From: Clostridium sp.
Lineage (GTDB): Bacteria > Bacillota > Clostridia > Acetivibrionales > Acetivibrionaceae
DNA: 64,000 nucleotides
Direction of reading: 5' to 3'
Assembly: GCA_012798835.1 (NCBI GenBank)
Contig: JAAZML010000113.1
Coordinates: forward strand, 1-64,000
The notes under the pieces were generated by a model. It saw only the letters and a program-made list of their open reading frames with translations, was not told where the DNA came from and searched no databases. Both the position numbers and the translations under genes were made by a program. This document shows, one piece after another, positions 1-64,000 of this stretch; the first letter of the stretch is position 1, and each line of letters starts with the position of its first letter.

Positions 1-14
1 TAATATATTTTTTT

Positions 15-1256
15 ATGTTAATTTGTATGATTTTTTATACATATTTTTTTGGTGACGAAATCAGTGTTCTTGTAGTCTACATGCTGATGCTTTTGCCTGC
101 ACTATCCATATCTTTGGCAATCTGGTCTAAAAAGAACCTTGTGGTTTCAATAAAGATAGATAATAAACGCACAGTTGTTGAAAGGGGCGATGTTGAGGAG
201 ATGCTTATATCCTTAAAAAACAAGTCATTTATCCCCATACCAAACCTGCTTATTTCGTTTATTATATCCCCGAATATGCCATTATTGGCACCTTCGAAAC
301 AAACTATTTCTTTGGGACCTTTGAAAACCTGTAATGTGATTTTAAAATATAAAGCAAAATATAGGGGAGTGGCTAGGATAGGGATCAAGGATATTGAGCT
401 AAAGGATTTTTTGGGATTATATAGTTCTTCTATTTTGGATACTTTGGAAGAAAACAAAGGCGCAAGGCAATTAAAAGTATTAAATAGAATCGTAGATTTG
501 AAAATTAATGCCCTTTTTTTGCTAGATTCGACTAGCATTGATGGTAGCAAATCGGAGACAAAGCCGAAGGATTTAAATTTTTTGAACTTTATTTCCGGTG
601 AACCCGGCTATGAATTCCGTGAATATCAGCCTGGAGATCCCATGCACAGAATCCATTGGAAAATATTCGCAAAGGGCGGCACTCTTATGGTAAGAGAGGA
701 CGAAAGGAACAATGTTTCAAGAAAAAGGCTTCTTCTTGATCCCCTCATATCCAAATCCGGGGAGAGTCAGAAGCGGGGGAGGGTGCAAAGGGAAGATAAA
801 GTATTGGAATGTCTTATTTCGGTTGCCTATATGTTGGTAAGGGCTGGCAGAGATATTGAAGTATGGTTGTTGGAGGGTGGGGTCTGGGTAAAGTATCCAA
901 TAGAGAGTAGGGATGGGGTTCTTAAATTACAGCATGCATTAGCCGCCTACACTTTCATTAACTCGGATGCTGACTGTATGGTTAATGAGCGTTTTCCTGT
1001 GCTGTTCGATGAATTTTCGTCAAAAAGGGGAAAAGATAATATCGTAGGCAAGAACGCAGTAATATTTACGGCCTTGCCCGATGATGAAGCAATTAATCAT
1101 ATCGGAAGAATAAGGGAAATGGGAATTAAGATCGATTTGGTGATTGTTTCGGGAAAAGACTATTATGACGATGGAGGAATCGGGTATTCAAAGGAGCAAG
1201 GTGCAAGTACATGGCTTATAGAACCCGATAGGGATATATCTGAAGTATTATCGTGA
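15..1256 (+). CDS. DUF58 domain-containing membrane protein (possibly 5'-truncated)
   Basis: The N-terminus holds two hydrophobic segments. A long beta-rich region follows, then the DUF58 core near residue 200 (FREYQPGDPMHRIHWK), which is the hallmark of this family. DUF58 proteins usually sit beside MoxR-type ATPases and transglutaminase-like membrane proteins; the next gene here is such a transglutaminase protein, so the pair is typical and a moxR gene may lie just outside the window. No in-frame stop precedes the first ATG within the window, and the first membrane segment looks short, so the true start may be upstream of base 1. Family membership is clear; biochemical function is unknown. 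Confidence 0.85.
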   Translation: MLICMIFYTYFFGDEISVLVVYMLMLLPALSISLAIWSKKNLVVSIKIDNKRTVVERGDVEEMLISLKNKSFIPIPNLLISFIISPNMPLLAPSKQTISLGPLKTCNVILKYKAKYRGVARIGIKDIELKDFLGLYSSSILDTLEENKGARQLKVLNRIVDLKINALFLLDSTSIDGSKSETKPKDLNFLNFISGEPGYEFREYQPGDPMHRIHWKIFAKGGTLMVREDERNNVSRKRLLLDPLISKSGESQKRGRVQREDKVLECLISVAYMLVRAGRDIEVWLLEGGVWVKYPIESRDGVLKLQHALAAYTFINSDADCMVNERFPVLFDEFSSKRGKDNIVGKNAVIFTALPDDEAINHIGRIREMGIKIDLVIVSGKDYYDDGGIGYSKEQGASTWLIEPDRDISEVLS

Positions 1257-1318
1257 TAATTGCGTTTTTGTAGACCGACTCAAATTATGAGGTTGCGGGT
1301 TATGGGGTGAAAAGTAAA

Positions 1319-3601
1319 ATGTATTATATAAACGATCTAAAAAAACAGGTGGCATCCATAATATTATCGATAGCTGCGGTAAGTTGGATTATTATTTCTC
1401 TTACCAGTGTCCTTTCGATAATGACCTTTTTAGCAACAGCCTTTATATCCCTTTTTATTTTTATAGTTTATAATTACATACGAAGGAAAGACAGAATAAA
1501 AGTTTTGTTGTTTATGGTATTCTCCATACTGTTCTTTATAATTTCGAATTTATTATCAACGCTTATACCTCAAATACCCCCCATGTTTTTTGTATCTGTT
1601 TATGGTTTTGCATCGGTGTTTTATTATTTCACAGTTATACGCTACCGGATCGCCACAATTTTTATCACTTCATTTATACCTTTTTTAATTTATTCAGCAC
1701 GCTCGGATAAAACAATAACCCTGCCTTTTGCGATGTTTATAATATTCTTTTTTGTTATGTATTGTAGGCGGGACAGGGAGAAAAAGGTTGTGGCGTACCA
1801 ACAGGAAGAGGTTGGGAAGTTGTGGTTTTATTTGCCGATGTTATTCATAGTTGTATTTACATTTTTCGTTTCATGGATTTTTCCAAAGCCCAATATTATA
1901 CCCGGTGTTACATATCTAAACACTGTGGTTAATGAAGATTTTCAGGGGGGAGGTGGCGGGGAACAAAATGATATTTCAGACATAGTGAGCGGTATTTTCA
2001 ATCCTGTAAACTTGAAGAAAGAAAGTATAGTAAGCTCTATAAGTGCTCCTTTGAGTAAGAGGGTGATTTTTAAGGCTAAAGCCGACGAACCCCTTTATTT
2101 TAAAACTAGAAGCTGGGATATGTATGAGAATAATGCATGGAAAATGGGAAATGTACAACTAGAAAGATTCGAAGCTATTGAAAACATTTATAGAAACCAG
2201 GTAAAATACGATAGGCTTGTTTCGCTCATTGAAAAAGCGCACGGAGCTGACATTAAACTTCCCCTATCTCCTATGTATGATGATTTATGGAGCTACCCCT
2301 CTATTCCCGGAGTTGAAAAGGTAGTCATAATAGAAAACACAAACCAAATTTTCACAAGTACGATTCCAGTGCCCAACGGAATAATATCCGCCGAGTTCCC
2401 TATCAACGATGGACGAAAAGAATTTTTAAATGGATATGGCATGTGTAAAATACAAAGGGGTCCCCATATGTATTCATGGAGGGAATACCATATTGGTTAT
2501 GTATCTAGGAAGATGGTGTGGAATTCTAGAGAATATGCGCTTATTAAGCTTCTTAATAAACAATCAGCTCAAGTACTATTGGATCCTTCTTTATACAGGG
2601 AAAGTAAGCGTGGTGATGGGGGTTCTATCATCGGCTATGATGATTTCATCCTATTAAATGTTTCGGCGGCGGAGTTAAACCATGTGTATGACAATTACCT
2701 ACAGTTACCTGAAAACACCTCCAACAGGGTTTATGCTTTAGCTGAAGATATAACAAAAAACAAGGAAAGTGATTATGAAAAAGCTAAGGCGATAGAGCGG
2801 TATTTCCATGTTTCGGGTTTTGTGTACACCCTAGATCCACGAAAGACACCAAGGGGGGAGGAGGCCGTTGAACATTTTATTTTCGAAACGAAAGAAGGGT
2901 TCTGTGTCCATTATGCCTCTGCTATGGCAATATTAGCAAGGGCGTGCGGTCTGCCCTCTAGGTATTCGGAAGGCTATGTGGCAGATGAAATTGACGAGGA
3001 GAGTGGTATGTATATTATCCGAGAGAAAGATGCCCACGCTTACCCTGAAATATATATCGCAGGGTATGGTTGGATGATTTTTGAGCCTACGGTAGCCACT
3101 CTAAAAGAAAGCCAGTGGGATATTATGATGAAAAATATATATTCAGCGGTAGGTTATACTGTAAAGTATGTAGATTATATCACTGAAAGGACTCCTTTTT
3201 GGATTAGGCTTATATTTTTACCGTTTACTGTTTTTACTATTATATTTCTAATCTGGTTACTGCGAAGATTGTATATTAAGGCGTGGAAAAGAAGGATGAT
3301 GGCTGTAGATACTAGCTTGGCTATGGATAAAATTTTTTATAGGATAGAAAGGCATTTAAGTTCTGTAGGTTTTAAAAGGAACAAGGGGGAGACTCTGCTC
3401 CAATATGATAAAAGAATTTTTTCCGAAACTGGGCTAGAACTTTCAAAGCTTTTACAGGTAGTTAGTAAAGCAAAATATGCAGGAATAAAACCCTTGGGTA
3501 AAAATATAAAGGATGCAATCGTATCCTATCAGGATATTGTTTTTCATGTGAGAGGCGGGTTTTCTAAATCTAATTTTATAAGGCGTATATGGCTAGTTTA
3601 A
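1319..3601 (+). CDS. transglutaminase-like membrane protein (TgpA type)
   Basis: This is a large protein of about 760 residues. Several membrane helices fill the first ~185 residues, an extracytoplasmic region follows, the transglutaminase-like core lies near residues 525-590, and there is one further helix and a cytoplasmic tail. The core shows the catalytic Cys (EGFCVHYASAMAILAR) and His (DAHAYPEIY, then GWMIFEPT), so the papain-like triad appears intact. It lies 62 bases after the DUF58 gene, the usual pairing. The ORF track opens at a GTG (1307); I prefer ATG 1319 because the ggggtga ahead of it is a well-placed ribosome site. Substrate unknown; protease or peptide crosslinking roles are inference. 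Confidence 0.85.
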   Translation: MYYINDLKKQVASIILSIAAVSWIIISLTSVLSIMTFLATAFISLFIFIVYNYIRRKDRIKVLLFMVFSILFFIISNLLSTLIPQIPPMFFVSVYGFASVFYYFTVIRYRIATIFITSFIPFLIYSARSDKTITLPFAMFIIFFFVMYCRRDREKKVVAYQQEEVGKLWFYLPMLFIVVFTFFVSWIFPKPNIIPGVTYLNTVVNEDFQGGGGGEQNDISDIVSGIFNPVNLKKESIVSSISAPLSKRVIFKAKADEPLYFKTRSWDMYENNAWKMGNVQLERFEAIENIYRNQVKYDRLVSLIEKAHGADIKLPLSPMYDDLWSYPSIPGVEKVVIIENTNQIFTSTIPVPNGIISAEFPINDGRKEFLNGYGMCKIQRGPHMYSWREYHIGYVSRKMVWNSREYALIKLLNKQSAQVLLDPSLYRESKRGDGGSIIGYDDFILLNVSAAELNHVYDNYLQLPENTSNRVYALAEDITKNKESDYEKAKAIERYFHVSGFVYTLDPRKTPRGEEAVEHFIFETKEGFCVHYASAMAILARACGLPSRYSEGYVADEIDEESGMYIIREKDAHAYPEIYIAGYGWMIFEPTVATLKESQWDIMMKNIYSAVGYTVKYVDYITERTPFWIRLIFLPFTVFTIIFLIWLLRRLYIKAWKRRMMAVDTSLAMDKIFYRIERHLSSVGFKRNKGETLLQYDKRIFSETGLELSKLLQVVSKAKYAGIKPLGKNIKDAIVSYQDIVFHVRGGFSKSNFIRRIWLV

Positions 3602-3659
3602 GATTTGTCCAGCAAAATTGCATGTATATGATATTATCTTTTTTTATGTAGATAAAAAA

Positions 3660-3710
3660 ATCGAACAATAACCATCTATTTATATGGGTTATTATTCGAT
3701 ATCCTATTTT
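3660..3710 (+). terminator. rho-independent terminator after the transglutaminase gene
   Basis: An inverted repeat of about 16 bp (atcgaacaataaccat pairing with atgggttattattcgat, with small imperfections) is followed by a T-rich run. It closes the DUF58-transglutaminase unit. Confidence 0.6.
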
Positions 3711-3770
3711 TTCGTTCTTTAATTTTTCTACTTACCCCTTAGTGTATTCAAATATCATTTGAATGGTGTT

Positions 3771-3834
3771 GCTGTTGCGAAACGGGCTTGGTCTCCGTAT
3801 TATCTCTGTTTGGCTGGAAACCCCATTTCGCAGT
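3771..3834. other. imperfect inverted repeat, possible structured RNA
   Basis: The arms tgcgaaacggg and ccccatttcgca pair at 10 of 11 positions and enclose about 40 bases. It abuts the first unit of the 71-bp repeat array. No T tail follows directly, so it does not look like a plain terminator. Function unknown. Confidence 0.3.
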
Positions 3835-3839
3835 TTTTT

Positions 3840-4265
3840 AAATACTATCTCCCCGTTTTCGAGCTTCTCCCCAAAGCTCGGCTCTTATAAAAGTGTGGTT
3901 CTCTCTTTTTAAATATTATCTCCCCGTTTTCGAGCCTCTCCCCAAAGCTCGGCTCTTATAAAAGTGTGATTTTCTCTTTTTAAATACTATCTCCCCGTTT
4001 TCGAGCCTCTCCCCAAAGCTCGGCTCTTATAAAAGTGTGGTTCTCTCTTTTTAAATACTATCTCCCCGTTTTCGAGCCTCTCCCCAAAGCTCGGCTCTTA
4101 TAAAAGTATGGTTCTCTCTTTTTAAATATTATCTCCCCGTTTTCGAGCCTCTCCCCAAAGCTCGGCTCTTATAAAAGTGTGATTTTCTCTTTTTAAATAT
4201 TATCTCCCCGTTTTCAAGTCTCTCCCCCAAAGTTTAACTTTTTTAAAAACGTGATTATTTTTTAA
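3840..4265. repeat. tandem array of a 71-bp unit, six copies
   Basis: Units begin at 3840, 3911, 3982, 4053, 4124 and 4195, an exact 71-bp period. The first five are nearly identical; the sixth is decayed. Each unit is pyrimidine-rich on the plus strand and carries two overlapping inverted repeats (cgagc/gctcg and gagcc/ggctc) that would form mutually exclusive hairpins. Units 2 and 5 share the same variant bases (aatatt and gtgtgatttt), suggesting block duplication. The period is not a multiple of three and there are stops in the frames I read, so it is not coding. There are no unique spacers, so it is not CRISPR. Confidence 0.95.
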
Positions 4266-4606
4266 TAATTCCCCTAAAATATAATTTTCCTGATTTGATT
4301 CTAGCGAGTAGTAGGATTAAATTTGTGAATATTTCTGAGGTCTATTCGGTAGAAACCCATCGGAAACATTATAAGAAATAAAAAAGTAATTGTAAGAAAT
4401 GTAGCTACTTTATCTTAGGAAAGTTACTTTCCCTAATTCAATTATACAACAGATGGTATACAAAAATAAAGGGAAGGATCTTAACATTTTACTGTAAAAT
4501 ATTAAGACGAAGAAAGGGAAATACTAAAAGAGAATAAATAATATACTTTTATAGTATGAAGAAAACCTATCCACGGGGATGCCCAAATAAGGAGGTGATA
4601 ACCATA

Positions 4607-4801
4607 ATGGATGCTGAAAGGATTAGGCAGATAATAGAATCAAGTTCTGTTATAGAGGTGTTTCATGAGGGAAAACCAGTATGGATTGAGGGCATACTGA
4701 ACAATGAACAGGTGGAGATTTCGGATATGCTAACGCAAAAAAGGAGTGAGGTTCCAGCATACAGCCTAATTGAAAAGGGAACAACCGAAACGATGCATTG
4801 A
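4607..4801 (+). CDS. sspH: H-type small acid-soluble spore protein
   Basis: This 64-residue protein begins MDAERIRQIIESSSVIEVFHEG and contains GKPVWIEGI, matching the SspH family of minor spore-core proteins made in the forespore. The ORF track starts 17 codons earlier, but a strong ggaggtga lies nine bases before ATG 4607, and that start gives the usual family length. It stands alone between the repeat array and the pncA-like gene. The name rests on recognised sequence similarity. Sigma-G dependence is known for the family and was not verified here. Confidence 0.85.
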   Translation: MDAERIRQIIESSSVIEVFHEGKPVWIEGILNNEQVEISDMLTQKRSEVPAYSLIEKGTTETMH

Positions 4802-4971
4802 TTATTTTGCAGTGTTTTTGCCAGTGATTCGATTAACCAACACGCCCCCAAAATTTATATTGACATCTATAGCTATTAGTATTATAATGATAATAACAAA
4901 CAGGAAATAACACCGAATTGAATTTTATGCAATTTACAAGAATGTCTAGAAAAATTAAGGGGGCTTTTTTT

Positions 4972-5649
4972 ATGAAAAAGATTGAAAGAAATGATTTTAT
5001 CTCAAAAAGCAGCGTGGTATTAGGTTCGATATTAGATCAAATCAATAATTTGCCTATCCTAAATATCAAGGATTTAGATCCTGACAGAACCGTTATGGTC
5101 ATTATTGATATGATAAATGGTTTTACACGGGAGGGTGCACTCTCCAGCGCCAGATCAGAGGCTGTAATACCGCATATATGTGCATTGGGGAAAATATGTG
5201 AAAAGCGGGGTATTAGAAAACTCGCATTCGCCGATAATCATACAAGTAAATCACCAGAATTTAATTCATACCCAGTCCATTGTCTTGCAGGCACGACAGA
5301 AACTGAGATTGTTGATGAAATAAAAGATATTGGCGGCTATGAACGTATCAATAAAAATTCAACAAACGCTTTTGTTGAAGAGGAATTTAGCAAATGGCTT
5401 TTAAGAAATAATCACATAAATACATTTATAGTAACGGGCGTTTGCACAGATATTTGCATTCAACAATTTGCTATAACCCTCAAGGCTTATTTCAACATGA
5501 AGGATAACGGAGAAGCTAGGGTTATCGTGCCCGTGGATGCGATTGATACTTTTGATCTTGATTTACACGATGCAGATCTAATGAATGTTATGGCAATTTA
5601 CAGTATGATGGGAAATGGTATCGAAGCGGTTGCTGGTATTAGAGAATAG
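4972..5649 (+). CDS. pncA: isochorismatase-family cysteine hydrolase, probable nicotinamidase
   Basis: The protein has about 225 residues in an isochorismatase fold. It shows the nucleophile-side Asp (VMVIIDMINGF, near residue 40), a metal-region motif (DNHTSKSPEF), and the catalytic Cys in VTGVCTDICIQQFA near residue 156. Nicotinamidase converts nicotinamide to nicotinate, and the next gene, 11 bases downstream, is nicotinate phosphoribosyltransferase, which uses that product. This context makes nicotinamidase the best call over other cysteine hydrolases. ATG 4972 follows an aaggggg site; the ORF track's earlier ATG at 4918 lacks one. Confidence 0.85.
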   Translation: MKKIERNDFISKSSVVLGSILDQINNLPILNIKDLDPDRTVMVIIDMINGFTREGALSSARSEAVIPHICALGKICEKRGIRKLAFADNHTSKSPEFNSYPVHCLAGTTETEIVDEIKDIGGYERINKNSTNAFVEEEFSKWLLRNNHINTFIVTGVCTDICIQQFAITLKAYFNMKDNGEARVIVPVDAIDTFDLDLHDADLMNVMAIYSMMGNGIEAVAGIRE

Positions 5650-5660
5650 GGGGCGGGGGT

Positions 5661-7124
5661 ATGGAGAAGATAAACTGGAATAAGCGTGGAATGTTGACAA
5701 TGCTCACTGACTTTTATGAGCTTACGATGGCAAATGGGTATTTAGAGAATGGGCTTGAAGATATGATTGTATACTTTGATATGTTTTTTAGACGGGTCCC
5801 TGATGGAGGCGGATTTGCTATAATGGCAGGCCTTGAGCAACTTATAGAATATATTAAAAGCCTTAGATTTACGGATGAAGATATAAAATTTCTGAAAAAG
5901 AAAGGAATTTTTAGCGAAAGTTTTCTACAATACCTTAAGGATTTTAAGTTCAGCTGCGATGTTTGGGCGATACCCGAGGGTACCCCAATTTTTCCAAATG
6001 AGCCTATAGTGGTGGTAAAAGGCCCCATTATCGAAGCCCAATTTATAGAGAGTATGATCCTTTTGACGATAAACCATCAATGCCTTATAGCAACCAAGGC
6101 AAATAGGATTGTGAGGGCAGCTCAGGGAAGACCCGTATTGGAGTTTGGTACTAGAAGGGCGCAGGGATATGATGGGGCGGTTTTTGGGGCCAGAGCTGCA
6201 TATATCGGTGGATGTGTCGGCACGGCATGTACGGTGGCGGATAAGGATTTTGGGATACCTGCATCAGGAACGATGGCCCATAGCTGGGTTCAACTTTTCC
6301 CCACGGAACTTGAGGCGTTTAGAGCATATGCAAGAGTCTACCCCGACAATTGCACAATCCTTGTAGACACATACAATGTTTTAAGATCTGGGATACCAAA
6401 TGCAATTAAGGTATTCCAAGAAGAAGTTGTACCTAGAGGATTTAGACCAAAAGGTGTAAGGATAGACTCGGGGGATATTGCCTATCTTTCCAAAAAAACA
6501 AGGTTAATGCTTGATGAGGCGGGTTTTTCAGATTGCAAGATAGTGGCATCTAATTCTTTGGATGAGTATATTATAGGGGATATACTTACGCAAGGAGCCA
6601 AAATAGATGTTTTCGGGGTAGGGGAAAGGCTTATTACATCCAAGACGGAGCCTGTTTTTGGGGGTGTATATAAGCTTGCAGGCATAGAGGATAATGGAAA
6701 CATACTGCCAAAGATGAAAATAAGTGAAAATGTGGCGAAGATAACCAACCCCGGGTTCAAAAGACTTTTTAGGTTGTTTGATAAAAATAATAACAAAGCT
6801 ATTGCGGACGTTATTACATGTGATGATGAAGTTATCAACGATAGCGAAGCCTATGAAATTTTCGATCCCGATCATACATGGAAAAGGAAAGTAGTTACCG
6901 ATTTCTACGCGAAACAGCTTCTCATTAAAATTTTTGATAAGGGAAAGTGTGTTTATAATATGCCCAAGTTAGATGATATAAGGGAGTATGCAAGAAATCA
7001 GATAGAAACCCTTTGGGATGAGATTTTAAGGTTTGAAAATCCTCATAGATATTATGTGGATCTATCTGAAAAACTTTGGACCATCAAGGACGAATTATTA
7101 AAAAGTCTTACAGACGTTGGATAG
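5661..7124 (+). CDS. pncB: nicotinate phosphoribosyltransferase
   Basis: It makes nicotinate mononucleotide from nicotinate and PRPP in NAD salvage. The 487 residues match the long Firmicute-type enzyme. It opens with LTDFYELTMANGYLENG, the conserved N-terminal signature, and carries EFGTRRAQGYDGA, TMAHSWVQLF, LVDTYNVLRSGIP and the phosphate-binding region GVRIDSGDIAYLSKK. A purine-rich ggcggggg precedes the ATG. It forms a two-gene operon with the pncA-like hydrolase. It converges with the DUF362 gene, with only 35 bases between stops. Confidence 0.95.
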   Translation: MEKINWNKRGMLTMLTDFYELTMANGYLENGLEDMIVYFDMFFRRVPDGGGFAIMAGLEQLIEYIKSLRFTDEDIKFLKKKGIFSESFLQYLKDFKFSCDVWAIPEGTPIFPNEPIVVVKGPIIEAQFIESMILLTINHQCLIATKANRIVRAAQGRPVLEFGTRRAQGYDGAVFGARAAYIGGCVGTACTVADKDFGIPASGTMAHSWVQLFPTELEAFRAYARVYPDNCTILVDTYNVLRSGIPNAIKVFQEEVVPRGFRPKGVRIDSGDIAYLSKKTRLMLDEAGFSDCKIVASNSLDEYIIGDILTQGAKIDVFGVGERLITSKTEPVFGGVYKLAGIEDNGNILPKMKISENVAKITNPGFKRLFRLFDKNNNKAIADVITCDDEVINDSEAYEIFDPDHTWKRKVVTDFYAKQLLIKIFDKGKCVYNMPKLDDIREYARNQIETLWDEILRFENPHRYYVDLSEKLWTIKDELLKSLTDVG

Positions 7125-7159
7125 GTGGCTTAGGGTCGTTTACAAATACGAATTACTTT

Positions 7160-8308
7160 TTACATAGGGGGTCTATAAAAAAGCTTTCGAAGCAATGGGG
7201 TTTTAAGGTAGATCGCACTTTCAGGGCAGATTTCCTGGCAGCAATAGCATCTTATGCATCTTTTATATGCGTAGGATGGGGGAGTGGATTTATCTCCCTT
7301 GTGCCAAAACAGGGCTTTTGGCTCAACTGGGCACATATCCAGGCACAAACCACACTTTATACATTTGGAGGCATCAATATAAGGTTTTGGCACAAGGGGG
7401 TTTCTTAAAAGCCGGATTGAACTTTCATATTTAAAAGGTTTTACAGGTTCTCTTCTAACGACAAAGCTTGTATCTATAAAACTTTCAAGATCATCCCCTA
7501 GTATTTCAATATCATTCTCATAAAAGGTACCAAGACCCGCCTCCTCCCCTATTACAATGGTCGGGACAAATTTTGGGTTTAATTTTATCATTCTACAAAC
7601 TGTGGCGTCTAGCGCAACCGGATCAGTGGAAAACAGTATGACACTCATTTTTTTTGGATCCCCCCCGCGAGGGCCGTTGCCCTCCATAGCCATGATTCCA
7701 TCCATAATATAAAGCCTTGGTTTTAAATAAGAGTTAAGATCTGCAAGCATTCTAGAAAAATCGTTTATATCCGGCATTTTTACATGGAATTCCCCTTTTA
7801 AGGGACCGGGTATACAACCGAACTGGTTTTTTATGCACCCTGTTATCCCTGTAAGACCATGTGTTTTGAGCTTAGGTATGCTTATTATTCCGTCGCTTTC
7901 TAAAACCCCATTTGCCAATATAAATTTTTTGTTTTGAATACCTTCTTTAAAAAAGATTTCTTTGCCAGCAACGAAATCGGCAAGATCAATATTGAGTTGT
8001 TTTGCTACCTGAGCCAACCCACACTTTTGGGAAGCTGTATGGGGTTTATGAACACCGGGTGAATCACCATAAGTCAAATTAATAGATGCTTCTAAAAAAA
8101 CTTCAGCGACAGCTTTAAATACGGAGGGGTGTGTTGTACAGCATCTTTCTGGTGGATCTGCAGATAAAAGGTTTGGTTTTAAAAGAATCTTTTCTTTTGG
8201 TATAGCAAACTCCAAAGGACCTCCTAAAAGATTTAAGCCCCTTTTTACGGATTGTTTAACATTATCATAATGGTAATTTTCACACCTTATAAGAGCTACT
8301 TTTGACAT
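7160..8308 (-). CDS. DUF362 domain protein with C-terminal 2x[4Fe-4S] ferredoxin domain
   Basis: The 382-residue protein has an N-terminal DUF362 region (LLKPNLLSADPPERCCTTHP, IISIPKLKTHGLTGITGCIKNQFG) and a C-terminal bacterial ferredoxin domain. That domain has two cluster motifs, CIKCGLCLDMCP and CIRCYCCQEICP. DUF362-ferredoxin proteins are common in anaerobes; their reaction is not established. I chose ATG 8308 because aggtgat sits seven bases upstream; the ORF track extends 16 codons further. It is convergent with pncB and appears monocistronic. Confidence 0.85.
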   Translation of the reverse strand: MSKVALIRCENYHYDNVKQSVKRGLNLLGGPLEFAIPKEKILLKPNLLSADPPERCCTTHPSVFKAVAEVFLEASINLTYGDSPGVHKPHTASQKCGLAQVAKQLNIDLADFVAGKEIFFKEGIQNKKFILANGVLESDGIISIPKLKTHGLTGITGCIKNQFGCIPGPLKGEFHVKMPDINDFSRMLADLNSYLKPRLYIMDGIMAMEGNGPRGGDPKKMSVILFSTDPVALDATVCRMIKLNPKFVPTIVIGEEAGLGTFYENDIEILGDDLESFIDTSFVVRREPVKPFKYESSIRLLRNPLVPKPYIDASKCIKCGLCLDMCPVEPKALFWHKGDKSTPPSYAYKRCIRCYCCQEICPESAIYLKTPLLRKLFYRPPM

Positions 8309-8455
8309 TGTACCCATCACCTGCACTTTTCCTTTAATATCTATATATGCTAACACACAAAAGGTATAATTTAAAGGTATAAACCACTGACTTATTGACT
8401 ATTTCCTAAAAATGGTTTTTGTGTAAAGTCTTGGACGGGGATATCGCATAGTTAT

Positions 8456-8488
8456 TATGGTAAAGGGTCAAAAAGACCCTTTACCATA
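8456..8488. terminator. perfect 14-bp hairpin
   Basis: The stem is tatggtaaagggtc/gaccctttaccata with a five-A loop. It lies 26 bases downstream of the small minus-strand gene at 8514-8675. There is no long T run on either side, so it could be a terminator or an RNA-processing or stabilising hairpin. Confidence 0.5.
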
Positions 8489-8513
8489 AGGCCCTAGCTA
8501 TCATTGGGGAAAT

Positions 8514-8675
8514 TTATTTCCTGTGTTTTTTGGAGTTTCTACTTTGTTTCCCCAGATCTTCGTATTTATTTTCCATATTTTCACCCAGCTGATCATTAGC
8601 AAACTCGTATTTCCCAGATGCATCTTTTAAATTTTTTTTATCTTTCTCACTTTTGTTACATTTGCATTTGGACAT
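8514..8675 (-). CDS. small Lys/Asn-rich protein (53 aa), candidate spore protein
   Basis: This gene is too short for the ORF track. The product reads MSKCKCNKSEKDKKNL..., is highly charged, has two Cys near the start and ends in NSKKHRK. A strong ggaggtgat precedes the ATG. About 20 bases further upstream on the same strand are TGAATT and CAAAATA separated by 17 bases, close to the sigma-G consensus (TGMATA-N17/18-CATAMTA). I do not recognise a named family. Size, composition and promoter suggest a minor small acid-soluble spore protein, which is inference. Confidence 0.6.
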   Translation of the reverse strand: MSKCKCNKSEKDKKNLKDASGKYEFANDQLGENMENKYEDLGKQSRNSKKHRK

Positions 8676-9023
8676 AAAATATCACCTCCAATTCTATTTT
8701 GCCTGAATAGCTAGGAGAAATTCATATGAAAAACATAAACGTTAAAATAGATAATTGTTTTTATAAAAATTTGACACTTTGAAGTTGTGTTCGAGATATT
8801 AAAGTACTATAATATTGTATAGGGAAAAAACTCGATGATATCTGTGAGGTTATTAGTCAATACGGTCAGAATATCCACATTTGGAAGCAGGGGGCTAATC
8901 TTTTTCGCAATATTTGAACCAATATATATTTTTTGCAAGTCAATATTATATTACCATTAGATATACAGGGAAACTGCATATTTAATGGCTATGCGTTTTA
9001 TAATAGAATTGGATGGGATAAAA
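8676..9023. other. AT-rich intergenic between divergent genes
   Basis: Apart from the sigma-G-like promoter at 8695-8724, I see only a possible TTGACA near 8774 and a TATAAT-like tactataat near 8805, which are too far apart to pair with each other. No coding signal. Confidence 0.5.
8695..8724 (-). promoter_or_regulatory. sigma-G-like promoter of the small gene
   Basis: Minus strand: TGAATT (8724-8719), 17-base spacer, CAAAATA (8701-8695). This is 5/6 and 6/7 to the forespore sigma-G consensus. The distance to the ribosome site is short but workable. Confidence 0.45.
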
Positions 9024-10295
9024 ATGTTAAAAAGAATCACAGTTCAATTACAATGCTTGGGAATAACTTTTTTACTCATGTTTTCCTTATGGGTAGGGGT
9101 AAGTTTTGCTGTTGGGGAGCAACCACAATTTGATGCCCTATCTGTGATCTTGATTGAATCACAAAGGGGTCAGGTGCTTTATGAGAAGAATCCAGGGGAA
9201 AGGCTCCATATTTCTAGTGCAAATAAAATAATGACTGGTTTGATAGCGCTTGAGAAAATGGGGAACCAGCTTGATTCAAAGGTTACCATCAGTAAAAATG
9301 CAGTTCTGGTCGACGGGGCAAACTTAAATTTAGAGGTCGGCGGGAAATATCCATTAGGGGATCTTGTATACTCGGTTTTGCTAGATTCAGCCAATGATAG
9401 TGCCAATGCTTTGGCCGAATATATAGGCGGAGACGAAGAAACCTTTGTCGAAATTATGAATAAAAGGGCGAAGGAATTGCAAATGAATGACACCCACTTT
9501 ACTAATCCTACAGGATTATATGATCAATCGCAGTATACAACGGCGAATGATATTGCTATTTTAGTGAGACATGCTATTTTAAAGTCGACCGAGTTTGACA
9601 GGATATTTTCTGCGAAGGCTTACCCATGGACCGATAAGAATGGATCCAGGATTTTGATCAATAGCAACGAACTTTTCTGGGTTTATGACGGGATTGATGG
9701 CGGCAGGGTGGGATATAATGATCCAGAACGCCAAACAGTTATCACAACCGCCACGAGAAATGGGCAAAGGCTAATAAGTATTGTGCTGGATTCTCCCGAA
9801 TCCAGCATGTACAATGATTCAATAAAGCTTTTAGATTATGGTTTTGAAAACTTTAGAACCGGTATTTTGGTATCTAATGGAGAACTTTTAAAAAAAATTC
9901 GTATAGGAGAAGATTCGCTTGCCCTTGTAGCATTAGCGGATTACTATTATACCTATCCTGTGGGTAGGGATTATATATCCGAGTTTGATATTATTGTGGG
10001 AGAGGATCTAAAACCGCCGATAGGCAAGGATGAGGTTTTAGGGGTTGCCAAGTACACTTTAGATGACGGTACAGTTATTGAGGTAAATCTCTATACTGAT
10101 TCAGAGATATACTCTACTATGAGTTGGTTTTCAACAGCAGTAGAAAAACTCAACGAATTTAGGGAAATAGTTATATTGCTTTTAATACTTATTTTTATAG
10201 AATTGCTTCTTTTCTCTATCTATATTGCAAAATTTATAAAGAAAAAGTTTTTCAAGTCTCTTGGGAATTTTAAAAAACAAGATGGCAGCAATTAA
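9024..10295 (+). CDS. D-alanyl-D-alanine carboxypeptidase-like protein (S11 family) with altered KTG motif
   Basis: This 423-residue protein has a signal peptide, an S11 peptidase domain and a C-terminal hydrophobic anchor (residues ~385-410), as in PBP5/DacF proteins. SxxK is SANK (residue ~64) and SxN is in DSANDSAN (~120). Where the family has KTG, this protein has GRVGYN (~227), whereas the dacF paralogue later in the window has LKTGFT. The protein may therefore be weakly active, have altered specificity, or be a non-catalytic binder. ATG 9024 gives a normal signal peptide; ATG 8985 is an alternative. Followed by its own terminator. Confidence 0.8.
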   Translation: MLKRITVQLQCLGITFLLMFSLWVGVSFAVGEQPQFDALSVILIESQRGQVLYEKNPGERLHISSANKIMTGLIALEKMGNQLDSKVTISKNAVLVDGANLNLEVGGKYPLGDLVYSVLLDSANDSANALAEYIGGDEETFVEIMNKRAKELQMNDTHFTNPTGLYDQSQYTTANDIAILVRHAILKSTEFDRIFSAKAYPWTDKNGSRILINSNELFWVYDGIDGGRVGYNDPERQTVITTATRNGQRLISIVLDSPESSMYNDSIKLLDYGFENFRTGILVSNGELLKKIRIGEDSLALVALADYYYTYPVGRDYISEFDIIVGEDLKPPIGKDEVLGVAKYTLDDGTVIEVNLYTDSEIYSTMSWFSTAVEKLNEFREIVILLLILIFIELLLFSIYIAKFIKKKFFKSLGNFKKQDGSN

Positions 10296-10371
10296 AACAA
10301 ATTAGCAAAGCCGCGTTGTATGCAGGAATAGCCCGCATAGAAAATGTAATATGCTATGCTCTATAAAGAAT

Positions 10372-10420
10372 AAACCCATAACATATTTAAACAAAAATGC
10401 TTATGGGTTTAGTATCTTTT
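10372..10420 (+). terminator. terminator after the carboxypeptidase-like gene
   Basis: A 10-bp stem, aaacccataa/ttatgggttt, with a 19-base loop is followed by a short T-rich stretch. Confidence 0.55.
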
Positions 10421-10443
10421 TGGAAATTTAAACAGAAACCATG

Positions 10444-10472
10444 TTGACGTATAAACTCAAATCTGTTATAAT
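10444..10472 (+). promoter_or_regulatory. strong sigma-A-type promoter without an obvious gene
   Basis: TTGACG, exactly 17 bases, TATAAT. Nothing clearly coding starts downstream; the nearest candidate is the eroded reading frame at 10605-10787. Confidence 0.55.
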
Positions 10473-10604
10473 TGCATATAGTTTAAGGGAATTTATGGGG
10501 TATTCAATTAATGCATAAAACTGGCCTCTGTACAAACTTACAAAGGCTGATTTTATTATGCATGACTCATTTAGCGCAGCAATATTGAATTATTTTATTA
10601 ATAA

Positions 10605-10787
10605 TGCCTGCGGTTTTCTAAAATAGGGGATTGGACAGAATGTCTTATTCCGTTATTCAAGCAAAAACCACCAGATCCAAAGCTTGCCACAGGAGATATT
10701 GGGATGTTTTATTTTCTCCATCCGCAGGGGATTTGGCATGGGATACAAAAAGAATACAAGCCTAAAATAATTTTCACCAAGGATTGA
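10605..10787 (+). pseudogene. possible gene remnant (C-terminal fragment), unidentified
   Basis: An open frame of 60 codons with no suitable start reads like real protein (LIPLFKQKPPDPKLATGDIG, then MFYFLHPQGIWHGIQKEYK) and ends at a normal stop. It follows a stop-rich region and lies downstream of the orphan promoter at 10444. I do not recognise the family. It is best viewed as the tail of a degraded gene. Confidence 0.35.
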
Positions 10788-10883
10788 TTATGTGGATTTT
10801 AAAGGATGAAATATGCGGTAGAGGCCAAAGGATAGTATACCTGAGAATGGGGAAGTATTATAGATTTTGATGGCTTAAGGTTT

Positions 10884-10913
10884 CTGTCAACTATTATTAG
10901 TTTTGCATATAAT
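10884..10913 (+). promoter_or_regulatory. probable promoter of the c-di-AMP riboswitch transcript
   Basis: CTGTCA, 18 bases, TATAAT, about 90 bases ahead of the riboswitch core. The -10 is perfect and the -35 matches 4 of 6. Confidence 0.45.
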
Positions 10914-10999
10914 ATATTAGTTTTAAGGGATGTAACTATGTAAAAGGAGGTAATCCGGTGTTCTAAGGTTGGGGTAGAATACACTGCAAATGAAAAGTT

Positions 11000-11145
11000 A
11001 TAGCGTTACCTAGCATAAAGCGCTTAATCCATTGAACGGGGGAACCAATGTTTAGGGGTGAATCTTAGCTATTTCGCTAAGTAGGGTCAGTCTCTTTCGA
11101 TCCAAATCCGTCAGCTAACTCCGTAAGCGTTGATAGAGAAGTGTG
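11000..11145 (+). ncRNA. c-di-AMP riboswitch (ydaO/yuaA motif)
   Basis: The conserved blocks appear in the right order: cgcttaatcc, acgggggaaccaatg, aggggtgaatc, a variable hairpin (cttagc-tatttc-gctaag), gtagggt, and finally ccgtcagctaactccgtaag. These are diagnostic of the ydaO/yuaA class, which binds cyclic di-AMP and usually shuts off expression when c-di-AMP is high. A terminator hairpin lies about 40 bases further on, as expected for transcriptional control. The downstream genes are dapB, ablA and ablB. Exact P1 boundaries are approximate. Confidence 0.9.
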
Positions 11146-11180
11146 GGTGCATATTAGCATATTAATGTATGTATAAGCAT

Positions 11181-11209
11181 AGACCGCAGATACTTCCCTG
11201 CGGTTTTTA
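11181..11209 (+). terminator. riboswitch expression-platform terminator
   Basis: The stem accgcag/ctgcggt is followed directly by TTTTT, between the c-di-AMP aptamer and dapB. It is presumably formed in the ligand-bound state. Confidence 0.7.
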
Positions 11210-11400
11210 CTATTTAAAAAACCACGCACATGGGGGTAAACCTGTAGGGAGTACAATTCTTACCGGTGATAACCGAAAACAACTAACATAGGCATAAGGC
11301 ACAGCGGCGGGAAGGTGAAAAGAAGCTACTGATCATAGGCGGATGGTGTGGACAAAAGGGGGATTTTCTACAAATAAATAAGTTGAATGGGGGATTTGAA

Positions 11401-12276
11401 TTGATAAAGATATGTTTAGTCGGAATCGGTAAAACGGGAAGGGAAATTGCAAGGATCATTTTGGAACAAAAGAACATGAAATTGGTTTCGGTTATATGTA
11501 GCCCCAACAGCGAAAAACTAGGTAAGCCACTGGATGAGGTTATAGGATCTAACAATTCAGGGATAATTATCGAAAACCAGGATAATTTAAGGCAGGTTAT
11601 CTTTAAAAACAAGCCTGATGTGGTAATAGATTTTTCAAGTCCCGAGGCGACAATAAGGAATGCCAAAGTTTTTTCTAAAATGAGGGTTAATATTGTAGTG
11701 GGGACAACGGGTTTTTCGGACTTCGCCCTAAAAAGACTGTTTGTGCTAACTAGAATGTACCACAATGCAATTTGTTATGCGCCCAATATAACCTTAGGGG
11801 TCAACGTACTTATGCTCCTTACAAATATCGCCGCTGGCATACTTGACAATTACGATTTTCAGATTACCGAGGTACATCACAGACATAAAAAAGATGCTCC
11901 TTCAGGAACAGCTATAAAAATTGCGCAGGAAGTTAAAAGGGGTCTTAGTTCCGTAGGGGACATGAATGGTGAAGCAAAGGTGCCAATTAGCTCCCACAGA
12001 ATTGGTGGTGTAGTTGGAAAGCACGAAGTTATAATCGCAGGAAACTACGATAAAATTGAAATTAGCCATGAATGTTTTTCTAGAAAGGCTTTTGCTATTG
12101 GGGCAGTTAAGGCTGCTAAGTTTATACACGGAAAGGTTGGGTATTTTGAAATGAGTGATGTCCTGAATTTTGGGAAGGTACTTGAAAGTTATCTTGAAAA
12201 AGAATATAACATAAAAAAAGGGAAGTGTAAAAAATGCAGAACAAATGCTACCGATTCACCTGTAAATGCGATTTGA
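11401..12276 (+). CDS. dapB: 4-hydroxy-tetrahydrodipicolinate reductase
   Basis: It reduces the dipicolinate precursor in the diaminopimelate/lysine pathway. The nucleotide-binding motif is VGIGKTGREIA, GTTGFS lies at the expected place, and the family signature HHRHKKDAPSGTA is intact. The protein has 291 residues, about 20 longer than usual, with a Lys/Cys-rich C-terminal tail. The start is TTG 11401 behind ggggg, giving MIKICLVGIGKTG; the ORF track's TTG 11383 lies before that site. As the first gene after a c-di-AMP riboswitch and directly before ablA-ablB, it probably boosts lysine supply for acetyl-beta-lysine synthesis. Confidence 0.93.
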   Translation: MIKICLVGIGKTGREIARIILEQKNMKLVSVICSPNSEKLGKPLDEVIGSNNSGIIIENQDNLRQVIFKNKPDVVIDFSSPEATIRNAKVFSKMRVNIVVGTTGFSDFALKRLFVLTRMYHNAICYAPNITLGVNVLMLLTNIAAGILDNYDFQITEVHHRHKKDAPSGTAIKIAQEVKRGLSSVGDMNGEAKVPISSHRIGGVVGKHEVIIAGNYDKIEISHECFSRKAFAIGAVKAAKFIHGKVGYFEMSDVLNFGKVLESYLEKEYNIKKGKCKKCRTNATDSPVNAI

Positions 12277-12428
12277 CCTAAAAAGCAGGAAGAATCAATG
12301 CCGCAAACTTTTTTATTTTAAGCATGGATGTTGCTATCATTATGGAATAAGAAGAGTTTGTTTTGTCAAAACAATTACGGATATTATTTAAACTATTATT
12401 GTGCTTAAAAAAAGAGGAGGCAGTACAA

Positions 12429-13706
12429 ATGGAAACGAATTACAAGAAAATAGCTATTTGGGGGGATGTTAAAAAGGAAGATTGGAATAATTGGAAATGG
12501 CAATTATCTAATAGAATCACTACTGTTGAAGAACTGGAGCAAATCATAAACCTTACCGATGAAGAAAGGCAGGGAATCAAAAGATGCCTTAAAACCCTAA
12601 GGATGGGTATAACTCCTTATTATGCTTCCCTTATGGATTCGAATGATTCATCATGCCCTATAAGGCGGCAGGGAATACCCACTATATCAGAGACACTTAT
12701 TTCCCACTCGGACATGAATGATCCTTTGCATGAGGAAAGAGATTCCCCCGTTCCAGGGCTTACACATAGATACCCGGACAGGGTTTTACTTCTTATAACG
12801 GATCAATGCTCAATGTATTGTAGACACTGTACAAGAAGGAGATTTGCGGGTCACGAAGATAAAAACATGTCCCTTAAAAATGTAAACAGAGCAATAGAAT
12901 ATATAAAAAACAATTTGGAAATTAGAGATGTATTAATTTCGGGGGGAGATGCGCTTTGTGTATCGGATAATTTTTTAGAACATATATTAAAAAGCATTCG
13001 AGCCATAAAGCATGTAGAGGTAATTAGAATCGGATCTAGGACACCCGTAGTTATGCCCCAAAGGATAACCCCCGAGTTGTGTAAGATGCTAAAAAAGTAC
13101 CATCCAGTGTGGCTGAATACGCATTCTAACCACCCGAAGGAGGTTACACGGGAAGCGAAAAATGCATGCAGAATGTTGGCGGATGCGGGAGTTCCTCTGG
13201 GGAATCAGTCAGTTTTGCTAAGGGGAATAAATGATTGCCCTTATATAATGAAAAACCTTGTTCACAAACTTGTAAAAAATCGGATTAGGCCCTACTATCT
13301 TTATCAATGTGATTTGTCCGAAGGAATTGAGCATTTTAGGACGCCTGTATCGGCAGGGGTAGAAATAATTGAAATGCTTAGGGGCCATACCTCGGGCTTT
13401 GCAGTACCGACCTTTGTTGTGGACGCCCCAGGGGGAGGAGGGAAAATACCCATAAATCCCCAATATATTGTATCCCAATCACCGGAGAAGCTGATACTCC
13501 GAAACTTTGAAGGTGTGATATGCTCCTATTCAGAACCCGAAGATAAGACGCATGAGTGTAAAAATTGTGGTATTTGCAAAAAATACAAGAAGAACGATTC
13601 AAGGGGAATAGGACAGTTATATGAAGAGGATAGAATAAGCCTCATACCAAGAAGTAATGTCAGAATGAATAAAAGGGAGAGCATAAGTAAACATGCAAAT
13701 GTGTAA
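12429..13706 (+). CDS. ablA: lysine 2,3-aminomutase
   Basis: This radical SAM, PLP-dependent enzyme converts L-lysine to beta-lysine. The 425 residues include the cluster motif CSMYCRHC (residues ~126-133), followed by TRRRFAG, as in known aminomutases, and the PLP region VDAPGGGGKIP. The C-terminal Cys cluster (HECKNCGICKKYKK) resembles the zinc-site tail of KamA/AblA. ATG 12429 follows gaggagg; the track's upstream TTG has no good site. It overlaps ablB by 14 bases, so the two are translationally coupled. This pairing marks N-epsilon-acetyl-beta-lysine synthesis rather than lysine fermentation. Confidence 0.93.
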   Translation: METNYKKIAIWGDVKKEDWNNWKWQLSNRITTVEELEQIINLTDEERQGIKRCLKTLRMGITPYYASLMDSNDSSCPIRRQGIPTISETLISHSDMNDPLHEERDSPVPGLTHRYPDRVLLLITDQCSMYCRHCTRRRFAGHEDKNMSLKNVNRAIEYIKNNLEIRDVLISGGDALCVSDNFLEHILKSIRAIKHVEVIRIGSRTPVVMPQRITPELCKMLKKYHPVWLNTHSNHPKEVTREAKNACRMLADAGVPLGNQSVLLRGINDCPYIMKNLVHKLVKNRIRPYYLYQCDLSEGIEHFRTPVSAGVEIIEMLRGHTSGFAVPTFVVDAPGGGGKIPINPQYIVSQSPEKLILRNFEGVICSYSEPEDKTHECKNCGICKKYKKNDSRGIGQLYEEDRISLIPRSNVRMNKRESISKHANV

Positions 13707-14598
13707 TGAAGTTATCGAATTCGAAGGAATAGAAAGTTACATTGATTATACAAATTTAAGATTAAAAATTTTAAATTATGAAATATTATCAAAAGAGCTA
13801 CTTTTAAAGGTCCTAGTCTTAGCACGGGATAAGGGGTTGGGAAAAGTACTGTGCAATTGTAGAGTTAGGGATCTTGTCTTTTTTAGAAAGATGGGTTTTG
13901 TAGTCGAAGGGTTAATAAGTGGTTTCTTTAGGGGAAGGGATGCATACTGTGTATCCTTTTTCCTAAATAAAGATAGGGTCCATTCAAAAAGAGAAGAGGA
14001 AGAGGAAGAGATACTAAAGATGTGTTTTGATGAAAAAAGGATCTCAAAACCTCGAAAAATAGATGAACAGTACAAAATAAGGGATTGTGTTGAAGATGAT
14101 ATTCCACAAATGATAAAGTTATTTAAAAAAGTTTTTAAAACGTATCCCGCACCCGTGTTTGAGGAAGAATATCTTAGGGAAATGATTAATGAAAAAATTT
14201 TATTCAAGGGTGTATTTAGCACTAATGGTCTCATAAGCATTGCTTCGGCGGATCTAGACAGTAAAAACTTAAATGCCGAAATAACCGATTGTGCTACCTA
14301 TCCAAAGTACAGAGGGCGGGGGCTATTGTCCAATCTTATAAATGAGCTTGAAGAGGATCTAAAAGCCAGGGGATACTATATTCTATATAGCCTTAGCAGA
14401 GCAATAAATGCAGGGATAAATATCTCTTTAAGAAAGCAGGGATACTATTATGGTGGGAGACTTATAAATAACTGTAATATCTGCGGTGGATTTGAAGATA
14501 TGAACATCTGGATAAAAAACTTAAAGCCTAATGTTTTATCTAAACCAGATAAAAGAAAAAACACTACTGTGCAACAGGGGAGATTCGTTCCACATTAG
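13693..14598 (+). CDS. ablB: beta-lysine N-acetyltransferase (GNAT)
   Basis: The acetylating enzyme of the ablAB pathway transfers acetyl from acetyl-CoA to the epsilon amino group of beta-lysine to give the compatible solute N-epsilon-acetyl-beta-lysine. The 301 residues have an N-terminal half typical of AblB (GLGKVLCNCRVRD, then FRKMGFVVEGLISGFF) and a C-terminal GNAT domain with the acetyl-CoA loop YRGRGLLSNLI. It overlaps the ablA end by 14 bases. Its stop lies inside the terminator hairpin. Known in methanogens and some halotolerant bacteria. Confidence 0.9.
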   Translation: MQMCNEVIEFEGIESYIDYTNLRLKILNYEILSKELLLKVLVLARDKGLGKVLCNCRVRDLVFFRKMGFVVEGLISGFFRGRDAYCVSFFLNKDRVHSKREEEEEEILKMCFDEKRISKPRKIDEQYKIRDCVEDDIPQMIKLFKKVFKTYPAPVFEEEYLREMINEKILFKGVFSTNGLISIASADLDSKNLNAEITDCATYPKYRGRGLLSNLINELEEDLKARGYYILYSLSRAINAGINISLRKQGYYYGGRLINNCNICGGFEDMNIWIKNLKPNVLSKPDKRKNTTVQQGRFVPH

Positions 14599-14606
14599 TG
14601 TTTTGT
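14558..14606 (+). terminator. terminator overlapping the ablB stop
   Basis: The 9-bp stem aaaacacta/tagtgtttt closes the dapB-ablA-ablB unit. The hairpin straddles the ablB stop codon; the T run forms the right arm. Confidence 0.5.
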
Positions 14607-14702
14607 TCGAGATATGAATAAAGTTATAAAAAAGAGACGATATATTCTATAGTTATATCTATTCTATATAGCAGGCTAAAATCCTTCTTTTCAGGAGGTA
14701 AA

Positions 14703-14726
14703 ATGTGCAGTAGCAAAAAAATTTAG
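14703..14726 (+). promoter_or_regulatory. possible leader peptide MCSSKKI upstream of cysK
   Basis: A strong caggaggt precedes an ATG that opens a seven-codon frame with Cys and two Ser codons near its start, then stops. It lies about 100 bases ahead of cysteine synthase. This could be a translational attenuator sensing cysteine (or serine) supply. It may also be chance; the spacing from the ribosome site to ATG is short (4 bases). Confidence 0.35.
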
Positions 14727-14823
14727 CGGTATGGTAATCATAGTAAAGTAGTGGGATTTGATATATAATATAGCCTAGGAACATTTGTAGTATTTATTGA
14801 CTAATATTAATGGAGGCGATAAC

Positions 14824-15753
14824 ATGGGTAAAATTGCAAGAAATTTGATGGAGCTAATAGGTAATACGCCCCTTCTGGAGCTCGGCAATTATAATAGGAT
14901 ACAGGGGTTAGGGGCTAGGCTTATTGCAAAGCTTGAGTATTTTAACCCAGGTGGGAGCGTTAAAGATAGGATTGGTTATGCAATGATAAGGGATGCGCAA
15001 GACAGGGGGCTTATTGACAAAGAAACCGTTATAATTGAACCTACCAGTGGTAATACTGGAATTGCATTGGCCATGGTAGCTGCTGCAAGTGGGTACCGCC
15101 TAATCCTTACGATGCCTGATACCATGAGCAGCGAAAGGATTGCCCTTTTAAAAGCGCTAGGCGCAGAGCTTGTGCTGACACCAGGGGTTGAAGGAATGAA
15201 GGGTTCTATAAAAAAAGCCGAGCAGTTGGCATCTGAAATTTCTAATTCGTTTATTCCCCAGCAGTTTAAAAATAGATCCAACCCGCAAATACACAGAGAA
15301 ACCACGGCCCAGGAAATTTTAAGGGATACTAATGGTGGGGTTGATATATTTGTAGCTGGAATAGGTACGGGCGGTACAATAACTGGAGTCGGAGAAATAC
15401 TAAAGCAGGAGAAACCCAGCGTAAGACTTGTTGCAGTAGAACCCGAGGACTCGGCCGTATTATCCGGGGAAGGGCCTGGATCCCACAAGATACAGGGTAT
15501 AGGTGCCGGCTTTATACCAGAGATCTTAAATATGGACATAATTGATGAAATATATAAGGTGAAAAATGACGAAGCTTTTATGACGGCTAGAAATCTTGCG
15601 TCTAGTGAGGGGTTGCTTGTGGGGATTTCGTCGGGGGCAGCAACTTTTGCGGCAACTGAAATGGCGAAAAGATCCGAGAACAAGGGCAAAACCATAGTTG
15701 TGCTTTTACCGGATACGGGAGAGAGATATCTTTCTACCAAATTGTTTGGTTGA
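14824..15753 (+). CDS. cysK: cysteine synthase (O-acetylserine sulfhydrylase)
   Basis: This PLP enzyme joins O-acetylserine and sulfide to form cysteine. The 309 residues contain the PLP lysine in PGGSVKDR (residue ~45), the substrate loop [14 protein letters not shown], the phosphate-binding GTGGTITG, and SSGAA near the end. It starts at ATG 14824 after ggaggcgat. It is monocistronic, downstream of the acetyl-beta-lysine operon and preceded by a possible Cys leader peptide. No serine acetyltransferase gene is seen nearby. Confidence 0.95.
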
Positions 15754-15778
15754 AATTTTGGAGTTGCTAAATACCCAT

Positions 15779-15990
15779 ATGGAAAATGAATACGAAATAG
15801 TAGAACATGAACAAATGAAATTGTTTAGGTTTATATTGCCACAAGTTTGTTAATGCACAATTTTTTTAATTTATGGTTTGGCAGTTTGGATAATATACAT
15901 GATGTTATAGGTAGGGAAGATGAAATAATCACCGTTACCTACCCATTTAACTGTTTCCCTTTTTGGGTCAAGCTTTTAAAGCAAACTAAC
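15779..15990 (+). pseudogene. possible remnant of an AraC-type regulator
   Basis: A 24-codon frame beginning MENEYEIVEHEQMKLF resembles the opening of AraC-family effector domains. It stops early, and a shifted frame then continues with a plausible MHNFFNLW. There is no helix-turn-helix region. The fragment is short and the identification is tentative. Confidence 0.2.
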
Positions 15991-16011
15991 AAAGAATAGC
16001 CATGGATATTC

Positions 16012-16833
16012 TTATCCGTTCTGTAGAGGATTTTTTTCGACTTTCCCATCACCTAGTTTTACCAAATATACATCCCAATAATTTGAACCAAGTTGTTTTG
16101 CAAAGTTTTTATCAAATACCGCAAAGTCGAATCTGTATTTTCCTTTAATTGCACTTCCTGTATCCATAGCCACCGCATAACCCAAACCTTTTATATAAAA
16201 GATAGTTCCAAAGGGCCAATATTCTTTGTCTATAGCAATCGATATTCCCGGTACAATTGGTTCTCCAGAGTTTGTAATACCCATATCGTTTCCGCATTCT
16301 TCCTTAGAGGGCGTATAGGCGGTACCTAAAAATTTGCCTATGTATTCACCCCTATCGTTAGAACTTCTTGTAACGATGCTATCAGATTCCGTATAGTTCT
16401 GTGGTTTTATCCCTACTGCAGCCGCCATTTCTAGTGAATCTTGAAGCTTTATATTGTCATCAGCCAATTCTAAATTTACATGCTCAAGCTCTTGATATCT
16501 TTCCATTAGTTCATAAAGCTGATTTTGGATGTCTTTATTTTGAATTAAAATTTTATTATAGTTTTCCTCCAAAAGGGCATAGCTTTTTTTCAGAGAATCA
16601 TTAATTGACAAAAGGTCATTATTTTCTTCTGCAGCTGATTGAACCCTTAAAAATGTATCCTCGAAGTAACGATTTGCCCTGCTATACCAGCTATACGTTA
16701 TAAGGTTGCTTGATGCCAATACGATTAATAAAACAAATAAAAAACAAATTAATAATCCGTAGACTTTCGTCACTTTATTACTGTCCCTAGGATTTTGGGA
16801 TCTTTTTGACAACAATATCCTATCATTGGGCAT
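16012..16833 (-). CDS. 3D-domain cell-wall protein, membrane-anchored
   Basis: The 273-residue protein has one N-terminal membrane helix (residues ~27-48), a coiled-coil stretch (~55-125) and a C-terminal 3D domain. The 3D domain (GTAYTPS, PFGTIFYIKGLGYAVAMDTGSAIKGKYRFDFAV) carries the conserved aspartates for which it is named and is related to lytic transglycosylase catalytic domains (MltA/YabE/YuiC). The ATG follows gaaggaggatg. It probably acts on peptidoglycan outside the membrane; sporulation or resuscitation roles are inference. Confidence 0.8.
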   Translation of the reverse strand: MPNDRILLSKRSQNPRDSNKVTKVYGLLICFLFVLLIVLASSNLITYSWYSRANRYFEDTFLRVQSAAEENNDLLSINDSLKKSYALLEENYNKILIQNKDIQNQLYELMERYQELEHVNLELADDNIKLQDSLEMAAAVGIKPQNYTESDSIVTRSSNDRGEYIGKFLGTAYTPSKEECGNDMGITNSGEPIVPGISIAIDKEYWPFGTIFYIKGLGYAVAMDTGSAIKGKYRFDFAVFDKNFAKQLGSNYWDVYLVKLGDGKVEKNPLQNG

Positions 16834-17033
16834 AAACTCATCCTCCTTCGAATCCTAGAATTTCAATATAATTATCTTCATATTTAGAATTTTTTATACA
16901 TTGAAAGTTTTCTATGGTTCTAAAAAGATATTTTTTGCCCATTGCTATAATTACTGGATATCAAAAAGCCTCTGTAAAGAGGTCCCGTAATTGTAGGGGG
17001 GAAAACAGGGTGGGGGGTATGTTGTAAAAAATA

Positions 17034-17071
17034 AAAATCAACGGATTTTATTGTAAAAATCCGTTGATTTG
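17034..17071 (-). terminator. terminator of tRNA-Pro
   Basis: On the minus strand, aaatcaacggattt and its complement form a long stem, followed by a T-rich tail (tttttattttt). It lies immediately 3' of the tRNA. Confidence 0.8.
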
Positions 17072-17073
17072 GC

Positions 17074-17151
17074 TGGTCGGAGTGACTGGATTTGAACCAG
17101 CGACCTCTTGCACCCCAAGCAAGCACTCATACCAAACTGAGCTACACCCCG
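17074..17151 (-). tRNA. tRNA-Pro (anticodon GGG)
   Basis: The cloverleaf is complete: acceptor CGGGGTG/CACTCCG, D-arm, anticodon stem CTTGC/GCAAG with loop TTGGGGT, T-arm GGTTCAAATCC, and an encoded CCA end. The anticodon GGG reads CCC/CCU proline codons. The ORF at 16920-17126 is a shadow of this gene. Confidence 0.93.
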
Positions 17152-17709
17152 CCGACGCCTCACTATTATAGCATACTATTTCATAGCTGTAAATATGCAA
17201 AAACTTGAGTTTTTAAAGAATCGCCTATAATTCACGAAAAACGAACAAAAACAAGGGAATCCACGAGATGTTCACATAATCAGCAAGAAATAAAATACAA
17301 AAATACAGATGTTCACATAGTGGAGTGAAAAGATATTTAAGTAAAGTTATTTAAAAAACATATAAAAAATTTTAAAATTATTGATATTATATACGAACAT
17401 TTTCTAACATTTCATAATGGGAAATTATACATGCTTGAAATAGGAGCATTGGGTTCAGGAAATGATAATAAGGTAATAGAACTTTCAAAAGTGGTAGAAA
17501 AATGAATGCAGACGGGATCGGGAGGAAGGTTGTACTATCTTTTAATTCCCCTTGCCATTTAAAGGCAACCTATAAAAATAAATGATTTAATCTGAATATT
17601 TTAAAACTCTGCAAGCCATAATATGCTTAGATTGGATATTGGGATCTAAACATTAATTTACATATTTAATCAAGAGCAGAAAAACGGATATTCTTGAGAG
17701 GTGAAATGT
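17152..17709. other. intergenic ahead of the ger operon
   Basis: It contains a 24-codon ORF (17431-17505, MLEIGALGSGN...) with a weak ribosome site, a duplicated gatgttcacata (near 17268 and 17310), and the sigma-G promoter at 17593. No convincing gene. Confidence 0.5.
17593..17623 (+). promoter_or_regulatory. sigma-G promoter of the germination operon
   Basis: TGAATA, 18 bases, CATAATA: a full match to the forespore sigma-G consensus, about 85 bases ahead of gerA. Germinant receptor operons are known sigma-G targets. Confidence 0.75.
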
Positions 17710-19437
17710 TTGGCCGACTATAAAAAGATATTAAAAAAAATATTTACGTATCATGAACCCCAAAAAGTAGAGAGATTTATACTAAAGGAAAAGCAATCCG
17801 AGGGGTTTGAAAAAGGGATGAAGAAAGAGCCAAACAAAGAGAAAGGCGACTTACCCAAGGTTATATATAAACGACCGGATGCCGGCGGGGAACAAGATAA
17901 AAAAGTGTGTGAAGAAAAATTAGTAAGCATAAAACTGGACGAAAATTCGGACTACCTTAAAAGGGTTTACTCAGTCCCAGAAAACGGGGATATTGTCTTA
18001 AGGGAATTTGATATTACAGTGGGAAGTAAAATTATCCGAGCCTTTATTATATTTTATGATGGGATGACCAATGATAATATCATAAATTCTAGCATAATGC
18101 AGCCTTTGATGCTTCTATCGAATCTTGATATAAAGGGGGAGAAAAGGGAACTTACAGAATACATCAGCAGACAACTTGTACCCCACAGCCAGATAAGGGA
18201 ATTTAGGAAAATGAAGAAGGTTATTGACGAGGTGAATTTTGGGGGGTGCGGTATTTTTATTGATGGGGTTGATTCAGCTTTTACATGTGATGCAAAAGGT
18301 TGGGAGAGTAGAGGGGTTGAACGACCGGAGGTAGAGAATGTTGTAAGGGGTCCTCAAGAGGGTTTTACCGAGACTCTAAGAACCAATACCGCCCTTGTAA
18401 GGAAGATTTTAAAAGACGAGGATCTTGTAGCGGTGGATGTATCAGTGGGAAATAGAAGCAAAACACCATGCTCACTGATGTATATAAAGGATATTGCAAA
18501 CAGTTCTCTTGTTTCCGAGATCAAAAGACGGCTGGAGGGCATAGATGTGGATTATATATTTGATTCGGGAGAATTGGAGCAGTTTCTAGAGGATAATCCA
18601 TTTTTAACAGCACCCCAAATTATTGCCAGCGAAAGACCCGATCGAGTTGCGGCGGCCCTCTCTGATGGCAAGATCGCAATAATCATGTCTGGAAGTCCCT
18701 TTGCCTTAATTGTACCGACCACGAACCTGGATTTGCTACAATCGGCAGAAGATACCTATATGAGGTTTCCATATGCAAACCTTGTAAGGATTATACGTAC
18801 CATAGCAATATTTGTATCACTCCTTTTGCCGGGGCTTTACGTTGCCATAACTAATTTTCACCATGAGATGATACCCACGGAGCTTTTGCTTGCAATCGAA
18901 GCTTCCCGGGAATTGGTTCCGTTTCCGTCGGTTGTAGAGATATTAATAATGGAATTTGCGTTTGAGCTCATACTTGAGGCGGGTATTAGAAGACCTGGGC
19001 CTTTGGGTCCAACCCTTGGGATAATCGGGGCTTTGGTATTGGGCCAGGCGGCTGTTGCTGCAAATGTTGTTAGCCCCATAATGATAATAATCGTTGCGGT
19101 TACCGGCATAGGATCCTTTGCCATACCCAACTTTGGGCTGGGGTTATCCTTCAGGTTATTAAGATTTGTTTTCATTTTTTTGGCCTCATTATCAGGATTT
19201 TTGGGCATAACTTTTGGCTTATTTGTCTACGGGACATGGCTGTGCTCAGCTAAATCATTTGGTGTGCCGTTTATGAGCCCTATAGGACCCAAAACTCATA
19301 GCAGTTTTGTTGGCCCATTTGTAAGAAGCCCCATATGGAAACAGGAAAGAAGGCCTGATTATCTTAATCCCAAGGATGTAGACAGACAGCCTAATATATC
19401 AAGAAAGTGGACTAAAAATGATAAGAAGAAACAATAA
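17710..19437 (+). CDS. gerAA: spore germination protein, GerA (A-subunit) family
   Basis: This is the A subunit of a germinant receptor in the inner spore membrane. The 575 residues comprise a soluble N-terminal half (from the conserved region FIIFYDGMTNDNIIN to the end of EDNPFLTAPQ) and a membrane half with several helices, including the family motif ASRELVPFPSVVEILIMEFAFELILEAGIRRPGPLG. The first ~80 residues are a variable charged stretch. TTG 17710 lies seven bases after gaggtg; GTG 17701 overlaps that site and is less likely. First gene of a four-gene ger operon under a sigma-G promoter. The germinant is unknown. Confidence 0.9.
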   Translation: MADYKKILKKIFTYHEPQKVERFILKEKQSEGFEKGMKKEPNKEKGDLPKVIYKRPDAGGEQDKKVCEEKLVSIKLDENSDYLKRVYSVPENGDIVLREFDITVGSKIIRAFIIFYDGMTNDNIINSSIMQPLMLLSNLDIKGEKRELTEYISRQLVPHSQIREFRKMKKVIDEVNFGGCGIFIDGVDSAFTCDAKGWESRGVERPEVENVVRGPQEGFTETLRTNTALVRKILKDEDLVAVDVSVGNRSKTPCSLMYIKDIANSSLVSEIKRRLEGIDVDYIFDSGELEQFLEDNPFLTAPQIIASERPDRVAAALSDGKIAIIMSGSPFALIVPTTNLDLLQSAEDTYMRFPYANLVRIIRTIAIFVSLLLPGLYVAITNFHHEMIPTELLLAIEASRELVPFPSVVEILIMEFAFELILEAGIRRPGPLGPTLGIIGALVLGQAAVAANVVSPIMIIIVAVTGIGSFAIPNFGLGLSFRLLRFVFIFLASLSGFLGITFGLFVYGTWLCSAKSFGVPFMSPIGPKTHSSFVGPFVRSPIWKQERRPDYLNPKDVDRQPNISRKWTKNDKKKQ

Positions 19438-19467
19438 TTATAAAGCTAATTTTTAGGGAGGTATCCG

Positions 19468-20565
19468 ATGGGAGATAAAATAATATTTGGTAAAAGAGAG
19501 ACGATTTCATTTTTGCTTATATTTATTTGCAACCAAATATTTTTAAGCTTTCCCCGCAATATGGCGGAAAGTGTAGGGAATGCGGGGTGGATACTGACTA
19601 TATACACGGCGGTGATTTCCCTGATATTATTTCTGATTATTTCAATGTTATACAAAAACTTTGAGGGCAAGGACTTGTTGGATGTGAGTGAATTTCTGGC
19701 AGGCGGATTTGGGAGAATTACAGTGGGAATGATATTTTTGATTGACTATATTTTTATAATTGCCATTACCCTGAGGGAATATGCAGAGGATTTGAAAGTA
19801 ATAAGCTTAACGGAATCCCCTATAAGTTTTGTAATGTTGTTTTTTGCTGTGGGAATGATTATAGGAGCTTTTTTGGGCTTAGAGCCTTTAGTAAGAATGG
19901 CCGCAATAAGTGTGCCGGTTATAGCTGTGGTTTACCTAATGATTATATTGAGTGCCGCAAGGTATTTTAATTTTTCAAATTTAACACCTGTTTTTGGAAC
20001 CGGCCCCTACGATCTTTTTGCAGAGGGTATTTCAAGGATTTCTGTATTTTCTGGTATAAGTGCATTGTTTTTAGCGATACCTTTTCTAGGAACTTACGAT
20101 AATTACAAAAAAAGTGGCGTGTTGGCACTCCTTCTATCGACGCTTTTTTTGACATTGGGAACCCTTGTTTACTCATTAACGTTGCCCTACCCTAATAGTT
20201 TGAGCAATTTTTTACCGATGTATTTTATTTCAAGACTCATATCATATGGGATATTCTTCCAAAGAATAGAATCGATCTTTATTCTTGTGTGGGCGACAGC
20301 GGCATTTATTTATCTTAGTATCGGTTTGTTTTTTACAGCCCATGTTTTTAAAAAGGCGTTCTGGTTAAAATATCATAGGCCTTTAATATTACCTTTTACT
20401 ATAATAATATTTTCAATTGCTTTAGTGCCGCAAAGCCTTATGGAAGTGATATTTCTTGACAATATTGTTATAAGGAGATTTGCTTGGATTGTTACTTTTG
20501 GTGTTACATTTGTTGTTTTGCTTCTTGCCACATTAAAGAAGAAAATGAAGGAAGGGAATGCTTAG
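19468..20565 (+). CDS. gerAB: germination permease-like protein, GerB (B-subunit) family
   Basis: The 365-residue integral membrane protein has about ten helices and belongs to the GerAB/YndE branch of the APC superfamily. Typical features are FPRNMAESVGNAGWI at the start and the regularly spaced hydrophobic segments. B subunits bind small-molecule germinants in other receptors. It starts after agggaggt, 30 bases from gerAA, and overlaps gerAC by 8 bases. Confidence 0.9.
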   Translation: MGDKIIFGKRETISFLLIFICNQIFLSFPRNMAESVGNAGWILTIYTAVISLILFLIISMLYKNFEGKDLLDVSEFLAGGFGRITVGMIFLIDYIFIIAITLREYAEDLKVISLTESPISFVMLFFAVGMIIGAFLGLEPLVRMAAISVPVIAVVYLMIILSAARYFNFSNLTPVFGTGPYDLFAEGISRISVFSGISALFLAIPFLGTYDNYKKSGVLALLLSTLFLTLGTLVYSLTLPYPNSLSNFLPMYFISRLISYGIFFQRIESIFILVWATAAFIYLSIGLFFTAHVFKKAFWLKYHRPLILPFTIIIFSIALVPQSLMEVIFLDNIVIRRFAWIVTFGVTFVVLLLATLKKKMKEGNA

Positions 20566-21895
20566 TATGGTACCGAAAATTAAGTGCATTTTTTTGTCGC
20601 TTTTTATCATTTTTCCCTGTCTCTTATTTAGCGCTTGCTATGATAGAAGGGAGATCGATGAATTGGCTTATCCCATAGCTATAGGCCTTGACAAGGGGGA
20701 TGGAGAGGTCTTGAGGTTAACCCTTCAAATTGTGATTCCAACTAAGATCGGGGAAGGCGGTGAGGGTGGAGAATCGGAGTGCGGCGGCTCGGGTGGTGCC
20801 GGTTCGGAATCCGTATCTATTGTTACGGTAGAACCCCCTTCCATATATTCGGGACTTAATATGATTAACACCTATGTTAGCAAACAGCTAAATCTTTCGC
20901 ATGTTAAAGCTGTAATTTTTTCAGAAGAACTTGCAAGGGAAGGTATTGAAAAATATATTAAGGCTATTTTGCGTGGAAGAGAGTTCAGGCCAACCGTTTA
21001 TGTGTTGGTAGCAAGGGGAACCCAAAATGCATCTGAAAAATTTATAAGGGAGGTTAAACCGGAACTAGAATCAAATCCTGCGAAATATTATGAAATGATT
21101 TTTGGGGCACATAAATATACCGGTTTTACCATGGAGACGAGATTAATCACCTTTAATCAAGCGATGACCAGTTATAATATTCAACCTGTGGCGGTTCTTG
21201 CCGGTGTAAGTAAATTTAAAGGCAGTGATGAACTAATGGTGGAAAACTCTACATGTATGCAGAAAGGCAGAAACCATCCTTTAGCTGGTGATTATCTTGC
21301 TGGAGAAATGCCAAAGGTAGGAAATCTTAAGACCGAAGTTATGGGTGTGGCGGTGTTTAATGGGGGTAAAATGGTGGGTGAAATGGATGGTGAGGAAACC
21401 CTTTTCCAGCACATGGTTATGGGCAAATACGGTCACTCGTACTTAACAATACCTGATCCCAGGGAGAAGGGGAAGTTTGTTCTTTTGAATTTAAGGCAGA
21501 ACAGAAAGCCCAAAACAAAGGTGGAGGTTAAGGGTGAAAAGCCTATAATCGATCTCAAGATTCGATTAGAGGCAGATCTTTTATCTATTCAAAGTGGTAT
21601 AAACTATGAAAATGTTAATAATATGCGTATTCTTGAGACGGCAACGGAGGAATTTTTAAAAGAAGGTATAGAAAGGATGCTAAAAAGGACAGCTAAGGAA
21701 TTTGAAAGCGATATCAACGGTTTTGGTGAAATAGTGAAAAGCAAGTTTCTGACTTGGGATGAATGGGTGGAATTTAACTGGCTGGAAAAATATAAAAAAT
21801 CCTCCTTTAATGTAGGGGTGGATGTTGAAATAAGGAGATCCGGTCATATAATAAAAACTATACCCGAGCAAAGCAATGGGGGAGGGTTGGAATAA
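20558..21895 (+). CDS. gerAC: Ger(x)C family germination lipoprotein (C subunit)
   Basis: This is the lipoprotein subunit of the receptor. The signal peptide ends in the lipobox LLFSAC and is followed by YDRREIDELAYPIAIGLDKGDG, the family opening. The 445 residues are normal length apart from a Gly/Ser-rich insert (GGEGGESECGGSGGAGSE, residues ~65-83) that looks like a linker. The first ATG overlaps gerAB; ATG 20567 is an alternative with better ribosome-site spacing. Confidence 0.9.
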   Translation: MLSMVPKIKCIFLSLFIIFPCLLFSACYDRREIDELAYPIAIGLDKGDGEVLRLTLQIVIPTKIGEGGEGGESECGGSGGAGSESVSIVTVEPPSIYSGLNMINTYVSKQLNLSHVKAVIFSEELAREGIEKYIKAILRGREFRPTVYVLVARGTQNASEKFIREVKPELESNPAKYYEMIFGAHKYTGFTMETRLITFNQAMTSYNIQPVAVLAGVSKFKGSDELMVENSTCMQKGRNHPLAGDYLAGEMPKVGNLKTEVMGVAVFNGGKMVGEMDGEETLFQHMVMGKYGHSYLTIPDPREKGKFVLLNLRQNRKPKTKVEVKGEKPIIDLKIRLEADLLSIQSGINYENVNNMRILETATEEFLKEGIERMLKRTAKEFESDINGFGEIVKSKFLTWDEWVEFNWLEKYKKSSFNVGVDVEIRRSGHIIKTIPEQSNGGGLE

Positions 21896-21898
21896 ACA

Positions 21899-22069
21899 AT
21901 GACATTGGAGATATGTGTTTTGAGCGTATTCCTTTTATGGAGTTTTTTAAAGACAGCCAGCTACGGAAAATGGAGCTGGAACAATAAGGATAGACTAGGT
22001 TCCGTTATGGTGTTTATAGTTGCATTCGTATCATTAGTTTTGCCATTATATCTTCTTATCTCAAGATAA
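21899..22069 (+). CDS. small two-helix membrane protein, candidate germinant-receptor D subunit
   Basis: This 56-residue ORF is missing from the track. It starts three bases after the gerAC stop with an upstream ggaggg. It has two hydrophobic segments (residues ~4-18 and 35-54) separated by a polar loop, SYGKWSWNNKDR. Small two-helix D subunits are encoded in or beside some Bacillus and Clostridium germinant receptor operons and modulate germination, so this is a reasonable assignment by size, topology and position. No sequence match could be tested. Confidence 0.6.
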   Translation: MTLEICVLSVFLLWSFLKTASYGKWSWNNKDRLGSVMVFIVAFVSLVLPLYLLISR

Positions 22070-22269
22070 GTTGCAAAAAAGCTTTGCATAAGCAATCACG
22101 GCTAATACATTTCTAAAAGCATACAAAAATATTATTGGCAAATTTATGTTTATTTTTTGTGAGAATAAGGCTATAATAGAAATGAATATGTCGAATATAA
22201 AGAGAAAACCTGTATTAGGGGGGATTTTAAGCACAGGCGTATATTATTTTTTTGTTGGGTGGGGTAGTT

Positions 22270-24006
22270 ATGAGGGTCATTAGAGTAGAAAATGAATTAA
22301 AAGTGAGTGTAGTAAAAATTTTATATGGTTTAATCCTGTTTACTATATGTACTGCCCTGATCTTTTTAGGTGTGCATAGCTATTTGCTTTTTCACATTCT
22401 TTTAGAGATGTTTTGTGCCTTTACTGCATTAGCAGTGGCATTGACGGCATACAATGGCTATTCCATAACAAAGAAGGATTATTTCTTTTACATTAGTATA
22501 ATTAGTCTATTTTCGGGAATTTTATTAATCCTTCATACGCTACTGTTCGATACGCATATGTTTCCCGGGCTTGGCAGTAAGAATATATCTATACAACTAT
22601 CTATGGCATTTAAAACCTATGGATCCCTAGTGTTTGGTATTTCGTTCCTGCTACACAAATACAAATATAGCATCGGGAGGTTTGTTTATATTTCCTTAGC
22701 AGTTACCTTTGGGCTCATTCTATCGATATTGGTGTTTCAAATATTCCCCGAATGTATTAATGCTAGACAAAACCCCACATTGTTTAAGGTGGTATATGAC
22801 AGCGTTCTTCTTGCCATCAATGCAATATTCTTTCTGTTTTTTATCGTTAAAAGAAGGAGCTTCCCTAAAAGGGTAGTTCACTACATTGTAGTATATTTAT
22901 TGCTTGGGGTTTTTTCTCAGATGTTTTCTGTTTTTTATAAAGATGTTGATGATATCTGTAATATTTTTGCCCATTTAATGAGGTTTGCAAGTTTTTATGT
23001 TTTATTCAGGATGGTTTTAGAGCTAGGCTTTAAAAGGCCGGTTAAAAATTTATTTAGCTCATTGGATAAGGCATATGTTACTCTAGAGGAAAAGACGGGG
23101 GAGCTAATAAACATAAACAAAAAACTAGAGATGGAAACAAGGAAATGCAAAAAGGCAAAAAGACTGCTTTCCAAGAGTGAGGAAAATTATCGCATGTTAT
23201 TTGAGCTTAATAAATTCAAAATCAACTTTTTTACTGATATGTCCCATGAAATAAGAACGCCCATAAGTGTTATCCTTTGCGTTATCCAGATCATAGAAGA
23301 AGGACTTAAAGGGAACGTAGACTTTTTGAGCGATAAGAAAAAAACAAATAGGTATATCGCAACATTGAAACAAAACTCCCTAAAACTTCTTAGGACGGTA
23401 AACAATCTTTTAGATATTTCAAAAATTGATTCAGGGGCTTATGAGCTAAAGCTTCAAAATTGTGATATTGTGGATATCGTAGAAAATGTCGTCTCATCTG
23501 TTGCTGAATATACAAAAAACAAGAATTTAACTCTTAAATTCAACTCTGATGTAGAGAAGAAAATTATTGCTTGCGACATTGAAAAAATTGAAAGAGTTAT
23601 TTTAAATCTTTTGTCTAATGCAATTAAGTTCACAGCTCAGGGTGCCTCTATTAATGTGTCCATACACGAGGAGGCGGGAAATATAATCATTTCGGTAAAA
23701 GATACCGGAATAGGAATACCCGAAAATAGAATCGATACCATATTTCAAAGATTTAAAAGAGTAGAGGACTCCTTCGTAAAAGATTATGAAAGTACCGGTA
23801 TAGGGTTATCCCTAGTAAAATCTTTGGTTGAGATGCACGAGGGAACGGTTTGGGTAGAAAGTAAACTGGGGGTTGGAAGTACTTTCTATGTAAAGATTCC
23901 CACAATAGTGTTGCCAAAGGATGTGGGAGGGTCTAATATAGATTATTGTCAGTATCAGCAAAACCAAATTGAAGGGGTTGCACTTGAATTATCGGATACA
24001 GTTTAG
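22270..24006 (+). CDS. sensor histidine kinase with MASE3-like membrane domain
   Basis: The 578-residue protein has an N-terminal membrane sensor of about seven helices resembling MASE3 (residues ~10-245), a coiled-coil, then HisKA with the phosphorylated His in FFTDMSHEIRTPISV (~323). The HATPase domain follows (NLLSNAIKFTAQG, DTGIGIPEN, TGIGLSLVKSLVEMHEG). There is no PAS domain and no response regulator gene next to it, so it is an orphan kinase. ATG 22270 was chosen over 22252 because of the purine-rich ggtggggtag just upstream. Confidence 0.85.
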   Translation: MRVIRVENELKVSVVKILYGLILFTICTALIFLGVHSYLLFHILLEMFCAFTALAVALTAYNGYSITKKDYFFYISIISLFSGILLILHTLLFDTHMFPGLGSKNISIQLSMAFKTYGSLVFGISFLLHKYKYSIGRFVYISLAVTFGLILSILVFQIFPECINARQNPTLFKVVYDSVLLAINAIFFLFFIVKRRSFPKRVVHYIVVYLLLGVFSQMFSVFYKDVDDICNIFAHLMRFASFYVLFRMVLELGFKRPVKNLFSSLDKAYVTLEEKTGELININKKLEMETRKCKKAKRLLSKSEENYRMLFELNKFKINFFTDMSHEIRTPISVILCVIQIIEEGLKGNVDFLSDKKKTNRYIATLKQNSLKLLRTVNNLLDISKIDSGAYELKLQNCDIVDIVENVVSSVAEYTKNKNLTLKFNSDVEKKIIACDIEKIERVILNLLSNAIKFTAQGASINVSIHEEAGNIIISVKDTGIGIPENRIDTIFQRFKRVEDSFVKDYESTGIGLSLVKSLVEMHEGTVWVESKLGVGSTFYVKIPTIVLPKDVGGSNIDYCQYQQNQIEGVALELSDTV

Positions 24007-24122
24007 TTATATCCCAAGTGTATAAAGTTTTAAAAATATTTAGGAACATATTGAAATGGAAGATATGTGGAGGAAATATAAAAGAAGTTCCGTTTTCACC
24101 TATAAAACGAAACCTCACATTG

Positions 24123-24198
24123 TGGCAGGGGCAGCAGGAATCGAACCCGCAGCCAACGGTTTTGGAGACCGCTACTCTACCAATTGAGCTATGCCCCT
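24123..24198 (-). tRNA. tRNA-Trp (anticodon CCA)
   Basis: Acceptor AGGGGCA/TGCCCCT, D-arm AGCTCAATTGGTAGAGT, anticodon loop CTCCAAA giving CCA, T-arm GGTTCGATTCC, and encoded CCA. It stands alone on the minus strand. Confidence 0.95.
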
Positions 24199-24447
24199 AC
24201 ATCGGCTTTTACAGTATATAACGAATTTGCTTTTATGTCAATAGCAAAAAACTTAAGTTTTTTATGAAACACAATCATAGGTAAGAAAATCTGTGATTTA
24301 GCATATTTTATAGAGTTTTCAGGAAGCAATATTGATTATGAAAGGATGGGGATGCCCCACAATCAAAAATTTATACGAAATCCCAGCTTTTTATGGTAAG
24401 ATATAAAAAGGTAATTAGAATTGTTTTTTCATATTAGGAGGTATTCT

Positions 24448-25260
24448 ATGGACAAGAGAATCGGCTTTATAGGTGCAGGAAATATGGGGTTTGCAATGAT
24501 TAATAGTATATCTAAATCGGGTATTATATCGGCGGGAGATATTCTAGTTTACGATATAGATAAAAAAAGGCTTTTGGAGCTGGAGGAAAACATAGGAGTT
24601 TGTACAGTGCAAAGCGAAAGAGAATTAACTGAAAAATCGGATATCATAATATTGGCCGTGAAACCGAATATAATAAAGACAACGCTGGATAGAATAAAAA
24701 CGGGGATGAATGATAAAAAAATATTAATTTCCGTGGCTGTTGGAATCCCTATAAAATTTTATAAGGATATATTGGGACAGGACAAAAAGGTAGTGCGAAC
24801 TATGCCAAACACCCCAGCACTTGTTGGGGAGGGGATGACACTGATATGCCACGAGGGGATTTCGGAAGCTGAAGAGCAAATGATTAAAAATATATTTGGG
24901 TGCTTTGGGAGGGTAGAGCTTCTAGACGAAAACCTTATGAGTGAGGTTACAGCGGTTACCAGTAGTAGCCCGGCTTATGTATTTATGTTTATAGAGGCAA
25001 TGGCTGACGCCGCTGTTTTATCAGGGATACCTAGGGAATTGGCTTATAAATTATCGGCTCAGGCCGTTTTGGGATCGGCAAAAATGGTACTTGAAACGGG
25101 AAAACACCCCGGTGAGTTAAAAGATCAGGTGTGTTCACCGGCAGGGACAACAATAGAAGCGGTGAGTTCCCTTGAAAAGAACAAATTCAGATATACCATA
25201 ATTGAGGCGATGGATAAGTGCACAAAAAGGGCTTTGGAGATCGGGAAAACATACAACTAA
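24448..25260 (+). CDS. proC: pyrroline-5-carboxylate reductase
   Basis: It carries out the last step of proline synthesis. The 270 residues contain the nucleotide motif IGFIGAGNMGFAMI, VRTMPNTPALVGEGMT, and the C-terminal signature DQVCSPAGTTIEAV, all intact. ATG 24448 follows aggaggt. No proA or proB lies nearby; the next gene, 80 bases on, is the RNase HI-NUDIX fusion. Confidence 0.95.
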   Translation: MDKRIGFIGAGNMGFAMINSISKSGIISAGDILVYDIDKKRLLELEENIGVCTVQSERELTEKSDIIILAVKPNIIKTTLDRIKTGMNDKKILISVAVGIPIKFYKDILGQDKKVVRTMPNTPALVGEGMTLICHEGISEAEEQMIKNIFGCFGRVELLDENLMSEVTAVTSSSPAYVFMFIEAMADAAVLSGIPRELAYKLSAQAVLGSAKMVLETGKHPGELKDQVCSPAGTTIEAVSSLEKNKFRYTIIEAMDKCTKRALEIGKTYN

Positions 25261-25340
25261 ATCGTATTTAGGCTACAAAAAAGCCATCGCAAGACAAAAG
25301 GGCGACCACAGCAAAAAAGCTTTAATAGGAAGGAGATGCT

Positions 25341-26387
25341 ATGAAAAAGGTAATTATATATACTGATGGGGCTTGCTCAGGTAACCCGGGGATCGGGGGC
25401 TGGGGGGCTGTATTGATGTATGGAGAGCATGAAAAAGAGATATCAGGATACGAGGAAGAAACCACAAACAATAGAATGGAGCTTAAGGCAGCGATAGAGG
25501 CCTTAAAATACTTAAAAGAGCCCTGCAGGGTAGAATTATACAGCGATAGTGCCTATCTTGTAAATGCTTTTACCCAAAACTGGATAGGCAAATGGAAACA
25601 AAATGGTTGGCGTCGAAAGGAAAGTGAGGAAGTAAAGAATATAGACCTATGGAAAGAATTGGACAAGTTAAATGAGCGACATAATATCGAATGGATCAAG
25701 GTAAAAGGGCATAGTGATAATGAATACAATAATAGGTGTGACAAGCTTGCAACGGATCAAGTTAAAAGATACAGCAGAATGTTAAGGGAAGGATACCACA
25801 GTGTTGGGGATTCCAGTGTTGGGGATTCCAGTGCGGATGCGGAACATAGTGAAGGTGTTATTTCAAAAAAACAAATTTTCAAAGGTAATATAATTGGTGT
25901 GGAAAGTTGGCAGGTTCTGCTTCCAAACGGGAAGGAAGCCTCTCGTGATATTGTTATTCATCCGGGAGCATCGGTCATTATACCTGTTAGCAAGAATAAT
26001 GAGCTTTATATGGTCAGACAATATCGTACACCCGTGGGAGAGGTATCGCTGGAATTGCCAGCCGGAAAGCTTGATGAGGGTGAAGAGCCTGATGTGTGTG
26101 CAATTAGGGAGCTAAAAGAAGAAACGGGGCTTGAGGCCGATAAAATTCAGCATATCCTAAGCTTTTATAGCACCCCAGGGTTTTCAAACGAAATTTTGCA
26201 TTTGTATATTGCTACAGGGCTTTGTGAGGGTATCGCATGTGCGGATGAAGACGAGTTTGTAACTGTGGAGAAAATACCTATAGACGAGCTTACAAATATG
26301 ATTTTAAGCAATAAGATAACCGATGCAAAGACAATAATAGGGATACTATTAGCTGACAAATTTATTAAAGGTGAGGCAGAAATTTAG
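25341..26387 (+). CDS. RNase HI - NUDIX (ADP-ribose pyrophosphatase-like) fusion protein
   Basis: This is one uninterrupted 348-codon frame with two enzymes. Residues 1-~145 are RNase HI, cleaving RNA in RNA-DNA hybrids: [10 protein letters not shown] (Asp), [10 protein letters not shown] (Glu), LYSDSAYLV (Asp) and [10 protein letters not shown] (Asp) give the full active site. Residues ~175-345 are a NUDIX hydrolase of the ADP-ribose pyrophosphatase type; the NUDIX box [23 protein letters not shown] fits GX5EX7REUXEEXGU. The linker contains a duplicated SVGDS (15-bp tandem repeat at 25800-25829). Usually these are separate genes, rnhA and nudF. It starts after aggaaggag and is followed by a clear terminator. 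Confidence 0.9.
25800..25829 (+). repeat. 15-bp tandem duplication in the fusion linker
   Basis: Two exact copies of agtgttggggattcc encode SVGDS twice and keep frame between the RNase HI and NUDIX domains. Confidence 0.9.
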
Positions 26388-26418
26388 CTTACGTATATAT
26401 TTGGGTTTTTAGTAAAGT

Positions 26419-26451
26419 TTACAATACATTTCGATGTATTGTAATTTTTTT
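26419..26451 (+). terminator. terminator after the RNase HI-NUDIX gene
   Basis: An 11-bp stem (ttacaatacat/atgtattgtaa) with a TTCG tetraloop is followed by a run of T. Confidence 0.9.
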
Positions 26452-26531
26452 ACCCTTTAAAGCATAGAATTTTTATTAAGCTGGCCAATTAACTAAAATA
26501 ACGTATGGTGTGTAATTATAAGGAGATAGAG

Positions 26532-27161
26532 ATGCTTAAAAAAATACGTGGAACCCTATCAGTGCATATAAAAAGCAATATTAACACCTACCTATTTTTG
26601 GTCTTGGTATTTATCGCTGGGATATCTGCGGGGGCATTTACGGTAAACGGATTGAGTAGCATCCAAAAAAGTGAATTAGAGAACTATTTCCAAGGTTTTC
26701 TAGAGCTTTTCAGACATCAAAGGATTGATGCCAACGAAATAATAAGAATATCGATTATCGACAACATGCGACTAATCACAGTTTTGTGGGTTCTAGGTGT
26801 AACCATTATCGGAATACCCTTTATATATTTTTTAATTGGTGTAAGGGGATTTATAACAGGTTTTACATCTGGAGCCATCATATGCATTCTTGGGTTTAAA
26901 GGAGTGATTTTCGCTTTGCTGACAGTGCTCCCTAAAGAGATAATAATGGTTCCATGCATTATTGCACTTGGTGTAAATGGAATAAATTTTTCCATGAATA
27001 TTATAAAAAGCAAGTCAATAAAACACATTTCAAGGGAAAGTTTGAAAACAAGCTTTCTTGCTTACTGCCTTGTAACCCTAGTTTTTTTAGTATTCATGTT
27101 TTCGGGGATATTGGTAGAAGCATACATAACACCGGTTTTTATGAGGATGATGGTGTCGTAA
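26532..27161 (+). CDS. spoIIM: stage II sporulation protein M
   Basis: SpoIIM is part of the SpoIIDMP complex that thins septal peptidoglycan and drives engulfment. The 209-residue membrane protein has several helices. NTYLFLVLVFIAGISAGAFTVNGL near the start and GLLxVLPKEII-like LLTVLPKEIIMVPCIIALGVNG are typical of the family. ATG 26532 follows aaggaga. It stands upstream of xerD in the conserved clostridial order spoIIM-xerD-deoB-pdp-dacF. Confidence 0.88.
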   Translation: MLKKIRGTLSVHIKSNINTYLFLVLVFIAGISAGAFTVNGLSSIQKSELENYFQGFLELFRHQRIDANEIIRISIIDNMRLITVLWVLGVTIIGIPFIYFLIGVRGFITGFTSGAIICILGFKGVIFALLTVLPKEIIMVPCIIALGVNGINFSMNIIKSKSIKHISRESLKTSFLAYCLVTLVFLVFMFSGILVEAYITPVFMRMMVS

Positions 27162-27550
27162 AACTACCAAGGCGTAAAGCCAGATGTTATGCATAAAATA
27201 TAAACTGCTTTGTATAAACAACCCATATTTCGTTAACAATAAATAATAGGTATAACATTCCTAAAATGGGAAATGGATATGGTTGAAATCATTATATTGT
27301 ATATAGTGCACAAAAATAGTCGAAAAATTCATACAGAACTCCCAAATATAGCGTATAACGTGGAAAATTATTGCACCCCAGCTAGATATTCTTATATAAT
27401 GAGAAACGTAGACAGCCCAGAGAATAAATTTTTTAAGATACGAATTAATGTAAACTGTCTACTTTAAGATAGATAGGTGATTAAATCCTAGAATTAATAT
27501 TGTGTAGTATTTTATTAAAATAAATTTCTGAAAATAAGGAGTAGGTTTTT
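27162..27550. other. intergenic between spoIIM and xerD
   Basis: It is AT-rich. The 64-codon ORF at 27273-27467 has no ribosome site and no recognisable pattern. I see no terminator or clear promoter. Confidence 0.5.
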
Positions 27551-28435
27551 ATGGAGGAATTGGTATTGAGTTTTTTGGAATTTCTTGAAAAAGATAAGTG
27601 TTTATCTTTGAATACCCTACAATCATACAGAAGGGATATCGAACAATTTATTACATACCTAGGAGATATAAAGATCAAAAATGTAGCCAACACAAACAAG
27701 GCTACGGTTATAACATATCTTATGCATCTTCAAAAGAAGGGAAGGGCCACCTCTACTATTTCGCGCAATCTTGCATCCATCCGATCCTTCTATCAATACT
27801 TGACGAGGAATAGTATAATCTCCCAGGATCCTACTGAAGGGTTGGAATCTCCAAAGGTTGAAAAGAAGCTTCCGCAGATACTTTCAACCAAGGAGGTGGA
27901 ATTGCTCCTAGAACAGCCCAAATGCGATGATCTTAAGGGTTATAGGGATAAGGCAATGCTAGAGCTTTTATATGCTACGGGTATAAGGGTATCTGAGCTA
28001 ATTTCCCTTGATGTTCCTGATATAAACATTGAGATGCGCTGCGTGACGTGTAACAAAGGGGCAAGGGAGAGAATGATACCTATAGGGACCTTATCGGCAA
28101 ATGCTATGAAGGCTTATATGGCAAAATCGCGTAAGCTTTTGGTACAAAGGAAGGATGAAAAGGCTTTATTTGTAAACATCAATGGAAAAAGGCTTACTCG
28201 TCAGGGGTTTTGGAAAATAATTAAGCAGTATAAAAACCAGGCAAATATAAACAAAGATATTACTCCCCACACATTGCGACATTCCTTTGCAGCCCATCTT
28301 CTAGAGAATGGGGCGGATCTAAGATCTATACAGGAAATGCTAGGACATTCCGATATATCTTCTACACAGATCTATGCACAGATAGCGAAAAACAAGTTAA
28401 TGGAGGTATATAAGAAGACACATCCTAGGGCTTAA
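27551..28435 (+). CDS. xerD: tyrosine recombinase XerD
   Basis: This recombinase resolves chromosome dimers at dif with its XerC partner. The 294 residues have a SAM-like N-terminal core-binding domain and a catalytic domain. Catalytic residues are visible: Arg in YATGIRVSEL (~141), HTLRHSF (~239), the LGH of EMLGHSDISSTQIYAQI, and the nucleophile Tyr in the same motif. The ATG follows aaggagtag. Its place before deoB-pdp-dacF is the usual one in Firmicutes. Confidence 0.92.
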   Translation: MEELVLSFLEFLEKDKCLSLNTLQSYRRDIEQFITYLGDIKIKNVANTNKATVITYLMHLQKKGRATSTISRNLASIRSFYQYLTRNSIISQDPTEGLESPKVEKKLPQILSTKEVELLLEQPKCDDLKGYRDKAMLELLYATGIRVSELISLDVPDINIEMRCVTCNKGARERMIPIGTLSANAMKAYMAKSRKLLVQRKDEKALFVNINGKRLTRQGFWKIIKQYKNQANINKDITPHTLRHSFAAHLLENGADLRSIQEMLGHSDISSTQIYAQIAKNKLMEVYKKTHPRA

Positions 28436-28500
28436 TTTGGTTTTTTTAAGCAAACAAAAACAAACTAATCTTTTGTGTATTATTGAAGGGTATTATTGTT

Positions 28501-28528
28501 TTGTATTATTTATACAATGTATTATAAT
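28501..28528 (+). promoter_or_regulatory. possible sigma-A promoter of deoB
   Basis: TTGTAT, 16 bases, TATAAT, about 90 bases before deoB. The -10 is perfect and the -35 is 4/6. Confidence 0.4.
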
Positions 28529-28620
28529 TAGGGGTAAGATATTATGTCTTGCTCCTAAATTATTGGGTCTAAAAAGACAAGAGTGGGGGCAACTACTATA
28601 AAGGTAAAGGGGAATCTACC

Positions 28621-29793
28621 ATGAAAAGGCTAATAATATTAATTTTAGACAGCGTCGGTATTGGGGAACTTCCGGATGCAAGTAATTATGGCGATCAGGG
28701 AAGCAATACATTGGGGAATATAGCGGCATCTATACCTGGGTTTTCCCTTCCCAATCTCGAAATTTTAGGTTTAGGAAACATAAATGGGATGAGGGGAATA
28801 AAACCCACGATTGCCCCGAAAGCTTGTTACGGCAAAATGGCGGAGAAATCCCCGGGGAAGGATACAACCACGGGACATTGGGAAATTGCAGGGATAATAA
28901 TGGACAGGCCATTTCCAGTGTATCCTAGGGGATTTCCTAGGGAGGTAATGCATGAGTTTGAAAGAGCTATAAACAAAAAAACCCTCGGCAATATCCCCGC
29001 ATCGGGTACTGAGATAATCAATATTTTAGGAGATGAACACCTAAAGACAGGTTATCCGATTGTTTACACCTCTGCCGACAGTGTGTTCCAGATAGCTGCC
29101 CATGAGGATATAATACCTATTACAACCCTCTATAAAATGTGTGGCATCGCAAGGAAGATACTAAAGGGGGATCATGCAGTAGGAAGGGTAATTGCAAGAC
29201 CCTTCACGGGTGAAAAGGGCCATTATGAAAGGACCGATAAAAGAAGAGATTTTTCTCTTGATCCTATAAAAAAAACCATTTTGGATTACGTCAAAGATAG
29301 TGGATACAAGGTCAAGGCGGTTGGCAAGATTGAAGATATATTCAATAAAAGAGGTATTACCGATTCTGTTCACATACATGGTAACATGGATGGAGTTAAT
29401 AAGACTCTTGAGTATATGAAAAAAAGCTTCGAAGGTATATTGTTTACGAATCTTGTAGATTTTGATATGTTATATGGGCATCGAAATGATGTTATGGGAT
29501 ATGCCAAGGCCCTAAAGGAATTTGATAATAGGATACCAGATATATTAGCCCGGCTAAGAGATGATGATTTGCTTATAATTACCGCAGACCACGGCTGTGA
29601 TCCCACAACAAAGGGTACAGATCACTCCCGCGAATATGTTCCGCTTCTTGTATATGGCAAGAGATTCAAAGGTGGTGTGAATCTTGGTACCAGAGCTTCT
29701 TTTGCGGATGTGGCACAGACCGCCTCACATTATTTTGGGATTGGAGCCGAATTTGGAGCCGAAAGCTTTTTGGATACCATCTTGGAAAAATAA
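28621..29793 (+). CDS. deoB: phosphopentomutase
   Basis: It interconverts (deoxy)ribose-1-phosphate and -5-phosphate in nucleoside breakdown. The 390 residues show the metal-binding alkaline-phosphatase-like core: [13 protein letters not shown] at the start, [13 protein letters not shown] with the phosphorylated Thr, [11 protein letters not shown], and [24 protein letters not shown]. It lies 52 bases ahead of pdp, whose product is its substrate. Confidence 0.95.
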
Positions 29794-29845
29794 TTAAGAT
29801 TAGGGTATGTACCCTAAACAGAATATCGTCGGGAGGTTTTAAGCT

Positions 29846-31147
29846 ATGAGGATGGTTGATATAATAAACAAAAAAAAGCGGGGAACATCTCTTTCACCCG
29901 ATGAAATCAGTTATGTTATAAAATCTTACACAAACGGAACAATACCTGACTATCAAATGTCATCCCTTTTAATGGCAATCTATTTTGCCGGCATGGATGA
30001 TGATGAAACTGCAAAACTTACCGATTCCATAGCCAACTCTGGGGAAAAGTTAGATCTCACGAGGGTGGGAGGAATGAAGATCGATAAACACTCCTCCGGC
30101 GGGGTTGGTGACAAGCTAAGTCTTATTATTGTTCCCCTGTGTGCGGGCGTGGGAATCCCGGTTGCTAAAATATCTGGGCGTAGTCTAGGCCATACAGGGG
30201 GTACAATTGATAAGCTCGAATCAATAAAGGGGTTTAAAACAGAGCTATCCGAAGAAGAATTCTTAGATAACTTAGCTAAATATAAAATGGCGATAACCAG
30301 TCAAACTGGAAATCTTGCTCCTGCTGATAAAAAAATATACGCATTGAGAGATGTTACAGGTACAGTAGATAGTATCCCCCTTATCGCAAGCTCAATAATG
30401 AGCAAAAAGATTGCTTCAGGGTGCGATGGTATAGTTCTAGATGTTAAGGTGGGGACCGGTGCTTTTATGAAAACCCTTGATGGGGCGTTGGCTCTTGCCA
30501 AAACTATGGTAGGGGTGGGAAAACGGCTTGGCAAAACAACTGTGGCTCTTGTGACGGATATGAGCCAACCCCTTGGTAATGAGGTCGGAAATGCCAATGA
30601 GGTGAAAGAGGCGATCGAGGTGTTAAAAGGAAGCGGCCCTGAGGATGTGATGACAATAGCGATATCTATTGCCTCCTATATGGCCGTTATATCAGGGTTG
30701 TTTGAAAAACCTGATGAAGCTTATGGATACCTAACAGAATTTATTAAATCGGGGGCAGCATTGGAGAAATTTGCGGAGCTTATCAGGGTGCAGGGTGGCG
30801 ATACAAGAATTATTTGTGATACCAGCCTGCTTCCGAAAGCAACAAATCATATAGAGATTAAGGCTACCAGAACAGGGTTTGTTAATTCAATAGATGCAGA
30901 GGATATTGGCTTGGCGGCAATGCTTCTTGGCGCTGGAAGAAAAACTGTAAAAGATAGTATAGACTATGCGGCTGGAATAACAGTTAATCGCAAGGTGGGC
31001 GATGGGGTAGAAAAAGGTGATAATCTTTGCATACTCCATACAAACCTAGAAAGATGGGATCAGGCGCAAAAACTTGCATTTAGGGCATATACTATTGGTG
31101 ATGAAAAGCCTGATGCTGTTAAATATATCCATAAGGTTGTTGTTTGA
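29846..31147 (+). CDS. pdp: pyrimidine-nucleoside phosphorylase
   Basis: It phosphorolyses uridine/thymidine to base and sugar-1-phosphate, which DeoB then uses. The 433 residues contain KIDKHSSGGVGDKLSL, the family signature SGRSLGHTGGTIDKLESI, the phosphate loop region, and a C-terminal domain. Starts after gggaggt. Whether uridine or thymidine is preferred cannot be told from sequence. Confidence 0.93.
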   Translation: MRMVDIINKKKRGTSLSPDEISYVIKSYTNGTIPDYQMSSLLMAIYFAGMDDDETAKLTDSIANSGEKLDLTRVGGMKIDKHSSGGVGDKLSLIIVPLCAGVGIPVAKISGRSLGHTGGTIDKLESIKGFKTELSEEEFLDNLAKYKMAITSQTGNLAPADKKIYALRDVTGTVDSIPLIASSIMSKKIASGCDGIVLDVKVGTGAFMKTLDGALALAKTMVGVGKRLGKTTVALVTDMSQPLGNEVGNANEVKEAIEVLKGSGPEDVMTIAISIASYMAVISGLFEKPDEAYGYLTEFIKSGAALEKFAELIRVQGGDTRIICDTSLLPKATNHIEIKATRTGFVNSIDAEDIGLAAMLLGAGRKTVKDSIDYAAGITVNRKVGDGVEKGDNLCILHTNLERWDQAQKLAFRAYTIGDEKPDAVKYIHKVVV

Positions 31148-31239
31148 TGCAAAATATGTAGCCTTCCAAAAATTAATCATATCTTGGACTCGTTACACAT
31201 AAAAATTTAATAATGATGAATGCTTGGAGGGGTTATTGG

Positions 31240-32448
31240 GTGTTTAAAAATTTGGTTTGCGGTTTTTTGGCACTAACCTTTTTACTGAACATAGGTCTGT
31301 ATGCTTTTGCTGAGCCGGACCTTGAGGAGCCAGTTTATGACGTTGAAGTCGTTGCTCAAATAGTGACCAACACAAATGTATTTGAATTAAAGGCAAAATC
31401 CCACATTTTAATGGATGCAGCAACGGGGCAAATTCTTTTAGAAGGCAATAGTAATGAAAAGCTTCCGATTGCAAGTGTAACTAAAATAATGTCATTACTT
31501 TTGATAATGGAGGCTATAAGTTCGGGTAAAATAAGTTTGGATGACACCGTGACAGCATCAGAATATGCTTCCGGTATGGGGGGGTCGCAAGCCTATATCG
31601 AACCAGGAGAACAATATTCGGTACGGGATGCTTTAAAAGCAATCGCAACCCATTCGTCAAATGATGTTACAGTTTCACTTGCAGAGCTGGTTGCGGGGAG
31701 TGAGCAGGGTTTTGTTGTGCTTATGAACGAAAAATCAAAGGAACTTGGTATGAGCAACACGAATTTTCAAGATTGCACGGGTTTGACAGATGATGGACAC
31801 TACAGTACAGCCCATGACATTGCTTTATTGTCAAGAGAGTTAATTTTGAAGGAACCAGAGATTCTGGCATATACATCCATATGGATAGATTCTTTTAGAG
31901 ACGGAGAATTTGAATTGGTTAACACCAATAGATTAGTGCATTTTTACGATGGCTGCGATGGACTCAAAACAGGTTTTACCCGTGCAGCTGGGCATTGTCT
32001 TTCAGCGACTGCAAAAAGAAACAATATGAGGTTCATTTCAGTGGTGCTTGGAGAGCCGGATTCAAATACTAGATTTGCAGAGACAAGAAAGCTTTTAGAT
32101 TATGGTTTCGCAAATTATGAATCTGTAGGGGTTAACACAGGGGGTGAAAAGGTTAATGAGGTGATGGTGAAAAAAGGGCTAAATTCAAAGATTGCAGCGG
32201 TCTATAAGGACGATGTTAATCTTTTGCTTGCACGGGGGGAGAAGGGTAAAGTTATAAGGGAGGTTCGTCTTAAAGAATCCCTTATAGCGCCCGTATTAAA
32301 AGGGCAAAAGGTAGGGGAGGTAGTATATAAGGTTGATGAAAGGGAAATTGCAAAGGTAGATCTTGTTTCCGATAAGGATATAGAAAAGGCATCCTTTGGG
32401 AGGTTATTTATTCTGCTTTTTTCAGGTTGGTTTAAACTTGGCAGATGA
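31240..32448 (+). CDS. dacF: D-alanyl-D-alanine carboxypeptidase DacF
   Basis: The 402-residue S11 peptidase has a signal peptide (LVCGFLALTFLLNIGLYAFA) and intact motifs SVTK (~77), SSND, and LKTGFT, plus the C-terminal domain and a hydrophobic anchor at the end. DacF trims spore-cortex peptidoglycan crosslinks in the forespore. GTG 31240 lies seven bases after ggagggg; the track's ATGs lie before that site. In many spore formers dacF is followed by spoIIAA-spoIIAB-sigF; here a terminator and a comFB-like gene follow instead. Confidence 0.88.
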   Translation: MFKNLVCGFLALTFLLNIGLYAFAEPDLEEPVYDVEVVAQIVTNTNVFELKAKSHILMDAATGQILLEGNSNEKLPIASVTKIMSLLLIMEAISSGKISLDDTVTASEYASGMGGSQAYIEPGEQYSVRDALKAIATHSSNDVTVSLAELVAGSEQGFVVLMNEKSKELGMSNTNFQDCTGLTDDGHYSTAHDIALLSRELILKEPEILAYTSIWIDSFRDGEFELVNTNRLVHFYDGCDGLKTGFTRAAGHCLSATAKRNNMRFISVVLGEPDSNTRFAETRKLLDYGFANYESVGVNTGGEKVNEVMVKKGLNSKIAAVYKDDVNLLLARGEKGKVIREVRLKESLIAPVLKGQKVGEVVYKVDEREIAKVDLVSDKDIEKASFGRLFILLFSGWFKLGR

Positions 32449-32481
32449 GTTATTCCTACCAATATATAGATAGTTGTAATG

Positions 32482-32508
32482 ATAGGGCTAAAAACGCCCT
32501 ATTTTTGC
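32482..32508 (+). terminator. terminator after dacF
   Basis: Stem atagggc/gccctat with a short A-rich loop, then TTTTT. Confidence 0.8.
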
Positions 32509-32526
32509 CTCATTATATTTGCCTCA

Positions 32527-32832
32527 TTATAAGTGATGCGGGTTTTCATTGACAATATGGAAGGCTTCAGCTATTTTGCGGCGTACCTTTGCGATATATG
32601 TTGAACGATATTGCTTATTTCTGCCTTTGTCCATAAAATTGGTACAATAATTTGTTTTTAATCCGTTGAGGACTATAGCGGCCACATCTGCAAGACAAAT
32701 GCTGCATGTACAAAACTTTGGAACGATTTCTTTCTTTATTTCTTTTACATAATCGTTTAGTTCCCTGAATACAAGATTTTCTGAAATGTTTTCAAGGCCC
32801 GCATAATAAAGTTTTTCTCTGAGTTTATTCAT
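32527..32832 (-). CDS. ComFB-like small protein
   Basis: This is a 101-residue protein of the late-competence ComFB family. The opening (NLVFRELNDYVKEI), the three Cys in CTCSICLADVAAIVLNGL (CxCxxC followed by DV and LN), and YCTNF match that family. The cysteines could bind a metal. ATG follows aggagtg. The partners comFA and comFC are not present here, so a role in DNA uptake is not implied. Confidence 0.75.
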   Translation of the reverse strand: MNKLREKLYYAGLENISENLVFRELNDYVKEIKKEIVPKFCTCSICLADVAAIVLNGLKTNYCTNFMDKGRNKQYRSTYIAKVRRKIAEAFHIVNENPHHL

Positions 32833-33324
32833 ATTAATTCACTCCTAAAATTGTTATTTCAAATAAGGAACCGTGCTTTTTATATTTTTATAATGAAATA
32901 TTTAATAGTTAAATTTAAAAATATGGTTATAGATAATATCGTACTGTTTTCAAAAAAGGTTGATAGTAGATTTCGGAGTTGGGCATAGGAAACCCCAAAG
33001 ATTCTATTTTGCATATGGTGTATTAGCTATTTTGGTGTATGCAATTTTGTTGTAAGAAATATTGAAAAATGCATTCTAAAACAAAGGCATTTCTGTTACA
33101 ATTGAGGATAAGGGAAAAAAATTGACTTTATTTCAGAAATGATATAAAATATTAAAAATTTATATACACTGAACACAAATATCCGATAAGGTTTTATGCA
33201 ATTATATAGTATTTTGCACAAACGAATTTATAAAACCTTTCACGTTATTAACAAACATGGATTTTGAAGGCGTATTACACAAAACAAAAACGAAAAGAAA
33301 TAAAATTAACTAGGAGGAAAATAC
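32833..33324. other. 490-bp intergenic ahead of guaB
   Basis: AT-rich, no protein-like frame. The guaB promoter at 33122 leaves a leader of about 165 bases. I looked for purine riboswitch core sequences and did not see them. Confidence 0.6.
33122..33150 (+). promoter_or_regulatory. sigma-A promoter of guaB
   Basis: TTGACT, exactly 17 bases, TAAAAT, with an extended AT-rich region downstream. Confidence 0.6.
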
Positions 33325-34818
33325 ATGGCTTATATTTACAGTGATGTTTCGAGAACATTTAGCGAATATTTGTTGGTACCAAACCTAACGACTGAAAAGT
33401 GTGCCCCCGATAATATAGATCTTAGTACCCCCTTGCTGAAGTTTAAAAAGGGAGAGGAACCTCCCTTGAAACTAAATATACCGATTACATCCGCTATCAT
33501 GCAATCGGTATCGAATGACACACTTGCAATAGCCCTTGCAAGGTGCGGCGGGCTGTCTTTTATATACGGCTCACAAAGTATAGAGGTGCAGGCTGAAATG
33601 GTTAGAAAGGTTAAAAAATATAAATCAGGATTTGTGGTAAGTGATTCTAACCTCAAGATGGATAGCACACTAAAGGATGTCATAGAACTAAAAAGCAGGA
33701 TGGGGCATTCTACCGTTGCGGTTACAGACGATGGGACCTCAACGGGTAAACTTCTTGGATTAGTGACCTCGAGGGATTATAGGATAAGCAGGGATCCCTT
33801 AGAAAAAAAGGTAAGCGAGTTTATGACGCCCTTTACAAAGCTGGTAGTTGGGAGATTGGGTATAAGTCTTAGCAAAGCTAACGATATAATATGGGAGCAT
33901 AAGTTGAATTGTTTGCCGGTTGTCGATGAAAACCAGTGCCTTCATTACCTGGTTTTCAGAAAAGATTATGATAACCATAAGCAAAATCCCTATGAACTTT
34001 TGGATAGCAGCAAAAGATTGCTTGTTGGGGCCGGAATAAATAGCAGGGATTATGCTGAAAGAGTACCAGCACTGATAGATGCGGGGATAGATGTATTGTG
34101 CATAGATTCCTCGGATGGATTTTCAGTGTGGCAGAAAAATACACTGGATTTTATAAAGAAGGAGCATGGAGATATTCCCGTGGGGGCTGGAAATGTAGTC
34201 GATAGGGAAGGGTTTATGTATCTTGCCGAGGCGGGAGCTGATTTTATTAAAGTAGGGATTGGCGGCGGCTCTATATGTATTACTCGCGAGCAAAAAGGTA
34301 TTGGAAGGGGACAGGCTACAGCCATTATTGAGGTTGCCAAGGCTAGGGATGAATACTTTGAGCGGACGGGTGTATATATTCCCATTTGTTCTGATGGTGG
34401 TATAGTTCATGATTATCATATAGTATTAGCTTTAGCCATGGGTGCTGACTTCGTTATGATGGGGAGATATTTCGCTAGATTCGATGAAAGCCCCACTAAA
34501 AAAGTTAAAAGCGGAAATGGTTATGTGAAGGAATATTGGGGAGAGGGTTCTAATAGAGCAAGAAATTGGCAGCGTTATGATTTAGGTGAAAATCACAATA
34601 TGAAGTTTGAAGAGGGTGTAGATAGTTATGTGCCCTACGCTGGTAAGCTAAGTGATAACCTTCAGACCACCCTTAGCAAGATAAAATCCACGATGTCAAG
34701 CTGCGGTTCTGCATCCATCGGGGAATTACAAAAGACAGCACGGATAACTCTTGTTTCTTCTACAAGTATTATAGAAGGTGGAGCACATGATGTAATATTA
34801 AAGGAAAAAGAATATTAA
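33325..34818 (+). CDS. guaB: IMP dehydrogenase
   Basis: It oxidises IMP to XMP with NAD, the committed step to guanine nucleotides. The 497-residue TIM barrel is interrupted by a CBS-domain pair (residues ~110-225, [10 protein letters not shown] and CLPVVDENQ). The catalytic loop [20 protein letters not shown] holds the Cys (~315); [29 protein letters not shown] is the IMP phosphate site and flap entry. The sequence diverges somewhat from the common bacterial type in its N-terminus and flap ([17 protein letters not shown]). The ATG follows taggagg. Confidence 0.92.
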
Positions 34819-34848
34819 AACAGGATTCGAGATTATCTTAAAAGTAGG

Positions 34849-34906
34849 TTACCCCCATAGCGACATATCAAAGAAGCTAACTTTGACGTTGTTGGGGGTA
34901 ATTTTT
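34849..34906 (+). terminator. terminator after guaB
   Basis: The arms ttaccccca/tgggggtaa, with additional inner pairing, are followed by TTTTT. Confidence 0.75.
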
Positions 34907-35023
34907 ATGCAAAATTATCCCCGAATTAGGTGCCTAAACAGCAAAACATAATTTATGTGCTTATTGACACAGGTATCAAATATCATTAGAATTAAATACA
35001 AATGGGCTAATGCCCATTTGTAT

Positions 35024-35202
35024 GTGCGCCGCAGATGATATTTTGTAAGAGCAAAAAGGCGGCGAAGCGAGTGCTTGAAAGCGTAACTAAGTTTATCGAG
35101 GGAAAGCTATTTCTAAAGGTAAACAGGGAAAAGACACAGGTTGCATACATGGGCAACGTGAAGTTTTTAGGGTGTAGCTTCTACATACATAAAGGTTAGG
35201 GA
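35024..35202 (+). pseudogene. fragment of a group II intron reverse transcriptase/maturase
   Basis: Translation from about 35045 gives CKSKKAAKRVLESVTKFIEG, then LKVNREKTQVAYMGNVKFLGCSFY, a clear match to the thumb side of group II intron-encoded RTs just after the YADD active site. The upstream gcagatgatatt (ADDI) is in another frame, so a deletion has shifted the frame. The 5' and 3' parts of the protein and a recognisable intron end are absent. It is a decayed relic between guaB and the DUF89 gene. Confidence 0.7.
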
Positions 35203-35266
35203 ACAAGTACAAACAGCAGAGCCGGAAGGCCCCGGATGTGTAGCTTCTACATACATAAAGGTTAGG
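35172..35266 (+). repeat. 29-bp direct repeat, two copies
   Basis: Exact copies at 35172-35200 and 35238-35266, beginning gtgtagcttctacatac, spaced 66 bases start to start. The first copy encodes the end of the RT fragment (CSFYIHKG then stop). The second is a duplication of it. Confidence 0.95.
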
Positions 35267-35338
35267 TACTAGGCTTAACACTTGCATAGAAGTAGGCTTG
35301 TCGGGTACATAAACAATAGACTAATGGGGGGGTAAAAA

Positions 35339-36190
35339 ATGGAGGTATTTTTAGAATGCTTGCCTTGCTTTTTAAAGCAGGCTCTTGAGGCATCTAGGAT
35401 GGCAACGAGCGATAAAGATGTACAGGTCAGGATTATGAAGGAGACAGCGGCCTTAGTATGTGATTTTGAAAGATATAAATGCTCTCCCCAGCTGGGGAGG
35501 GAAATGCATCAAATAGTTAAAAAGCATACTGGAAACTCAGATCCATACAGGGACATAAAAGATCAAAACATTAAAAATGCTTTGGAGGTTTATCCTTGGC
35601 TGAAACATTTTTTATTTAAAAAAACAGATAGACTTTATTGGGGATTGAAGATTGCTGCAGCGGGTAACATAATAGATTCCGCAATCTATGCGGATATAGA
35701 TATTAAGGGGTGTGTTGAAAAGGAAGTAGAGAGGAAATTTGCTGTTTGTGATATTAAGGAGTTCAGCGATAAAATGATGCATGCTAAAAATCTTTTGATT
35801 GTTGCGGATAATGCAGGTGAAACTGTGTTTGATAGGGTGTTTATAGAGGAAGTTTTAAATTTGGATATTACCTATGCGGTAAGAGCAGAACCAATTATTA
35901 ACGATGCAACTATTGAGGATGCAAGGGAATCGGGTTTGGGTCGGTGTACCAATTTAATTTCGACTGGCTGTAATGCCCCAGGACTGATCATAGAAGAATG
36001 CGACAAAAAGTTTCTAGACTTATTTTATGATGCCGATATCGTTGTAAGTAAAGGACAGGGGAATTTTGAATCCCTTTCAGACGAAAAAAGAGCAATTTTT
36101 TTCCTCTTGAAAGCCAAATGTCCTGTGGTAGCGGAAAATTTGGGAGTTGCAGTCAACGACTATGTTTTTAAGTATAAGCCCTTTTTATAG
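35339..36190 (+). CDS. DUF89/ARMT1-like family protein (damage-control phosphatase family)
   Basis: The 283-residue protein opens with ECLPCFLKQALEA (CxxC). It contains the family metal-site motifs LLIVADNAGETVFDRVFIEEV and DADIVVSKGQGNFESLSD, and ends at the usual length. DUF89 proteins are metal-dependent phosphatases thought to remove damaged or excess sugar-phosphates. The substrate here is unknown. It appears to stand alone. Confidence 0.85.
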   Translation: MEVFLECLPCFLKQALEASRMATSDKDVQVRIMKETAALVCDFERYKCSPQLGREMHQIVKKHTGNSDPYRDIKDQNIKNALEVYPWLKHFLFKKTDRLYWGLKIAAAGNIIDSAIYADIDIKGCVEKEVERKFAVCDIKEFSDKMMHAKNLLIVADNAGETVFDRVFIEEVLNLDITYAVRAEPIINDATIEDARESGLGRCTNLISTGCNAPGLIIEECDKKFLDLFYDADIVVSKGQGNFESLSDEKRAIFFLLKAKCPVVAENLGVAVNDYVFKYKPFL

Positions 36191-36352
36191 ATAGTAAATG
36201 CAGGATAAAATCTTGACGCCTGCAAATAATAGTGATACCATATTTGTTAATATATAAAGCTTGCTACTTTATTTGAGTGTAGGGTCTTGCGTATGCTAGT
36301 AGCCTTTCTCTAATATTTAGTATTAATTAAAAGTACATGCAGGGGGTTAGAA

Positions 36353-37666
36353 ATGTTTATACCGGAAGCACTGAAGATTAATGAAAAAAACCATTTAGAA
36401 ATAGGTGGATGCGATTGCGTAGATCTAGTAAATGAATATGGTACACCTATATATGTTTTAGATGAGGAAAGTATAAGGCAAAACTGTCGCTCATATAAAA
36501 AGGCAATAGACGATTATTACGGCGGTAATGGTTTGGTTCTGTATGCAAGTAAAGCCTTGTGTACAATGGCGGTATGTAAGATTATACAGCAAGAAGGTTT
36601 GGGTCTTGATGTAGTATCCGGGGGCGAGTTGTATACTGCAATTAAATCGGGCTTTCCAATGAAAAAGGTGTATTTTCATGGTAATAATAAGACGGAAGAT
36701 GAGCTAGTGTTGGCCATAGATAATGATATTGGAAGGATAGTTGTTGACAATTATTCCGAGCTCAAGCAGATAAACGAAATTGCACTGCGTAAGGGAAAGA
36801 TTGTTGATATTTCCTTTAGGATCAGACCTGGGGTAGAGGCACATACTCATGATGCCATTCAAACGGGTCAAATTGATTCTAAGTTTGGTGTTGCTATTGA
36901 AGATGGGGAAGCCCTGGATATAATAAATAAAGCCGCAAAAATGGCCAATGTTAGTGTGAGTGGTCTTCATTGCCACATCGGTTCCCAGATCTTTGATGTA
37001 AAACCTTTCAAGGCAGCCGCAACAATAATGATAAGGTTTATCGCAAAAATTAAGGAAACAATAGGTTTAGAGATAAACGAGCTAAATTTGGGCGGAGGTT
37101 ATGGCGTCAAGTACACTAACGAAGATAACTCAATAAAATACGAAAATTTTATTGAGTCGGTTTCAAAGGTTATAGCAACTGAATGTAATAAAGAGGGAAT
37201 AACTCCCCCCTACATGGTTTTAGAACCGGGAAGATCCATTATTGCTTCCGCAGGGATTACCTTATATAGGGTGGGAAATATTAAAGATATTAAGGGTATT
37301 AGAAAATATATTGCAATAGACGGTGGGATGACGGATAACCCAAGATACGCATTATACCAATCAAAATATGATATGGTTATCGCTAACCGGGCGAATGCCC
37401 CGAGAGTGGAAAAGGTGACAATTGCCGGCAAATGCTGCGAGTCTGGGGATTTGTTAGCAAAGGATATAATGATGCCGAAAATAAAAGAACAGGATATTCT
37501 AGCTGTTTTTTCGACAGGAGCATACAATTATTCAATGTCAAGTAATTACAATCGAATTCCGCGTCCTCCTATTATTCTTGTTAAAAATAAAAAAGCAAGA
37601 TTAATTGTTAAAAGAGAGGACTATGAGGACATTGTAAGAAACGATCTTATGCCTGAGGATCTATAA
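36353..37666 (+). CDS. lysA: diaminopimelate decarboxylase
   Basis: It performs the final step of lysine synthesis, decarboxylating meso-diaminopimelate. The 437-residue fold-III PLP enzyme has YASKALCTMAV with the PLP lysine (~64), the ELNLGGGYGVKY loop, LEPGRSI, and the active-site Cys in KCCESGDLLAKD. No lysine riboswitch was seen in the 160-base leader; a possible promoter (TTGACG, 17 bases, TACCAT) lies near 36213. It complements dapB and ablA in this window. Confidence 0.95.
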   Translation: MFIPEALKINEKNHLEIGGCDCVDLVNEYGTPIYVLDEESIRQNCRSYKKAIDDYYGGNGLVLYASKALCTMAVCKIIQQEGLGLDVVSGGELYTAIKSGFPMKKVYFHGNNKTEDELVLAIDNDIGRIVVDNYSELKQINEIALRKGKIVDISFRIRPGVEAHTHDAIQTGQIDSKFGVAIEDGEALDIINKAAKMANVSVSGLHCHIGSQIFDVKPFKAAATIMIRFIAKIKETIGLEINELNLGGGYGVKYTNEDNSIKYENFIESVSKVIATECNKEGITPPYMVLEPGRSIIASAGITLYRVGNIKDIKGIRKYIAIDGGMTDNPRYALYQSKYDMVIANRANAPRVEKVTIAGKCCESGDLLAKDIMMPKIKEQDILAVFSTGAYNYSMSSNYNRIPRPPIILVKNKKARLIVKREDYEDIVRNDLMPEDL

Positions 37667-37757
37667 CGAATGGATATAGGTTAGAGAACATTGTGGATCT
37701 GCAAAAAATTGCGAAGCCGGTTTTGTGGGACTATTACAACAACCTAGGGGAGTGCTT

Positions 37758-39089
37758 ATGTTGGATACCTATACAAGGTATGAAAAAATTAATTTTACCA
37801 CTGAGATAAATGCTCTACCCCAAAAACTGCGGTATGTATTAAGGGATGTTTCCCGAATCGCAGATGATATGGGGCTTTTTGCATACGTAGTGGGGGGATT
37901 TGTACGGGATCTTATACTGGGGGCAAGAAACTTAGATATAGACATAGTAATAGAGGGGGATGCCATAGAATTTGCAAAAAAACTTTTGTCTAGGTATACA
38001 GGCAAACTTATTATACACGAAACATTTAATACAGCCACGATGGAGCTAAAGGACAGCCTTAAGATTGATTTTGCGATGGCAAGAAAAGAAATTTACAAGC
38101 ACCCGGCGGCACTTCCAAGCATTATGACGGGTGGGTTGGAGGACGATCTCTATCGGCGGGACTTTACCATAAATAGCATGGGCATAAGGCTTAACAAAAG
38201 GGGTTTCGGTGATATTATAGACCCGTATAATGGGAGGTGGGATCTGAAGTGTGGAATTATTAGTGTTATGCATAAGTTGAGCTTTATTGAAGATCCCACA
38301 AGAATTATGAGGGCTATAAGATTTGAAAAAAGATATGGATTCGGGATGTCAAAACTAACACAAAAGCTCGTGGAAGAGGCGATAAACTCAGGTGTACTGG
38401 GTCTATTAAGCCGTGAAAGGATTGACTCCGAGTTTATGGCGGTGCTTGGGGAGCCACACAGAGCCCTCATATTTAAAAGAATGAGAGAGTTGGGGGTTTT
38501 TAGGGAAACATATCCCGAAATCAATTTTTCTTCTAAAGTAGAAAAACTTCTAGAAGATATGGAAGGTATATTAGAAGTTTTTAAAGAAAGGCTAAAGGGT
38601 AAAAGAACATTCGATAAGATACTCATATATATACTTATTCTATATTCTGATACAGATTTAAAAACAGGTGAAGGACATCTTGAGAAAATAAGATTTAAAA
38701 AGAAATATAAAAACAATATACTATCTTTTGCAAACAAAAAAAACAATGCATTTTCACGTTTGTCTAATCTACCCATACCTTCCAATTACGATGTATATAA
38801 TATTCTGCAGGGTTTTTCTATGGAAGAACTTTTTGTATTGTATATGCTAAGTGGATGCGAAAATATGAATAATACAATAATCAGATATATTAATTGTTAT
38901 AGGAATATAAAGATACATATTACGGGGGCTGATCTAAAAAGGATGGGGGTAAGCCCGGGACCTGTATATTCCTTTCTTTTTGAAAAAATCCGAAAAGAAA
39001 GGATCAGTGGGAATTTTACCACATATGACGAGGAACTTGTTTTTTTAGAAAATGCTATTCAGACGATGAGGGAGAATAAGGAACTTTAA
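37758..39089 (+). CDS. cca: CCA tRNA nucleotidyltransferase / poly(A) polymerase family
   Basis: This 443-residue class II nucleotidyltransferase has VVGGFVRDLILG and LDIDIVIEGDA (catalytic carboxylates), the RRDFTINSM motif, DPYNGRWDL, and IEDPTRIMRAIRFEKRYGF. It adds or repairs the tRNA CCA end; A-adding, CC-adding or full CCA-adding activity cannot be separated by eye. Both tRNAs in this window have encoded CCA. ATG 37758 follows aggggag; the track's TTG start lies before it. Confidence 0.85.
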   Translation: MLDTYTRYEKINFTTEINALPQKLRYVLRDVSRIADDMGLFAYVVGGFVRDLILGARNLDIDIVIEGDAIEFAKKLLSRYTGKLIIHETFNTATMELKDSLKIDFAMARKEIYKHPAALPSIMTGGLEDDLYRRDFTINSMGIRLNKRGFGDIIDPYNGRWDLKCGIISVMHKLSFIEDPTRIMRAIRFEKRYGFGMSKLTQKLVEEAINSGVLGLLSRERIDSEFMAVLGEPHRALIFKRMRELGVFRETYPEINFSSKVEKLLEDMEGILEVFKERLKGKRTFDKILIYILILYSDTDLKTGEGHLEKIRFKKKYKNNILSFANKKNNAFSRLSNLPIPSNYDVYNILQGFSMEELFVLYMLSGCENMNNTIIRYINCYRNIKIHITGADLKRMGVSPGPVYSFLFEKIRKERISGNFTTYDEELVFLENAIQTMRENKEL

Positions 39090-39191
39090 CTTTATATAAA
39101 TATAATTAGACTTTATTTAAAAAAGGGGCTATAATTTATTAGTGTAATTGTATTACATCCCGATAATAACTTGTAGGAGGGTGAGCCTTTA

Positions 39192-40181
39192 GTGAAAAAA
39201 GGGAGGATATTAAGTGGCATGAGGCCGACTGGGGCATTACACCTGGGCAATTACTTCGGTGCCTTGGAAAATTGGGTAAAGCTTCAGGAAGAATATGAAT
39301 GTTATTTTTTTGTAGCAGATTGGCATGCTCTGACAACAGGGTATGAAGATACTTCTGACATCAAAAACAATATAAATGATCTTGTTATAGATTGGGTTAG
39401 TGCGGGTCTAGACCCAGAAAAGTGTGTAATATTTTTACAGTCCAGTATAAAAGAACATGCTGAACTGCATTTATTATTTTCAATGACCACACCATTGTCT
39501 TGGCTTTTTAGATGTCCGACGTATAAGGATCAACTAAACCAAATTAAAGATAAGAATATTACCACCTATGGTTTTTTAGGTTATCCATGCCTTCAAGCAG
39601 CGGATATACTGATTTACAAAGCAAATTTTGTGCCTGTGGGAGAGGATCAACTGCCCCATCTTGAATTGACGAGAGAGATAGCCAGAAGGTTTAATAATCT
39701 TTTTGAGGAGGTTTTGCCCGAACCCCAGGCAATTCTTACTAAGGCCAAGATTCTGCCCGGTACGGATGGCAGAAAGATGAGTAAAAGCTATGGGAATACA
39801 ATTGCCTTATCGGACAGCCCCGAAGTTATTAAAAAAAAGGTGAGTAAGATGGTAACAGATCCCGCAAGGATAAGAAAAGATGATCCTGGCAACCCCGAGG
39901 TTTGTACGGTGTTTGCCTTCCATAAAATCTTTAATGAAGGGGAAATCCCCCGAATAGACGAAGAATGCAGGAAAGGCAAAATTGGATGTGTCCAATGTAA
40001 AAGGGAACTTGCAAAGAGGATGGTGGAATATTTTCTACCCATCTTTGAAAGGAGACAAGAAATACTAAAAAAACCTGGTATTGTTGCAGAGATTCTTCAA
40101 AACGGCAACGAAAAAGCAAGGAAAATAGCGAGTGGGAGTATGGAAGAAGTAAAAAAGGCAATGAAAATAGATTTTATATAG
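39192..40181 (+). CDS. trpS: tryptophanyl-tRNA synthetase
   Basis: This class I aminoacyl-tRNA synthetase of 329 residues has SGMRPTGALHLGNYFGAL (HxGH-like motif) and GRKMSKSYGN (KMSKS). The start is GTG 39192, after taggaggg. I looked for a T-box leader in the 100-base gap upstream and found none. The cognate tRNA-Trp gene is elsewhere in this window (24123-24198). Confidence 0.95.
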   Translation: MKKGRILSGMRPTGALHLGNYFGALENWVKLQEEYECYFFVADWHALTTGYEDTSDIKNNINDLVIDWVSAGLDPEKCVIFLQSSIKEHAELHLLFSMTTPLSWLFRCPTYKDQLNQIKDKNITTYGFLGYPCLQAADILIYKANFVPVGEDQLPHLELTREIARRFNNLFEEVLPEPQAILTKAKILPGTDGRKMSKSYGNTIALSDSPEVIKKKVSKMVTDPARIRKDDPGNPEVCTVFAFHKIFNEGEIPRIDEECRKGKIGCVQCKRELAKRMVEYFLPIFERRQEILKKPGIVAEILQNGNEKARKIASGSMEEVKKAMKIDFI

Positions 40182-40223
40182 ACCATTTCCCATGGTCTCC
40201 AGGTAGGAAGGTTGTGGGTATAA

Positions 40224-41015
40224 ATGGGGAGCATATTATCAAAGGCGTACACAATAAAAATACAAAATTTTGAAGGACCCTTTGACTTATTATTCCATTT
40301 AATAGAAAAGGATAAAATAGACATATACGATATACCCATAAATGAGGTTGCCGATCAGTATATGGATTATCTATTCCGTATGCATGAGCTTGATATGGAT
40401 ATTGCCAGTGAGTTTCTTGTTATGGCGGCAACCCTTTTACATATTAAATCAAGGCTTCTTCTCCCTGAACCTCAGTCAGACATTGAAGACGAAATAGATC
40501 CTAGGGAGGAATTGATTTTAAAGCTTGTAGAATATAAAAGATACAAGGAATTTGCTGGAGTCTTGAAACAACGGGAGAACATAGGTGAAAAGTATTTTTA
40601 TAAAGAACCGGAGAATATAGATATAAAGTATGAAAATGAGACGATAAAGCTTTCATATGATGAGCTTTCGGGGTTGTATACAAGTTTACTGGAAAGAAAC
40701 AGAAGGAAAACGAACAAAAACGTTGAAAATATAACCCAAATACTAAAGACCGAGAAGGTTTCATTGCGCGGAAAGATAAGGGAGGTCATTAGGACGCTCT
40801 TAAACAAATCTTTTTTCAAATTTTCAGAACTCTTTTCACCGAAAACAAAATCAAGGCTGGAGATTGCTACGGGTTTTTTAGCCATTCTCGAGTTAACAAA
40901 GCTTAGGAAAACAACTATAGCACAGCAAAGACAGTTTTCCGATATCGTGATATACAAGTGTAAAGAGGCTAGACCCGAAGATTTTGATGATGATAAGATT
41001 GCTAATAAAAGTTGA
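40224..41015 (+). CDS. scpA: segregation and condensation protein A
   Basis: This is the kleisin subunit of the SMC-ScpAB condensin. The 263 residues open with the conserved FEGPFDLLFHLIEKDKIDIYDIPI, continue with ASEFLVMAATLLHIKSRLLLP, and end in a winged-helix region (FLAILELTKLRKTTIAQQ). It is followed 24 bases later by scpB, the normal pair. Confidence 0.95.
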   Translation: MGSILSKAYTIKIQNFEGPFDLLFHLIEKDKIDIYDIPINEVADQYMDYLFRMHELDMDIASEFLVMAATLLHIKSRLLLPEPQSDIEDEIDPREELILKLVEYKRYKEFAGVLKQRENIGEKYFYKEPENIDIKYENETIKLSYDELSGLYTSLLERNRRKTNKNVENITQILKTEKVSLRGKIREVIRTLLNKSFFKFSELFSPKTKSRLEIATGFLAILELTKLRKTTIAQQRQFSDIVIYKCKEARPEDFDDDKIANKS

Positions 41016-41039
41016 TAGATATGTGTTTGGAGTGGTATT

Positions 41040-41573
41040 ATGGATTCTAGAAAGCTTGCGGGTATTATTGAGGGGTTATTGTTTGCAGCCGGGGATAAGG
41101 TATCCATAGAAAAACTTAGCTCAATAATAGGAGTGGACAAAAAAACAATAAAGGCTGCTATAAATGACATGATAGCAAATTATAACGAATGTGCAGCAAG
41201 GGGTATAAGTATTAGGGAGATAAACAATGGTTATCAAATTTGCTCAAAACCTGAACTTTATGCCTATATAAAGCAACTATTTAGTTCCAAACAAAAAAGT
41301 GGTTTATCTCAAGCAGCGCTTGAGACATTGGCGGTCATAGCATATAATAGACCTGTAACAAAGGCGAAAATTGAACATATAAGGGGAGTGAATTCTGACA
41401 GCGCTGTCGTAAGACTTCTTGAAAGAAAACTGATAAGGGAGACGGGCAGACTGGATGCACCCGGAAGACCAATTTTATATGAGACTACTGATGAGTTTTT
41501 TAGAAGTTTCGGCTTTAAAGATGATACGGATATACCTATTTTTGAATTGAATAAGGTTCAAGAAGATACTTAA
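41040..41573 (+). CDS. scpB: segregation and condensation protein B
   Basis: The 177-residue partner of ScpA consists of two winged-helix domains. IEGLLFAAGDKVSIEKL at the start, LSQAALETLAVIAYNRPVTKAKIEHIRGV in the middle and GRPILYETTDEFFRSFG at the end are family signatures. It starts after ttggagtgg. Confidence 0.95.
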   Translation: MDSRKLAGIIEGLLFAAGDKVSIEKLSSIIGVDKKTIKAAINDMIANYNECAARGISIREINNGYQICSKPELYAYIKQLFSSKQKSGLSQAALETLAVIAYNRPVTKAKIEHIRGVNSDSAVVRLLERKLIRETGRLDAPGRPILYETTDEFFRSFGFKDDTDIPIFELNKVQEDT

Positions 41574-41642
41574 GTGAATTTTTAAAATCAAGTTTGGTTT
41601 TGCTGTGCTGACTCTAGAAAGTTTACTGTTTAGGTGATTTAA

Positions 41643-42215
41643 ATGAGACAATTAGAAGACGAACGCGAACTTCAAAAAAAAATTTATATGACTCAGGCAA
41701 GTCCATGGCGGAGATTTTGGGCAAGAACTATAGATATGTTTATTATAGAACTGATTGTTAAGGTGTTACAGACGATCTTTTTTCGTGGGGCATATTTTGA
41801 TCCTACATTGCTAAGTGCAGGTAGTTTTTTAATATGGGCCTTTGCAGAAGCGCATTTGTTGCATACTTGGGGGAGTACACCGGGCAAGTGGATGTTTAAA
41901 ATTAAGGTAAGAAAAAACGATCTGGGGAAGCCTGAGTTTACTGAATCCATAAAAAGGAGCATTCTTGTATGGATATTTGGCATGGGTATGGGGATTGTTT
42001 CCACTATGACCTATATAATTAGTTACCATGCATTAACCCGCCGAGGCTTTACATTATGGGATAAATATTCTGGTTGTGGTGTATTCTACGAAAAAATGAG
42101 CGAAAACAGAATACTGGCTACCGTATTTGTTATCGTGGCGCTTACCATTTCCATTGCAATTTTGGTATTGGTAAACTACTATAGTTCCTTTCCGGCTCAA
42201 GCCCCTACTCTTTAA
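41643..42215 (+). CDS. RDD family membrane protein
   Basis: The 190-residue protein has the RDD motif near the start (ASPWRRFWARTIDMFII, conserved Arg/Asp), about four hydrophobic segments, and STPGKWMFKIKV, the typical second motif. RDD proteins have no single known function; some are linked to ion exchange. It lies 70 bases after scpB and could belong to the same transcript. Confidence 0.8.
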   Translation: MRQLEDERELQKKIYMTQASPWRRFWARTIDMFIIELIVKVLQTIFFRGAYFDPTLLSAGSFLIWAFAEAHLLHTWGSTPGKWMFKIKVRKNDLGKPEFTESIKRSILVWIFGMGMGIVSTMTYIISYHALTRRGFTLWDKYSGCGVFYEKMSENRILATVFVIVALTISIAILVLVNYYSSFPAQAPTL

Positions 42216-42437
42216 AAAAATTATATATTAGGATAAGTATCGCAGCATACAAATAGAATATTAAAACGCAAATCCAATAGCTTAAAATGTGTATTGTTCC
42301 GTTTTGTGGGGATTATATAAATTGTAAGATCCAAAGAAAATTAAAAACCCCGAAAAATTAAGGTCTATATATTTTGCAATATCGAAAGTCATTGTAAAAT
42401 ATACAGGTATTACCTAAGCCTTTACAGGAGCACGGAA

Positions 42438-43028
42438 ATGAAACTATACACATATATAATTGTTTTAGCTGTTTTCTTGCTAGTGGCTATATTATTTAAA
42501 AAAGTTGATGTGATATTTGAATATAACCAAAGCGGGTATTCCTATTCCCTTTGCTTTTCAACCCTGTGGGGTATTATTCTGTATAGATATATTTATCCTA
42601 AGGATTGGGTGACAGAAGGAAAACGGAGTGAAAAGCATTCGAACCTGCTAGGTGGTATAAAAGGGGCTAGGGATACGTTTGAAATTATTCGAAGAACGGC
42701 AAGATACCTTCGCTATCGGTTAAAAATTAAAAAAGTGGATTTTAATATTGTTTTTGGGACAGGTGACTCGTCTAGTACTGCAATTTTTGTGGGGGTAGCA
42801 TGGGCAGGGGTGAGTATAATCTTGTCATCGCTATACCATTTTGTTGGTATAGAAAGAAAATGCATATCCATAAAACCTGATTTTCAAAAGAAGAAATTAA
42901 ATATACGCTTATATTGCATATTAACGGTAAGAGTTGCCCATATTATTATTATGGTTTTAATGTTTTTCATAGGCAGAATTAAAAAAGCGATTAGTATAAA
43001 TAATGCGAAAAAAAATGCTCCAAGTTAG
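42438..43028 (+). CDS. DUF2953 protein (YtfI-like)
   Basis: The 196-residue protein has an N-terminal membrane helix, a central DUF2953 region (FNIVFGTGDSSSTAIFVGVAWAG, IKPDFQKKKLNIRLYCI) and a C-terminal helix with a basic tail. In Bacillus the equivalent ytfI precedes ytfJ, and here ytfJ begins 18 bases downstream, which supports the call. The function is unknown but presumably sporulation-linked through ytfJ. Confidence 0.8.
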   Translation: MKLYTYIIVLAVFLLVAILFKKVDVIFEYNQSGYSYSLCFSTLWGIILYRYIYPKDWVTEGKRSEKHSNLLGGIKGARDTFEIIRRTARYLRYRLKIKKVDFNIVFGTGDSSSTAIFVGVAWAGVSIILSSLYHFVGIERKCISIKPDFQKKKLNIRLYCILTVRVAHIIIMVLMFFIGRIKKAISINNAKKNAPS

Positions 43029-43046
43029 GATAAGGTGGTGATAAGC

Positions 43047-43517
43047 ATGGCGGAACATCCGATACAGGGATTGATGACCACAGCTATGGAAAGCATCAAA
43101 GATATGGTAGATGTAAATACTATAGTCGGGGATGCGGTCCAGGCACCGGACGGTACTGTAATTATACCCATTTCAAAAGTGACATTTGGTTTTGCTGCTG
43201 GGGGAGGAGAGTACAGCCCGATATGTACTATTGGGGAACGGGGTGATCCGGGATCTAATAAGGCTGAATCTGCGACCGTTGACTTCCCGTTTGCTGGGGG
43301 TAGCGGTGCCGGTGTAAGCATCAACCCGGTTGCTTTTATGGTGGTGGGGCAGGGACAAATAAAACTTTTACCTATAAATGCAAATAACTCACTTGAAAAA
43401 CTTCTGGATATGATCCCTGATCTTGTGGAAAGGGCGAATACATCAATAAAAAGGAAACTTAAAATTGGGAAAGAAATTAAATCTGAGGATGCACCCACGA
43501 AATATGTCAAGGAATAA
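43047..43517 (+). CDS. ytfJ: GerW/YtfJ family sporulation protein
   Basis: This 156-residue protein matches the spore protein YtfJ (GerW): HPIQGLMTTAMESIKDMVDVNTIVGDAV, VIIPISKVTFGFAAGGGEY, GGSGAGVSINPVAFMVV. GerW is needed for normal germination in Bacillus and Streptomyces spores. ATG 43047 follows aaggtggtg. Co-transcribed with the DUF2953 gene and ended by a terminator at 43543. Confidence 0.9.
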   Translation: MAEHPIQGLMTTAMESIKDMVDVNTIVGDAVQAPDGTVIIPISKVTFGFAAGGGEYSPICTIGERGDPGSNKAESATVDFPFAGGSGAGVSINPVAFMVVGQGQIKLLPINANNSLEKLLDMIPDLVERANTSIKRKLKIGKEIKSEDAPTKYVKE

Positions 43518-43542
43518 TACTAAGCCGAATTATGCTCAAAGT

Positions 43543-43599
43543 TCCAGGGAAAAATGAAAGCCTTAAGGGTAAGGCAACCATGGCCCTGGCTTTTTTTTG
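43543..43599 (+). terminator. branched terminator after ytfJ
   Basis: An outer stem ccaggg/ccctgg encloses a second hairpin (gcctta/taaggc) and is followed by a run of eight T. Confidence 0.8.
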
Positions 43600-43811
43600 T
43601 TTATACTTGCCTATGCAATTTGCAAAAAAATTTATGAGCAGTGAGCTAACCCTTTTTAGAGTGTTTGAATAAATACATATTTTATAATTCTCTAGCAGGG
43701 TTGTGCAGGTGGGCTAGATGTAGTAAAATGATATAATAGTTACTAATCTTTATAACAGACGAAAGTCATTGCTATACTTACCAGCAAAATATATTTTCGA
43801 GGTGGATTAAA

Positions 43812-44414
43812 TTGAATATAAATATTAGCAATGCGGAATATGAGCTTACAGCCGTAAAACCACAGCAATATCCTTCGGGCAATATACCTGAGATTACCTT
43901 TGTAGGAAGATCTAATGTGGGCAAATCGTCCCTTATAAATTCTATGCTGAATCGAAAAAGTTTGGCGAGGGTAGCGGCGACCCCGGGAAAGACAAGGGTC
44001 ATAAACTTTTACAACATTGACAATGAATTATATTTCGTAGATCTCCCGGGCTATGGCTATGCTAAGGTGTCAAAAAGGGAAAAAGAATCATGGGGGAGGA
44101 TGGTTGAAACCTACTTAAAGACGAGGAAACAACTAAAGCTAGTTATTATGCTTGTGGACATAAGGCATTCTCCTACAGCCGACGATAGGCTAATGCATGG
44201 ATGGCTTAAGAGTATAAAAACACCTCACATAATCGTACCTACGAAGCTTGATAAAATTTCACGCTCGAAACTTCGAGAAAGGATCTTGGATATAAAAAAG
44301 GTTCTAGAGCTTGGGGAGGATATTGGGGTATTGCCGTTCTCATCCCAAACGAGGCAGGGAAGGGATGAACTATGGAGGGAGATAGGACGCTTTTTGGATT
44401 TGAAGATAGATTAG
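43812..44414 (+). CDS. engB: ribosome biogenesis GTPase EngB/YsxC
   Basis: The 200-residue small GTPase is required for 50S assembly. Its motifs are G1 GRSNVGKSSL, G3 DLPGYGYAK, G4 TKLD and the G5 region FSSQTRQG. The start is TTG 43812, seven bases after gaggtgga. It is not next to lon/clpX, its frequent neighbours, but follows ytfJ. Confidence 0.95.
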   Translation: MNINISNAEYELTAVKPQQYPSGNIPEITFVGRSNVGKSSLINSMLNRKSLARVAATPGKTRVINFYNIDNELYFVDLPGYGYAKVSKREKESWGRMVETYLKTRKQLKLVIMLVDIRHSPTADDRLMHGWLKSIKTPHIIVPTKLDKISRSKLRERILDIKKVLELGEDIGVLPFSSQTRQGRDELWREIGRFLDLKID

Positions 44415-44490
44415 CTAGAGGTATTAAAAGAGTGTTTTTATCGTAGCTTATATAGATTGAATAACAATCTTAGGAAATGGGGTACCGTAA

Positions 44491-45576
44491 GTGAGCCACA
44501 AAATGAAGTTTGCCCTGCAAATAACAGCAGCTGTTGTTGGAACATTGGCCGGCATATTGCTAACATTAAAATTTTCAGTTTATATTGCTCCTTTTATTCT
44601 GGCTTTCGCTGTTTCCGCATCAATTGAGCCACTGATTCGGTTTTTAACTAAGAAAGCTAAACTTTCAAGAAAGTCGGCAACAATAATATCTTTATTACTA
44701 GTTGCAACTACTATAATAATGTTTATGCTACTTATAATTTCTAGGCTTTACAAGGAAATAGGGAGTCTTGTAAATGGTCGCCCCCAATACTTGGTGGAAA
44801 TATACCGAAATATCTCGGGACTTGTAAATAAAGCCCTTGAAATTTATTTCGATCTACCCGAGGATATTATTTTGGGCATTACAAACATGCTATCTAATTT
44901 TTCAGATTCAATCTCAAAGATATTAGATTCATTCCTAAAAGGGATCTACAATACGGCTATATCAATACCGCAAATGTTTGTATTCATAATAGTTACAATT
45001 CTAGCCACGTATTTTCTTTCCAGTGATAGGGATAGAATCAGTGAGTTTATAGAAAACAATTTTCCCAAATCGTTTCTAAAAAAAATGGCAAGCATAAAAA
45101 ACAATATATTTCTGGCGTTCTTTGGGTATGTAAGGGCACAGCTTATTTTAATGTGCATAACATTTGTGGAGCTCACACTAGGATTTCTTATCATCGGGGT
45201 TAGACATTTTTTATTGCTGGCATTAGGTATAAGCTTTATTGATGCACTACCAGTATTAGGGACGGGAGGAGTATTAATACCGTGGGCGGTATACGAATTT
45301 TTAACTCGCGATTTTAAAATGGGGATTTCCCTTATTATACTATATATTATTGCACTTATAACGCGCCAGCTAGTAGAGTCTAAGATACTAGGGCAGCAGA
45401 TAGGTCTTCACCCCCTGGTTACATTAGTTTCAATGTATCTTGGTATGCAGTTCTTTGGAGTAATAGGATTTATTTTGGGACCTATCGTGGTTTTGCTTTT
45501 TAAAAATATAGTATCCTGCTTTATAAAGCAGAAGAATATTAAAGAAATCATAAATGAATTTAACAAAAAACAATAA
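44491..45576 (+). CDS. ytvI: AI-2E family transporter, YtvI-like sporulation membrane protein
   Basis: The 361-residue membrane protein has about eight helices. FILAFAVSASIEPLIRFL, FFGYVRAQLILMCITFVELTLGFLI, and IDALPVLGTGGVLIPWAVYEFL are family signatures. YtvI is the sporulation member of the AI-2E/PerM family; transport substrate unknown. GTG 44491 sits ten bases after ggggta; ATG 44503 is a weaker alternative. The name is by resemblance. Confidence 0.75.
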   Translation: MSHKMKFALQITAAVVGTLAGILLTLKFSVYIAPFILAFAVSASIEPLIRFLTKKAKLSRKSATIISLLLVATTIIMFMLLIISRLYKEIGSLVNGRPQYLVEIYRNISGLVNKALEIYFDLPEDIILGITNMLSNFSDSISKILDSFLKGIYNTAISIPQMFVFIIVTILATYFLSSDRDRISEFIENNFPKSFLKKMASIKNNIFLAFFGYVRAQLILMCITFVELTLGFLIIGVRHFLLLALGISFIDALPVLGTGGVLIPWAVYEFLTRDFKMGISLIILYIIALITRQLVESKILGQQIGLHPLVTLVSMYLGMQFFGVIGFILGPIVVLLFKNIVSCFIKQKNIKEIINEFNKKQ

Positions 45577-45607
45577 AATACACGAAATAAAAAACCATTC
45601 CAAGCTT

Positions 45608-46318
45608 TTATTGACAACCCTCGGATTTTAATTCTTTTCCCAATTTCTTTATTGCCTTTTTCTCTATTCGTGAAACATAAGATCTAGATATACCAAGCAT
45701 TTTGGCAATCTCCCTTTGGGTTTTGCTAGCACCGTTTATCAGTCCGTACCGGAGCTCTATGACCAACTTCTCTCTCTTCTTTAGGACATCCTTCATTTTA
45801 TTATATAATCGCTTAACCTGCATTTTTAACTCAACTTCCTCCACCACTGACTCTGGCTCGGTGCCAATAACATCTATAAGTGTAATTTCATTTCCTTCAC
45901 GATCCACACCTATGGGATCTTGCAGGGAAACTTCAGTTTGTATTTTTTTATTTGCCCGTATTTGCATTAGAATTTGGTTTTCGATACATCTTGCGGCATA
46001 GGTAGCAAGTCTTGTACCCTTATCATGATTGTAGGTTGAGATGGCCTTAATCAAACCAATGGTTCCAATTGATATGAGATCATCGCATTCGTTTGGAGTG
46101 GAGTTAAATTTCTTTACTATATGCGCTACAAGCCGTAGATTTCTCTCAATAAGAATATTGCGAGCTTCTTCATTACCCTCTCTTAAAAGTTGTAAATAGT
46201 GTTTCTCTTCCTCTTGGCTTAGAGGATGAGGAAAAGAATTTACATTTGAAATATAACCAAAAAGGAAAAACGTTGCACTAACTGCTTCCATGAATGGTAA
46301 TATAAATAAAGCAAACAA
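45608..46318 (-). CDS. sigK: RNA polymerase sporulation sigma factor SigK (pro-sigma-K, uninterrupted)
   Basis: Late mother-cell sigma factor. FPHPLSQEEEKHYL, ARNILIERNLRLVAHIVKKF, DLISIGTIGLIKAISTYN and the region 4 helix-turn-helix (TQREIAKMLGISRSYVSRIEKKAIKKL) are diagnostic. I place the start at TTG 46318, nine bases after ggggg: this gives a 28-residue hydrophobic pro-sequence before FPHPLS, like the 27 residues of Bacillus SigK, whereas ATG 46291 has no ribosome site and leaves only 19. The gene is continuous, so there is no skin-type element. Cleavage would need SpoIVFB, not in this window. Confidence 0.9.
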   Translation of the reverse strand: MFALFILPFMEAVSATFFLFGYISNVNSFPHPLSQEEEKHYLQLLREGNEEARNILIERNLRLVAHIVKKFNSTPNECDDLISIGTIGLIKAISTYNHDKGTRLATYAARCIENQILMQIRANKKIQTEVSLQDPIGVDREGNEITLIDVIGTEPESVVEEVELKMQVKRLYNKMKDVLKKREKLVIELRYGLINGASKTQREIAKMLGISRSYVSRIEKKAIKKLGKELKSEGCQ

Positions 46319-46408
46319 AACAAGGCACCCCCATAAATAGGCTACCTTATAATATATGTTGCTATGGGGAACTGGGTGCAAGTACATGGGTAATAAAATT
46401 GTAGTTGC

Positions 46409-48067
46409 TTAAAGACCCAACATTAAAATATTTCTTGCGATTTCTTCAAATATGGGTGCAGCTACGGTTCCGCCGCTTTTTCCGTTCTCAATAAACACAG
46501 AAATAGAATACTTGGGATCAAGACGTGGGAAATACCCAGCAAACCATGCATGTACAATTTTTTCGCCCCCGATATACTGGCCAGTTTCTGCACTCCCAGT
46601 TTTACCGCCAGCGCCACCGTATTCATCTAGATTAGCCCTAATTCCTGTACCGCTTATGGTTACCTCCTCCATTAGGTTTTTTATTTTATCACATATATGC
46701 TTATCTATTATCCGTTTCCCCTCGTTGTTTCCCAGAAGTTTTATTGTTTTCCCCTCTGAGTCAACGATGGAGTCCACGATATTGATTTTATTTTTTATTC
46801 CACCGTTGGCGATGGTTGCAACCATATCAGCAACCTGGAGGGGAGTTGCCATAACATCGCCTTGACCGGTTGCCAAATTGGCAATATCCCCGTGAGTGAG
46901 GATATTATTTGGCATTGGAAGGTTACCGCTAGATTCAGCTATGCCTTGTGAGCTTATGCCGGTCTCCATGCCCAATCCAAATTTTTTGGCCATATCAATT
47001 ATTGCTGTATCCCCAGTTCTAATTCCCAGTTCAATGAAGTAAGGATTGCAAGAAGAGGCGAAAGCTTCATGGAGATCTATTTGCCCATGGCCGCCCTCGG
47101 CATAGGTAGAGCACCGAAATTCCCTGTCACCCAACATAACATATCCTGGACAAAAGTAAAATATAGGGGGGTCTATGTTTTTAGAATACGCACTGGCAAG
47201 ATCAATTATCTTAAATATTGAACCAAGGTTATACGAAGCTACTGCACGGTTAAACAGTTCGTTGTTTGGGCTTTGAAGATAGTCGCCAACTGAATTAGGA
47301 TTAAAATCGGGTTTACTTACCATTGCAACTATTTTACCGGTAGAAACCTCTTCAATTACTACAGCCCCTTTTAGATTATACTTATCTATAACATTTTCAG
47401 AGATTCTCTGGATATTGTAATCCAGGGTTAGCTTTATATTCATCTTCTCACTTGTATCTTGGGTTTTTATGAGCCTATATCCAAGACCTGCAATAAGATT
47501 GTTTTTTTCCCCATCCATAATTACACCAACCTTATTTGGAGATTTTGACCGTAGAGTATTATCATAAAATTTCTCTATCCCGGTTTCACCCACCATGTCA
47601 GTTTTGTTTAAATAACCCAATACGTGTTTGGCAGGTGTACTTTGGTCATATCTTTTAAGGGAATTAATTAAAGATAAGCCATATAGGTTTTCTTTTTTAA
47701 GCAGATCCCTTTTATCCTTATCAATTTCTATTAGGAGTGGTTCCTTTCTTGCTTCAATATTTTTTTTAACATCGCTAAAATCAAGCCCGAGAATTTGAGA
47801 TATTTCATTTATTTTGTTATTGTTTTTAAATTCTAGGGGCTTAATTATTAGATCATATTTTTGACTTCTATTTGTAAGGGGGATTAGGTTTCTATCTAGT
47901 ATATTACCCCTTGAAGCCCCAAAGGGCATAGCTACTATTTTTTGTGCGGTGGCTTGTATGGTAAGGTCATTCCCCAAGTAAAGCTGTATATAAAGTATCC
48001 TAGCAACTAAAAGGAGAATGATTGATACAAAGGCTGTAGCAATAAATCGAATGCGTCCGGTAGTCAA
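46409..48067 (-). CDS. class B penicillin-binding protein (SpoVD/PbpI-like transpeptidase)
   Basis: The 552-residue protein has an N-terminal membrane helix, a PBP dimerisation domain (SRGNILDRNLIPL), and a transpeptidase domain with SxxK in NLGSIFKI (~285), SxN in SSCNP and KTG in GGKTGSAET (~490). There are no PASTA repeats. It lies 90 bases upstream of sigK on the same strand, suggesting a role in spore envelope synthesis, but a vegetative role is possible. TTG 48067 is six bases after gaggtg; GTG 48076 is inside that site. Confidence 0.88.
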   Translation of the reverse strand: MTTGRIRFIATAFVSIILLLVARILYIQLYLGNDLTIQATAQKIVAMPFGASRGNILDRNLIPLTNRSQKYDLIIKPLEFKNNNKINEISQILGLDFSDVKKNIEARKEPLLIEIDKDKRDLLKKENLYGLSLINSLKRYDQSTPAKHVLGYLNKTDMVGETGIEKFYDNTLRSKSPNKVGVIMDGEKNNLIAGLGYRLIKTQDTSEKMNIKLTLDYNIQRISENVIDKYNLKGAVVIEEVSTGKIVAMVSKPDFNPNSVGDYLQSPNNELFNRAVASYNLGSIFKIIDLASAYSKNIDPPIFYFCPGYVMLGDREFRCSTYAEGGHGQIDLHEAFASSCNPYFIELGIRTGDTAIIDMAKKFGLGMETGISSQGIAESSGNLPMPNNILTHGDIANLATGQGDVMATPLQVADMVATIANGGIKNKINIVDSIVDSEGKTIKLLGNNEGKRIIDKHICDKIKNLMEEVTISGTGIRANLDEYGGAGGKTGSAETGQYIGGEKIVHAWFAGYFPRLDPKYSISVFIENGKSGGTVAAPIFEEIARNILMLGL

Positions 48068-48155
48068 AGATTTCACCTCAGGTTATTTGTAGTTAATATA
48101 ATTTTTCCATTAATAGATATTTTTATACCTATAAAATATGTATATTAACCATGAC

Positions 48156-49379
48156 CTAAAGGGATTTCCGACGAATTATAGTATATTTTTGGACTTCCTT
48201 TAACATAGGCATAGATACGATCATCTGGGGGTGAGGAGCCACGTCAATATAGTCTCCATCTACATTTTTCATCCATTCTATTTTTTGTATGTAAAAACCT
48301 CCCTCCGGATTTAAAACCTCGATCACATCGCCTTTATACATTCTATTTCTTTGCTCGATGGTAGCTATTTTTGTATCGCTATCGTACTTAATCACAACAC
48401 CTATAAAATCATATTCACGGATATAGGAGCTTGTATTGTAGATTTGAGTTTTAGAGTCGGGTTTGTTGAGAAAAAACCCCGTTGTATATTCCCGGCGACT
48501 TGCTTTTGAGACCTCTTCGAGAAATTTAGGGTTTGTCTTGGAATTATCTTCGTCTTGGTAATAAGCATCTATAGCTTGTCTGTAAGCTTTTACGACCGTT
48601 GCTACATAAAAGGAGCTTTTCATGCGTCCTTCTATTTTTAAGCTTGACACACCTGATTTTATTATCTGGGGTATATACTCAATCAAACATAGATCCCTGG
48701 AATTTAAAATAAAAGTTCCCTTTTCACTTTCATATACCGGGTAATATTCTCCTGGTCGCTTTTCCTCCACTAGATGGTACTTCCATCTGCAGGGGTGGGC
48801 ACAAAGACCCCGGTTAGAATCGCGGGAGGTCATATAATTACTAAGTAAACATCTTCCCGAATAAGAAATGCACATTGCCCCATGCACGAACATTTCCAGT
48901 TCGAGGGAATCAGGAGTGTTCTGCCTTATCCCACTTATTTCATAAATGGAGAGTTCCCTTGCAAGGATTACCCTTTTAATACCCTGCTTATGCCAAAACT
49001 TTGCGCTCATCCAGTTTGTATTGTTTGCCTGGGTACTAAGATGTATTTCCATATTAGGAGCCGTCCTTTTTACAAGATCCAATACCCCTGGATCAGACAG
49101 TATTATTGCATCAGCACCTAGATCCCTTACCCTTTTAATATAATCGGGCATATTTTTTAAATCATCATTGTGGGGAAATATATTCATTGTTATATAGACC
49201 TTCTTGCCCCTCTTGTGAGCAAATTCAATACCGGATTTCATATCATCTACTGTAAAATTTTCCGCATATGCCCTAAGGCCAAAGGCTTCTCCTCCTATAT
49301 ATACAGCATCTGCACCGTAGGTTATGGCCATTTCTAAACGTTCTAGATTACCGGCAGGTGCAAGCAATTCAACTTTCAT
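48156..49379 (-). CDS. trhP: U32 peptidase-family protein, tRNA hydroxylation (TrhP/YrrO-like)
   Basis: The 407-residue U32-family protein opens KVELLAPAGNLERLEMAITYGADAVYIGG. It contains MFVHGAMCISYSGRCLLSNYMTSRDSNRGLCAHPCRW, with the conserved Cys set that binds an Fe-S cluster in TrhP. TrhP makes 5-hydroxyuridine at tRNA position 34 using prephenate. The next gene upstream is the TrmR-like methyltransferase that would methylate that hydroxyl, the same order as Bacillus yrrM-yrrN-yrrO. The track starts at GTG 49388; ATG 49379 is better placed behind ggag. Confidence 0.85.
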   Translation of the reverse strand: MKVELLAPAGNLERLEMAITYGADAVYIGGEAFGLRAYAENFTVDDMKSGIEFAHKRGKKVYITMNIFPHNDDLKNMPDYIKRVRDLGADAIILSDPGVLDLVKRTAPNMEIHLSTQANNTNWMSAKFWHKQGIKRVILARELSIYEISGIRQNTPDSLELEMFVHGAMCISYSGRCLLSNYMTSRDSNRGLCAHPCRWKYHLVEEKRPGEYYPVYESEKGTFILNSRDLCLIEYIPQIIKSGVSSLKIEGRMKSSFYVATVVKAYRQAIDAYYQDEDNSKTNPKFLEEVSKASRREYTTGFFLNKPDSKTQIYNTSSYIREYDFIGVVIKYDSDTKIATIEQRNRMYKGDVIEVLNPEGGFYIQKIEWMKNVDGDYIDVAPHPQMIVSMPMLKEVQKYTIIRRKSL

Positions 49380-49458
49380 TTTTTTCACTCCAAACTTTCA
49401 AAAATTAAGAGCCACAAAAAAACATCCCAGTGTTTAAATGCAGTAGCAAAAGAAAAGA

Positions 49459-50097
49459 TTATTTTTTGTAGCTTATAGCAAGACCATCGCCCACTGGCAA
49501 TATACTTGTTTCGAGTTCGTTTGTATTGCAAATGGTATCTAAGTAAATCCTCATTTTTTTAACAATGGTTTTCTTTCTTTTAACCACAAGATCATCATTT
49601 GCTATCATTCCTTTATAAAGGACATTGTCCGATATTAGTAGACCCCCTTTTTTTAACACCCTCAGGCATTCAGGGAGGAATTCTAGATATTGACCTTTTG
49701 CGGCATCTAAAAAAATCATATCATACTGTTTATCGAGATGTTTGAGGATGTCTGCTGCATCCCCGTTAATTATATTTATAACATCTGTAAGCCCCGCTTT
49801 TTTAATATTATTTCGGGCACGTTCGATCATTAATTCGTACCTATCGATTGTATCAATTTTACCTTTTGGTTGTAGTACAGAAGACAAAAGGATAGAGGAA
49901 TACCCTATAGCCGTGCCTATTTCTAGGATTCGATATGGCTTTAGTGTAAGACCTAATATCCGCAAAAGTGAGGCAACTTCGGGGTGAATTATGGGTATCT
50001 GATTTTCCCTGGCAAAAGCCTCTAGCTCCCGAAGAATGCCGCCATTTTTCTTTATGGTTTGTCGAATGTAACCGTTAATATAATCAAAACATATCAT
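49459..50097 (-). CDS. trmR: SAM-dependent O-methyltransferase (YrrM/TrmR-like)
   Basis: The 212-residue class I methyltransferase of the COMT type has ILEIGTAIGYSSILLSSVL (SAM motif I), IDTIDRYELMIERARNNI, YDMIFLDAAKGQYLEFL and LLISDNVLYKGMI. In Bacillus TrmR methylates 5-hydroxyuridine at tRNA position 34 to mo5U. It sits between mltG and the U32 protein as in the yrrLMNO cluster, which supports this over a generic catechol methyltransferase. Confidence 0.8.
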   Translation of the reverse strand: MICFDYINGYIRQTIKKNGGILRELEAFARENQIPIIHPEVASLLRILGLTLKPYRILEIGTAIGYSSILLSSVLQPKGKIDTIDRYELMIERARNNIKKAGLTDVINIINGDAADILKHLDKQYDMIFLDAAKGQYLEFLPECLRVLKKGGLLISDNVLYKGMIANDDLVVKRKKTIVKKMRIYLDTICNTNELETSILPVGDGLAISYKK

Positions 50098-50151
50098 AAT
50101 TTAGCTCCCAGTCTAGATTTATTTGAAAAGTCTGCCAAATAATTCGCTGCT

Positions 50152-51261
50152 TTACTCAGATTGATAAGTTTCCGAAGCCCTCATATGTTCCTCAAGGGTT
50201 TTTGAAAAATGGTGGGTACCATCCCCCTTGGCTACGAAGTAGAAATATGTTGACTCTTCATCAGGGTAGAGAGCTGCCTCAATGGCTGCTATTCCGGGGG
50301 AGCATATAGGTCCGGGCGGAAGGCCTTCGTAGAGATACGTATTATATGGATGCTCAATTTTTGTATCATTATCGGATATCTTTTCCTTCATTTTATTTTG
50401 TGTGTCATATAAAACATATTGTACGGTGGCACAGGACTGCAACTTTTTAAGTTCTGGATTTTCCGATTTGAGCCTATTATGAAATACGCTAGATACGATA
50501 GGTCTTTCATCGGGATTTGGTGTTTCCGCCTCGATAATAGATGCAAGTATAATTATTTCATCTATGGACATGTTAAGCTCTTTGGCCCTAGTGTAGAAAT
50601 CTTCCTTAAACTTTAAATTGAAGTTGTCAAGAAACTTTTTAATAAGTGAGCGCGGGCCAGATGTCGGATCAAAAAAGTATGTGTCAGGAAATAAATACCC
50701 TTCCAGCTTATTCTTCCGGTCTGGAACGCCTTCTAAAAACTTATATTCAAATTCCTCTGTACCACAGGCCTCTAAAAATATATCCATATCGATCAGATTT
50801 TTTTCGTCTAGGATATGGGCAATCTGTTTGAGATTTTTGCCCTCTACTATTGTGACTGTTGTTGTAATTGGGTTATCGCATAATATTTCCATGATTTCTC
50901 TGTAACCAAGGGCTTTATCTATGATGTGTTTTCCTGATTTATAGCAACCGTCATACCCATTAAATTTAGATATAAATTTAAACCAAAGGGGTTTATCTAC
51001 TACCCCTGCATCGTTTAAAATAGCCGCAATATCGCTTGTGTTGGAGCCTATTGGGATTTCTATATGTATACCAGTTTCCTCATTTATTCTTGCTTTTATT
51101 GCTACCACATCCAGCTCTTTTTCCTGGATAAAATACTTATAAGAAAAGTAGCTGCTTAAAGTAAAAATAAGCAAAAAAGCTGTAAAATACAAAAGGAAAG
51201 CTAAGAAGCGGTTTTTACTCTTTTTCGATTTTTTCTTTTTTGTTATGGTCTTTTTATTCAT
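50152..51261 (-). CDS. mltG: endolytic murein transglycosylase MltG
   Basis: The 369-residue protein has a Lys-rich cytoplasmic start, one membrane helix (residues ~18-40), a LysM-like region and the YceG/MltG catalytic domain with ILASIIEAETPNPDERPIVSSVFHNRL (catalytic Glu) and NTYLYEGLPPGPICSPG. It cuts nascent glycan strands and sets their length. ATG 51261 is eight bases after aggtgg; the track's GTG 51273 lies inside that site. First gene of the mltG-trmR-trhP run. Confidence 0.93.
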   Translation of the reverse strand: MNKKTITKKKKSKKSKNRFLAFLLYFTAFLLIFTLSSYFSYKYFIQEKELDVVAIKARINEETGIHIEIPIGSNTSDIAAILNDAGVVDKPLWFKFISKFNGYDGCYKSGKHIIDKALGYREIMEILCDNPITTTVTIVEGKNLKQIAHILDEKNLIDMDIFLEACGTEEFEYKFLEGVPDRKNKLEGYLFPDTYFFDPTSGPRSLIKKFLDNFNLKFKEDFYTRAKELNMSIDEIIILASIIEAETPNPDERPIVSSVFHNRLKSENPELKKLQSCATVQYVLYDTQNKMKEKISDNDTKIEHPYNTYLYEGLPPGPICSPGIAAIEAALYPDEESTYFYFVAKGDGTHHFSKTLEEHMRASETYQSE

Positions 51262-51355
51262 TATTTTCGCCACCTACCAATTATTATGTTTTTGTCACAT
51301 TTTTATTATGCACTATTTAATTATAAAATAAAACCTCAGTGATTTCCTTAGCTAA

Positions 51356-51411
51356 AAAGATCCCAAGCTAAGAATCTGTGCTACGTACTTATCGTGGGAT
51401 CTTTTTACGCA
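51356..51411. terminator. bidirectional terminator between typA and mltG
   Basis: aaaaagatccca and tgggatcttttt form a stem with A/T flanks on both sides, so it would end typA transcription on the minus strand and could also work on the plus strand. Confidence 0.75.
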
Positions 51412-51426
51412 AAATAAAAAAATGGA

Positions 51427-53247
51427 TTATTTTTTATTTCTAGCCTTCGCCCTAACTTCTGAATTCAATATCTTTTTTCTTAAACGTATATTCGAGGGTG
51501 TAATTTCTACAAGTTCATCATCGGCTATGAATTCTAGGGATTGCTCAAGGCTTAGGATGGTGGCTGGTGTAAGCTTTAAAGCTTCGTCTGAACCGGATGC
51601 CCTCATATTTGTTACATGCTTTTTTTTACATACGTTTACAACAATGTCTTCTTGTCTCGAATTTTCCCCAACAATCATTCCTTCGTATACCCTAGTCCCG
51701 GGTACGGTGAACAAAGAACCTCTTTCTTGGGCATTATAGAGCCCGTAGGTTACTGCCTCACCATTTTCCCATGCAACCATTGAACCCCTTTTCCTCTTGT
51801 TTACTTCGCTTTTCATCGGTTCGAACCCATAAAAGATATGATTCATTATACCATTTCCTTTTGTATCGGTCAAAAATTCTGATCTATAGCCTATAAGGCA
51901 CCTGGTGGGGATTTTAAACTCCAATCTCATATAACCCTGCTGGGCGGAAAGCATATTGATTAACTCGGCCTTGCGATCCCCAAGCTTCTCCATAACAGTG
52001 CCCATAAAATCTTCTGGAACATCAATGGTAAGGTGTTCTATTGGCTCCAGTTTTTTGCCTTCCACCTCTTTTACTATTACAGTGGGCTTGGATACTTGAA
52101 ATTCATAGCCCTCGCGTCTCATAGTTTCAATTAGGATGGAAAGGTGAAGTTCGCCCCTGCCGGATACGACAAAGGAATCAGGGGATTCGGTTTCTTCTAC
52201 CCTAAGGCTTACATTTGTCTCCAGTTCCTTGAGAAGCCTATCCCTTAAATGGCGAGATGTGACGAAGGAGCCTTCCTGCCCTGCAAAGGGGCTGTCATTT
52301 ACACTGAAGGTCATGGATATGGTTGGTTCATCAATATCAATAAAGGGAAGCGGTTCGGGGTTGGCTAAGTCGCATATTGTTTCGCCGATGGTAACATCCC
52401 CCATACCAGCGACTGCTATAATATCTCCCATCGCAGCATTGGAAGTTTCATTCCTTTTGAGGCCATCGAAGGTATAAAGTTTGCTGATTTTAACATCCGC
52501 AAAGCTTCCATCCTTCCTGCATAAAATGGCCGATTGACCTGAATGGATCTCGCCCCTTTCGACTCTACCAATAGCTATTCTCCCAATATATTCATCATAA
52601 TCTATATTTGAGACTAAAAATTGCAGCGGTTTATCCATGTAGCCCTTTGGGGGGGGGACATTGTCAATTATAACCTCAAATAAAGGAATAAGGTTTTTCG
52701 ATTTTTCATTCAGATCTGTTGTAGCATACCCCTCTCTAGATGAGGTATATACGATGGGAAAGTCTAGTTGTTCATCGTTGGCCTCGAGTTCCATAAACAG
52801 CTCCAAGACTTCATCTATTACCTCCAGCGGTCGTGCTTCGGGTCTATCGATTTTATTTATGACAACTATAGGCCTTAGATTAAGCTGCAAGGCTTTCTTT
52901 AATACAAACTTTGTCTGGGGCATTGTACCTTCAAAAGAATCCACCAACAGCAAAACGCTGTTAACCATTTTTAAAACGCGTTCAACTTCTCCACCGAAAT
53001 CGGCATGTCCGGGGGTATCTATGATGTTTATTTTAACATCTTTATAGTATACTGCGGTGTTTTTAGAAAGGATTGTTATTCCCCTTTCTCTTTCTAAATC
53101 GTTTGAATCCATAACCCTTTCAAGAACTTGCTCGTTTTTTCTAAATATGCCGCTTTGTTTAAGCATTGCGTCAACTAATGTTGTTTTTCCGTGATCAACA
53201 TGGGCTATTATTGCGATATTTCTTATATCATTCCTAATGTTTTCCAC
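51427..53247 (-). CDS. typA: ribosome-associated translational GTPase TypA/BipA
   Basis: The 606-residue translational GTPase has the motifs AHVDHGKTTLVDAML, DTPGHADFGGEVERVL and VINKID. It contains EF-G-like domains and the BipA-specific C-terminus (FTVPGTRVYEGMIVGENSRQEDIVVN, LVEITPSNIRLRKKIL). It acts in ribosome assembly and stress responses. The start is GTG 53247 after aagggg. Monocistronic, divergent from rpsB. Confidence 0.95.
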   Translation of the reverse strand: MENIRNDIRNIAIIAHVDHGKTTLVDAMLKQSGIFRKNEQVLERVMDSNDLERERGITILSKNTAVYYKDVKINIIDTPGHADFGGEVERVLKMVNSVLLLVDSFEGTMPQTKFVLKKALQLNLRPIVVINKIDRPEARPLEVIDEVLELFMELEANDEQLDFPIVYTSSREGYATTDLNEKSKNLIPLFEVIIDNVPPPKGYMDKPLQFLVSNIDYDEYIGRIAIGRVERGEIHSGQSAILCRKDGSFADVKISKLYTFDGLKRNETSNAAMGDIIAVAGMGDVTIGETICDLANPEPLPFIDIDEPTISMTFSVNDSPFAGQEGSFVTSRHLRDRLLKELETNVSLRVEETESPDSFVVSGRGELHLSILIETMRREGYEFQVSKPTVIVKEVEGKKLEPIEHLTIDVPEDFMGTVMEKLGDRKAELINMLSAQQGYMRLEFKIPTRCLIGYRSEFLTDTKGNGIMNHIFYGFEPMKSEVNKRKRGSMVAWENGEAVTYGLYNAQERGSLFTVPGTRVYEGMIVGENSRQEDIVVNVCKKKHVTNMRASGSDEALKLTPATILSLEQSLEFIADDELVEITPSNIRLRKKILNSEVRAKARNKK

Positions 53248-53365
53248 ATAAATCCCCTTCTAATCTTAATAAATTTCAAAAAATACATAATCATTCTAAA
53301 GTAGTGTGAGGGAGTTGTCAACAAGTGCTTACAATTTTTTCGAAATGGTTACCCCAAAGTTACTG

Positions 53366-53394
53366 TTGATAAAATGCGGGAGATGTGTTATACT
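53366..53394 (+). promoter_or_regulatory. sigma-A promoter of rpsB
   Basis: TTGATA, exactly 17 bases, TATACT, about 105 bases before rpsB. It defines a structured leader of ~100 nt. Confidence 0.65.
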
Positions 53395-53400
53395 ACTAAA

Positions 53401-53500
53401 CGGAAAATACGCACGTAGACTTGACTTATAGGATGGTGCCCTCGGGTGTCCTATGAGGGTGATAGCTACGGAGGTATAAAACTGATGGAGGTGTATTGTA
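53401..53500 (+). promoter_or_regulatory. structured 5' leader of rpsB
   Basis: Between promoter and start codon, cgtag (53414) can pair with ctacg (53466). An inner hairpin from atagga/tcctat closes a GC-rich loop (gtgccctcgggtgt). This looks like an autogenous S2 leader, but no specific motif could be confirmed. Confidence 0.4.
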
Positions 53501-54295
53501 ATGGCAGTTGTTTCAATGAAACAATTATTGGAGGCGTGTGTTCATTTTGGTCATCAGACAAGAAGATGGAACCCAAAAATGGCTGAATATATTTTTACAG
53601 AGAGGAACGGCATCTATATCATTGATTTACAGAAAACTGTAAAAAAGATTGAGGAGGCCTATCATTTTATTCGAGAGGTGGCAATGAACGGCCAGCCGGT
53701 TCTTTTTGTAGGAACCAAAAAGCAGGCTCAAGATTCCATTAAAGAGGAAGCTCAACGCTCCGGACAATTCTTTGTAAACGCAAGATGGTTAGGCGGAATG
53801 TTAACCAACTTTAAAACAATTAAAGGAAGAATAAACAGATTAAAAGAACTTACAAAAATGGAAGAGGAAGGCATATTTGATGTTTTGCCCAAGAAAGAAG
53901 TTATAAAGCTTAGGGCGGAAATGGACAGGTTAGAAAAGTATCTTGGCGGGATTAAAGATATGGGGGGACTCCCAGGAGCACTATTTGTAGTGGATCCTAG
54001 AAAAGAAAGGATTGCTATATTAGAGGCAAGAAAACTTGGGATACCTATAGTTGCAATTGTTGATACCAATTGTGATCCCGATGAAATTGATTATGTAATT
54101 CCGGGAAATGACGATGCAATCAGAGCGGTAAAGTTAATATCGGCTACAATTGCAGATGCTGTAATTGAGGGTAGACAAGGTGAACAATTATCTGTAGATG
54201 AGGAGGTATCCGATGTGCCCTCAGCAACAGAGGAAGTAAGGAATGAAGTGCAGGGCGAGAAGGATGCCGGAGAAAAAGAACCCGTAGCAAAATAG
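53501..54295 (+). CDS. rpsB: 30S ribosomal protein S2
   Basis: The 264-residue S2 protein begins [25 protein letters not shown] and contains [51 protein letters not shown] and [23 protein letters not shown], all standard. The last ~30 residues are an acidic extension. It starts after ggaggtg and is followed by tsf, pyrH and frr as in most bacteria. Confidence 0.98.
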
Positions 54296-54304
54296 TAAAT
54301 ATGG

Positions 54305-54334
54305 ACTCTAGTTCCTGTGAACAGGGACTAGAGT
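54305..54334 (+). terminator. hairpin between rpsB and tsf
   Basis: A 14-bp stem (actctagttcctgt/acagggactagagt, one G-U pair) with a two-base gap. The downstream T content is weak, so it may attenuate rather than end transcription. Confidence 0.5.
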
Positions 54335-54481
54335 TTAGATATCATTCTTGGTGGGACAAAATAGGCTAATATACTGATGGCCTGCTAAGTTTATTGGTAT
54401 AAGTGGGTTTAAAATACGGTTTAACTGTAAATAATATTTTTATTATAGACTTAAAAATTAAGAAGGCTTGGAGGGATTCGA

Positions 54482-55129
54482 TTGATTACTGCCAAAATGG
54501 TAAAAGTACTTCGAGAAAGAACTGGTTCGGGTATGATGGATTGTAAAAAGGCACTTACGGAGTCCGAAGGGGATATGGATAAAGCTGTCGAGATTCTAAG
54601 GGAAAGGGGCTTGGCCGCTGTGGCAAAAAAGGCCGGGAGAATAGCGGCTGAGGGTCTAGTCGGTTCCTATATTCACGGTGACGGGCGAATTGGCGTTCTG
54701 GTTGAGGTTAATATAGAGACTGATTTTGCAGCAAAAAATGAAGCATTTAAAACTTTCGTAAGGGACATCGCAATGCACATTGCAGCAAGCAAACCCGAAT
54801 ACATAGCCAGAGAAGAGGTTCCAACAGATAGAATTGAAAAGGAAAAAGAGATTCTAAAAACCCAGGCACTGAATGAGGGAAAACCTGAGAAAATTATCGA
54901 TAAAATGGTGGAGGGTAGAATAGACAAGTATTTTAAAGAAATATGTCTTTTGGAGCAGCCATGGATTAAGGATCCGGACAAAACAATTCAGCAACTATTA
55001 AATGAAAAGATTGCAGCTATAGGGGAAAATATAAATATTAGAAGGTTTGTAAGATACGAAAGAGGCGAGGGAATAGAAAAAAAGGAAGAGGATTTTGCAC
55101 AAGAGGTTGCAAAACAGATGGGCAACTAA
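54482..55129 (+). CDS. tsf: elongation factor Ts
   Basis: The nucleotide exchange factor for EF-Tu. The 215-residue short Firmicute form opens with [22 protein letters not shown] and has the signature [19 protein letters not shown]. The start is TTG 54482, behind ggaggg. It is followed by a large perfect hairpin. Confidence 0.97.
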
Positions 55130-55139
55130 TCAAATAGAT

Positions 55140-55181
55140 ATAAAGAAGGAACATATAAATGTTTATATGTTCCTTCTTTAT
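55140..55181 (+). terminator. 19-bp perfect hairpin after tsf
   Basis: ataaagaaggaacatataa pairs perfectly with its complement around a four-base loop. No T run follows, so it may be a processing or stability element or a weak terminator. Confidence 0.5.
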
Positions 55182-55340
55182 AGGTTAAGCCAACGAAAAC
55201 AATTTGCCTAGTGCAAGGAAAGGTTCTTTTCGAGTAAGAAATAAAAATCCCAAGGGGTTTTATACCAAAGTTATTGATATGGGTTTTAATCAAGGTTGTT
55301 GTGTGTTAGAATAACATTAAAGAGCGGGGGAATATCTTTT

Positions 55341-56048
55341 ATGCAAAAGACCAAATATAAAAGAATTATGTTAAAAATAAGTGGTGAGGCCTTAGCCGGG
55401 AAACGAGGACACGGAATTGATACGGATACAGTAAATGAAGTCTGCTCAAAAATTAAAGATGTTCATGCTTTCGGGGTAGAGATAGCTATTGTGGTCGGGG
55501 GAGGCAACTTTTGGAGGGGAAGGAAAGGAAAAGGAATGGATCGTACCACAGCCGATCATATGGGAATGCTTGCTACGGTTATCAACGCTCTTGGTCTTCA
55601 GGATGCTTTAGAATCCCACGGGGTTCCAACTAGGGTTCAGACGGCTATAGATATGAGACAGATAGCAGAGCCCTACATAAGGAGGAAGGCAGTAAGACAT
55701 CTTGAAAAGAACAGGATAGTTATTTTCGCGTGCGGCACGGGCAATCCGTATTTTTCAACCGATACCACGGCAGCATTGAGGGCGGCCGAGATTGACGCAG
55801 AGGTCATACTTTTAGCAAAAAAGGTAGACGGTGTATATGACAGTGATCCCCATAAGAATCCCAATGCCCAAAAGTTCGACAAATTATCTTTTTTGGATGT
55901 GTTAAACAAAGAATTAGGTGTTATGGATTCGACGGCAGCTTCACTTTGCAAAGATAATAGTATTCCGATTATAGTTTTTGGTTTGGACAACCCAGAAAAT
56001 ATTATTAAGGTTGTACTAGGCGAGTGTATTGGTACAACGGTAATGTAA
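55341..56048 (+). CDS. pyrH: UMP kinase
   Basis: The bacterial hexameric amino-acid-kinase-fold enzyme phosphorylates UMP to UDP. The 235 residues show [62 protein letters not shown] and [17 protein letters not shown] 55341 is downstream of gcgggg; the track's start lies 45 bases too early. Confidence 0.97.
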
Positions 56049-56069
56049 AAAAATAAGGAGGAATGTATC

Positions 56070-56627
56070 ATGTCAAGAGAAGAGTATAGGGTTATTGAAG
56101 AGAAAATGGGTAAAACCATAGGCGTGCTGAAGGATGAGCTCAATACCATAAGGGCGGGCAGGGCCAATGCATCTATTCTTGATAGAATAATGGTTAATTA
56201 TTACGGAACTCCTACACCTATTAATCAAATGGCTAGTGTATCCATACCGGAACCTAGGGTAATAGTTATACAGCCCTGGGATTCTAATGTTCTAAAGGAT
56301 ATCGAAAAGGAAATCTTAAAATCAGATTTGGGGATAAACCCCAACAATGATGGTAAGGTTATAAGATTAGTTTTTCCCATCCCTACTGAGGAGAGGAGAA
56401 AAGAGCTAACAAAGACGGTTAGAAAATTTGGCGAGGAAGCCAAAATATCCATAAGATCCATCCGACGGGATGGAATTGAGCAAATGAAATCACTGGAGAA
56501 AAGCAGTGAAATTACGGAAGACGAACTTAGAAATTCTGAAAAGGATATTCAAAAGATTACAGATAAGTACACAGAGGAAATCGATGATATAATCCAGTCG
56601 AAGGAAAAGGAGATACTTGAGGTTTAA
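56070..56627 (+). CDS. frr: ribosome recycling factor
   Basis: It releases ribosomes after termination with EF-G. The 185 residues show [36 protein letters not shown] and [35 protein letters not shown], both family signatures. The start follows aaggagg, 22 bases after pyrH. Confidence 0.98.
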
Positions 56628-56631
56628 GAAT

Positions 56632-56832
56632 ATGGAGCCAAGAAGCATAATAGGGTTTGTATTGGGAGATGCAAAAATTATGTTAAGTGAGGCGGGAAGA
56701 AATATTGCCGCTATCCGATTGACATCAGAGCCCAAGACCCGTCCCAAAGAAATAGACCCCTCCTTTAGGGTGGTAAACGTAACCGATAAGGGAGAAGAAG
56801 GTTTAGTGATTACTGTTTGCAAACCCCTCTAA
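56632..56832 (+). CDS. small PASTA-like protein between frr and uppS
   Basis: The 66-residue protein contains IIGFVLGDAKIMLSEAGRNIAAIRLTSEP, then FRVVNVTDKG and VITVCKPL. The pattern (helix after a G-x3-A-x3-L stretch, then two strands) resembles a single PASTA domain, although there is no signal peptide. ATG 56632 lies eight bases after gaggt; TTG 56617 would overlap frr. I do not recognise a named family. The position in the translation/envelope cluster suggests a conserved clostridial gene, but the function is unknown. Confidence 0.6.
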   Translation: MEPRSIIGFVLGDAKIMLSEAGRNIAAIRLTSEPKTRPKEIDPSFRVVNVTDKGEEGLVITVCKPL

Positions 56833-56855
56833 ATTATAGGGGGGTTTATAATATC
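56821..56855 (+). terminator. hairpin at the end of the small gene
   Basis: The stem aaacccct/aggggggttt overlaps the stop codon and lies ~90 bases before uppS. The tail is AT-rich rather than pure T. Confidence 0.45.
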
Positions 56856-56943
56856 ATGGGAATGTTGATTTTAATCGGGCTTATATATATAATGAGATAA
56901 TAATTGCAACAAAAAAGATATAATGGGGTCAATGGAGGGTGAG

Positions 56944-57696
56944 ATGGGCTTTATTAGGGGATTACTCAAAAAAAAGAGAAGAACCGATATAGACTATAAT
57001 AATTTGCCGAAGCATATTGCTATAATTATGGATGGAAACGGTAGATGGGCAAGAAGAAGAATGATTCCGCGTTCCTTAGGCCATAGGGAAGGCGCAAAAA
57101 CCCTAAAAAAGATAACAACTTTTTGTGGGAAAATAGGCATAAAGTACCTAACTGTTTATGCTTTTTCCACTGAAAATTGGAGTCGTCCCCAAAAAGAGGT
57201 CGATGCATTGATGTCACTGCTTCTTGAATACTTAAAAAATGCCGAAACGCATATAGGTGGCAAGGATGTTCGTATTCAGACCATAGGAGATACAAGCATA
57301 TTCAGTACAGAAATAAAAAAAGAGATAGAAAGGGTCACCAGACTAACGTCAAAAAACACCGGGTTGACGTTGAACATAGCATTAAATTATGGGGGCAGGG
57401 ATGAAATAATAAATGCCATAAGAAAAATGGCGGGGGATATACTTGGCGGAAAAATAAGACCCGATACAATTAGTAAAAAAATGTTAGAGGATAGGCTTTA
57501 TACTGCAGGAATGCCAGAGTTGGATCTTCTGATTAGACCCGGTGGGGAAAAGAGATTAAGTAATTTTTTGTTGTGGCAATCGGCTTATACTGAGCTGTGG
57601 TACACCGAAGTTTTATGGCCCGATTTTCAAGAAAAGCATATGATTGGGGCTATTTTAGATTACCAGATTAGAAATAGACGATTTGGAGGGATATAA
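56944..57696 (+). CDS. uppS: isoprenyl transferase (undecaprenyl diphosphate synthase)
   Basis: It makes the C55 lipid carrier for peptidoglycan. The 250-residue cis-prenyltransferase shows IAIIMDGNGRWARRR, GHREGAKTL, YAFSTENWSRP, and LLIRPGGEKRLSNFLLWQSAYTELWY. The usual RTSGE/GGE variant reads RPGGEKR here. ATG 56944 is close behind ggaggg; the first ATG of the track lies before that site. Confidence 0.95.
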   Translation: MGFIRGLLKKKRRTDIDYNNLPKHIAIIMDGNGRWARRRMIPRSLGHREGAKTLKKITTFCGKIGIKYLTVYAFSTENWSRPQKEVDALMSLLLEYLKNAETHIGGKDVRIQTIGDTSIFSTEIKKEIERVTRLTSKNTGLTLNIALNYGGRDEIINAIRKMAGDILGGKIRPDTISKKMLEDRLYTAGMPELDLLIRPGGEKRLSNFLLWQSAYTELWYTEVLWPDFQEKHMIGAILDYQIRNRRFGGI

Positions 57697-57698
57697 GA

Positions 57699-58541
57699 TT
57701 GCTTAAGACAAGGGTGGCGAGTGCGGCTGTGGCAATTTTCATGCTTATTGCCATCGTATGTTTAGGAAAAACAATTTTGGGCTTGGCGGTATTTGTTATA
57801 TCAATAATTGCAATGCATGAGTATTTCAAAGCAATTGAAAAAGCACAATATAGACCTGCTAAATTTGCAGGTTACCTATCATGCCTTTATATATTGGTGC
57901 TTTGTTTTACTAGTTTTACTACGAATTTTTTAGATTTTTTTAAACATATATACTCGTTAAGAATACTGGCTATGGGTATATTTTCTGTAATGATAATTCT
58001 TATGTTTTATATTATATTTTTAAATAAAGAATATAATATAGTAGATATTTCCCTAACCTTTTTTGCAGTGTTCTACATAGTATTTCTTCTTTCGTTTATT
58101 GTGCTCACCGCCAATATGAAAAATGGTTTCTTTTTCATATGGTTTATTTTTATTGGCGCCTTTGCCACCGACACATTTGCATATTTTTCGGGACGTATTT
58201 TTGGGAAGAGGAAACTTTTGCCCTCCATAAGCCCTAAAAAGACAGTTGAGGGGGCAATAGGGGGAGTTGTGGGTTGTGTACTAATCACTCTGCTTTATGG
58301 AATATATCTAAATATGAGGGAATACATTGGCTTTATTCCTCCAAACCACTTTATTATATTAGGAGCTATATGCGGAGTCATATCCCAGATGGGTGATTGG
58401 GGTGCCTCCTCCATAAAACGATACACGAAGATCAAAGATTTTGGAAATATTATGCCTGGACACGGAGGGGTACTCGACAGATTAGATAGTATATTGTTTA
58501 CCGCTCCCATAGTTTATTTTTATTTTAGCTTTATTATTTAG
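57699..58541 (+). CDS. cdsA: phosphatidate cytidylyltransferase
   Basis: It forms CDP-diacylglycerol for phospholipid synthesis. The 280-residue membrane protein has about eight helices and the C-terminal signature SSIKRYTKIKDFGNIMPGHGGVLDRLDS. TTG 57699 lies eight bases after ggaggg, three bases past the uppS stop. Confidence 0.95.
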   Translation: MLKTRVASAAVAIFMLIAIVCLGKTILGLAVFVISIIAMHEYFKAIEKAQYRPAKFAGYLSCLYILVLCFTSFTTNFLDFFKHIYSLRILAMGIFSVMIILMFYIIFLNKEYNIVDISLTFFAVFYIVFLLSFIVLTANMKNGFFFIWFIFIGAFATDTFAYFSGRIFGKRKLLPSISPKKTVEGAIGGVVGCVLITLLYGIYLNMREYIGFIPPNHFIILGAICGVISQMGDWGASSIKRYTKIKDFGNIMPGHGGVLDRLDSILFTAPIVYFYFSFII

Positions 58542-58682
58542 TTAAATATGGCACTAATGGACAACGGATTTTATAAACCGCTCGTGTAAATCTTATATTA
58601 GGCTGTTTATGTCATATCATGAGCTTAGTGAAATATAAGCATTATAAAGAAGCGGAATACTAATAGACCAAAGGAGACATGG

Positions 58683-59840
58683 ATGGTAAAGAGAATTTCG
58701 ATTTTGGGTTCTACAGGTTCTATAGGCACTCAAACTTTGGATGTTGCAAGACATCTTAATATAAAGGTTGAAGGATTGGCAGCAAATACAAATATTGATC
58801 TTTTAGAAAAACAGGTCAGAGAATTTAATCCCAGTATAATAGCGGTAATGAATGAGGATTATGCGAAGATTTTAAATTCAAGGCTTTCAGGGATCTCCGT
58901 TGAGGTATTAAGTGGCATTGAGGGATTTAAAAGAGTGGCATCTATAGAGAATGTTAAGACTGTTGTTTCTTCCATTGTAGGAGTTGCAGGCCTTATTCCC
59001 ACAATGGAGGCCATTAAAAATGGTAAAGATATTGCACTTGCAAACAAGGAAACACTTGTTACTGCAGGTTCAATTGTTATGGGAGAGGCCTTTAAAAGGG
59101 GTGTAAACATCTTTCCTGTAGACAGCGAGCATTCGGCTATTTTTCAATGCTTAATGGGGAACAATATAAAGGATGTAGCAAAAATTATATTGACCGCATC
59201 AGGTGGTCCATTTTGGGGAAGAAAAAAAGATGAACTCGGGGATGTGTCTGTGGAAGAGGCGCTAAAGCATCCAAATTGGAGTATGGGAAATAAGATAAGT
59301 ATTGATTCGGCTACAATGATGAATAAAGGTCTAGAGGTTATAGAGGCAAGATGGCTTTTTGGAATACCTTTGGATAGGATTGAAGTGTTAATCCATCCTC
59401 AAAGTGTTATTCACTCAATGGTGGAATATGCAGATGGCGCAGTAATGGCGCAACTGGGGGCTCCGGATATGAAACTTCCTATACAGTTGGCACTTACATA
59501 CCCAAAACGTCTGCCCAATAAGTTTGCCAAGCTTGATTTTGCCAAATACAATTCTCTTACCTTTGCTTCCCCCGATATGGAAACTTTCCCCTGCCTTAGA
59601 CTTGCTTACGATGCACTAAGGCTCGGGGGCACTATGCCGGCAGTATTAAATGCGGCAAACGAGAAAGCTGTACAATTATTCATAGAAAATAAAATCCGCT
59701 TCTTGGATATTCCAAGAGTTATTGAAAAAGCGATGGGAGATCATTGTGTTAAGATGGATCCTAGTCTTTGTGATATAATTGAGGTTGATTCTTGGGTGAG
59801 GGAGCGAATTAAAAGGGATAATAGATATATTGGATACTAA
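58683..59840 (+). CDS. dxr: 1-deoxy-D-xylulose 5-phosphate reductoisomerase
   Basis: The committed step of the MEP isoprenoid pathway. The 385 residues show the NADPH loop ILGSTGSIGTQTLDVAR, ALANKETLVTAG, the metal site VDSEHSAIFQCLMG, ILTASGGPF, and KISIDSATMMNKGLEVIEA. It supplies precursors for UppS in the same cluster and has ispG two genes on. Confidence 0.97.
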   Translation: MVKRISILGSTGSIGTQTLDVARHLNIKVEGLAANTNIDLLEKQVREFNPSIIAVMNEDYAKILNSRLSGISVEVLSGIEGFKRVASIENVKTVVSSIVGVAGLIPTMEAIKNGKDIALANKETLVTAGSIVMGEAFKRGVNIFPVDSEHSAIFQCLMGNNIKDVAKIILTASGGPFWGRKKDELGDVSVEEALKHPNWSMGNKISIDSATMMNKGLEVIEARWLFGIPLDRIEVLIHPQSVIHSMVEYADGAVMAQLGAPDMKLPIQLALTYPKRLPNKFAKLDFAKYNSLTFASPDMETFPCLRLAYDALRLGGTMPAVLNAANEKAVQLFIENKIRFLDIPRVIEKAMGDHCVKMDPSLCDIIEVDSWVRERIKRDNRYIGY

Positions 59841-59861
59841 TACTTTTGAAGGAGGTTTTAT

Positions 59862-61136
59862 ATGAGACTTTTAATGGTTTTTATGGCGTTTAATCTAATT
59901 GTTATGATCCATGAGTTGGGACATTTTACTGTTGCAAAATTGGCGGGTATAAAAGTTAAGGAGTTTTCTCTTTTTGTAGGGCCCAGGCTTTTTGGTTTTA
60001 CAAAGGGAGAAACGACATATTCCCTAAGACTGTTTCCAATACTTGCATACGTAAAGATGGAGGGAGAGGAAGAAGAATCAGAAAGCGAAAGGGCATTTAT
60101 CAACAAGCCTGTATGGGTTAGGGCTGCAGTTATAGCAGCAGGGCCTTTAGCAAATCTTTTTCTAGCCTTCCTAATTATTACCATTGTATATTCTGCAACT
60201 GGTTATAATACAAGGGTTGTAAGCCAAGTTGATGTGGATTCCGCCGCTTATAATATGGGTATCAAGAGCGGGGATAAGATTGTAGGCTATGCTAATAAGC
60301 ATATATATGATCCCACGGAGGTAATACTATTTTTGCATATAACAAAGGGCGAACCAACCCAAATAAAGATTAAAAGGGATGGGAAAACCATCAAAACAGA
60401 TATCACGCCTAAAATTGAAAGAGACTATCATTTGGGGTTTTACGCCAATAACGTAGAAGGGGAAACAAATATTATATCAGATTTCATAAGCGGTTCCCCA
60501 GCAGAAAAGGCGGGTATGCAGCAGGGTGATAAAATAGTATCCCTAAACGATATAGGGGTAACGAGCATAGAGGAAATTAAAGCTGTCCTGCGAGAAAACG
60601 GGGAGGCAGCTATTGATGTTTACTTCGAAAGGCAAGGCAGAAGGGAAATTTTAAATATTACGCCCGAGTATAGCGAGAACTATTCCCTTGGGATAATGTT
60701 TTCTAGGGCCGATGGAGGAGGACTTTTTGGCACAATGGGAAGTGCTGCGGGTTTTACCTTTTCAAATATCCGGATGGTTCCTTACAGCTTGTATTGGCTA
60801 ATAACAGGGAAGGTATCTTTTAGGGATATGACAGGGCCTGTAGGTATTGTCAGTACCATGAATGAGGTTGCTAAAAGCAGTGAGACATTTATGGATGCGT
60901 TTTTAAATATTCTTTTATGGACAGGGTTAATAAGTGCCGCAATTGGGGCCACAAACCTAGTTCCCTTTCCAGCACTGGATGGAAGTAAGCTTTTAATATT
61001 GATTATTGAGGGTGTAAGTAGAAAAAAAATACCCGCAGATAAAGAAGCTGTGATTGCGTCAATAGGATTTTTTATTTTGATAGGTCTGTCGATATTTGTG
61101 ATGGCCAACGATATAATGAGATTCATTGTTAAATGA
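59862..61136 (+). CDS. rseP: site-2 zinc metalloprotease RseP
   Basis: This intramembrane protease of 424 residues has the zinc motif MIHELGHFTVAKLAG at the N-terminus, a central PDZ domain (ISGSPAEKAGMQQGDKIVSLND), a second PDZ-like region before it, and the C-terminal NLVPFPALDGSKL third-ligand motif. It cleaves membrane-bound anti-sigma factors or signal-peptide remnants. Starts after gaaggagg, 21 bases from dxr. Confidence 0.95.
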   Translation: MRLLMVFMAFNLIVMIHELGHFTVAKLAGIKVKEFSLFVGPRLFGFTKGETTYSLRLFPILAYVKMEGEEEESESERAFINKPVWVRAAVIAAGPLANLFLAFLIITIVYSATGYNTRVVSQVDVDSAAYNMGIKSGDKIVGYANKHIYDPTEVILFLHITKGEPTQIKIKRDGKTIKTDITPKIERDYHLGFYANNVEGETNIISDFISGSPAEKAGMQQGDKIVSLNDIGVTSIEEIKAVLRENGEAAIDVYFERQGRREILNITPEYSENYSLGIMFSRADGGGLFGTMGSAAGFTFSNIRMVPYSLYWLITGKVSFRDMTGPVGIVSTMNEVAKSSETFMDAFLNILLWTGLISAAIGATNLVPFPALDGSKLLILIIEGVSRKKIPADKEAVIASIGFFILIGLSIFVMANDIMRFIVK

Positions 61137-61150
61137 GGGAGAAACAATAA

Positions 61151-62206
61151 ATGGAATGTATTAGGCGAAAAAGGACCAAAAAAATTAGGGTTGGAGGAAT
61201 CTTTATCGGGGGTGGGGAACCCGTTTCTGTACAGTCAATGACAAATACCGATACAAGGGATGTTGCCTCCACCACCGATCAGGTAAGGGTACTTACGGAA
61301 GAGGGATGCGATATAATAAGGCTTGCGGTGCCGGACGATAGTGCTGCGGACTCATTAAAAAGCATAAAACGCTCCATGAAAATACCCCTAGTTGCGGATA
61401 TCCATTTTGATTATAGGCTTGCAATAGCAAGCATGGAAAATGGGGCCGACAAGATAAGAATAAACCCCGGTAATATCGGCGATATTGGAAGGGTCAAAAA
61501 GGTTGTGGATGTTGCAAAGCAAAGGGAGATACCCATTCGCATAGGAGTAAATGCTGGATCCTTGGAAAAGAATTTAATAGCAAAGTATGGAGTGACGGCC
61601 CATGCAATGGTGGAAAGTGTCTTAGGACATGTGCGTATACTGGAGGGGCTGGATTTTGGCAACATCATAATTTCCCTAAAATCATCCAGTGTTCCGATGA
61701 CCATTGCCGCATATAGGGAAATATCAGAAAGGATAGATTATCCCCTCCATATCGGCGTTACCGAGGCGGGAACCCTTTTTGGGGGCACCATTAAATCCTG
61801 TGTAGGCTTAGGGTGTTTATTAGCCGAGGGTATAGGGGATACAATTAGAGTATCCCTCACGGGAGATCCCAGGGAAGAAATTAGGGTGGGTTATGAAATA
61901 TTAAAATCCCTAGGTATTAAAAAGCAGGGAATAGAGATTATTTCCTGCCCTACCTGCGGAAGGTGCCGGATAGATCTTATAAAAATAGCCCAAGAGGTGG
62001 AAAGGCGTCTGATGGGATTAGATAAAACCCTAAAGGTCGCTGTTATGGGGTGTGCGGTAAATGGACCAGGTGAAGCCAAGGAGGCGGATATTGGAATAGC
62101 AGGGGGCGAAGGGGAAGCACTTCTTTTTAAAAAGGGGGAGATAATAAAAAAAGTCCCTCAGGAGGAAGTTGTGGATGTATTAGTAAAAGAGGTATTGGGG
62201 ATGTAG
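61151..62206 (+). CDS. ispG: 4-hydroxy-3-methylbut-2-enyl diphosphate synthase
   Basis: The [4Fe-4S] MEP-pathway enzyme of 351 residues has VQSMTNTDTRDVAST, LVADIHFDYRLA, KIRINPGNIG, and the cluster Cys in ISCPTCGRCRIDL and MGCAVNGPGEAKEADIGIAGG. With dxr it gives two MEP steps in this operon. It probably takes electrons from ferredoxin or flavodoxin. Confidence 0.97.
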   Translation: MECIRRKRTKKIRVGGIFIGGGEPVSVQSMTNTDTRDVASTTDQVRVLTEEGCDIIRLAVPDDSAADSLKSIKRSMKIPLVADIHFDYRLAIASMENGADKIRINPGNIGDIGRVKKVVDVAKQREIPIRIGVNAGSLEKNLIAKYGVTAHAMVESVLGHVRILEGLDFGNIIISLKSSSVPMTIAAYREISERIDYPLHIGVTEAGTLFGGTIKSCVGLGCLLAEGIGDTIRVSLTGDPREEIRVGYEILKSLGIKKQGIEIISCPTCGRCRIDLIKIAQEVERRLMGLDKTLKVAVMGCAVNGPGEAKEADIGIAGGEGEALLFKKGEIIKKVPQEEVVDVLVKEVLGM

Positions 62207-62229
62207 CAGAGAAAAGAAGGGGTCTTGCC

Positions 62230-64000
62230 ATGGAAAACGTACTAAAGAAAAAAAGAAAATTTCCAGAAGTATTTCCGGAAGTGGGACATAGTGGTATTAT
62301 CAAGAAGCATTTTAGTGATGCCAAAGTTCAACGGGTCAAGCTATACAAAAAATCGAAAAAACTTGAAATTCAGATCGTATCTTGTAATCTGATACCTGCG
62401 CAGGTATTAGATAGTGCGGGGGAAATGTTGGAAGGTGCTTTGGGATTGGAGAATGTTTGTATTAAAGTTTTGTTTGATGTGGATATTACCGCTAATGAAA
62501 TATTTATAGAGTATTGGGAAAGTGTTTTATATATTGTGAGAAAAAATATTGCTCTTAGCCGAGGCTTACTAACTGGGTGTACCTGTAGTATGGAAGGCAA
62601 AAAGCTCTATGTTTACCTCAAAACAAGGGGAGGAGAAATTTTAAAAAACAATAAATGTGATGCCTTAATAGAAAAAATATTAAAAGAGAGTTTTGGGTTA
62701 TCAATAAGGGTCGAGTTTGTAGATTATGCAATTAGCGAGGAAAGAATAAATCGCTATATAGAGCATAAGGAAAATGAGGAAACAAAAATTGTAACAGATA
62801 TAGTTATGAATAATTTAGAAAGCCAAGCCTTGGTATCAGAATCTACGGGGACTTACACTCCGGATGGCAGGGGAAGGGGTTCACAAATAATTTTGGGTAA
62901 AGACTTCGACGACATGATAACAAGTATGCAGGACGTAACCCAGGATTCCGGCAGGATTGCTATATGCGGGGAAATTATAAATACACAAACACGTATACTT
63001 AGAAGTGGAAAAATTCTATGCATATTTGATGTTACGGATTATACAAGCTCAATTACTGTAAAAATATTCCTAAACAAAAACAAACAAGGACCCGCCCTTG
63101 AAAGGTTGAAAGAAAAGACTTGGGTAAAAATCAAAGGGGAGGCGCAGTACGATAGGTTTTCAAAGGAACCGGTTGTGATAGCCAAAGATGTCATACAGGT
63201 TCACAAAAATGCCAAGGAAGATAATTATAATAAAAAGAGGGTAGAGCTTCATTTGCATACGCAAATGAGTGCATTAGATGCCATCACACCTGTTAAGGAA
63301 ATGGTAAAGCGAGCCGCACAATGGGGGCATAAGGCCATAGCGGTAACCGATCACGGTGTGGTCCAAGCATATCCAGAGGCTTTTGAGGCTGGAAAGAGGA
63401 ATAATATAAAGATTATTTATGGAGTAGAAGCATATCTTTTAGACGATGCGGCACCTATTGTTTATGGTGCAGATGAGCGTTCCTTTGACGATGATTTTGT
63501 TGTATTTGATATAGAGACAACAGGTCTTAACTCTAGTAAGGATAGAATTACCGAAATTGGTGCTGTGAAGCTGAGAAATGGGGAGGTAATCGACAGGTAT
63601 AGTAGCCTTGTAAATCCGCAGATTCCAATACCGGGATTTATTACAAAGCTTACGGGTATTACGGATGCTATGGTAAAAGAAGCACCTACAATAGAAACTG
63701 TTCTACCTGAATTTTTAAAGTTCTCAAAAGGATGCGCATTGGTGGCACATAATGCTTCTTTTGATATTGGTTTTATAAGACATTACTTGCATAGGATAGG
63801 GGTGGAGCTAAACAACCCGATTATAGATACCCTAGAGCTTTCAAGGCAGATGTTTCCTGAACTTAGGAGGCATAAGTTAAACATTGTTGCCAAACATCTA
63901 GGTATAGAATTAAAGAATCACCACAGGGCTGTTGACGATGCCACAGCCTGCGCAGGCATCTTAAAAAAATGCATTAAAGTTTTTAAAGAAAAAGGAATAA
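62230..64000 (+). CDS. polC: DNA polymerase III alpha subunit PolC, Gram-positive type (3' end outside the window)
   Basis: The frame is open to the end of the window (590 codons of about 1,430). Visible order: an N-terminal region, an OB-fold (RIAICGEIINTQTRILRSGK, residues ~240-320), a PHP domain (VELHLHTQMSALDAI, AVTDHGVVQAYPEA), then the inserted DEDD 3'-5' exonuclease (VVFDIETTGLNSSKDRITEIG, ALVAHNASFDIGFI, HHRAVDDATACAGI). PHP interrupted by an exonuclease is specific to Firmicute PolC. It is not listed in the ORF track because no stop is present. ATG 62230 is preceded by aagggg. Confidence 0.97.
   Translation, partial: MENVLKKKRKFPEVFPEVGHSGIIKKHFSDAKVQRVKLYKKSKKLEIQIVSCNLIPAQVLDSAGEMLEGALGLENVCIKVLFDVDITANEIFIEYWESVLYIVRKNIALSRGLLTGCTCSMEGKKLYVYLKTRGGEILKNNKCDALIEKILKESFGLSIRVEFVDYAISEERINRYIEHKENEETKIVTDIVMNNLESQALVSESTGTYTPDGRGRGSQIILGKDFDDMITSMQDVTQDSGRIAICGEIINTQTRILRSGKILCIFDVTDYTSSITVKIFLNKNKQGPALERLKEKTWVKIKGEAQYDRFSKEPVVIAKDVIQVHKNAKEDNYNKKRVELHLHTQMSALDAITPVKEMVKRAAQWGHKAIAVTDHGVVQAYPEAFEAGKRNNIKIIYGVEAYLLDDAAPIVYGADERSFDDDFVVFDIETTGLNSSKDRITEIGAVKLRNGEVIDRYSSLVNPQIPIPGFITKLTGITDAMVKEAPTIETVLPEFLKFSKGCALVAHNASFDIGFIRHYLHRIGVELNNPIIDTLELSRQMFPELRRHKLNIVAKHLGIELKNHHRAVDDATACAGILKKCIKVFKEKGI

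Follow-up and report, generated by a model that had tools for sequence, protein, structure and literature searches.

The window, i.e., the whole 64-kb stretch analyzed here, is the initial 64 kb of contig C39, which has 66,991 bp and belongs to a draft genome of 171 contigs. Within it, a tandem array occupies a gap between a gene for a transglutaminase-core protein and the sspH gene encoding the small acid-soluble spore protein H, beyond which genes for an isochorismatase and then a nicotinate phosphoribosyltransferase follow (Table 1). The gap had been described as noncoding from the sequence alone, and we found no credible open reading frame running through the array. The gene order around the gap is the same in five genomes of the same genus. 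In the relatives, the gap additionally holds a plus-strand gene whose product has about 130 residues and contains CxxC pairs, and four of the five also have a minus-strand gene for a 34-residue peptide; both genes are missing from the gap in the window.

Table 1. Features of the gap and its neighboring genes in the window.
Feature	Position	Strand	Basis or remark
Transglutaminase-core gene	1307..3601	+	Neighbor used for synteny
Terminator-like long hairpin, then TTTTTTT	3655..3701	-	Predicted structure (+ strand z -3.05)
Decayed peptide-gene start	3703..3742	-	Alignment; ribosome-binding site and start codon eroded
Leader hairpin TGCGAAATGGGGTTTCC...GGAGACCAAGCCCGTTTCGCA	3776..3832	-	Conserved in the nearest relatives G001 and G003
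Array unit 1	3840..3910	-	Two GGGGAGA motifs
Array unit 2	3911..3981	-	Same sequence as unit 5
Array unit 3	3982..4052	-	
Array unit 4	4053..4123	-	
Array unit 5	4124..4194	-	Same sequence as unit 2
Array unit 6	4195..4256	-	Diverged (79%); two GGGGAG motifs kept
Lone TTAGGGGAA motif	4268..4276	-	Upstream of the array; like single motifs in relatives
Promoter-like TTGTATAATTG	4439..4449	-	Alignment; conserved at the leader start in relatives
sspH (small acid-soluble spore protein H)	4607..4801	+	Divergent neighbor, conserved in Acetivibrio

The array at 3840-4256 consists of five 71-bp units that are 94-100% alike and one unit of 79% identity. TRF reported a period of 71 bp with 5.6 copies and 95% matches over 3835-4232. 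With one unit as the query against the 2.29-Mb genome, blastn returned exactly six matches, all within the window array: five units matched with 96-100% identity, and the sixth, which ends at 4256, with 79% over 61 bases. Exact-pattern scans with the unit core found no match in collections of genome contigs and of viral contigs. The array is thus a genuine tandem repeat, even though its copy number is uncertain because it is longer than a short read and the genome is a 171-contig draft. The variants that the sequence-only reading saw as shared by units 2 and 5 are real, as these two units are identical over 71/71 positions, with 3-4 positions distinguishing them from units 1, 3, and 4. The array has the near-identical tandem units that define minisatellites (VNTRs), and growth by tandem duplication, including a block event, is supported.

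The asymmetry of the strands, also pointed out earlier, is complete for one motif. The minus strand of the array contains GGGGAG 12 times and CTCCCC never, each unit, including the diverged unit 6, carrying two copies. The two competing hairpins proposed for each unit can be drawn. However, the predicted folding of one unit did not surpass that of its dinucleotide shuffles, with z -0.76 and -0.96 for the two strands, and the motif does not keep its pairing state from one genome to the next, which leaves the competing hairpins unsupported as a feature. The search of relatives suggested with the same reading revealed no 71-bp array in 60 of them; the array gave only chance-level blastn matches there, except for one 25-bp match that corresponds to the conserved leader hairpin. 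Comparison with the relatives favors TTTnGGGGAG on the minus strand as the repeated unit of meaning, rather than the 71-mer or its hairpins. Out of the three readings offered from the sequence alone (a minisatellite, a repeated protein-binding site, or a tandem source of small RNAs), the minisatellite is supported as the mode of growth, and the repeated site is favored in a form refined by the comparative evidence.

The hairpin at 3776-3832 lies outside the array and is the sole strongly folding element beside it. It resides between the array and the peptide site in the window genome (G000) as well as in G001 and G003. Its internal stem can form G-U pairs only on the minus strand, and the folding z-scores of the minus versus the plus strand are -4.93 versus -0.52 in the window genome and -2.44 versus -1.07 in G001, while the hairpin of G003 folds well on both strands. 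Further downstream on the minus strand, the predicted hairpin and T run at 3655-3701 would probably mark the end of a minus-strand transcript. With the peptide gene absent and the terminator-like hairpin next in line, a minus-strand transcript would likely comprise the promoter, the array, the hairpin, and the terminator without any peptide. No convincing -35 element was seen with the promoter-like sequence. At the gathering score, Rfam gave no match in the window gap or the five syntenic loci, and only eukaryotic and plastid families appeared below the threshold in the gap. Elsewhere in the window, a c-di-AMP riboswitch (ydaO/yuaA leader) was detected at 11011-11143 (+) with 90.8 bits, well over its gathering score.

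We compared the locus among 14 genomes of the family, namely the window genome and 13 relatives, with pattern searches for the genome-wide motif statistics. The same-genus relatives include A. straminisolvens and A. mesophilus, and the sister genus group includes A. alkalicellulosi and Herbivorax sp. The consensus TTTnGGGGAG, with T favored at positions -4 to -2, is present in 13 of the 14 genomes at 2-10 copies each and in a single orientation; G007 alone has no motif leader. Across the 13 leaders, GGGGAG occurs 59 times and CTCCCC not once, and every leader exceeds its own dinucleotide shuffles (P from 0 of 400 to 0.0075). GGGGAG motifs occur in all five syntenic Acetivibrio gaps, four of which have an intact peptide and two of which have the hairpin. 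When the 14 genomes were searched for three GGGGAG at short distances, we obtained 12 places with the motif and none with the reversed pattern. Eleven of these are leaders of the peptide gene (G003, G010, G011) or precede a decayed one (G006, G009, G013); the remaining place is in a gene-dense stretch of the window genome and reads as coding. A looser pattern added G012, where the peptide is decayed, and recovered G001, G002, G005, and G008 at the known loci, while the leader of G004 was found through synteny. Order-wide, outside the family, motif clusters were no commoner than the reversed-pattern control.

The motif is located between a promoter-like TATAAT and the gene for the 34-residue peptide, and motif and peptide stay together in two different gene contexts, beside sspH in the genome groups g1 and g3 and beside clpS in most of g2. 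In both contexts, alignment revealed a conserved TATAAT-like TTGTATAATTA that precedes the motif cluster by about 120-280 nt, from which we infer that the motifs are part of a transcript. Apart from single outlying motifs, their spacing varies from 18 to 92 nt with a fixed orientation, a pattern more in keeping with an RNA signal than with a phased DNA operator. The probability that the motif is unpaired was not consistently higher than in flank-shuffled controls, being clearly higher in the window genome only, and in a three-species group of pseudogenes GGGGAG was not clearly better conserved than its surroundings. Separately from the peptide locus, G012 carries a second tight GGGGAG cluster (GGGGAGTAATTAGGGGAGTAAATTTGGGGAG; G012:C298, L116 1501-1531), which precedes an ATPase-like gene (MAKGKIRHMFPGGNTSLGFF...) by about 270 nt and is perhaps another target of a motif-binding factor. 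We also observed two palindromes, AGTAAGATCTTACT and TTTGTGTACGTACACAAA, flanking the GGGGAG zone in the Acetivibrio relatives (L040-L044; L048 at ~1180 and L051 at ~1310), the latter varying in G001; they are probably operators of dimeric regulators.

The minus-strand 34-residue reading frame is found in the gap of four of the five same-genus relatives and is preceded by a good ribosome-binding site, which reads MKNLKAKLMVAFMVGAMVVCQLISVAEASWYRFR in G001. It follows the pattern MKNLKAKL...(S/E)WY(R/K)(F/W)R, with K2, N3, K5, L8, G15, Q21, A28, W30, Y31, and R34 conserved in the alignment. It occurs once per genome in at most 7 of the 14 family genomes and was absent from 44 further genomes of the order. 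The dN/dS values within the genus (0.13/0.92 for G001/G003 and 0.17/0.76 for G004/G005, with the G011 peptide left out) indicate that the peptide is under purifying selection there. Its anatomy suggests an exported pre-peptide in which a small-x-Ala site is followed by a six-residue mature end. The copy in G011 has no clear start codon, and decay of this gene may have begun. In the window genome and five relatives, the peptide has decayed and the motifs are kept; no intact peptide was found in the window genome. G006, G013, and G012 (g2; L071, L072/L100, L112) have a decayed peptide gene in common; its start and frame are lost, but one can still recognize the ASWYRF codons at its end. Neither Pfam nor NCBIfam gave a match above the cut-off, PHROGs yielded nothing convincing, and no relatives of the peptide were found in viral contigs. 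Its end SWYRFR does not occur in the open-access literature searched.

Taken together, we propose, at about even probability, that the array is a lineage-specific tandem expansion within a conserved minus-strand regulatory leader of a small-peptide gene. The ancestral leader would start at a TATAAT-type promoter near sspH and continue with several TTTnGGGGAG motifs; in the nearest species, the long hairpin would come next, and the leader would end at the ribosome-binding site of the gene for the exported 34-residue peptide. The motifs might serve as RNA sites for one trans-acting factor, with an RNA-binding protein or a small RNA with a CUCCCC seed as the candidates, which would control translation of the peptide or stability of the transcript. 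The Shine-Dalgarno sequence of the peptide gene is GGGAGG, and GGGGAGG in one species, and so resembles the motif closely enough that one factor could bind both. Having lost the peptide, the window genome would retain the multiplied sites either as a relic or as sites still soaking up the factor. A related possibility, which we regard as quite unlikely, is that the GGGGAG-rich minus-strand RNA acts on its own as a noncoding decoy with many sites that outlived repeated loss of the peptide and had its sites multiplied here.

The same array could also have arisen neutrally, the loss of the peptide having freed the leader and slippage having multiplied a 71-bp stretch with two ancestral motifs, without any present function. 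The decayed peptide in the window genome, the lack of any such 71-bp array in the relatives, and the chance-level folding of the unit agree with this, and slippage typically leaves near-identical units, block duplications, and a diverged unit at the end. Yet all 12 of the 12 array motifs are intact despite the 21% divergence of the sixth unit, and G003 has ten motifs with an intact peptide, so a high motif number is not linked to peptide loss. We consider a purely neutral minisatellite rather unlikely, though it is the strongest of the rival explanations. If the GGGGAG direct repeats instead bound a transcription factor as a DNA operator, with a promoter nearer to the peptide gene, the direct repeats would be in the usual operator form, and the conserved palindromes flanking the motif zone in Acetivibrio do suggest that DNA-binding regulators are probably active at that gap. 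Against such an operator, which we judge improbable, stand the spacing of the motifs without an obvious helical phase, the TATAAT conserved upstream of them in both gene contexts, and the palindromes themselves, which the window lacks and which did not turn up in the clpS context.

Small RNAs with C-rich motifs and rut sites are C-rich and G-poor with repeated C-rich motifs. The plus strand of the array, C-rich, G-poor, and with CUCCCC repeated, resembles them, and it might give rise to a C-rich antisense or small RNA whose CUCCCC seeds target ribosome-binding sites, or to a Rho-utilization site behind the transglutaminase operon. However, in the clpS context the motif accompanies the peptide gene rather than the transglutaminase gene, and two of the three genomes have a leader hairpin that favors the minus strand; a function of the plus strand is very unlikely. 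A CsrB-like sponge or a CsrA-controlled leader, in which the GGA of GGGGAG would be the CsrA site, came to mind because of the GGA in predicted loops. CsrA is encoded in 21 of 21 genomes checked, and the multiple GGA-containing sites are partly predicted to be unpaired in the window genome. We set this explanation aside as very improbable, since the flagellin leaders beside csrA in relatives use an ordinary CAAGGA, placed in a hairpin in the g2 genomes, whereas the leader motif here is TTTnGGGGAG, which lacks the ACA part of the consensus and whose loop display is not conserved. The published CsrA consensus is RUACARGGAUGU, with ACA and GGA invariant (PMC7652899). As for the flagellin genes adjoining csrA (L095, L096, L098), clear CsrA-type hairpins (e.g., ATCAATCAAGGACGGTTGAT) are found upstream of them, with a second CAAGGA at the ribosome-binding site.

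Leaders in which regulatory sites recur ahead of a small peptide are known as a kind, and both the motif and the peptide appear to be undescribed within the open-access literature. If the proposed leader is correct, a family of cellulose-degrading clostridia would possess a small exported peptide and, controlling it, a multi-site leader, neither of them described before; the family would thereby gain candidates for a peptide signal and for a post-transcriptional regulator. The leader motif is easily recognized and testable, and it is found in 13 of 14 genomes, culturable species included. A seemingly meaningless tandem repeat of a single draft genome could thereby be explained through the same gap in its relatives.

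Among known systems, CsrA-controlled leaders and CsrB sponges similarly gather, within a single transcript, several short motifs that are G-rich and contain GGA and that precede or replace a coding region, but their core is ACANGGA instead of TTTnGGGGAG, and conserved display in hairpin loops is not found here. The decoy considered above would share the principle with CsrB, with another motif and a different putative regulator, either a protein or a small RNA. The peptide is reminiscent of the RRNPP pre-peptides (Phr, PapR, NprX) in its basic start, hydrophobic core, small-x-Ala cleavage-like site, and conserved six-residue end, an anatomy that seems to fit all intact members on inspection of the alignment. 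The TPR receptor cognate to an RRNPP pre-peptide is usually encoded next to it; here, we recognized no obvious receptor gene on inspection of the neighboring reading frames at the listed peptide loci, and only one member matched the NprX family (NprX_fam), with 13.1 bits below the NCBIfam cut-off of 33. AgrD pre-peptides begin with an MKNLK-type basic and hydrophobic N-terminus, as does this peptide, which in contrast has neither the conserved cysteine for a thiolactone nor an acidic tail, ends with WYRFR, and gave no match to AgrD in NCBIfam. The array itself shares exact-period, near-identical tandem units and block duplication with intergenic minisatellites, from which it differs in that the motif within its unit is also conserved, at the corresponding place, in species without the array.

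Follow-up and report, generated by a model that had tools for sequence, protein, structure and literature searches.

The closest described systems were reported in 2022 (PMC9337991). In that study, c-di-AMP terminated transcription in vitro before the ablA gene of Dehalobacter, so that OFF behavior of the leader was measured, and the dapB of Acetivibrio cellulolyticus was found to be preceded by tandem Na+/c-di-AMP riboswitches (PMC9337991, Extended Data Fig. 6). The earlier note on the DNA studied here had read a c-di-AMP riboswitch in front of dapB, ablA, and ablB as a means of shutting down osmolyte synthesis in turgid cells, and had supposed that the coupling to ablAB and dapB might not be well described. 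That coupling had already been described in the 2022 paper, whose authors put forward the same osmotic reasoning for ablA and suggested that the A. cellulolyticus dapB has a function in the cell wall.

We analyzed a 64,000-nt stretch of Clostridium sp. DNA, referred to as the window. The proposal that a ydaO/yuaA aptamer and a terminator precede dapB-ablA-ablB was borne out (Table 1). The aptamer matched RF00379 in both sequence and structure, significantly and far above the curated gathering score of 38, with the E value computed for the whole window; the only other RNA-family matches across the window in Rfam were two tRNAs. By its class, the element is predicted to bind c-di-AMP. The hairpin located downstream of it (AGACCGCAG-ATACTTCC-CTGCGGTTT; −12.4 to −13.4 kcal/mol for the hairpin alone) resembles an intrinsic terminator, a position compatible with OFF control. 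No Na+ aptamer (RF03071) was detected in positions 10250–14900 at E ≤ 5, and the tandem Na+/c-di-AMP arrangement is not present there; the Rfam search likewise gave no hidden Na+ riboswitch and no RNA of another known family, either in the leader or within the 190 nt that separate the terminator from dapB. Elsewhere in the genome, a single Na+ riboswitch was detected, on another contig (L134:2913-2970; G000:C148:23412-23469); it lies after trpB and a membrane-pyrophosphatase-like gene and is followed by more than 3 kb without a plus-strand ORF of at least 100 aa.

Table 1. Features of the c-di-AMP riboswitch-dapB2-ablA-ablB locus (positions in the window).
Feature	Position	Strand	Basis
Candidate promoter CTGTCA-18-TATAAT	10884..10913	+	Consensus match 10/12
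c-di-AMP riboswitch aptamer, RF00379 ydaO/yuaA class	11011..11143	+	cmscan 90.8 bits, E 5.4e-20, full-length
Candidate antiterminator strand	11123..11146	+	P1 3' side and purine-rich tail AGAGAAGUGUGG
Riboswitch intrinsic terminator	11181..11206	+	9-pair stem, then T-run
dapB2, second 4-hydroxy-tetrahydrodipicolinate (HTPA) reductase, 291 aa	11401..12276	+	TIGR00036, PF05173/PF01113
ablA, lysine 2,3-aminomutase	12429..13706	+	TIGR03820, start ATG 12429
ablB, beta-lysine N-acetyltransferase	13693..14598	+	TIGR03827
Probable operon-end terminator	14555..14606 (about)	+	Stem AAAACACUA...UAGUGUUUU, −16.8 kcal/mol, z −2.43

The identification of the three genes as dapB, ablA, and ablB was confirmed by the curated NCBIfam cut-offs on which the gene calls rest, all of which were exceeded (197 bits vs. 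122, 633 vs. 525, and 282 vs. 205, respectively). The dapB ORF opens at 11383; however, the start is most likely the TTG codon at 11401, since it is preceded by GGGGGA and relatives start at the same residue. The catalytic segment of the reductase is present (EVHHRHKKDAPSGTA). The ablA product was taken as a lysine and not a glutamate 2,3-aminomutase, because its score exceeded the lysine cut-off of 525.4, whereas the rival glutamate 2,3-aminomutase model gave 505, below its cut-off of 650. In addition, AblA aligned over almost its full length with a lysine 2,3-aminomutase of known structure (PDB 2a5h, phmmer E 8e-184) and retains the radical-SAM CSMYCRHC, CDLS, and DAPGGGGK segments. The ablA and ablB equivalogs are adjacent, with the start of ablB overlapping the end of ablA by 14 nt, and their combined product would be acetyl-beta-lysine.

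The layout of the leader fits an OFF switch acting on one transcript. At high c-di-AMP, i.e., in a turgid, K+-replete cell, the folded aptamer would hold the P1 3' strand and its tail; with these held, the terminator would form, and transcription would stop near 11206. The ydaO/yuaA-class riboswitch would thereby serve as a transcriptional OFF switch for the single unit dapB2-ablA-ablB. The candidate antiterminator containing AGAGAAGUGUGG is complementary to the left side, the loop, and the U-tract of the terminator, and the predicted energy of this duplex is −16.3 kcal/mol, a value that 33% of shuffled terminators match, so the pairing in the window does no better than shuffles and is weaker than in relatives. 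In L227, L228, and L044, the corresponding pairing reached −25 to −27 kcal/mol and was better than with any of 300 shuffled terminators; in L239 and L224, nearly all of the shuffles were surpassed. In relatives from the genus and family, the aptamer 3' tail AGAGA..GUGUGG is complementary to the left shoulder and loop of the terminator, and the P1 3' strand is complementary to its right side. A second group (L226, L241, L240, L204, and L058) has a terminator that starts with AACGC or GACGC, complementary to P1 GCGUU. Both designs would let ligand-stabilized P1 free the terminator and would act as OFF switches.

The same arrangement recurs in other genomes. A same-strand c-di-AMP aptamer was found upstream of the abl genes in 29 of the 80 named AblB loci (22 of the 29 confirmed with Rfam; the match at L092, positioned after ablB, was excluded), and these loci belong to Clostridium, Acetivibrio, Herbivorax, Pelotomaculum, Syntrophomonas, and other Bacillota. 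The anatomy of the locus, its recurrence, and the published in vitro termination on a relative (PMC9337991) thus give good support to the suggestion that c-di-AMP controls acetyl-beta-lysine genes, and for ablAB the osmotic mechanism is most likely correct. In several Clostridium genomes, the c-di-AMP riboswitch stands directly before ablB without ablA (L078, L091, and L113), or no ablA was found between dapB2 and ablB (L072 and L105).

The dapB gene of the window is a second copy. In the host genome (91% complete, 171 contigs), the other dapB is located on contig C98 in an asd-dapA-dapB cluster behind a lysine riboswitch (L053:5818-9070), which ruled out the view that the window gene is the only dapB and hence a plain lysine gene. 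It also places a single HTPA reductase step under two signals, lysine and c-di-AMP. Sequence identity between the window DapB and the housekeeping DapB of its own genome is 33%, compared with 51–72% to the DapB proteins encoded in other riboswitch units; on the phylogenetic trees, this DapB2 clade was separate from housekeeping DapB (SH-aLRT 96–100). A second full-length dapB was present in all checked dapB2 genomes except G408.

A profile search (DapB2 profile A3) across 391 genomes of the class detected dapB2 in 40 of them and in 12 of the 14 genomes of the family, and joining these hits with aptamer positions placed an aptamer directly upstream of dapB2 in at least 29 of the 40. The ablA-ablB pair follows riboswitch-dapB2 in only four genomes, i.e., the window genome, G330, G249, and G389, so the wider unit is riboswitch-dapB2. 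Riboswitch-dapB2 is present without ablA-ablB behind it in five genomes of the same genus as the window genome. Between the dapB2 genes of such genus mates, dN/dS was about 0.06–0.12, a sign of strong purifying selection, which shows that dapB2 is a working gene without ablAB. In many other riboswitch-dapB2 units, the next gene is convergent and dapB2 therefore stands alone. The abl-linked dapB2 copies did not form one clade (p-AU 0.0002), so a single origin of the linkage was rejected and the linkage must have been gained or lost repeatedly. Overall, ablAB is an optional downstream partner of riboswitch-dapB2 that was joined or lost several times. An apparent ablA relic in the genus mate G180, considered as a trace of ablAB loss, was actually a complete gene of the KamA type at another place in the genome, with 59% identity and no ablB.

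Several other arrangements were observed at related loci. In some genus mates, a membrane-anchored class-A beta-lactamase-like protein replaces ablA-ablB after dapB2 (L135:2339-3490; equivalents in L238, L239, and L224). A group II intron lies between the c-di-AMP aptamer and dapB2 in G249, within the regulated leader (L047:4123-4949), and in several family members an opposite-strand c-di-GMP-I riboswitch is located near ablB or dapB2 (L044, L045/L055, L054, L136, and L137).

These data bear on the suggestion that having dapB in the unit tunes precursor supply for the osmolyte, which stood only in part. In its favor, ablB was found in 10 of the 40 dapB2 genomes (about 2 expected) compared with 12 of the 351 others (Fisher p 1e-5, kinship ignored), and 10 of the 29 loci have dapB2 placed after the aptamer and before the abl genes (L054, L055, L058, L063, L066, L068, L071, L072, L075, and L105). 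However, dapB2 usually has a c-di-AMP riboswitch to itself, with no ablAB, and must therefore serve in some way that is independent of acetyl-beta-lysine. An alternative with a chance somewhat short of even is that dapB2 mainly serves peptidoglycan: low c-di-AMP would raise diaminopimelate for the wall under osmotic or growth demand, and the gene would share a riboswitch with ablAB and not feed beta-lysine. At least 25 of the 29 riboswitch-dapB2 units lack ablAB downstream, and AblA was absent at E ≤ 1e-80 from 24 of the 31 dapB2 genomes scanned. Moreover, a class-A beta-lactamase-like protein follows dapB2 in the genus mates G348, G112, G180, and G432, a D-Ala-D-Ala carboxypeptidase precedes it in G348 as in the window, and a wall role has been argued for the A. 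cellulolyticus dapB (PMC9337991). The excess of dapB2-ablB co-occurrence speaks against this alternative, as does the order riboswitch-dapB2-abl, which at least two separate clades have acquired or retained.

The divergence of DapB2 raised the question of its function. Its dinucleotide-binding part carries GxG(K/R)TG and (V/I)CSPxS, whereas housekeeping DapB has GCNGKMG and an acidic residue ending beta-2 at the corresponding part. These differences could mean that DapB2, instead of being a plain HTPA reductase, acts on another cyclic imine or with an altered cofactor. We consider this improbable: the catalytic segment ExH(H/F)xxKxDxPS(G/A)(T/S)A and a later arginine are conserved in every one of the 48 aligned DapB2 rows, the nearest solved structures are HTPA reductases, and the loss of the acidic residue may be read more simply as a preference for NADPH.

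With respect to transcription, a second candidate promoter with an 11/12 match to the sigma-70-type consensus is located at 10444–10472, in addition to that listed in Table 1; promoter-like sites are no commoner than in shuffled sequences, and position alone suggests a function for 10884–10913. The earlier note had named two observations that would speak against its reading, a missing RF00379 match and a separate promoter after 11209. Neither was made: RF00379 matched, and no sigma-70-type site of at least 9/12 was found, as far as a simple scan can show, on the plus strand from the terminator to the start of ablB. The same scan found no terminator in the dapB-ablA gap. A single transcript across dapB2-ablA-ablB is the arrangement we infer, and the stem-loop across the ablB stop probably ends it. 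An own promoter that mainly drives ablA-ablB, leaving dapB2 alone to the riboswitch, is unlikely: although the gap of 152 nt could hold a weak internal promoter and simple scans overlook many, the scan results, the ablA-ablB overlap, the short dapB2-ablA spacing in most related loci, and the aptamers directly before ablA without dapB2 in G278 and others all stand against it.

From the observed sequence elements, gene identities, paralogy, and recurrence, we consider it very probable that the locus is a dapB2-ablA-ablB unit under a c-di-AMP OFF riboswitch, in which dapB2 is a dedicated paralog, riboswitch-dapB2 is the more widespread arrangement, and ablAB is optional. The dapB part of the initial reading should thus be restated: a second HTPA reductase controlled by c-di-AMP forms the conserved core, to which acetyl-beta-lysine synthesis is attached as one optional partner. 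More tentatively, and with rather less than an even chance in our estimate, clostridia may have split one lysine/diaminopimelate (DAP) step between two HTPA reductases, the housekeeping one under a lysine riboswitch and DapB2, diverged and altered in its cofactor-binding signature, under a c-di-AMP riboswitch of its own. Such a division would be a conserved means of keeping the step running past lysine feedback at low turgor, with ablAB as one of several sinks. Independently of any osmolyte genes, the amount of a second reductase of the lysine/DAP pathway seems to be set by c-di-AMP in many clostridia. The dapB2 family is therefore the part worth following, as it offers a testable link between c-di-AMP and the supply of amino-acid or wall precursors in genetically tractable organisms. 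In the openly accessible literature, we found no report of dapB2 as a second copy, or as widespread under c-di-AMP riboswitches alone.

Comparison with the known systems demonstrated both shared and distinct features. As in the tandem of Dehalobacter sp. CF (PMC9337991), a c-di-AMP aptamer and an intrinsic terminator precede a lysine 2,3-aminomutase gene; however, the window has no Na+ aptamer, its first gene is dapB2, and its OFF direction is predicted, whereas the Dehalobacter switch was tested in vitro. With A. cellulolyticus (PMC9337991), a related bacterium, the window shares a c-di-AMP riboswitch before a dapB, but its unit runs on into ablA-ablB and lacks the Na+ aptamer; the text of that account is silent on ablAB there and on dapB being a second copy. 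The order riboswitch-dapB2-ablA-ablB is also found in the Clostridia MAG SKW257 (L058) and in G249 (L047), both of which, unlike the window, have a Na+ riboswitch upstream as in the published tandem. The methanogen ablAB genes for acetyl-beta-lysine (cited in PMC9337991) encode the same two enzymes, whereas in the window these genes lie behind a c-di-AMP riboswitch with a linked dapB2. Since the link between the riboswitch and ablAB had already been published, what the present locus adds is a clean single-input example.
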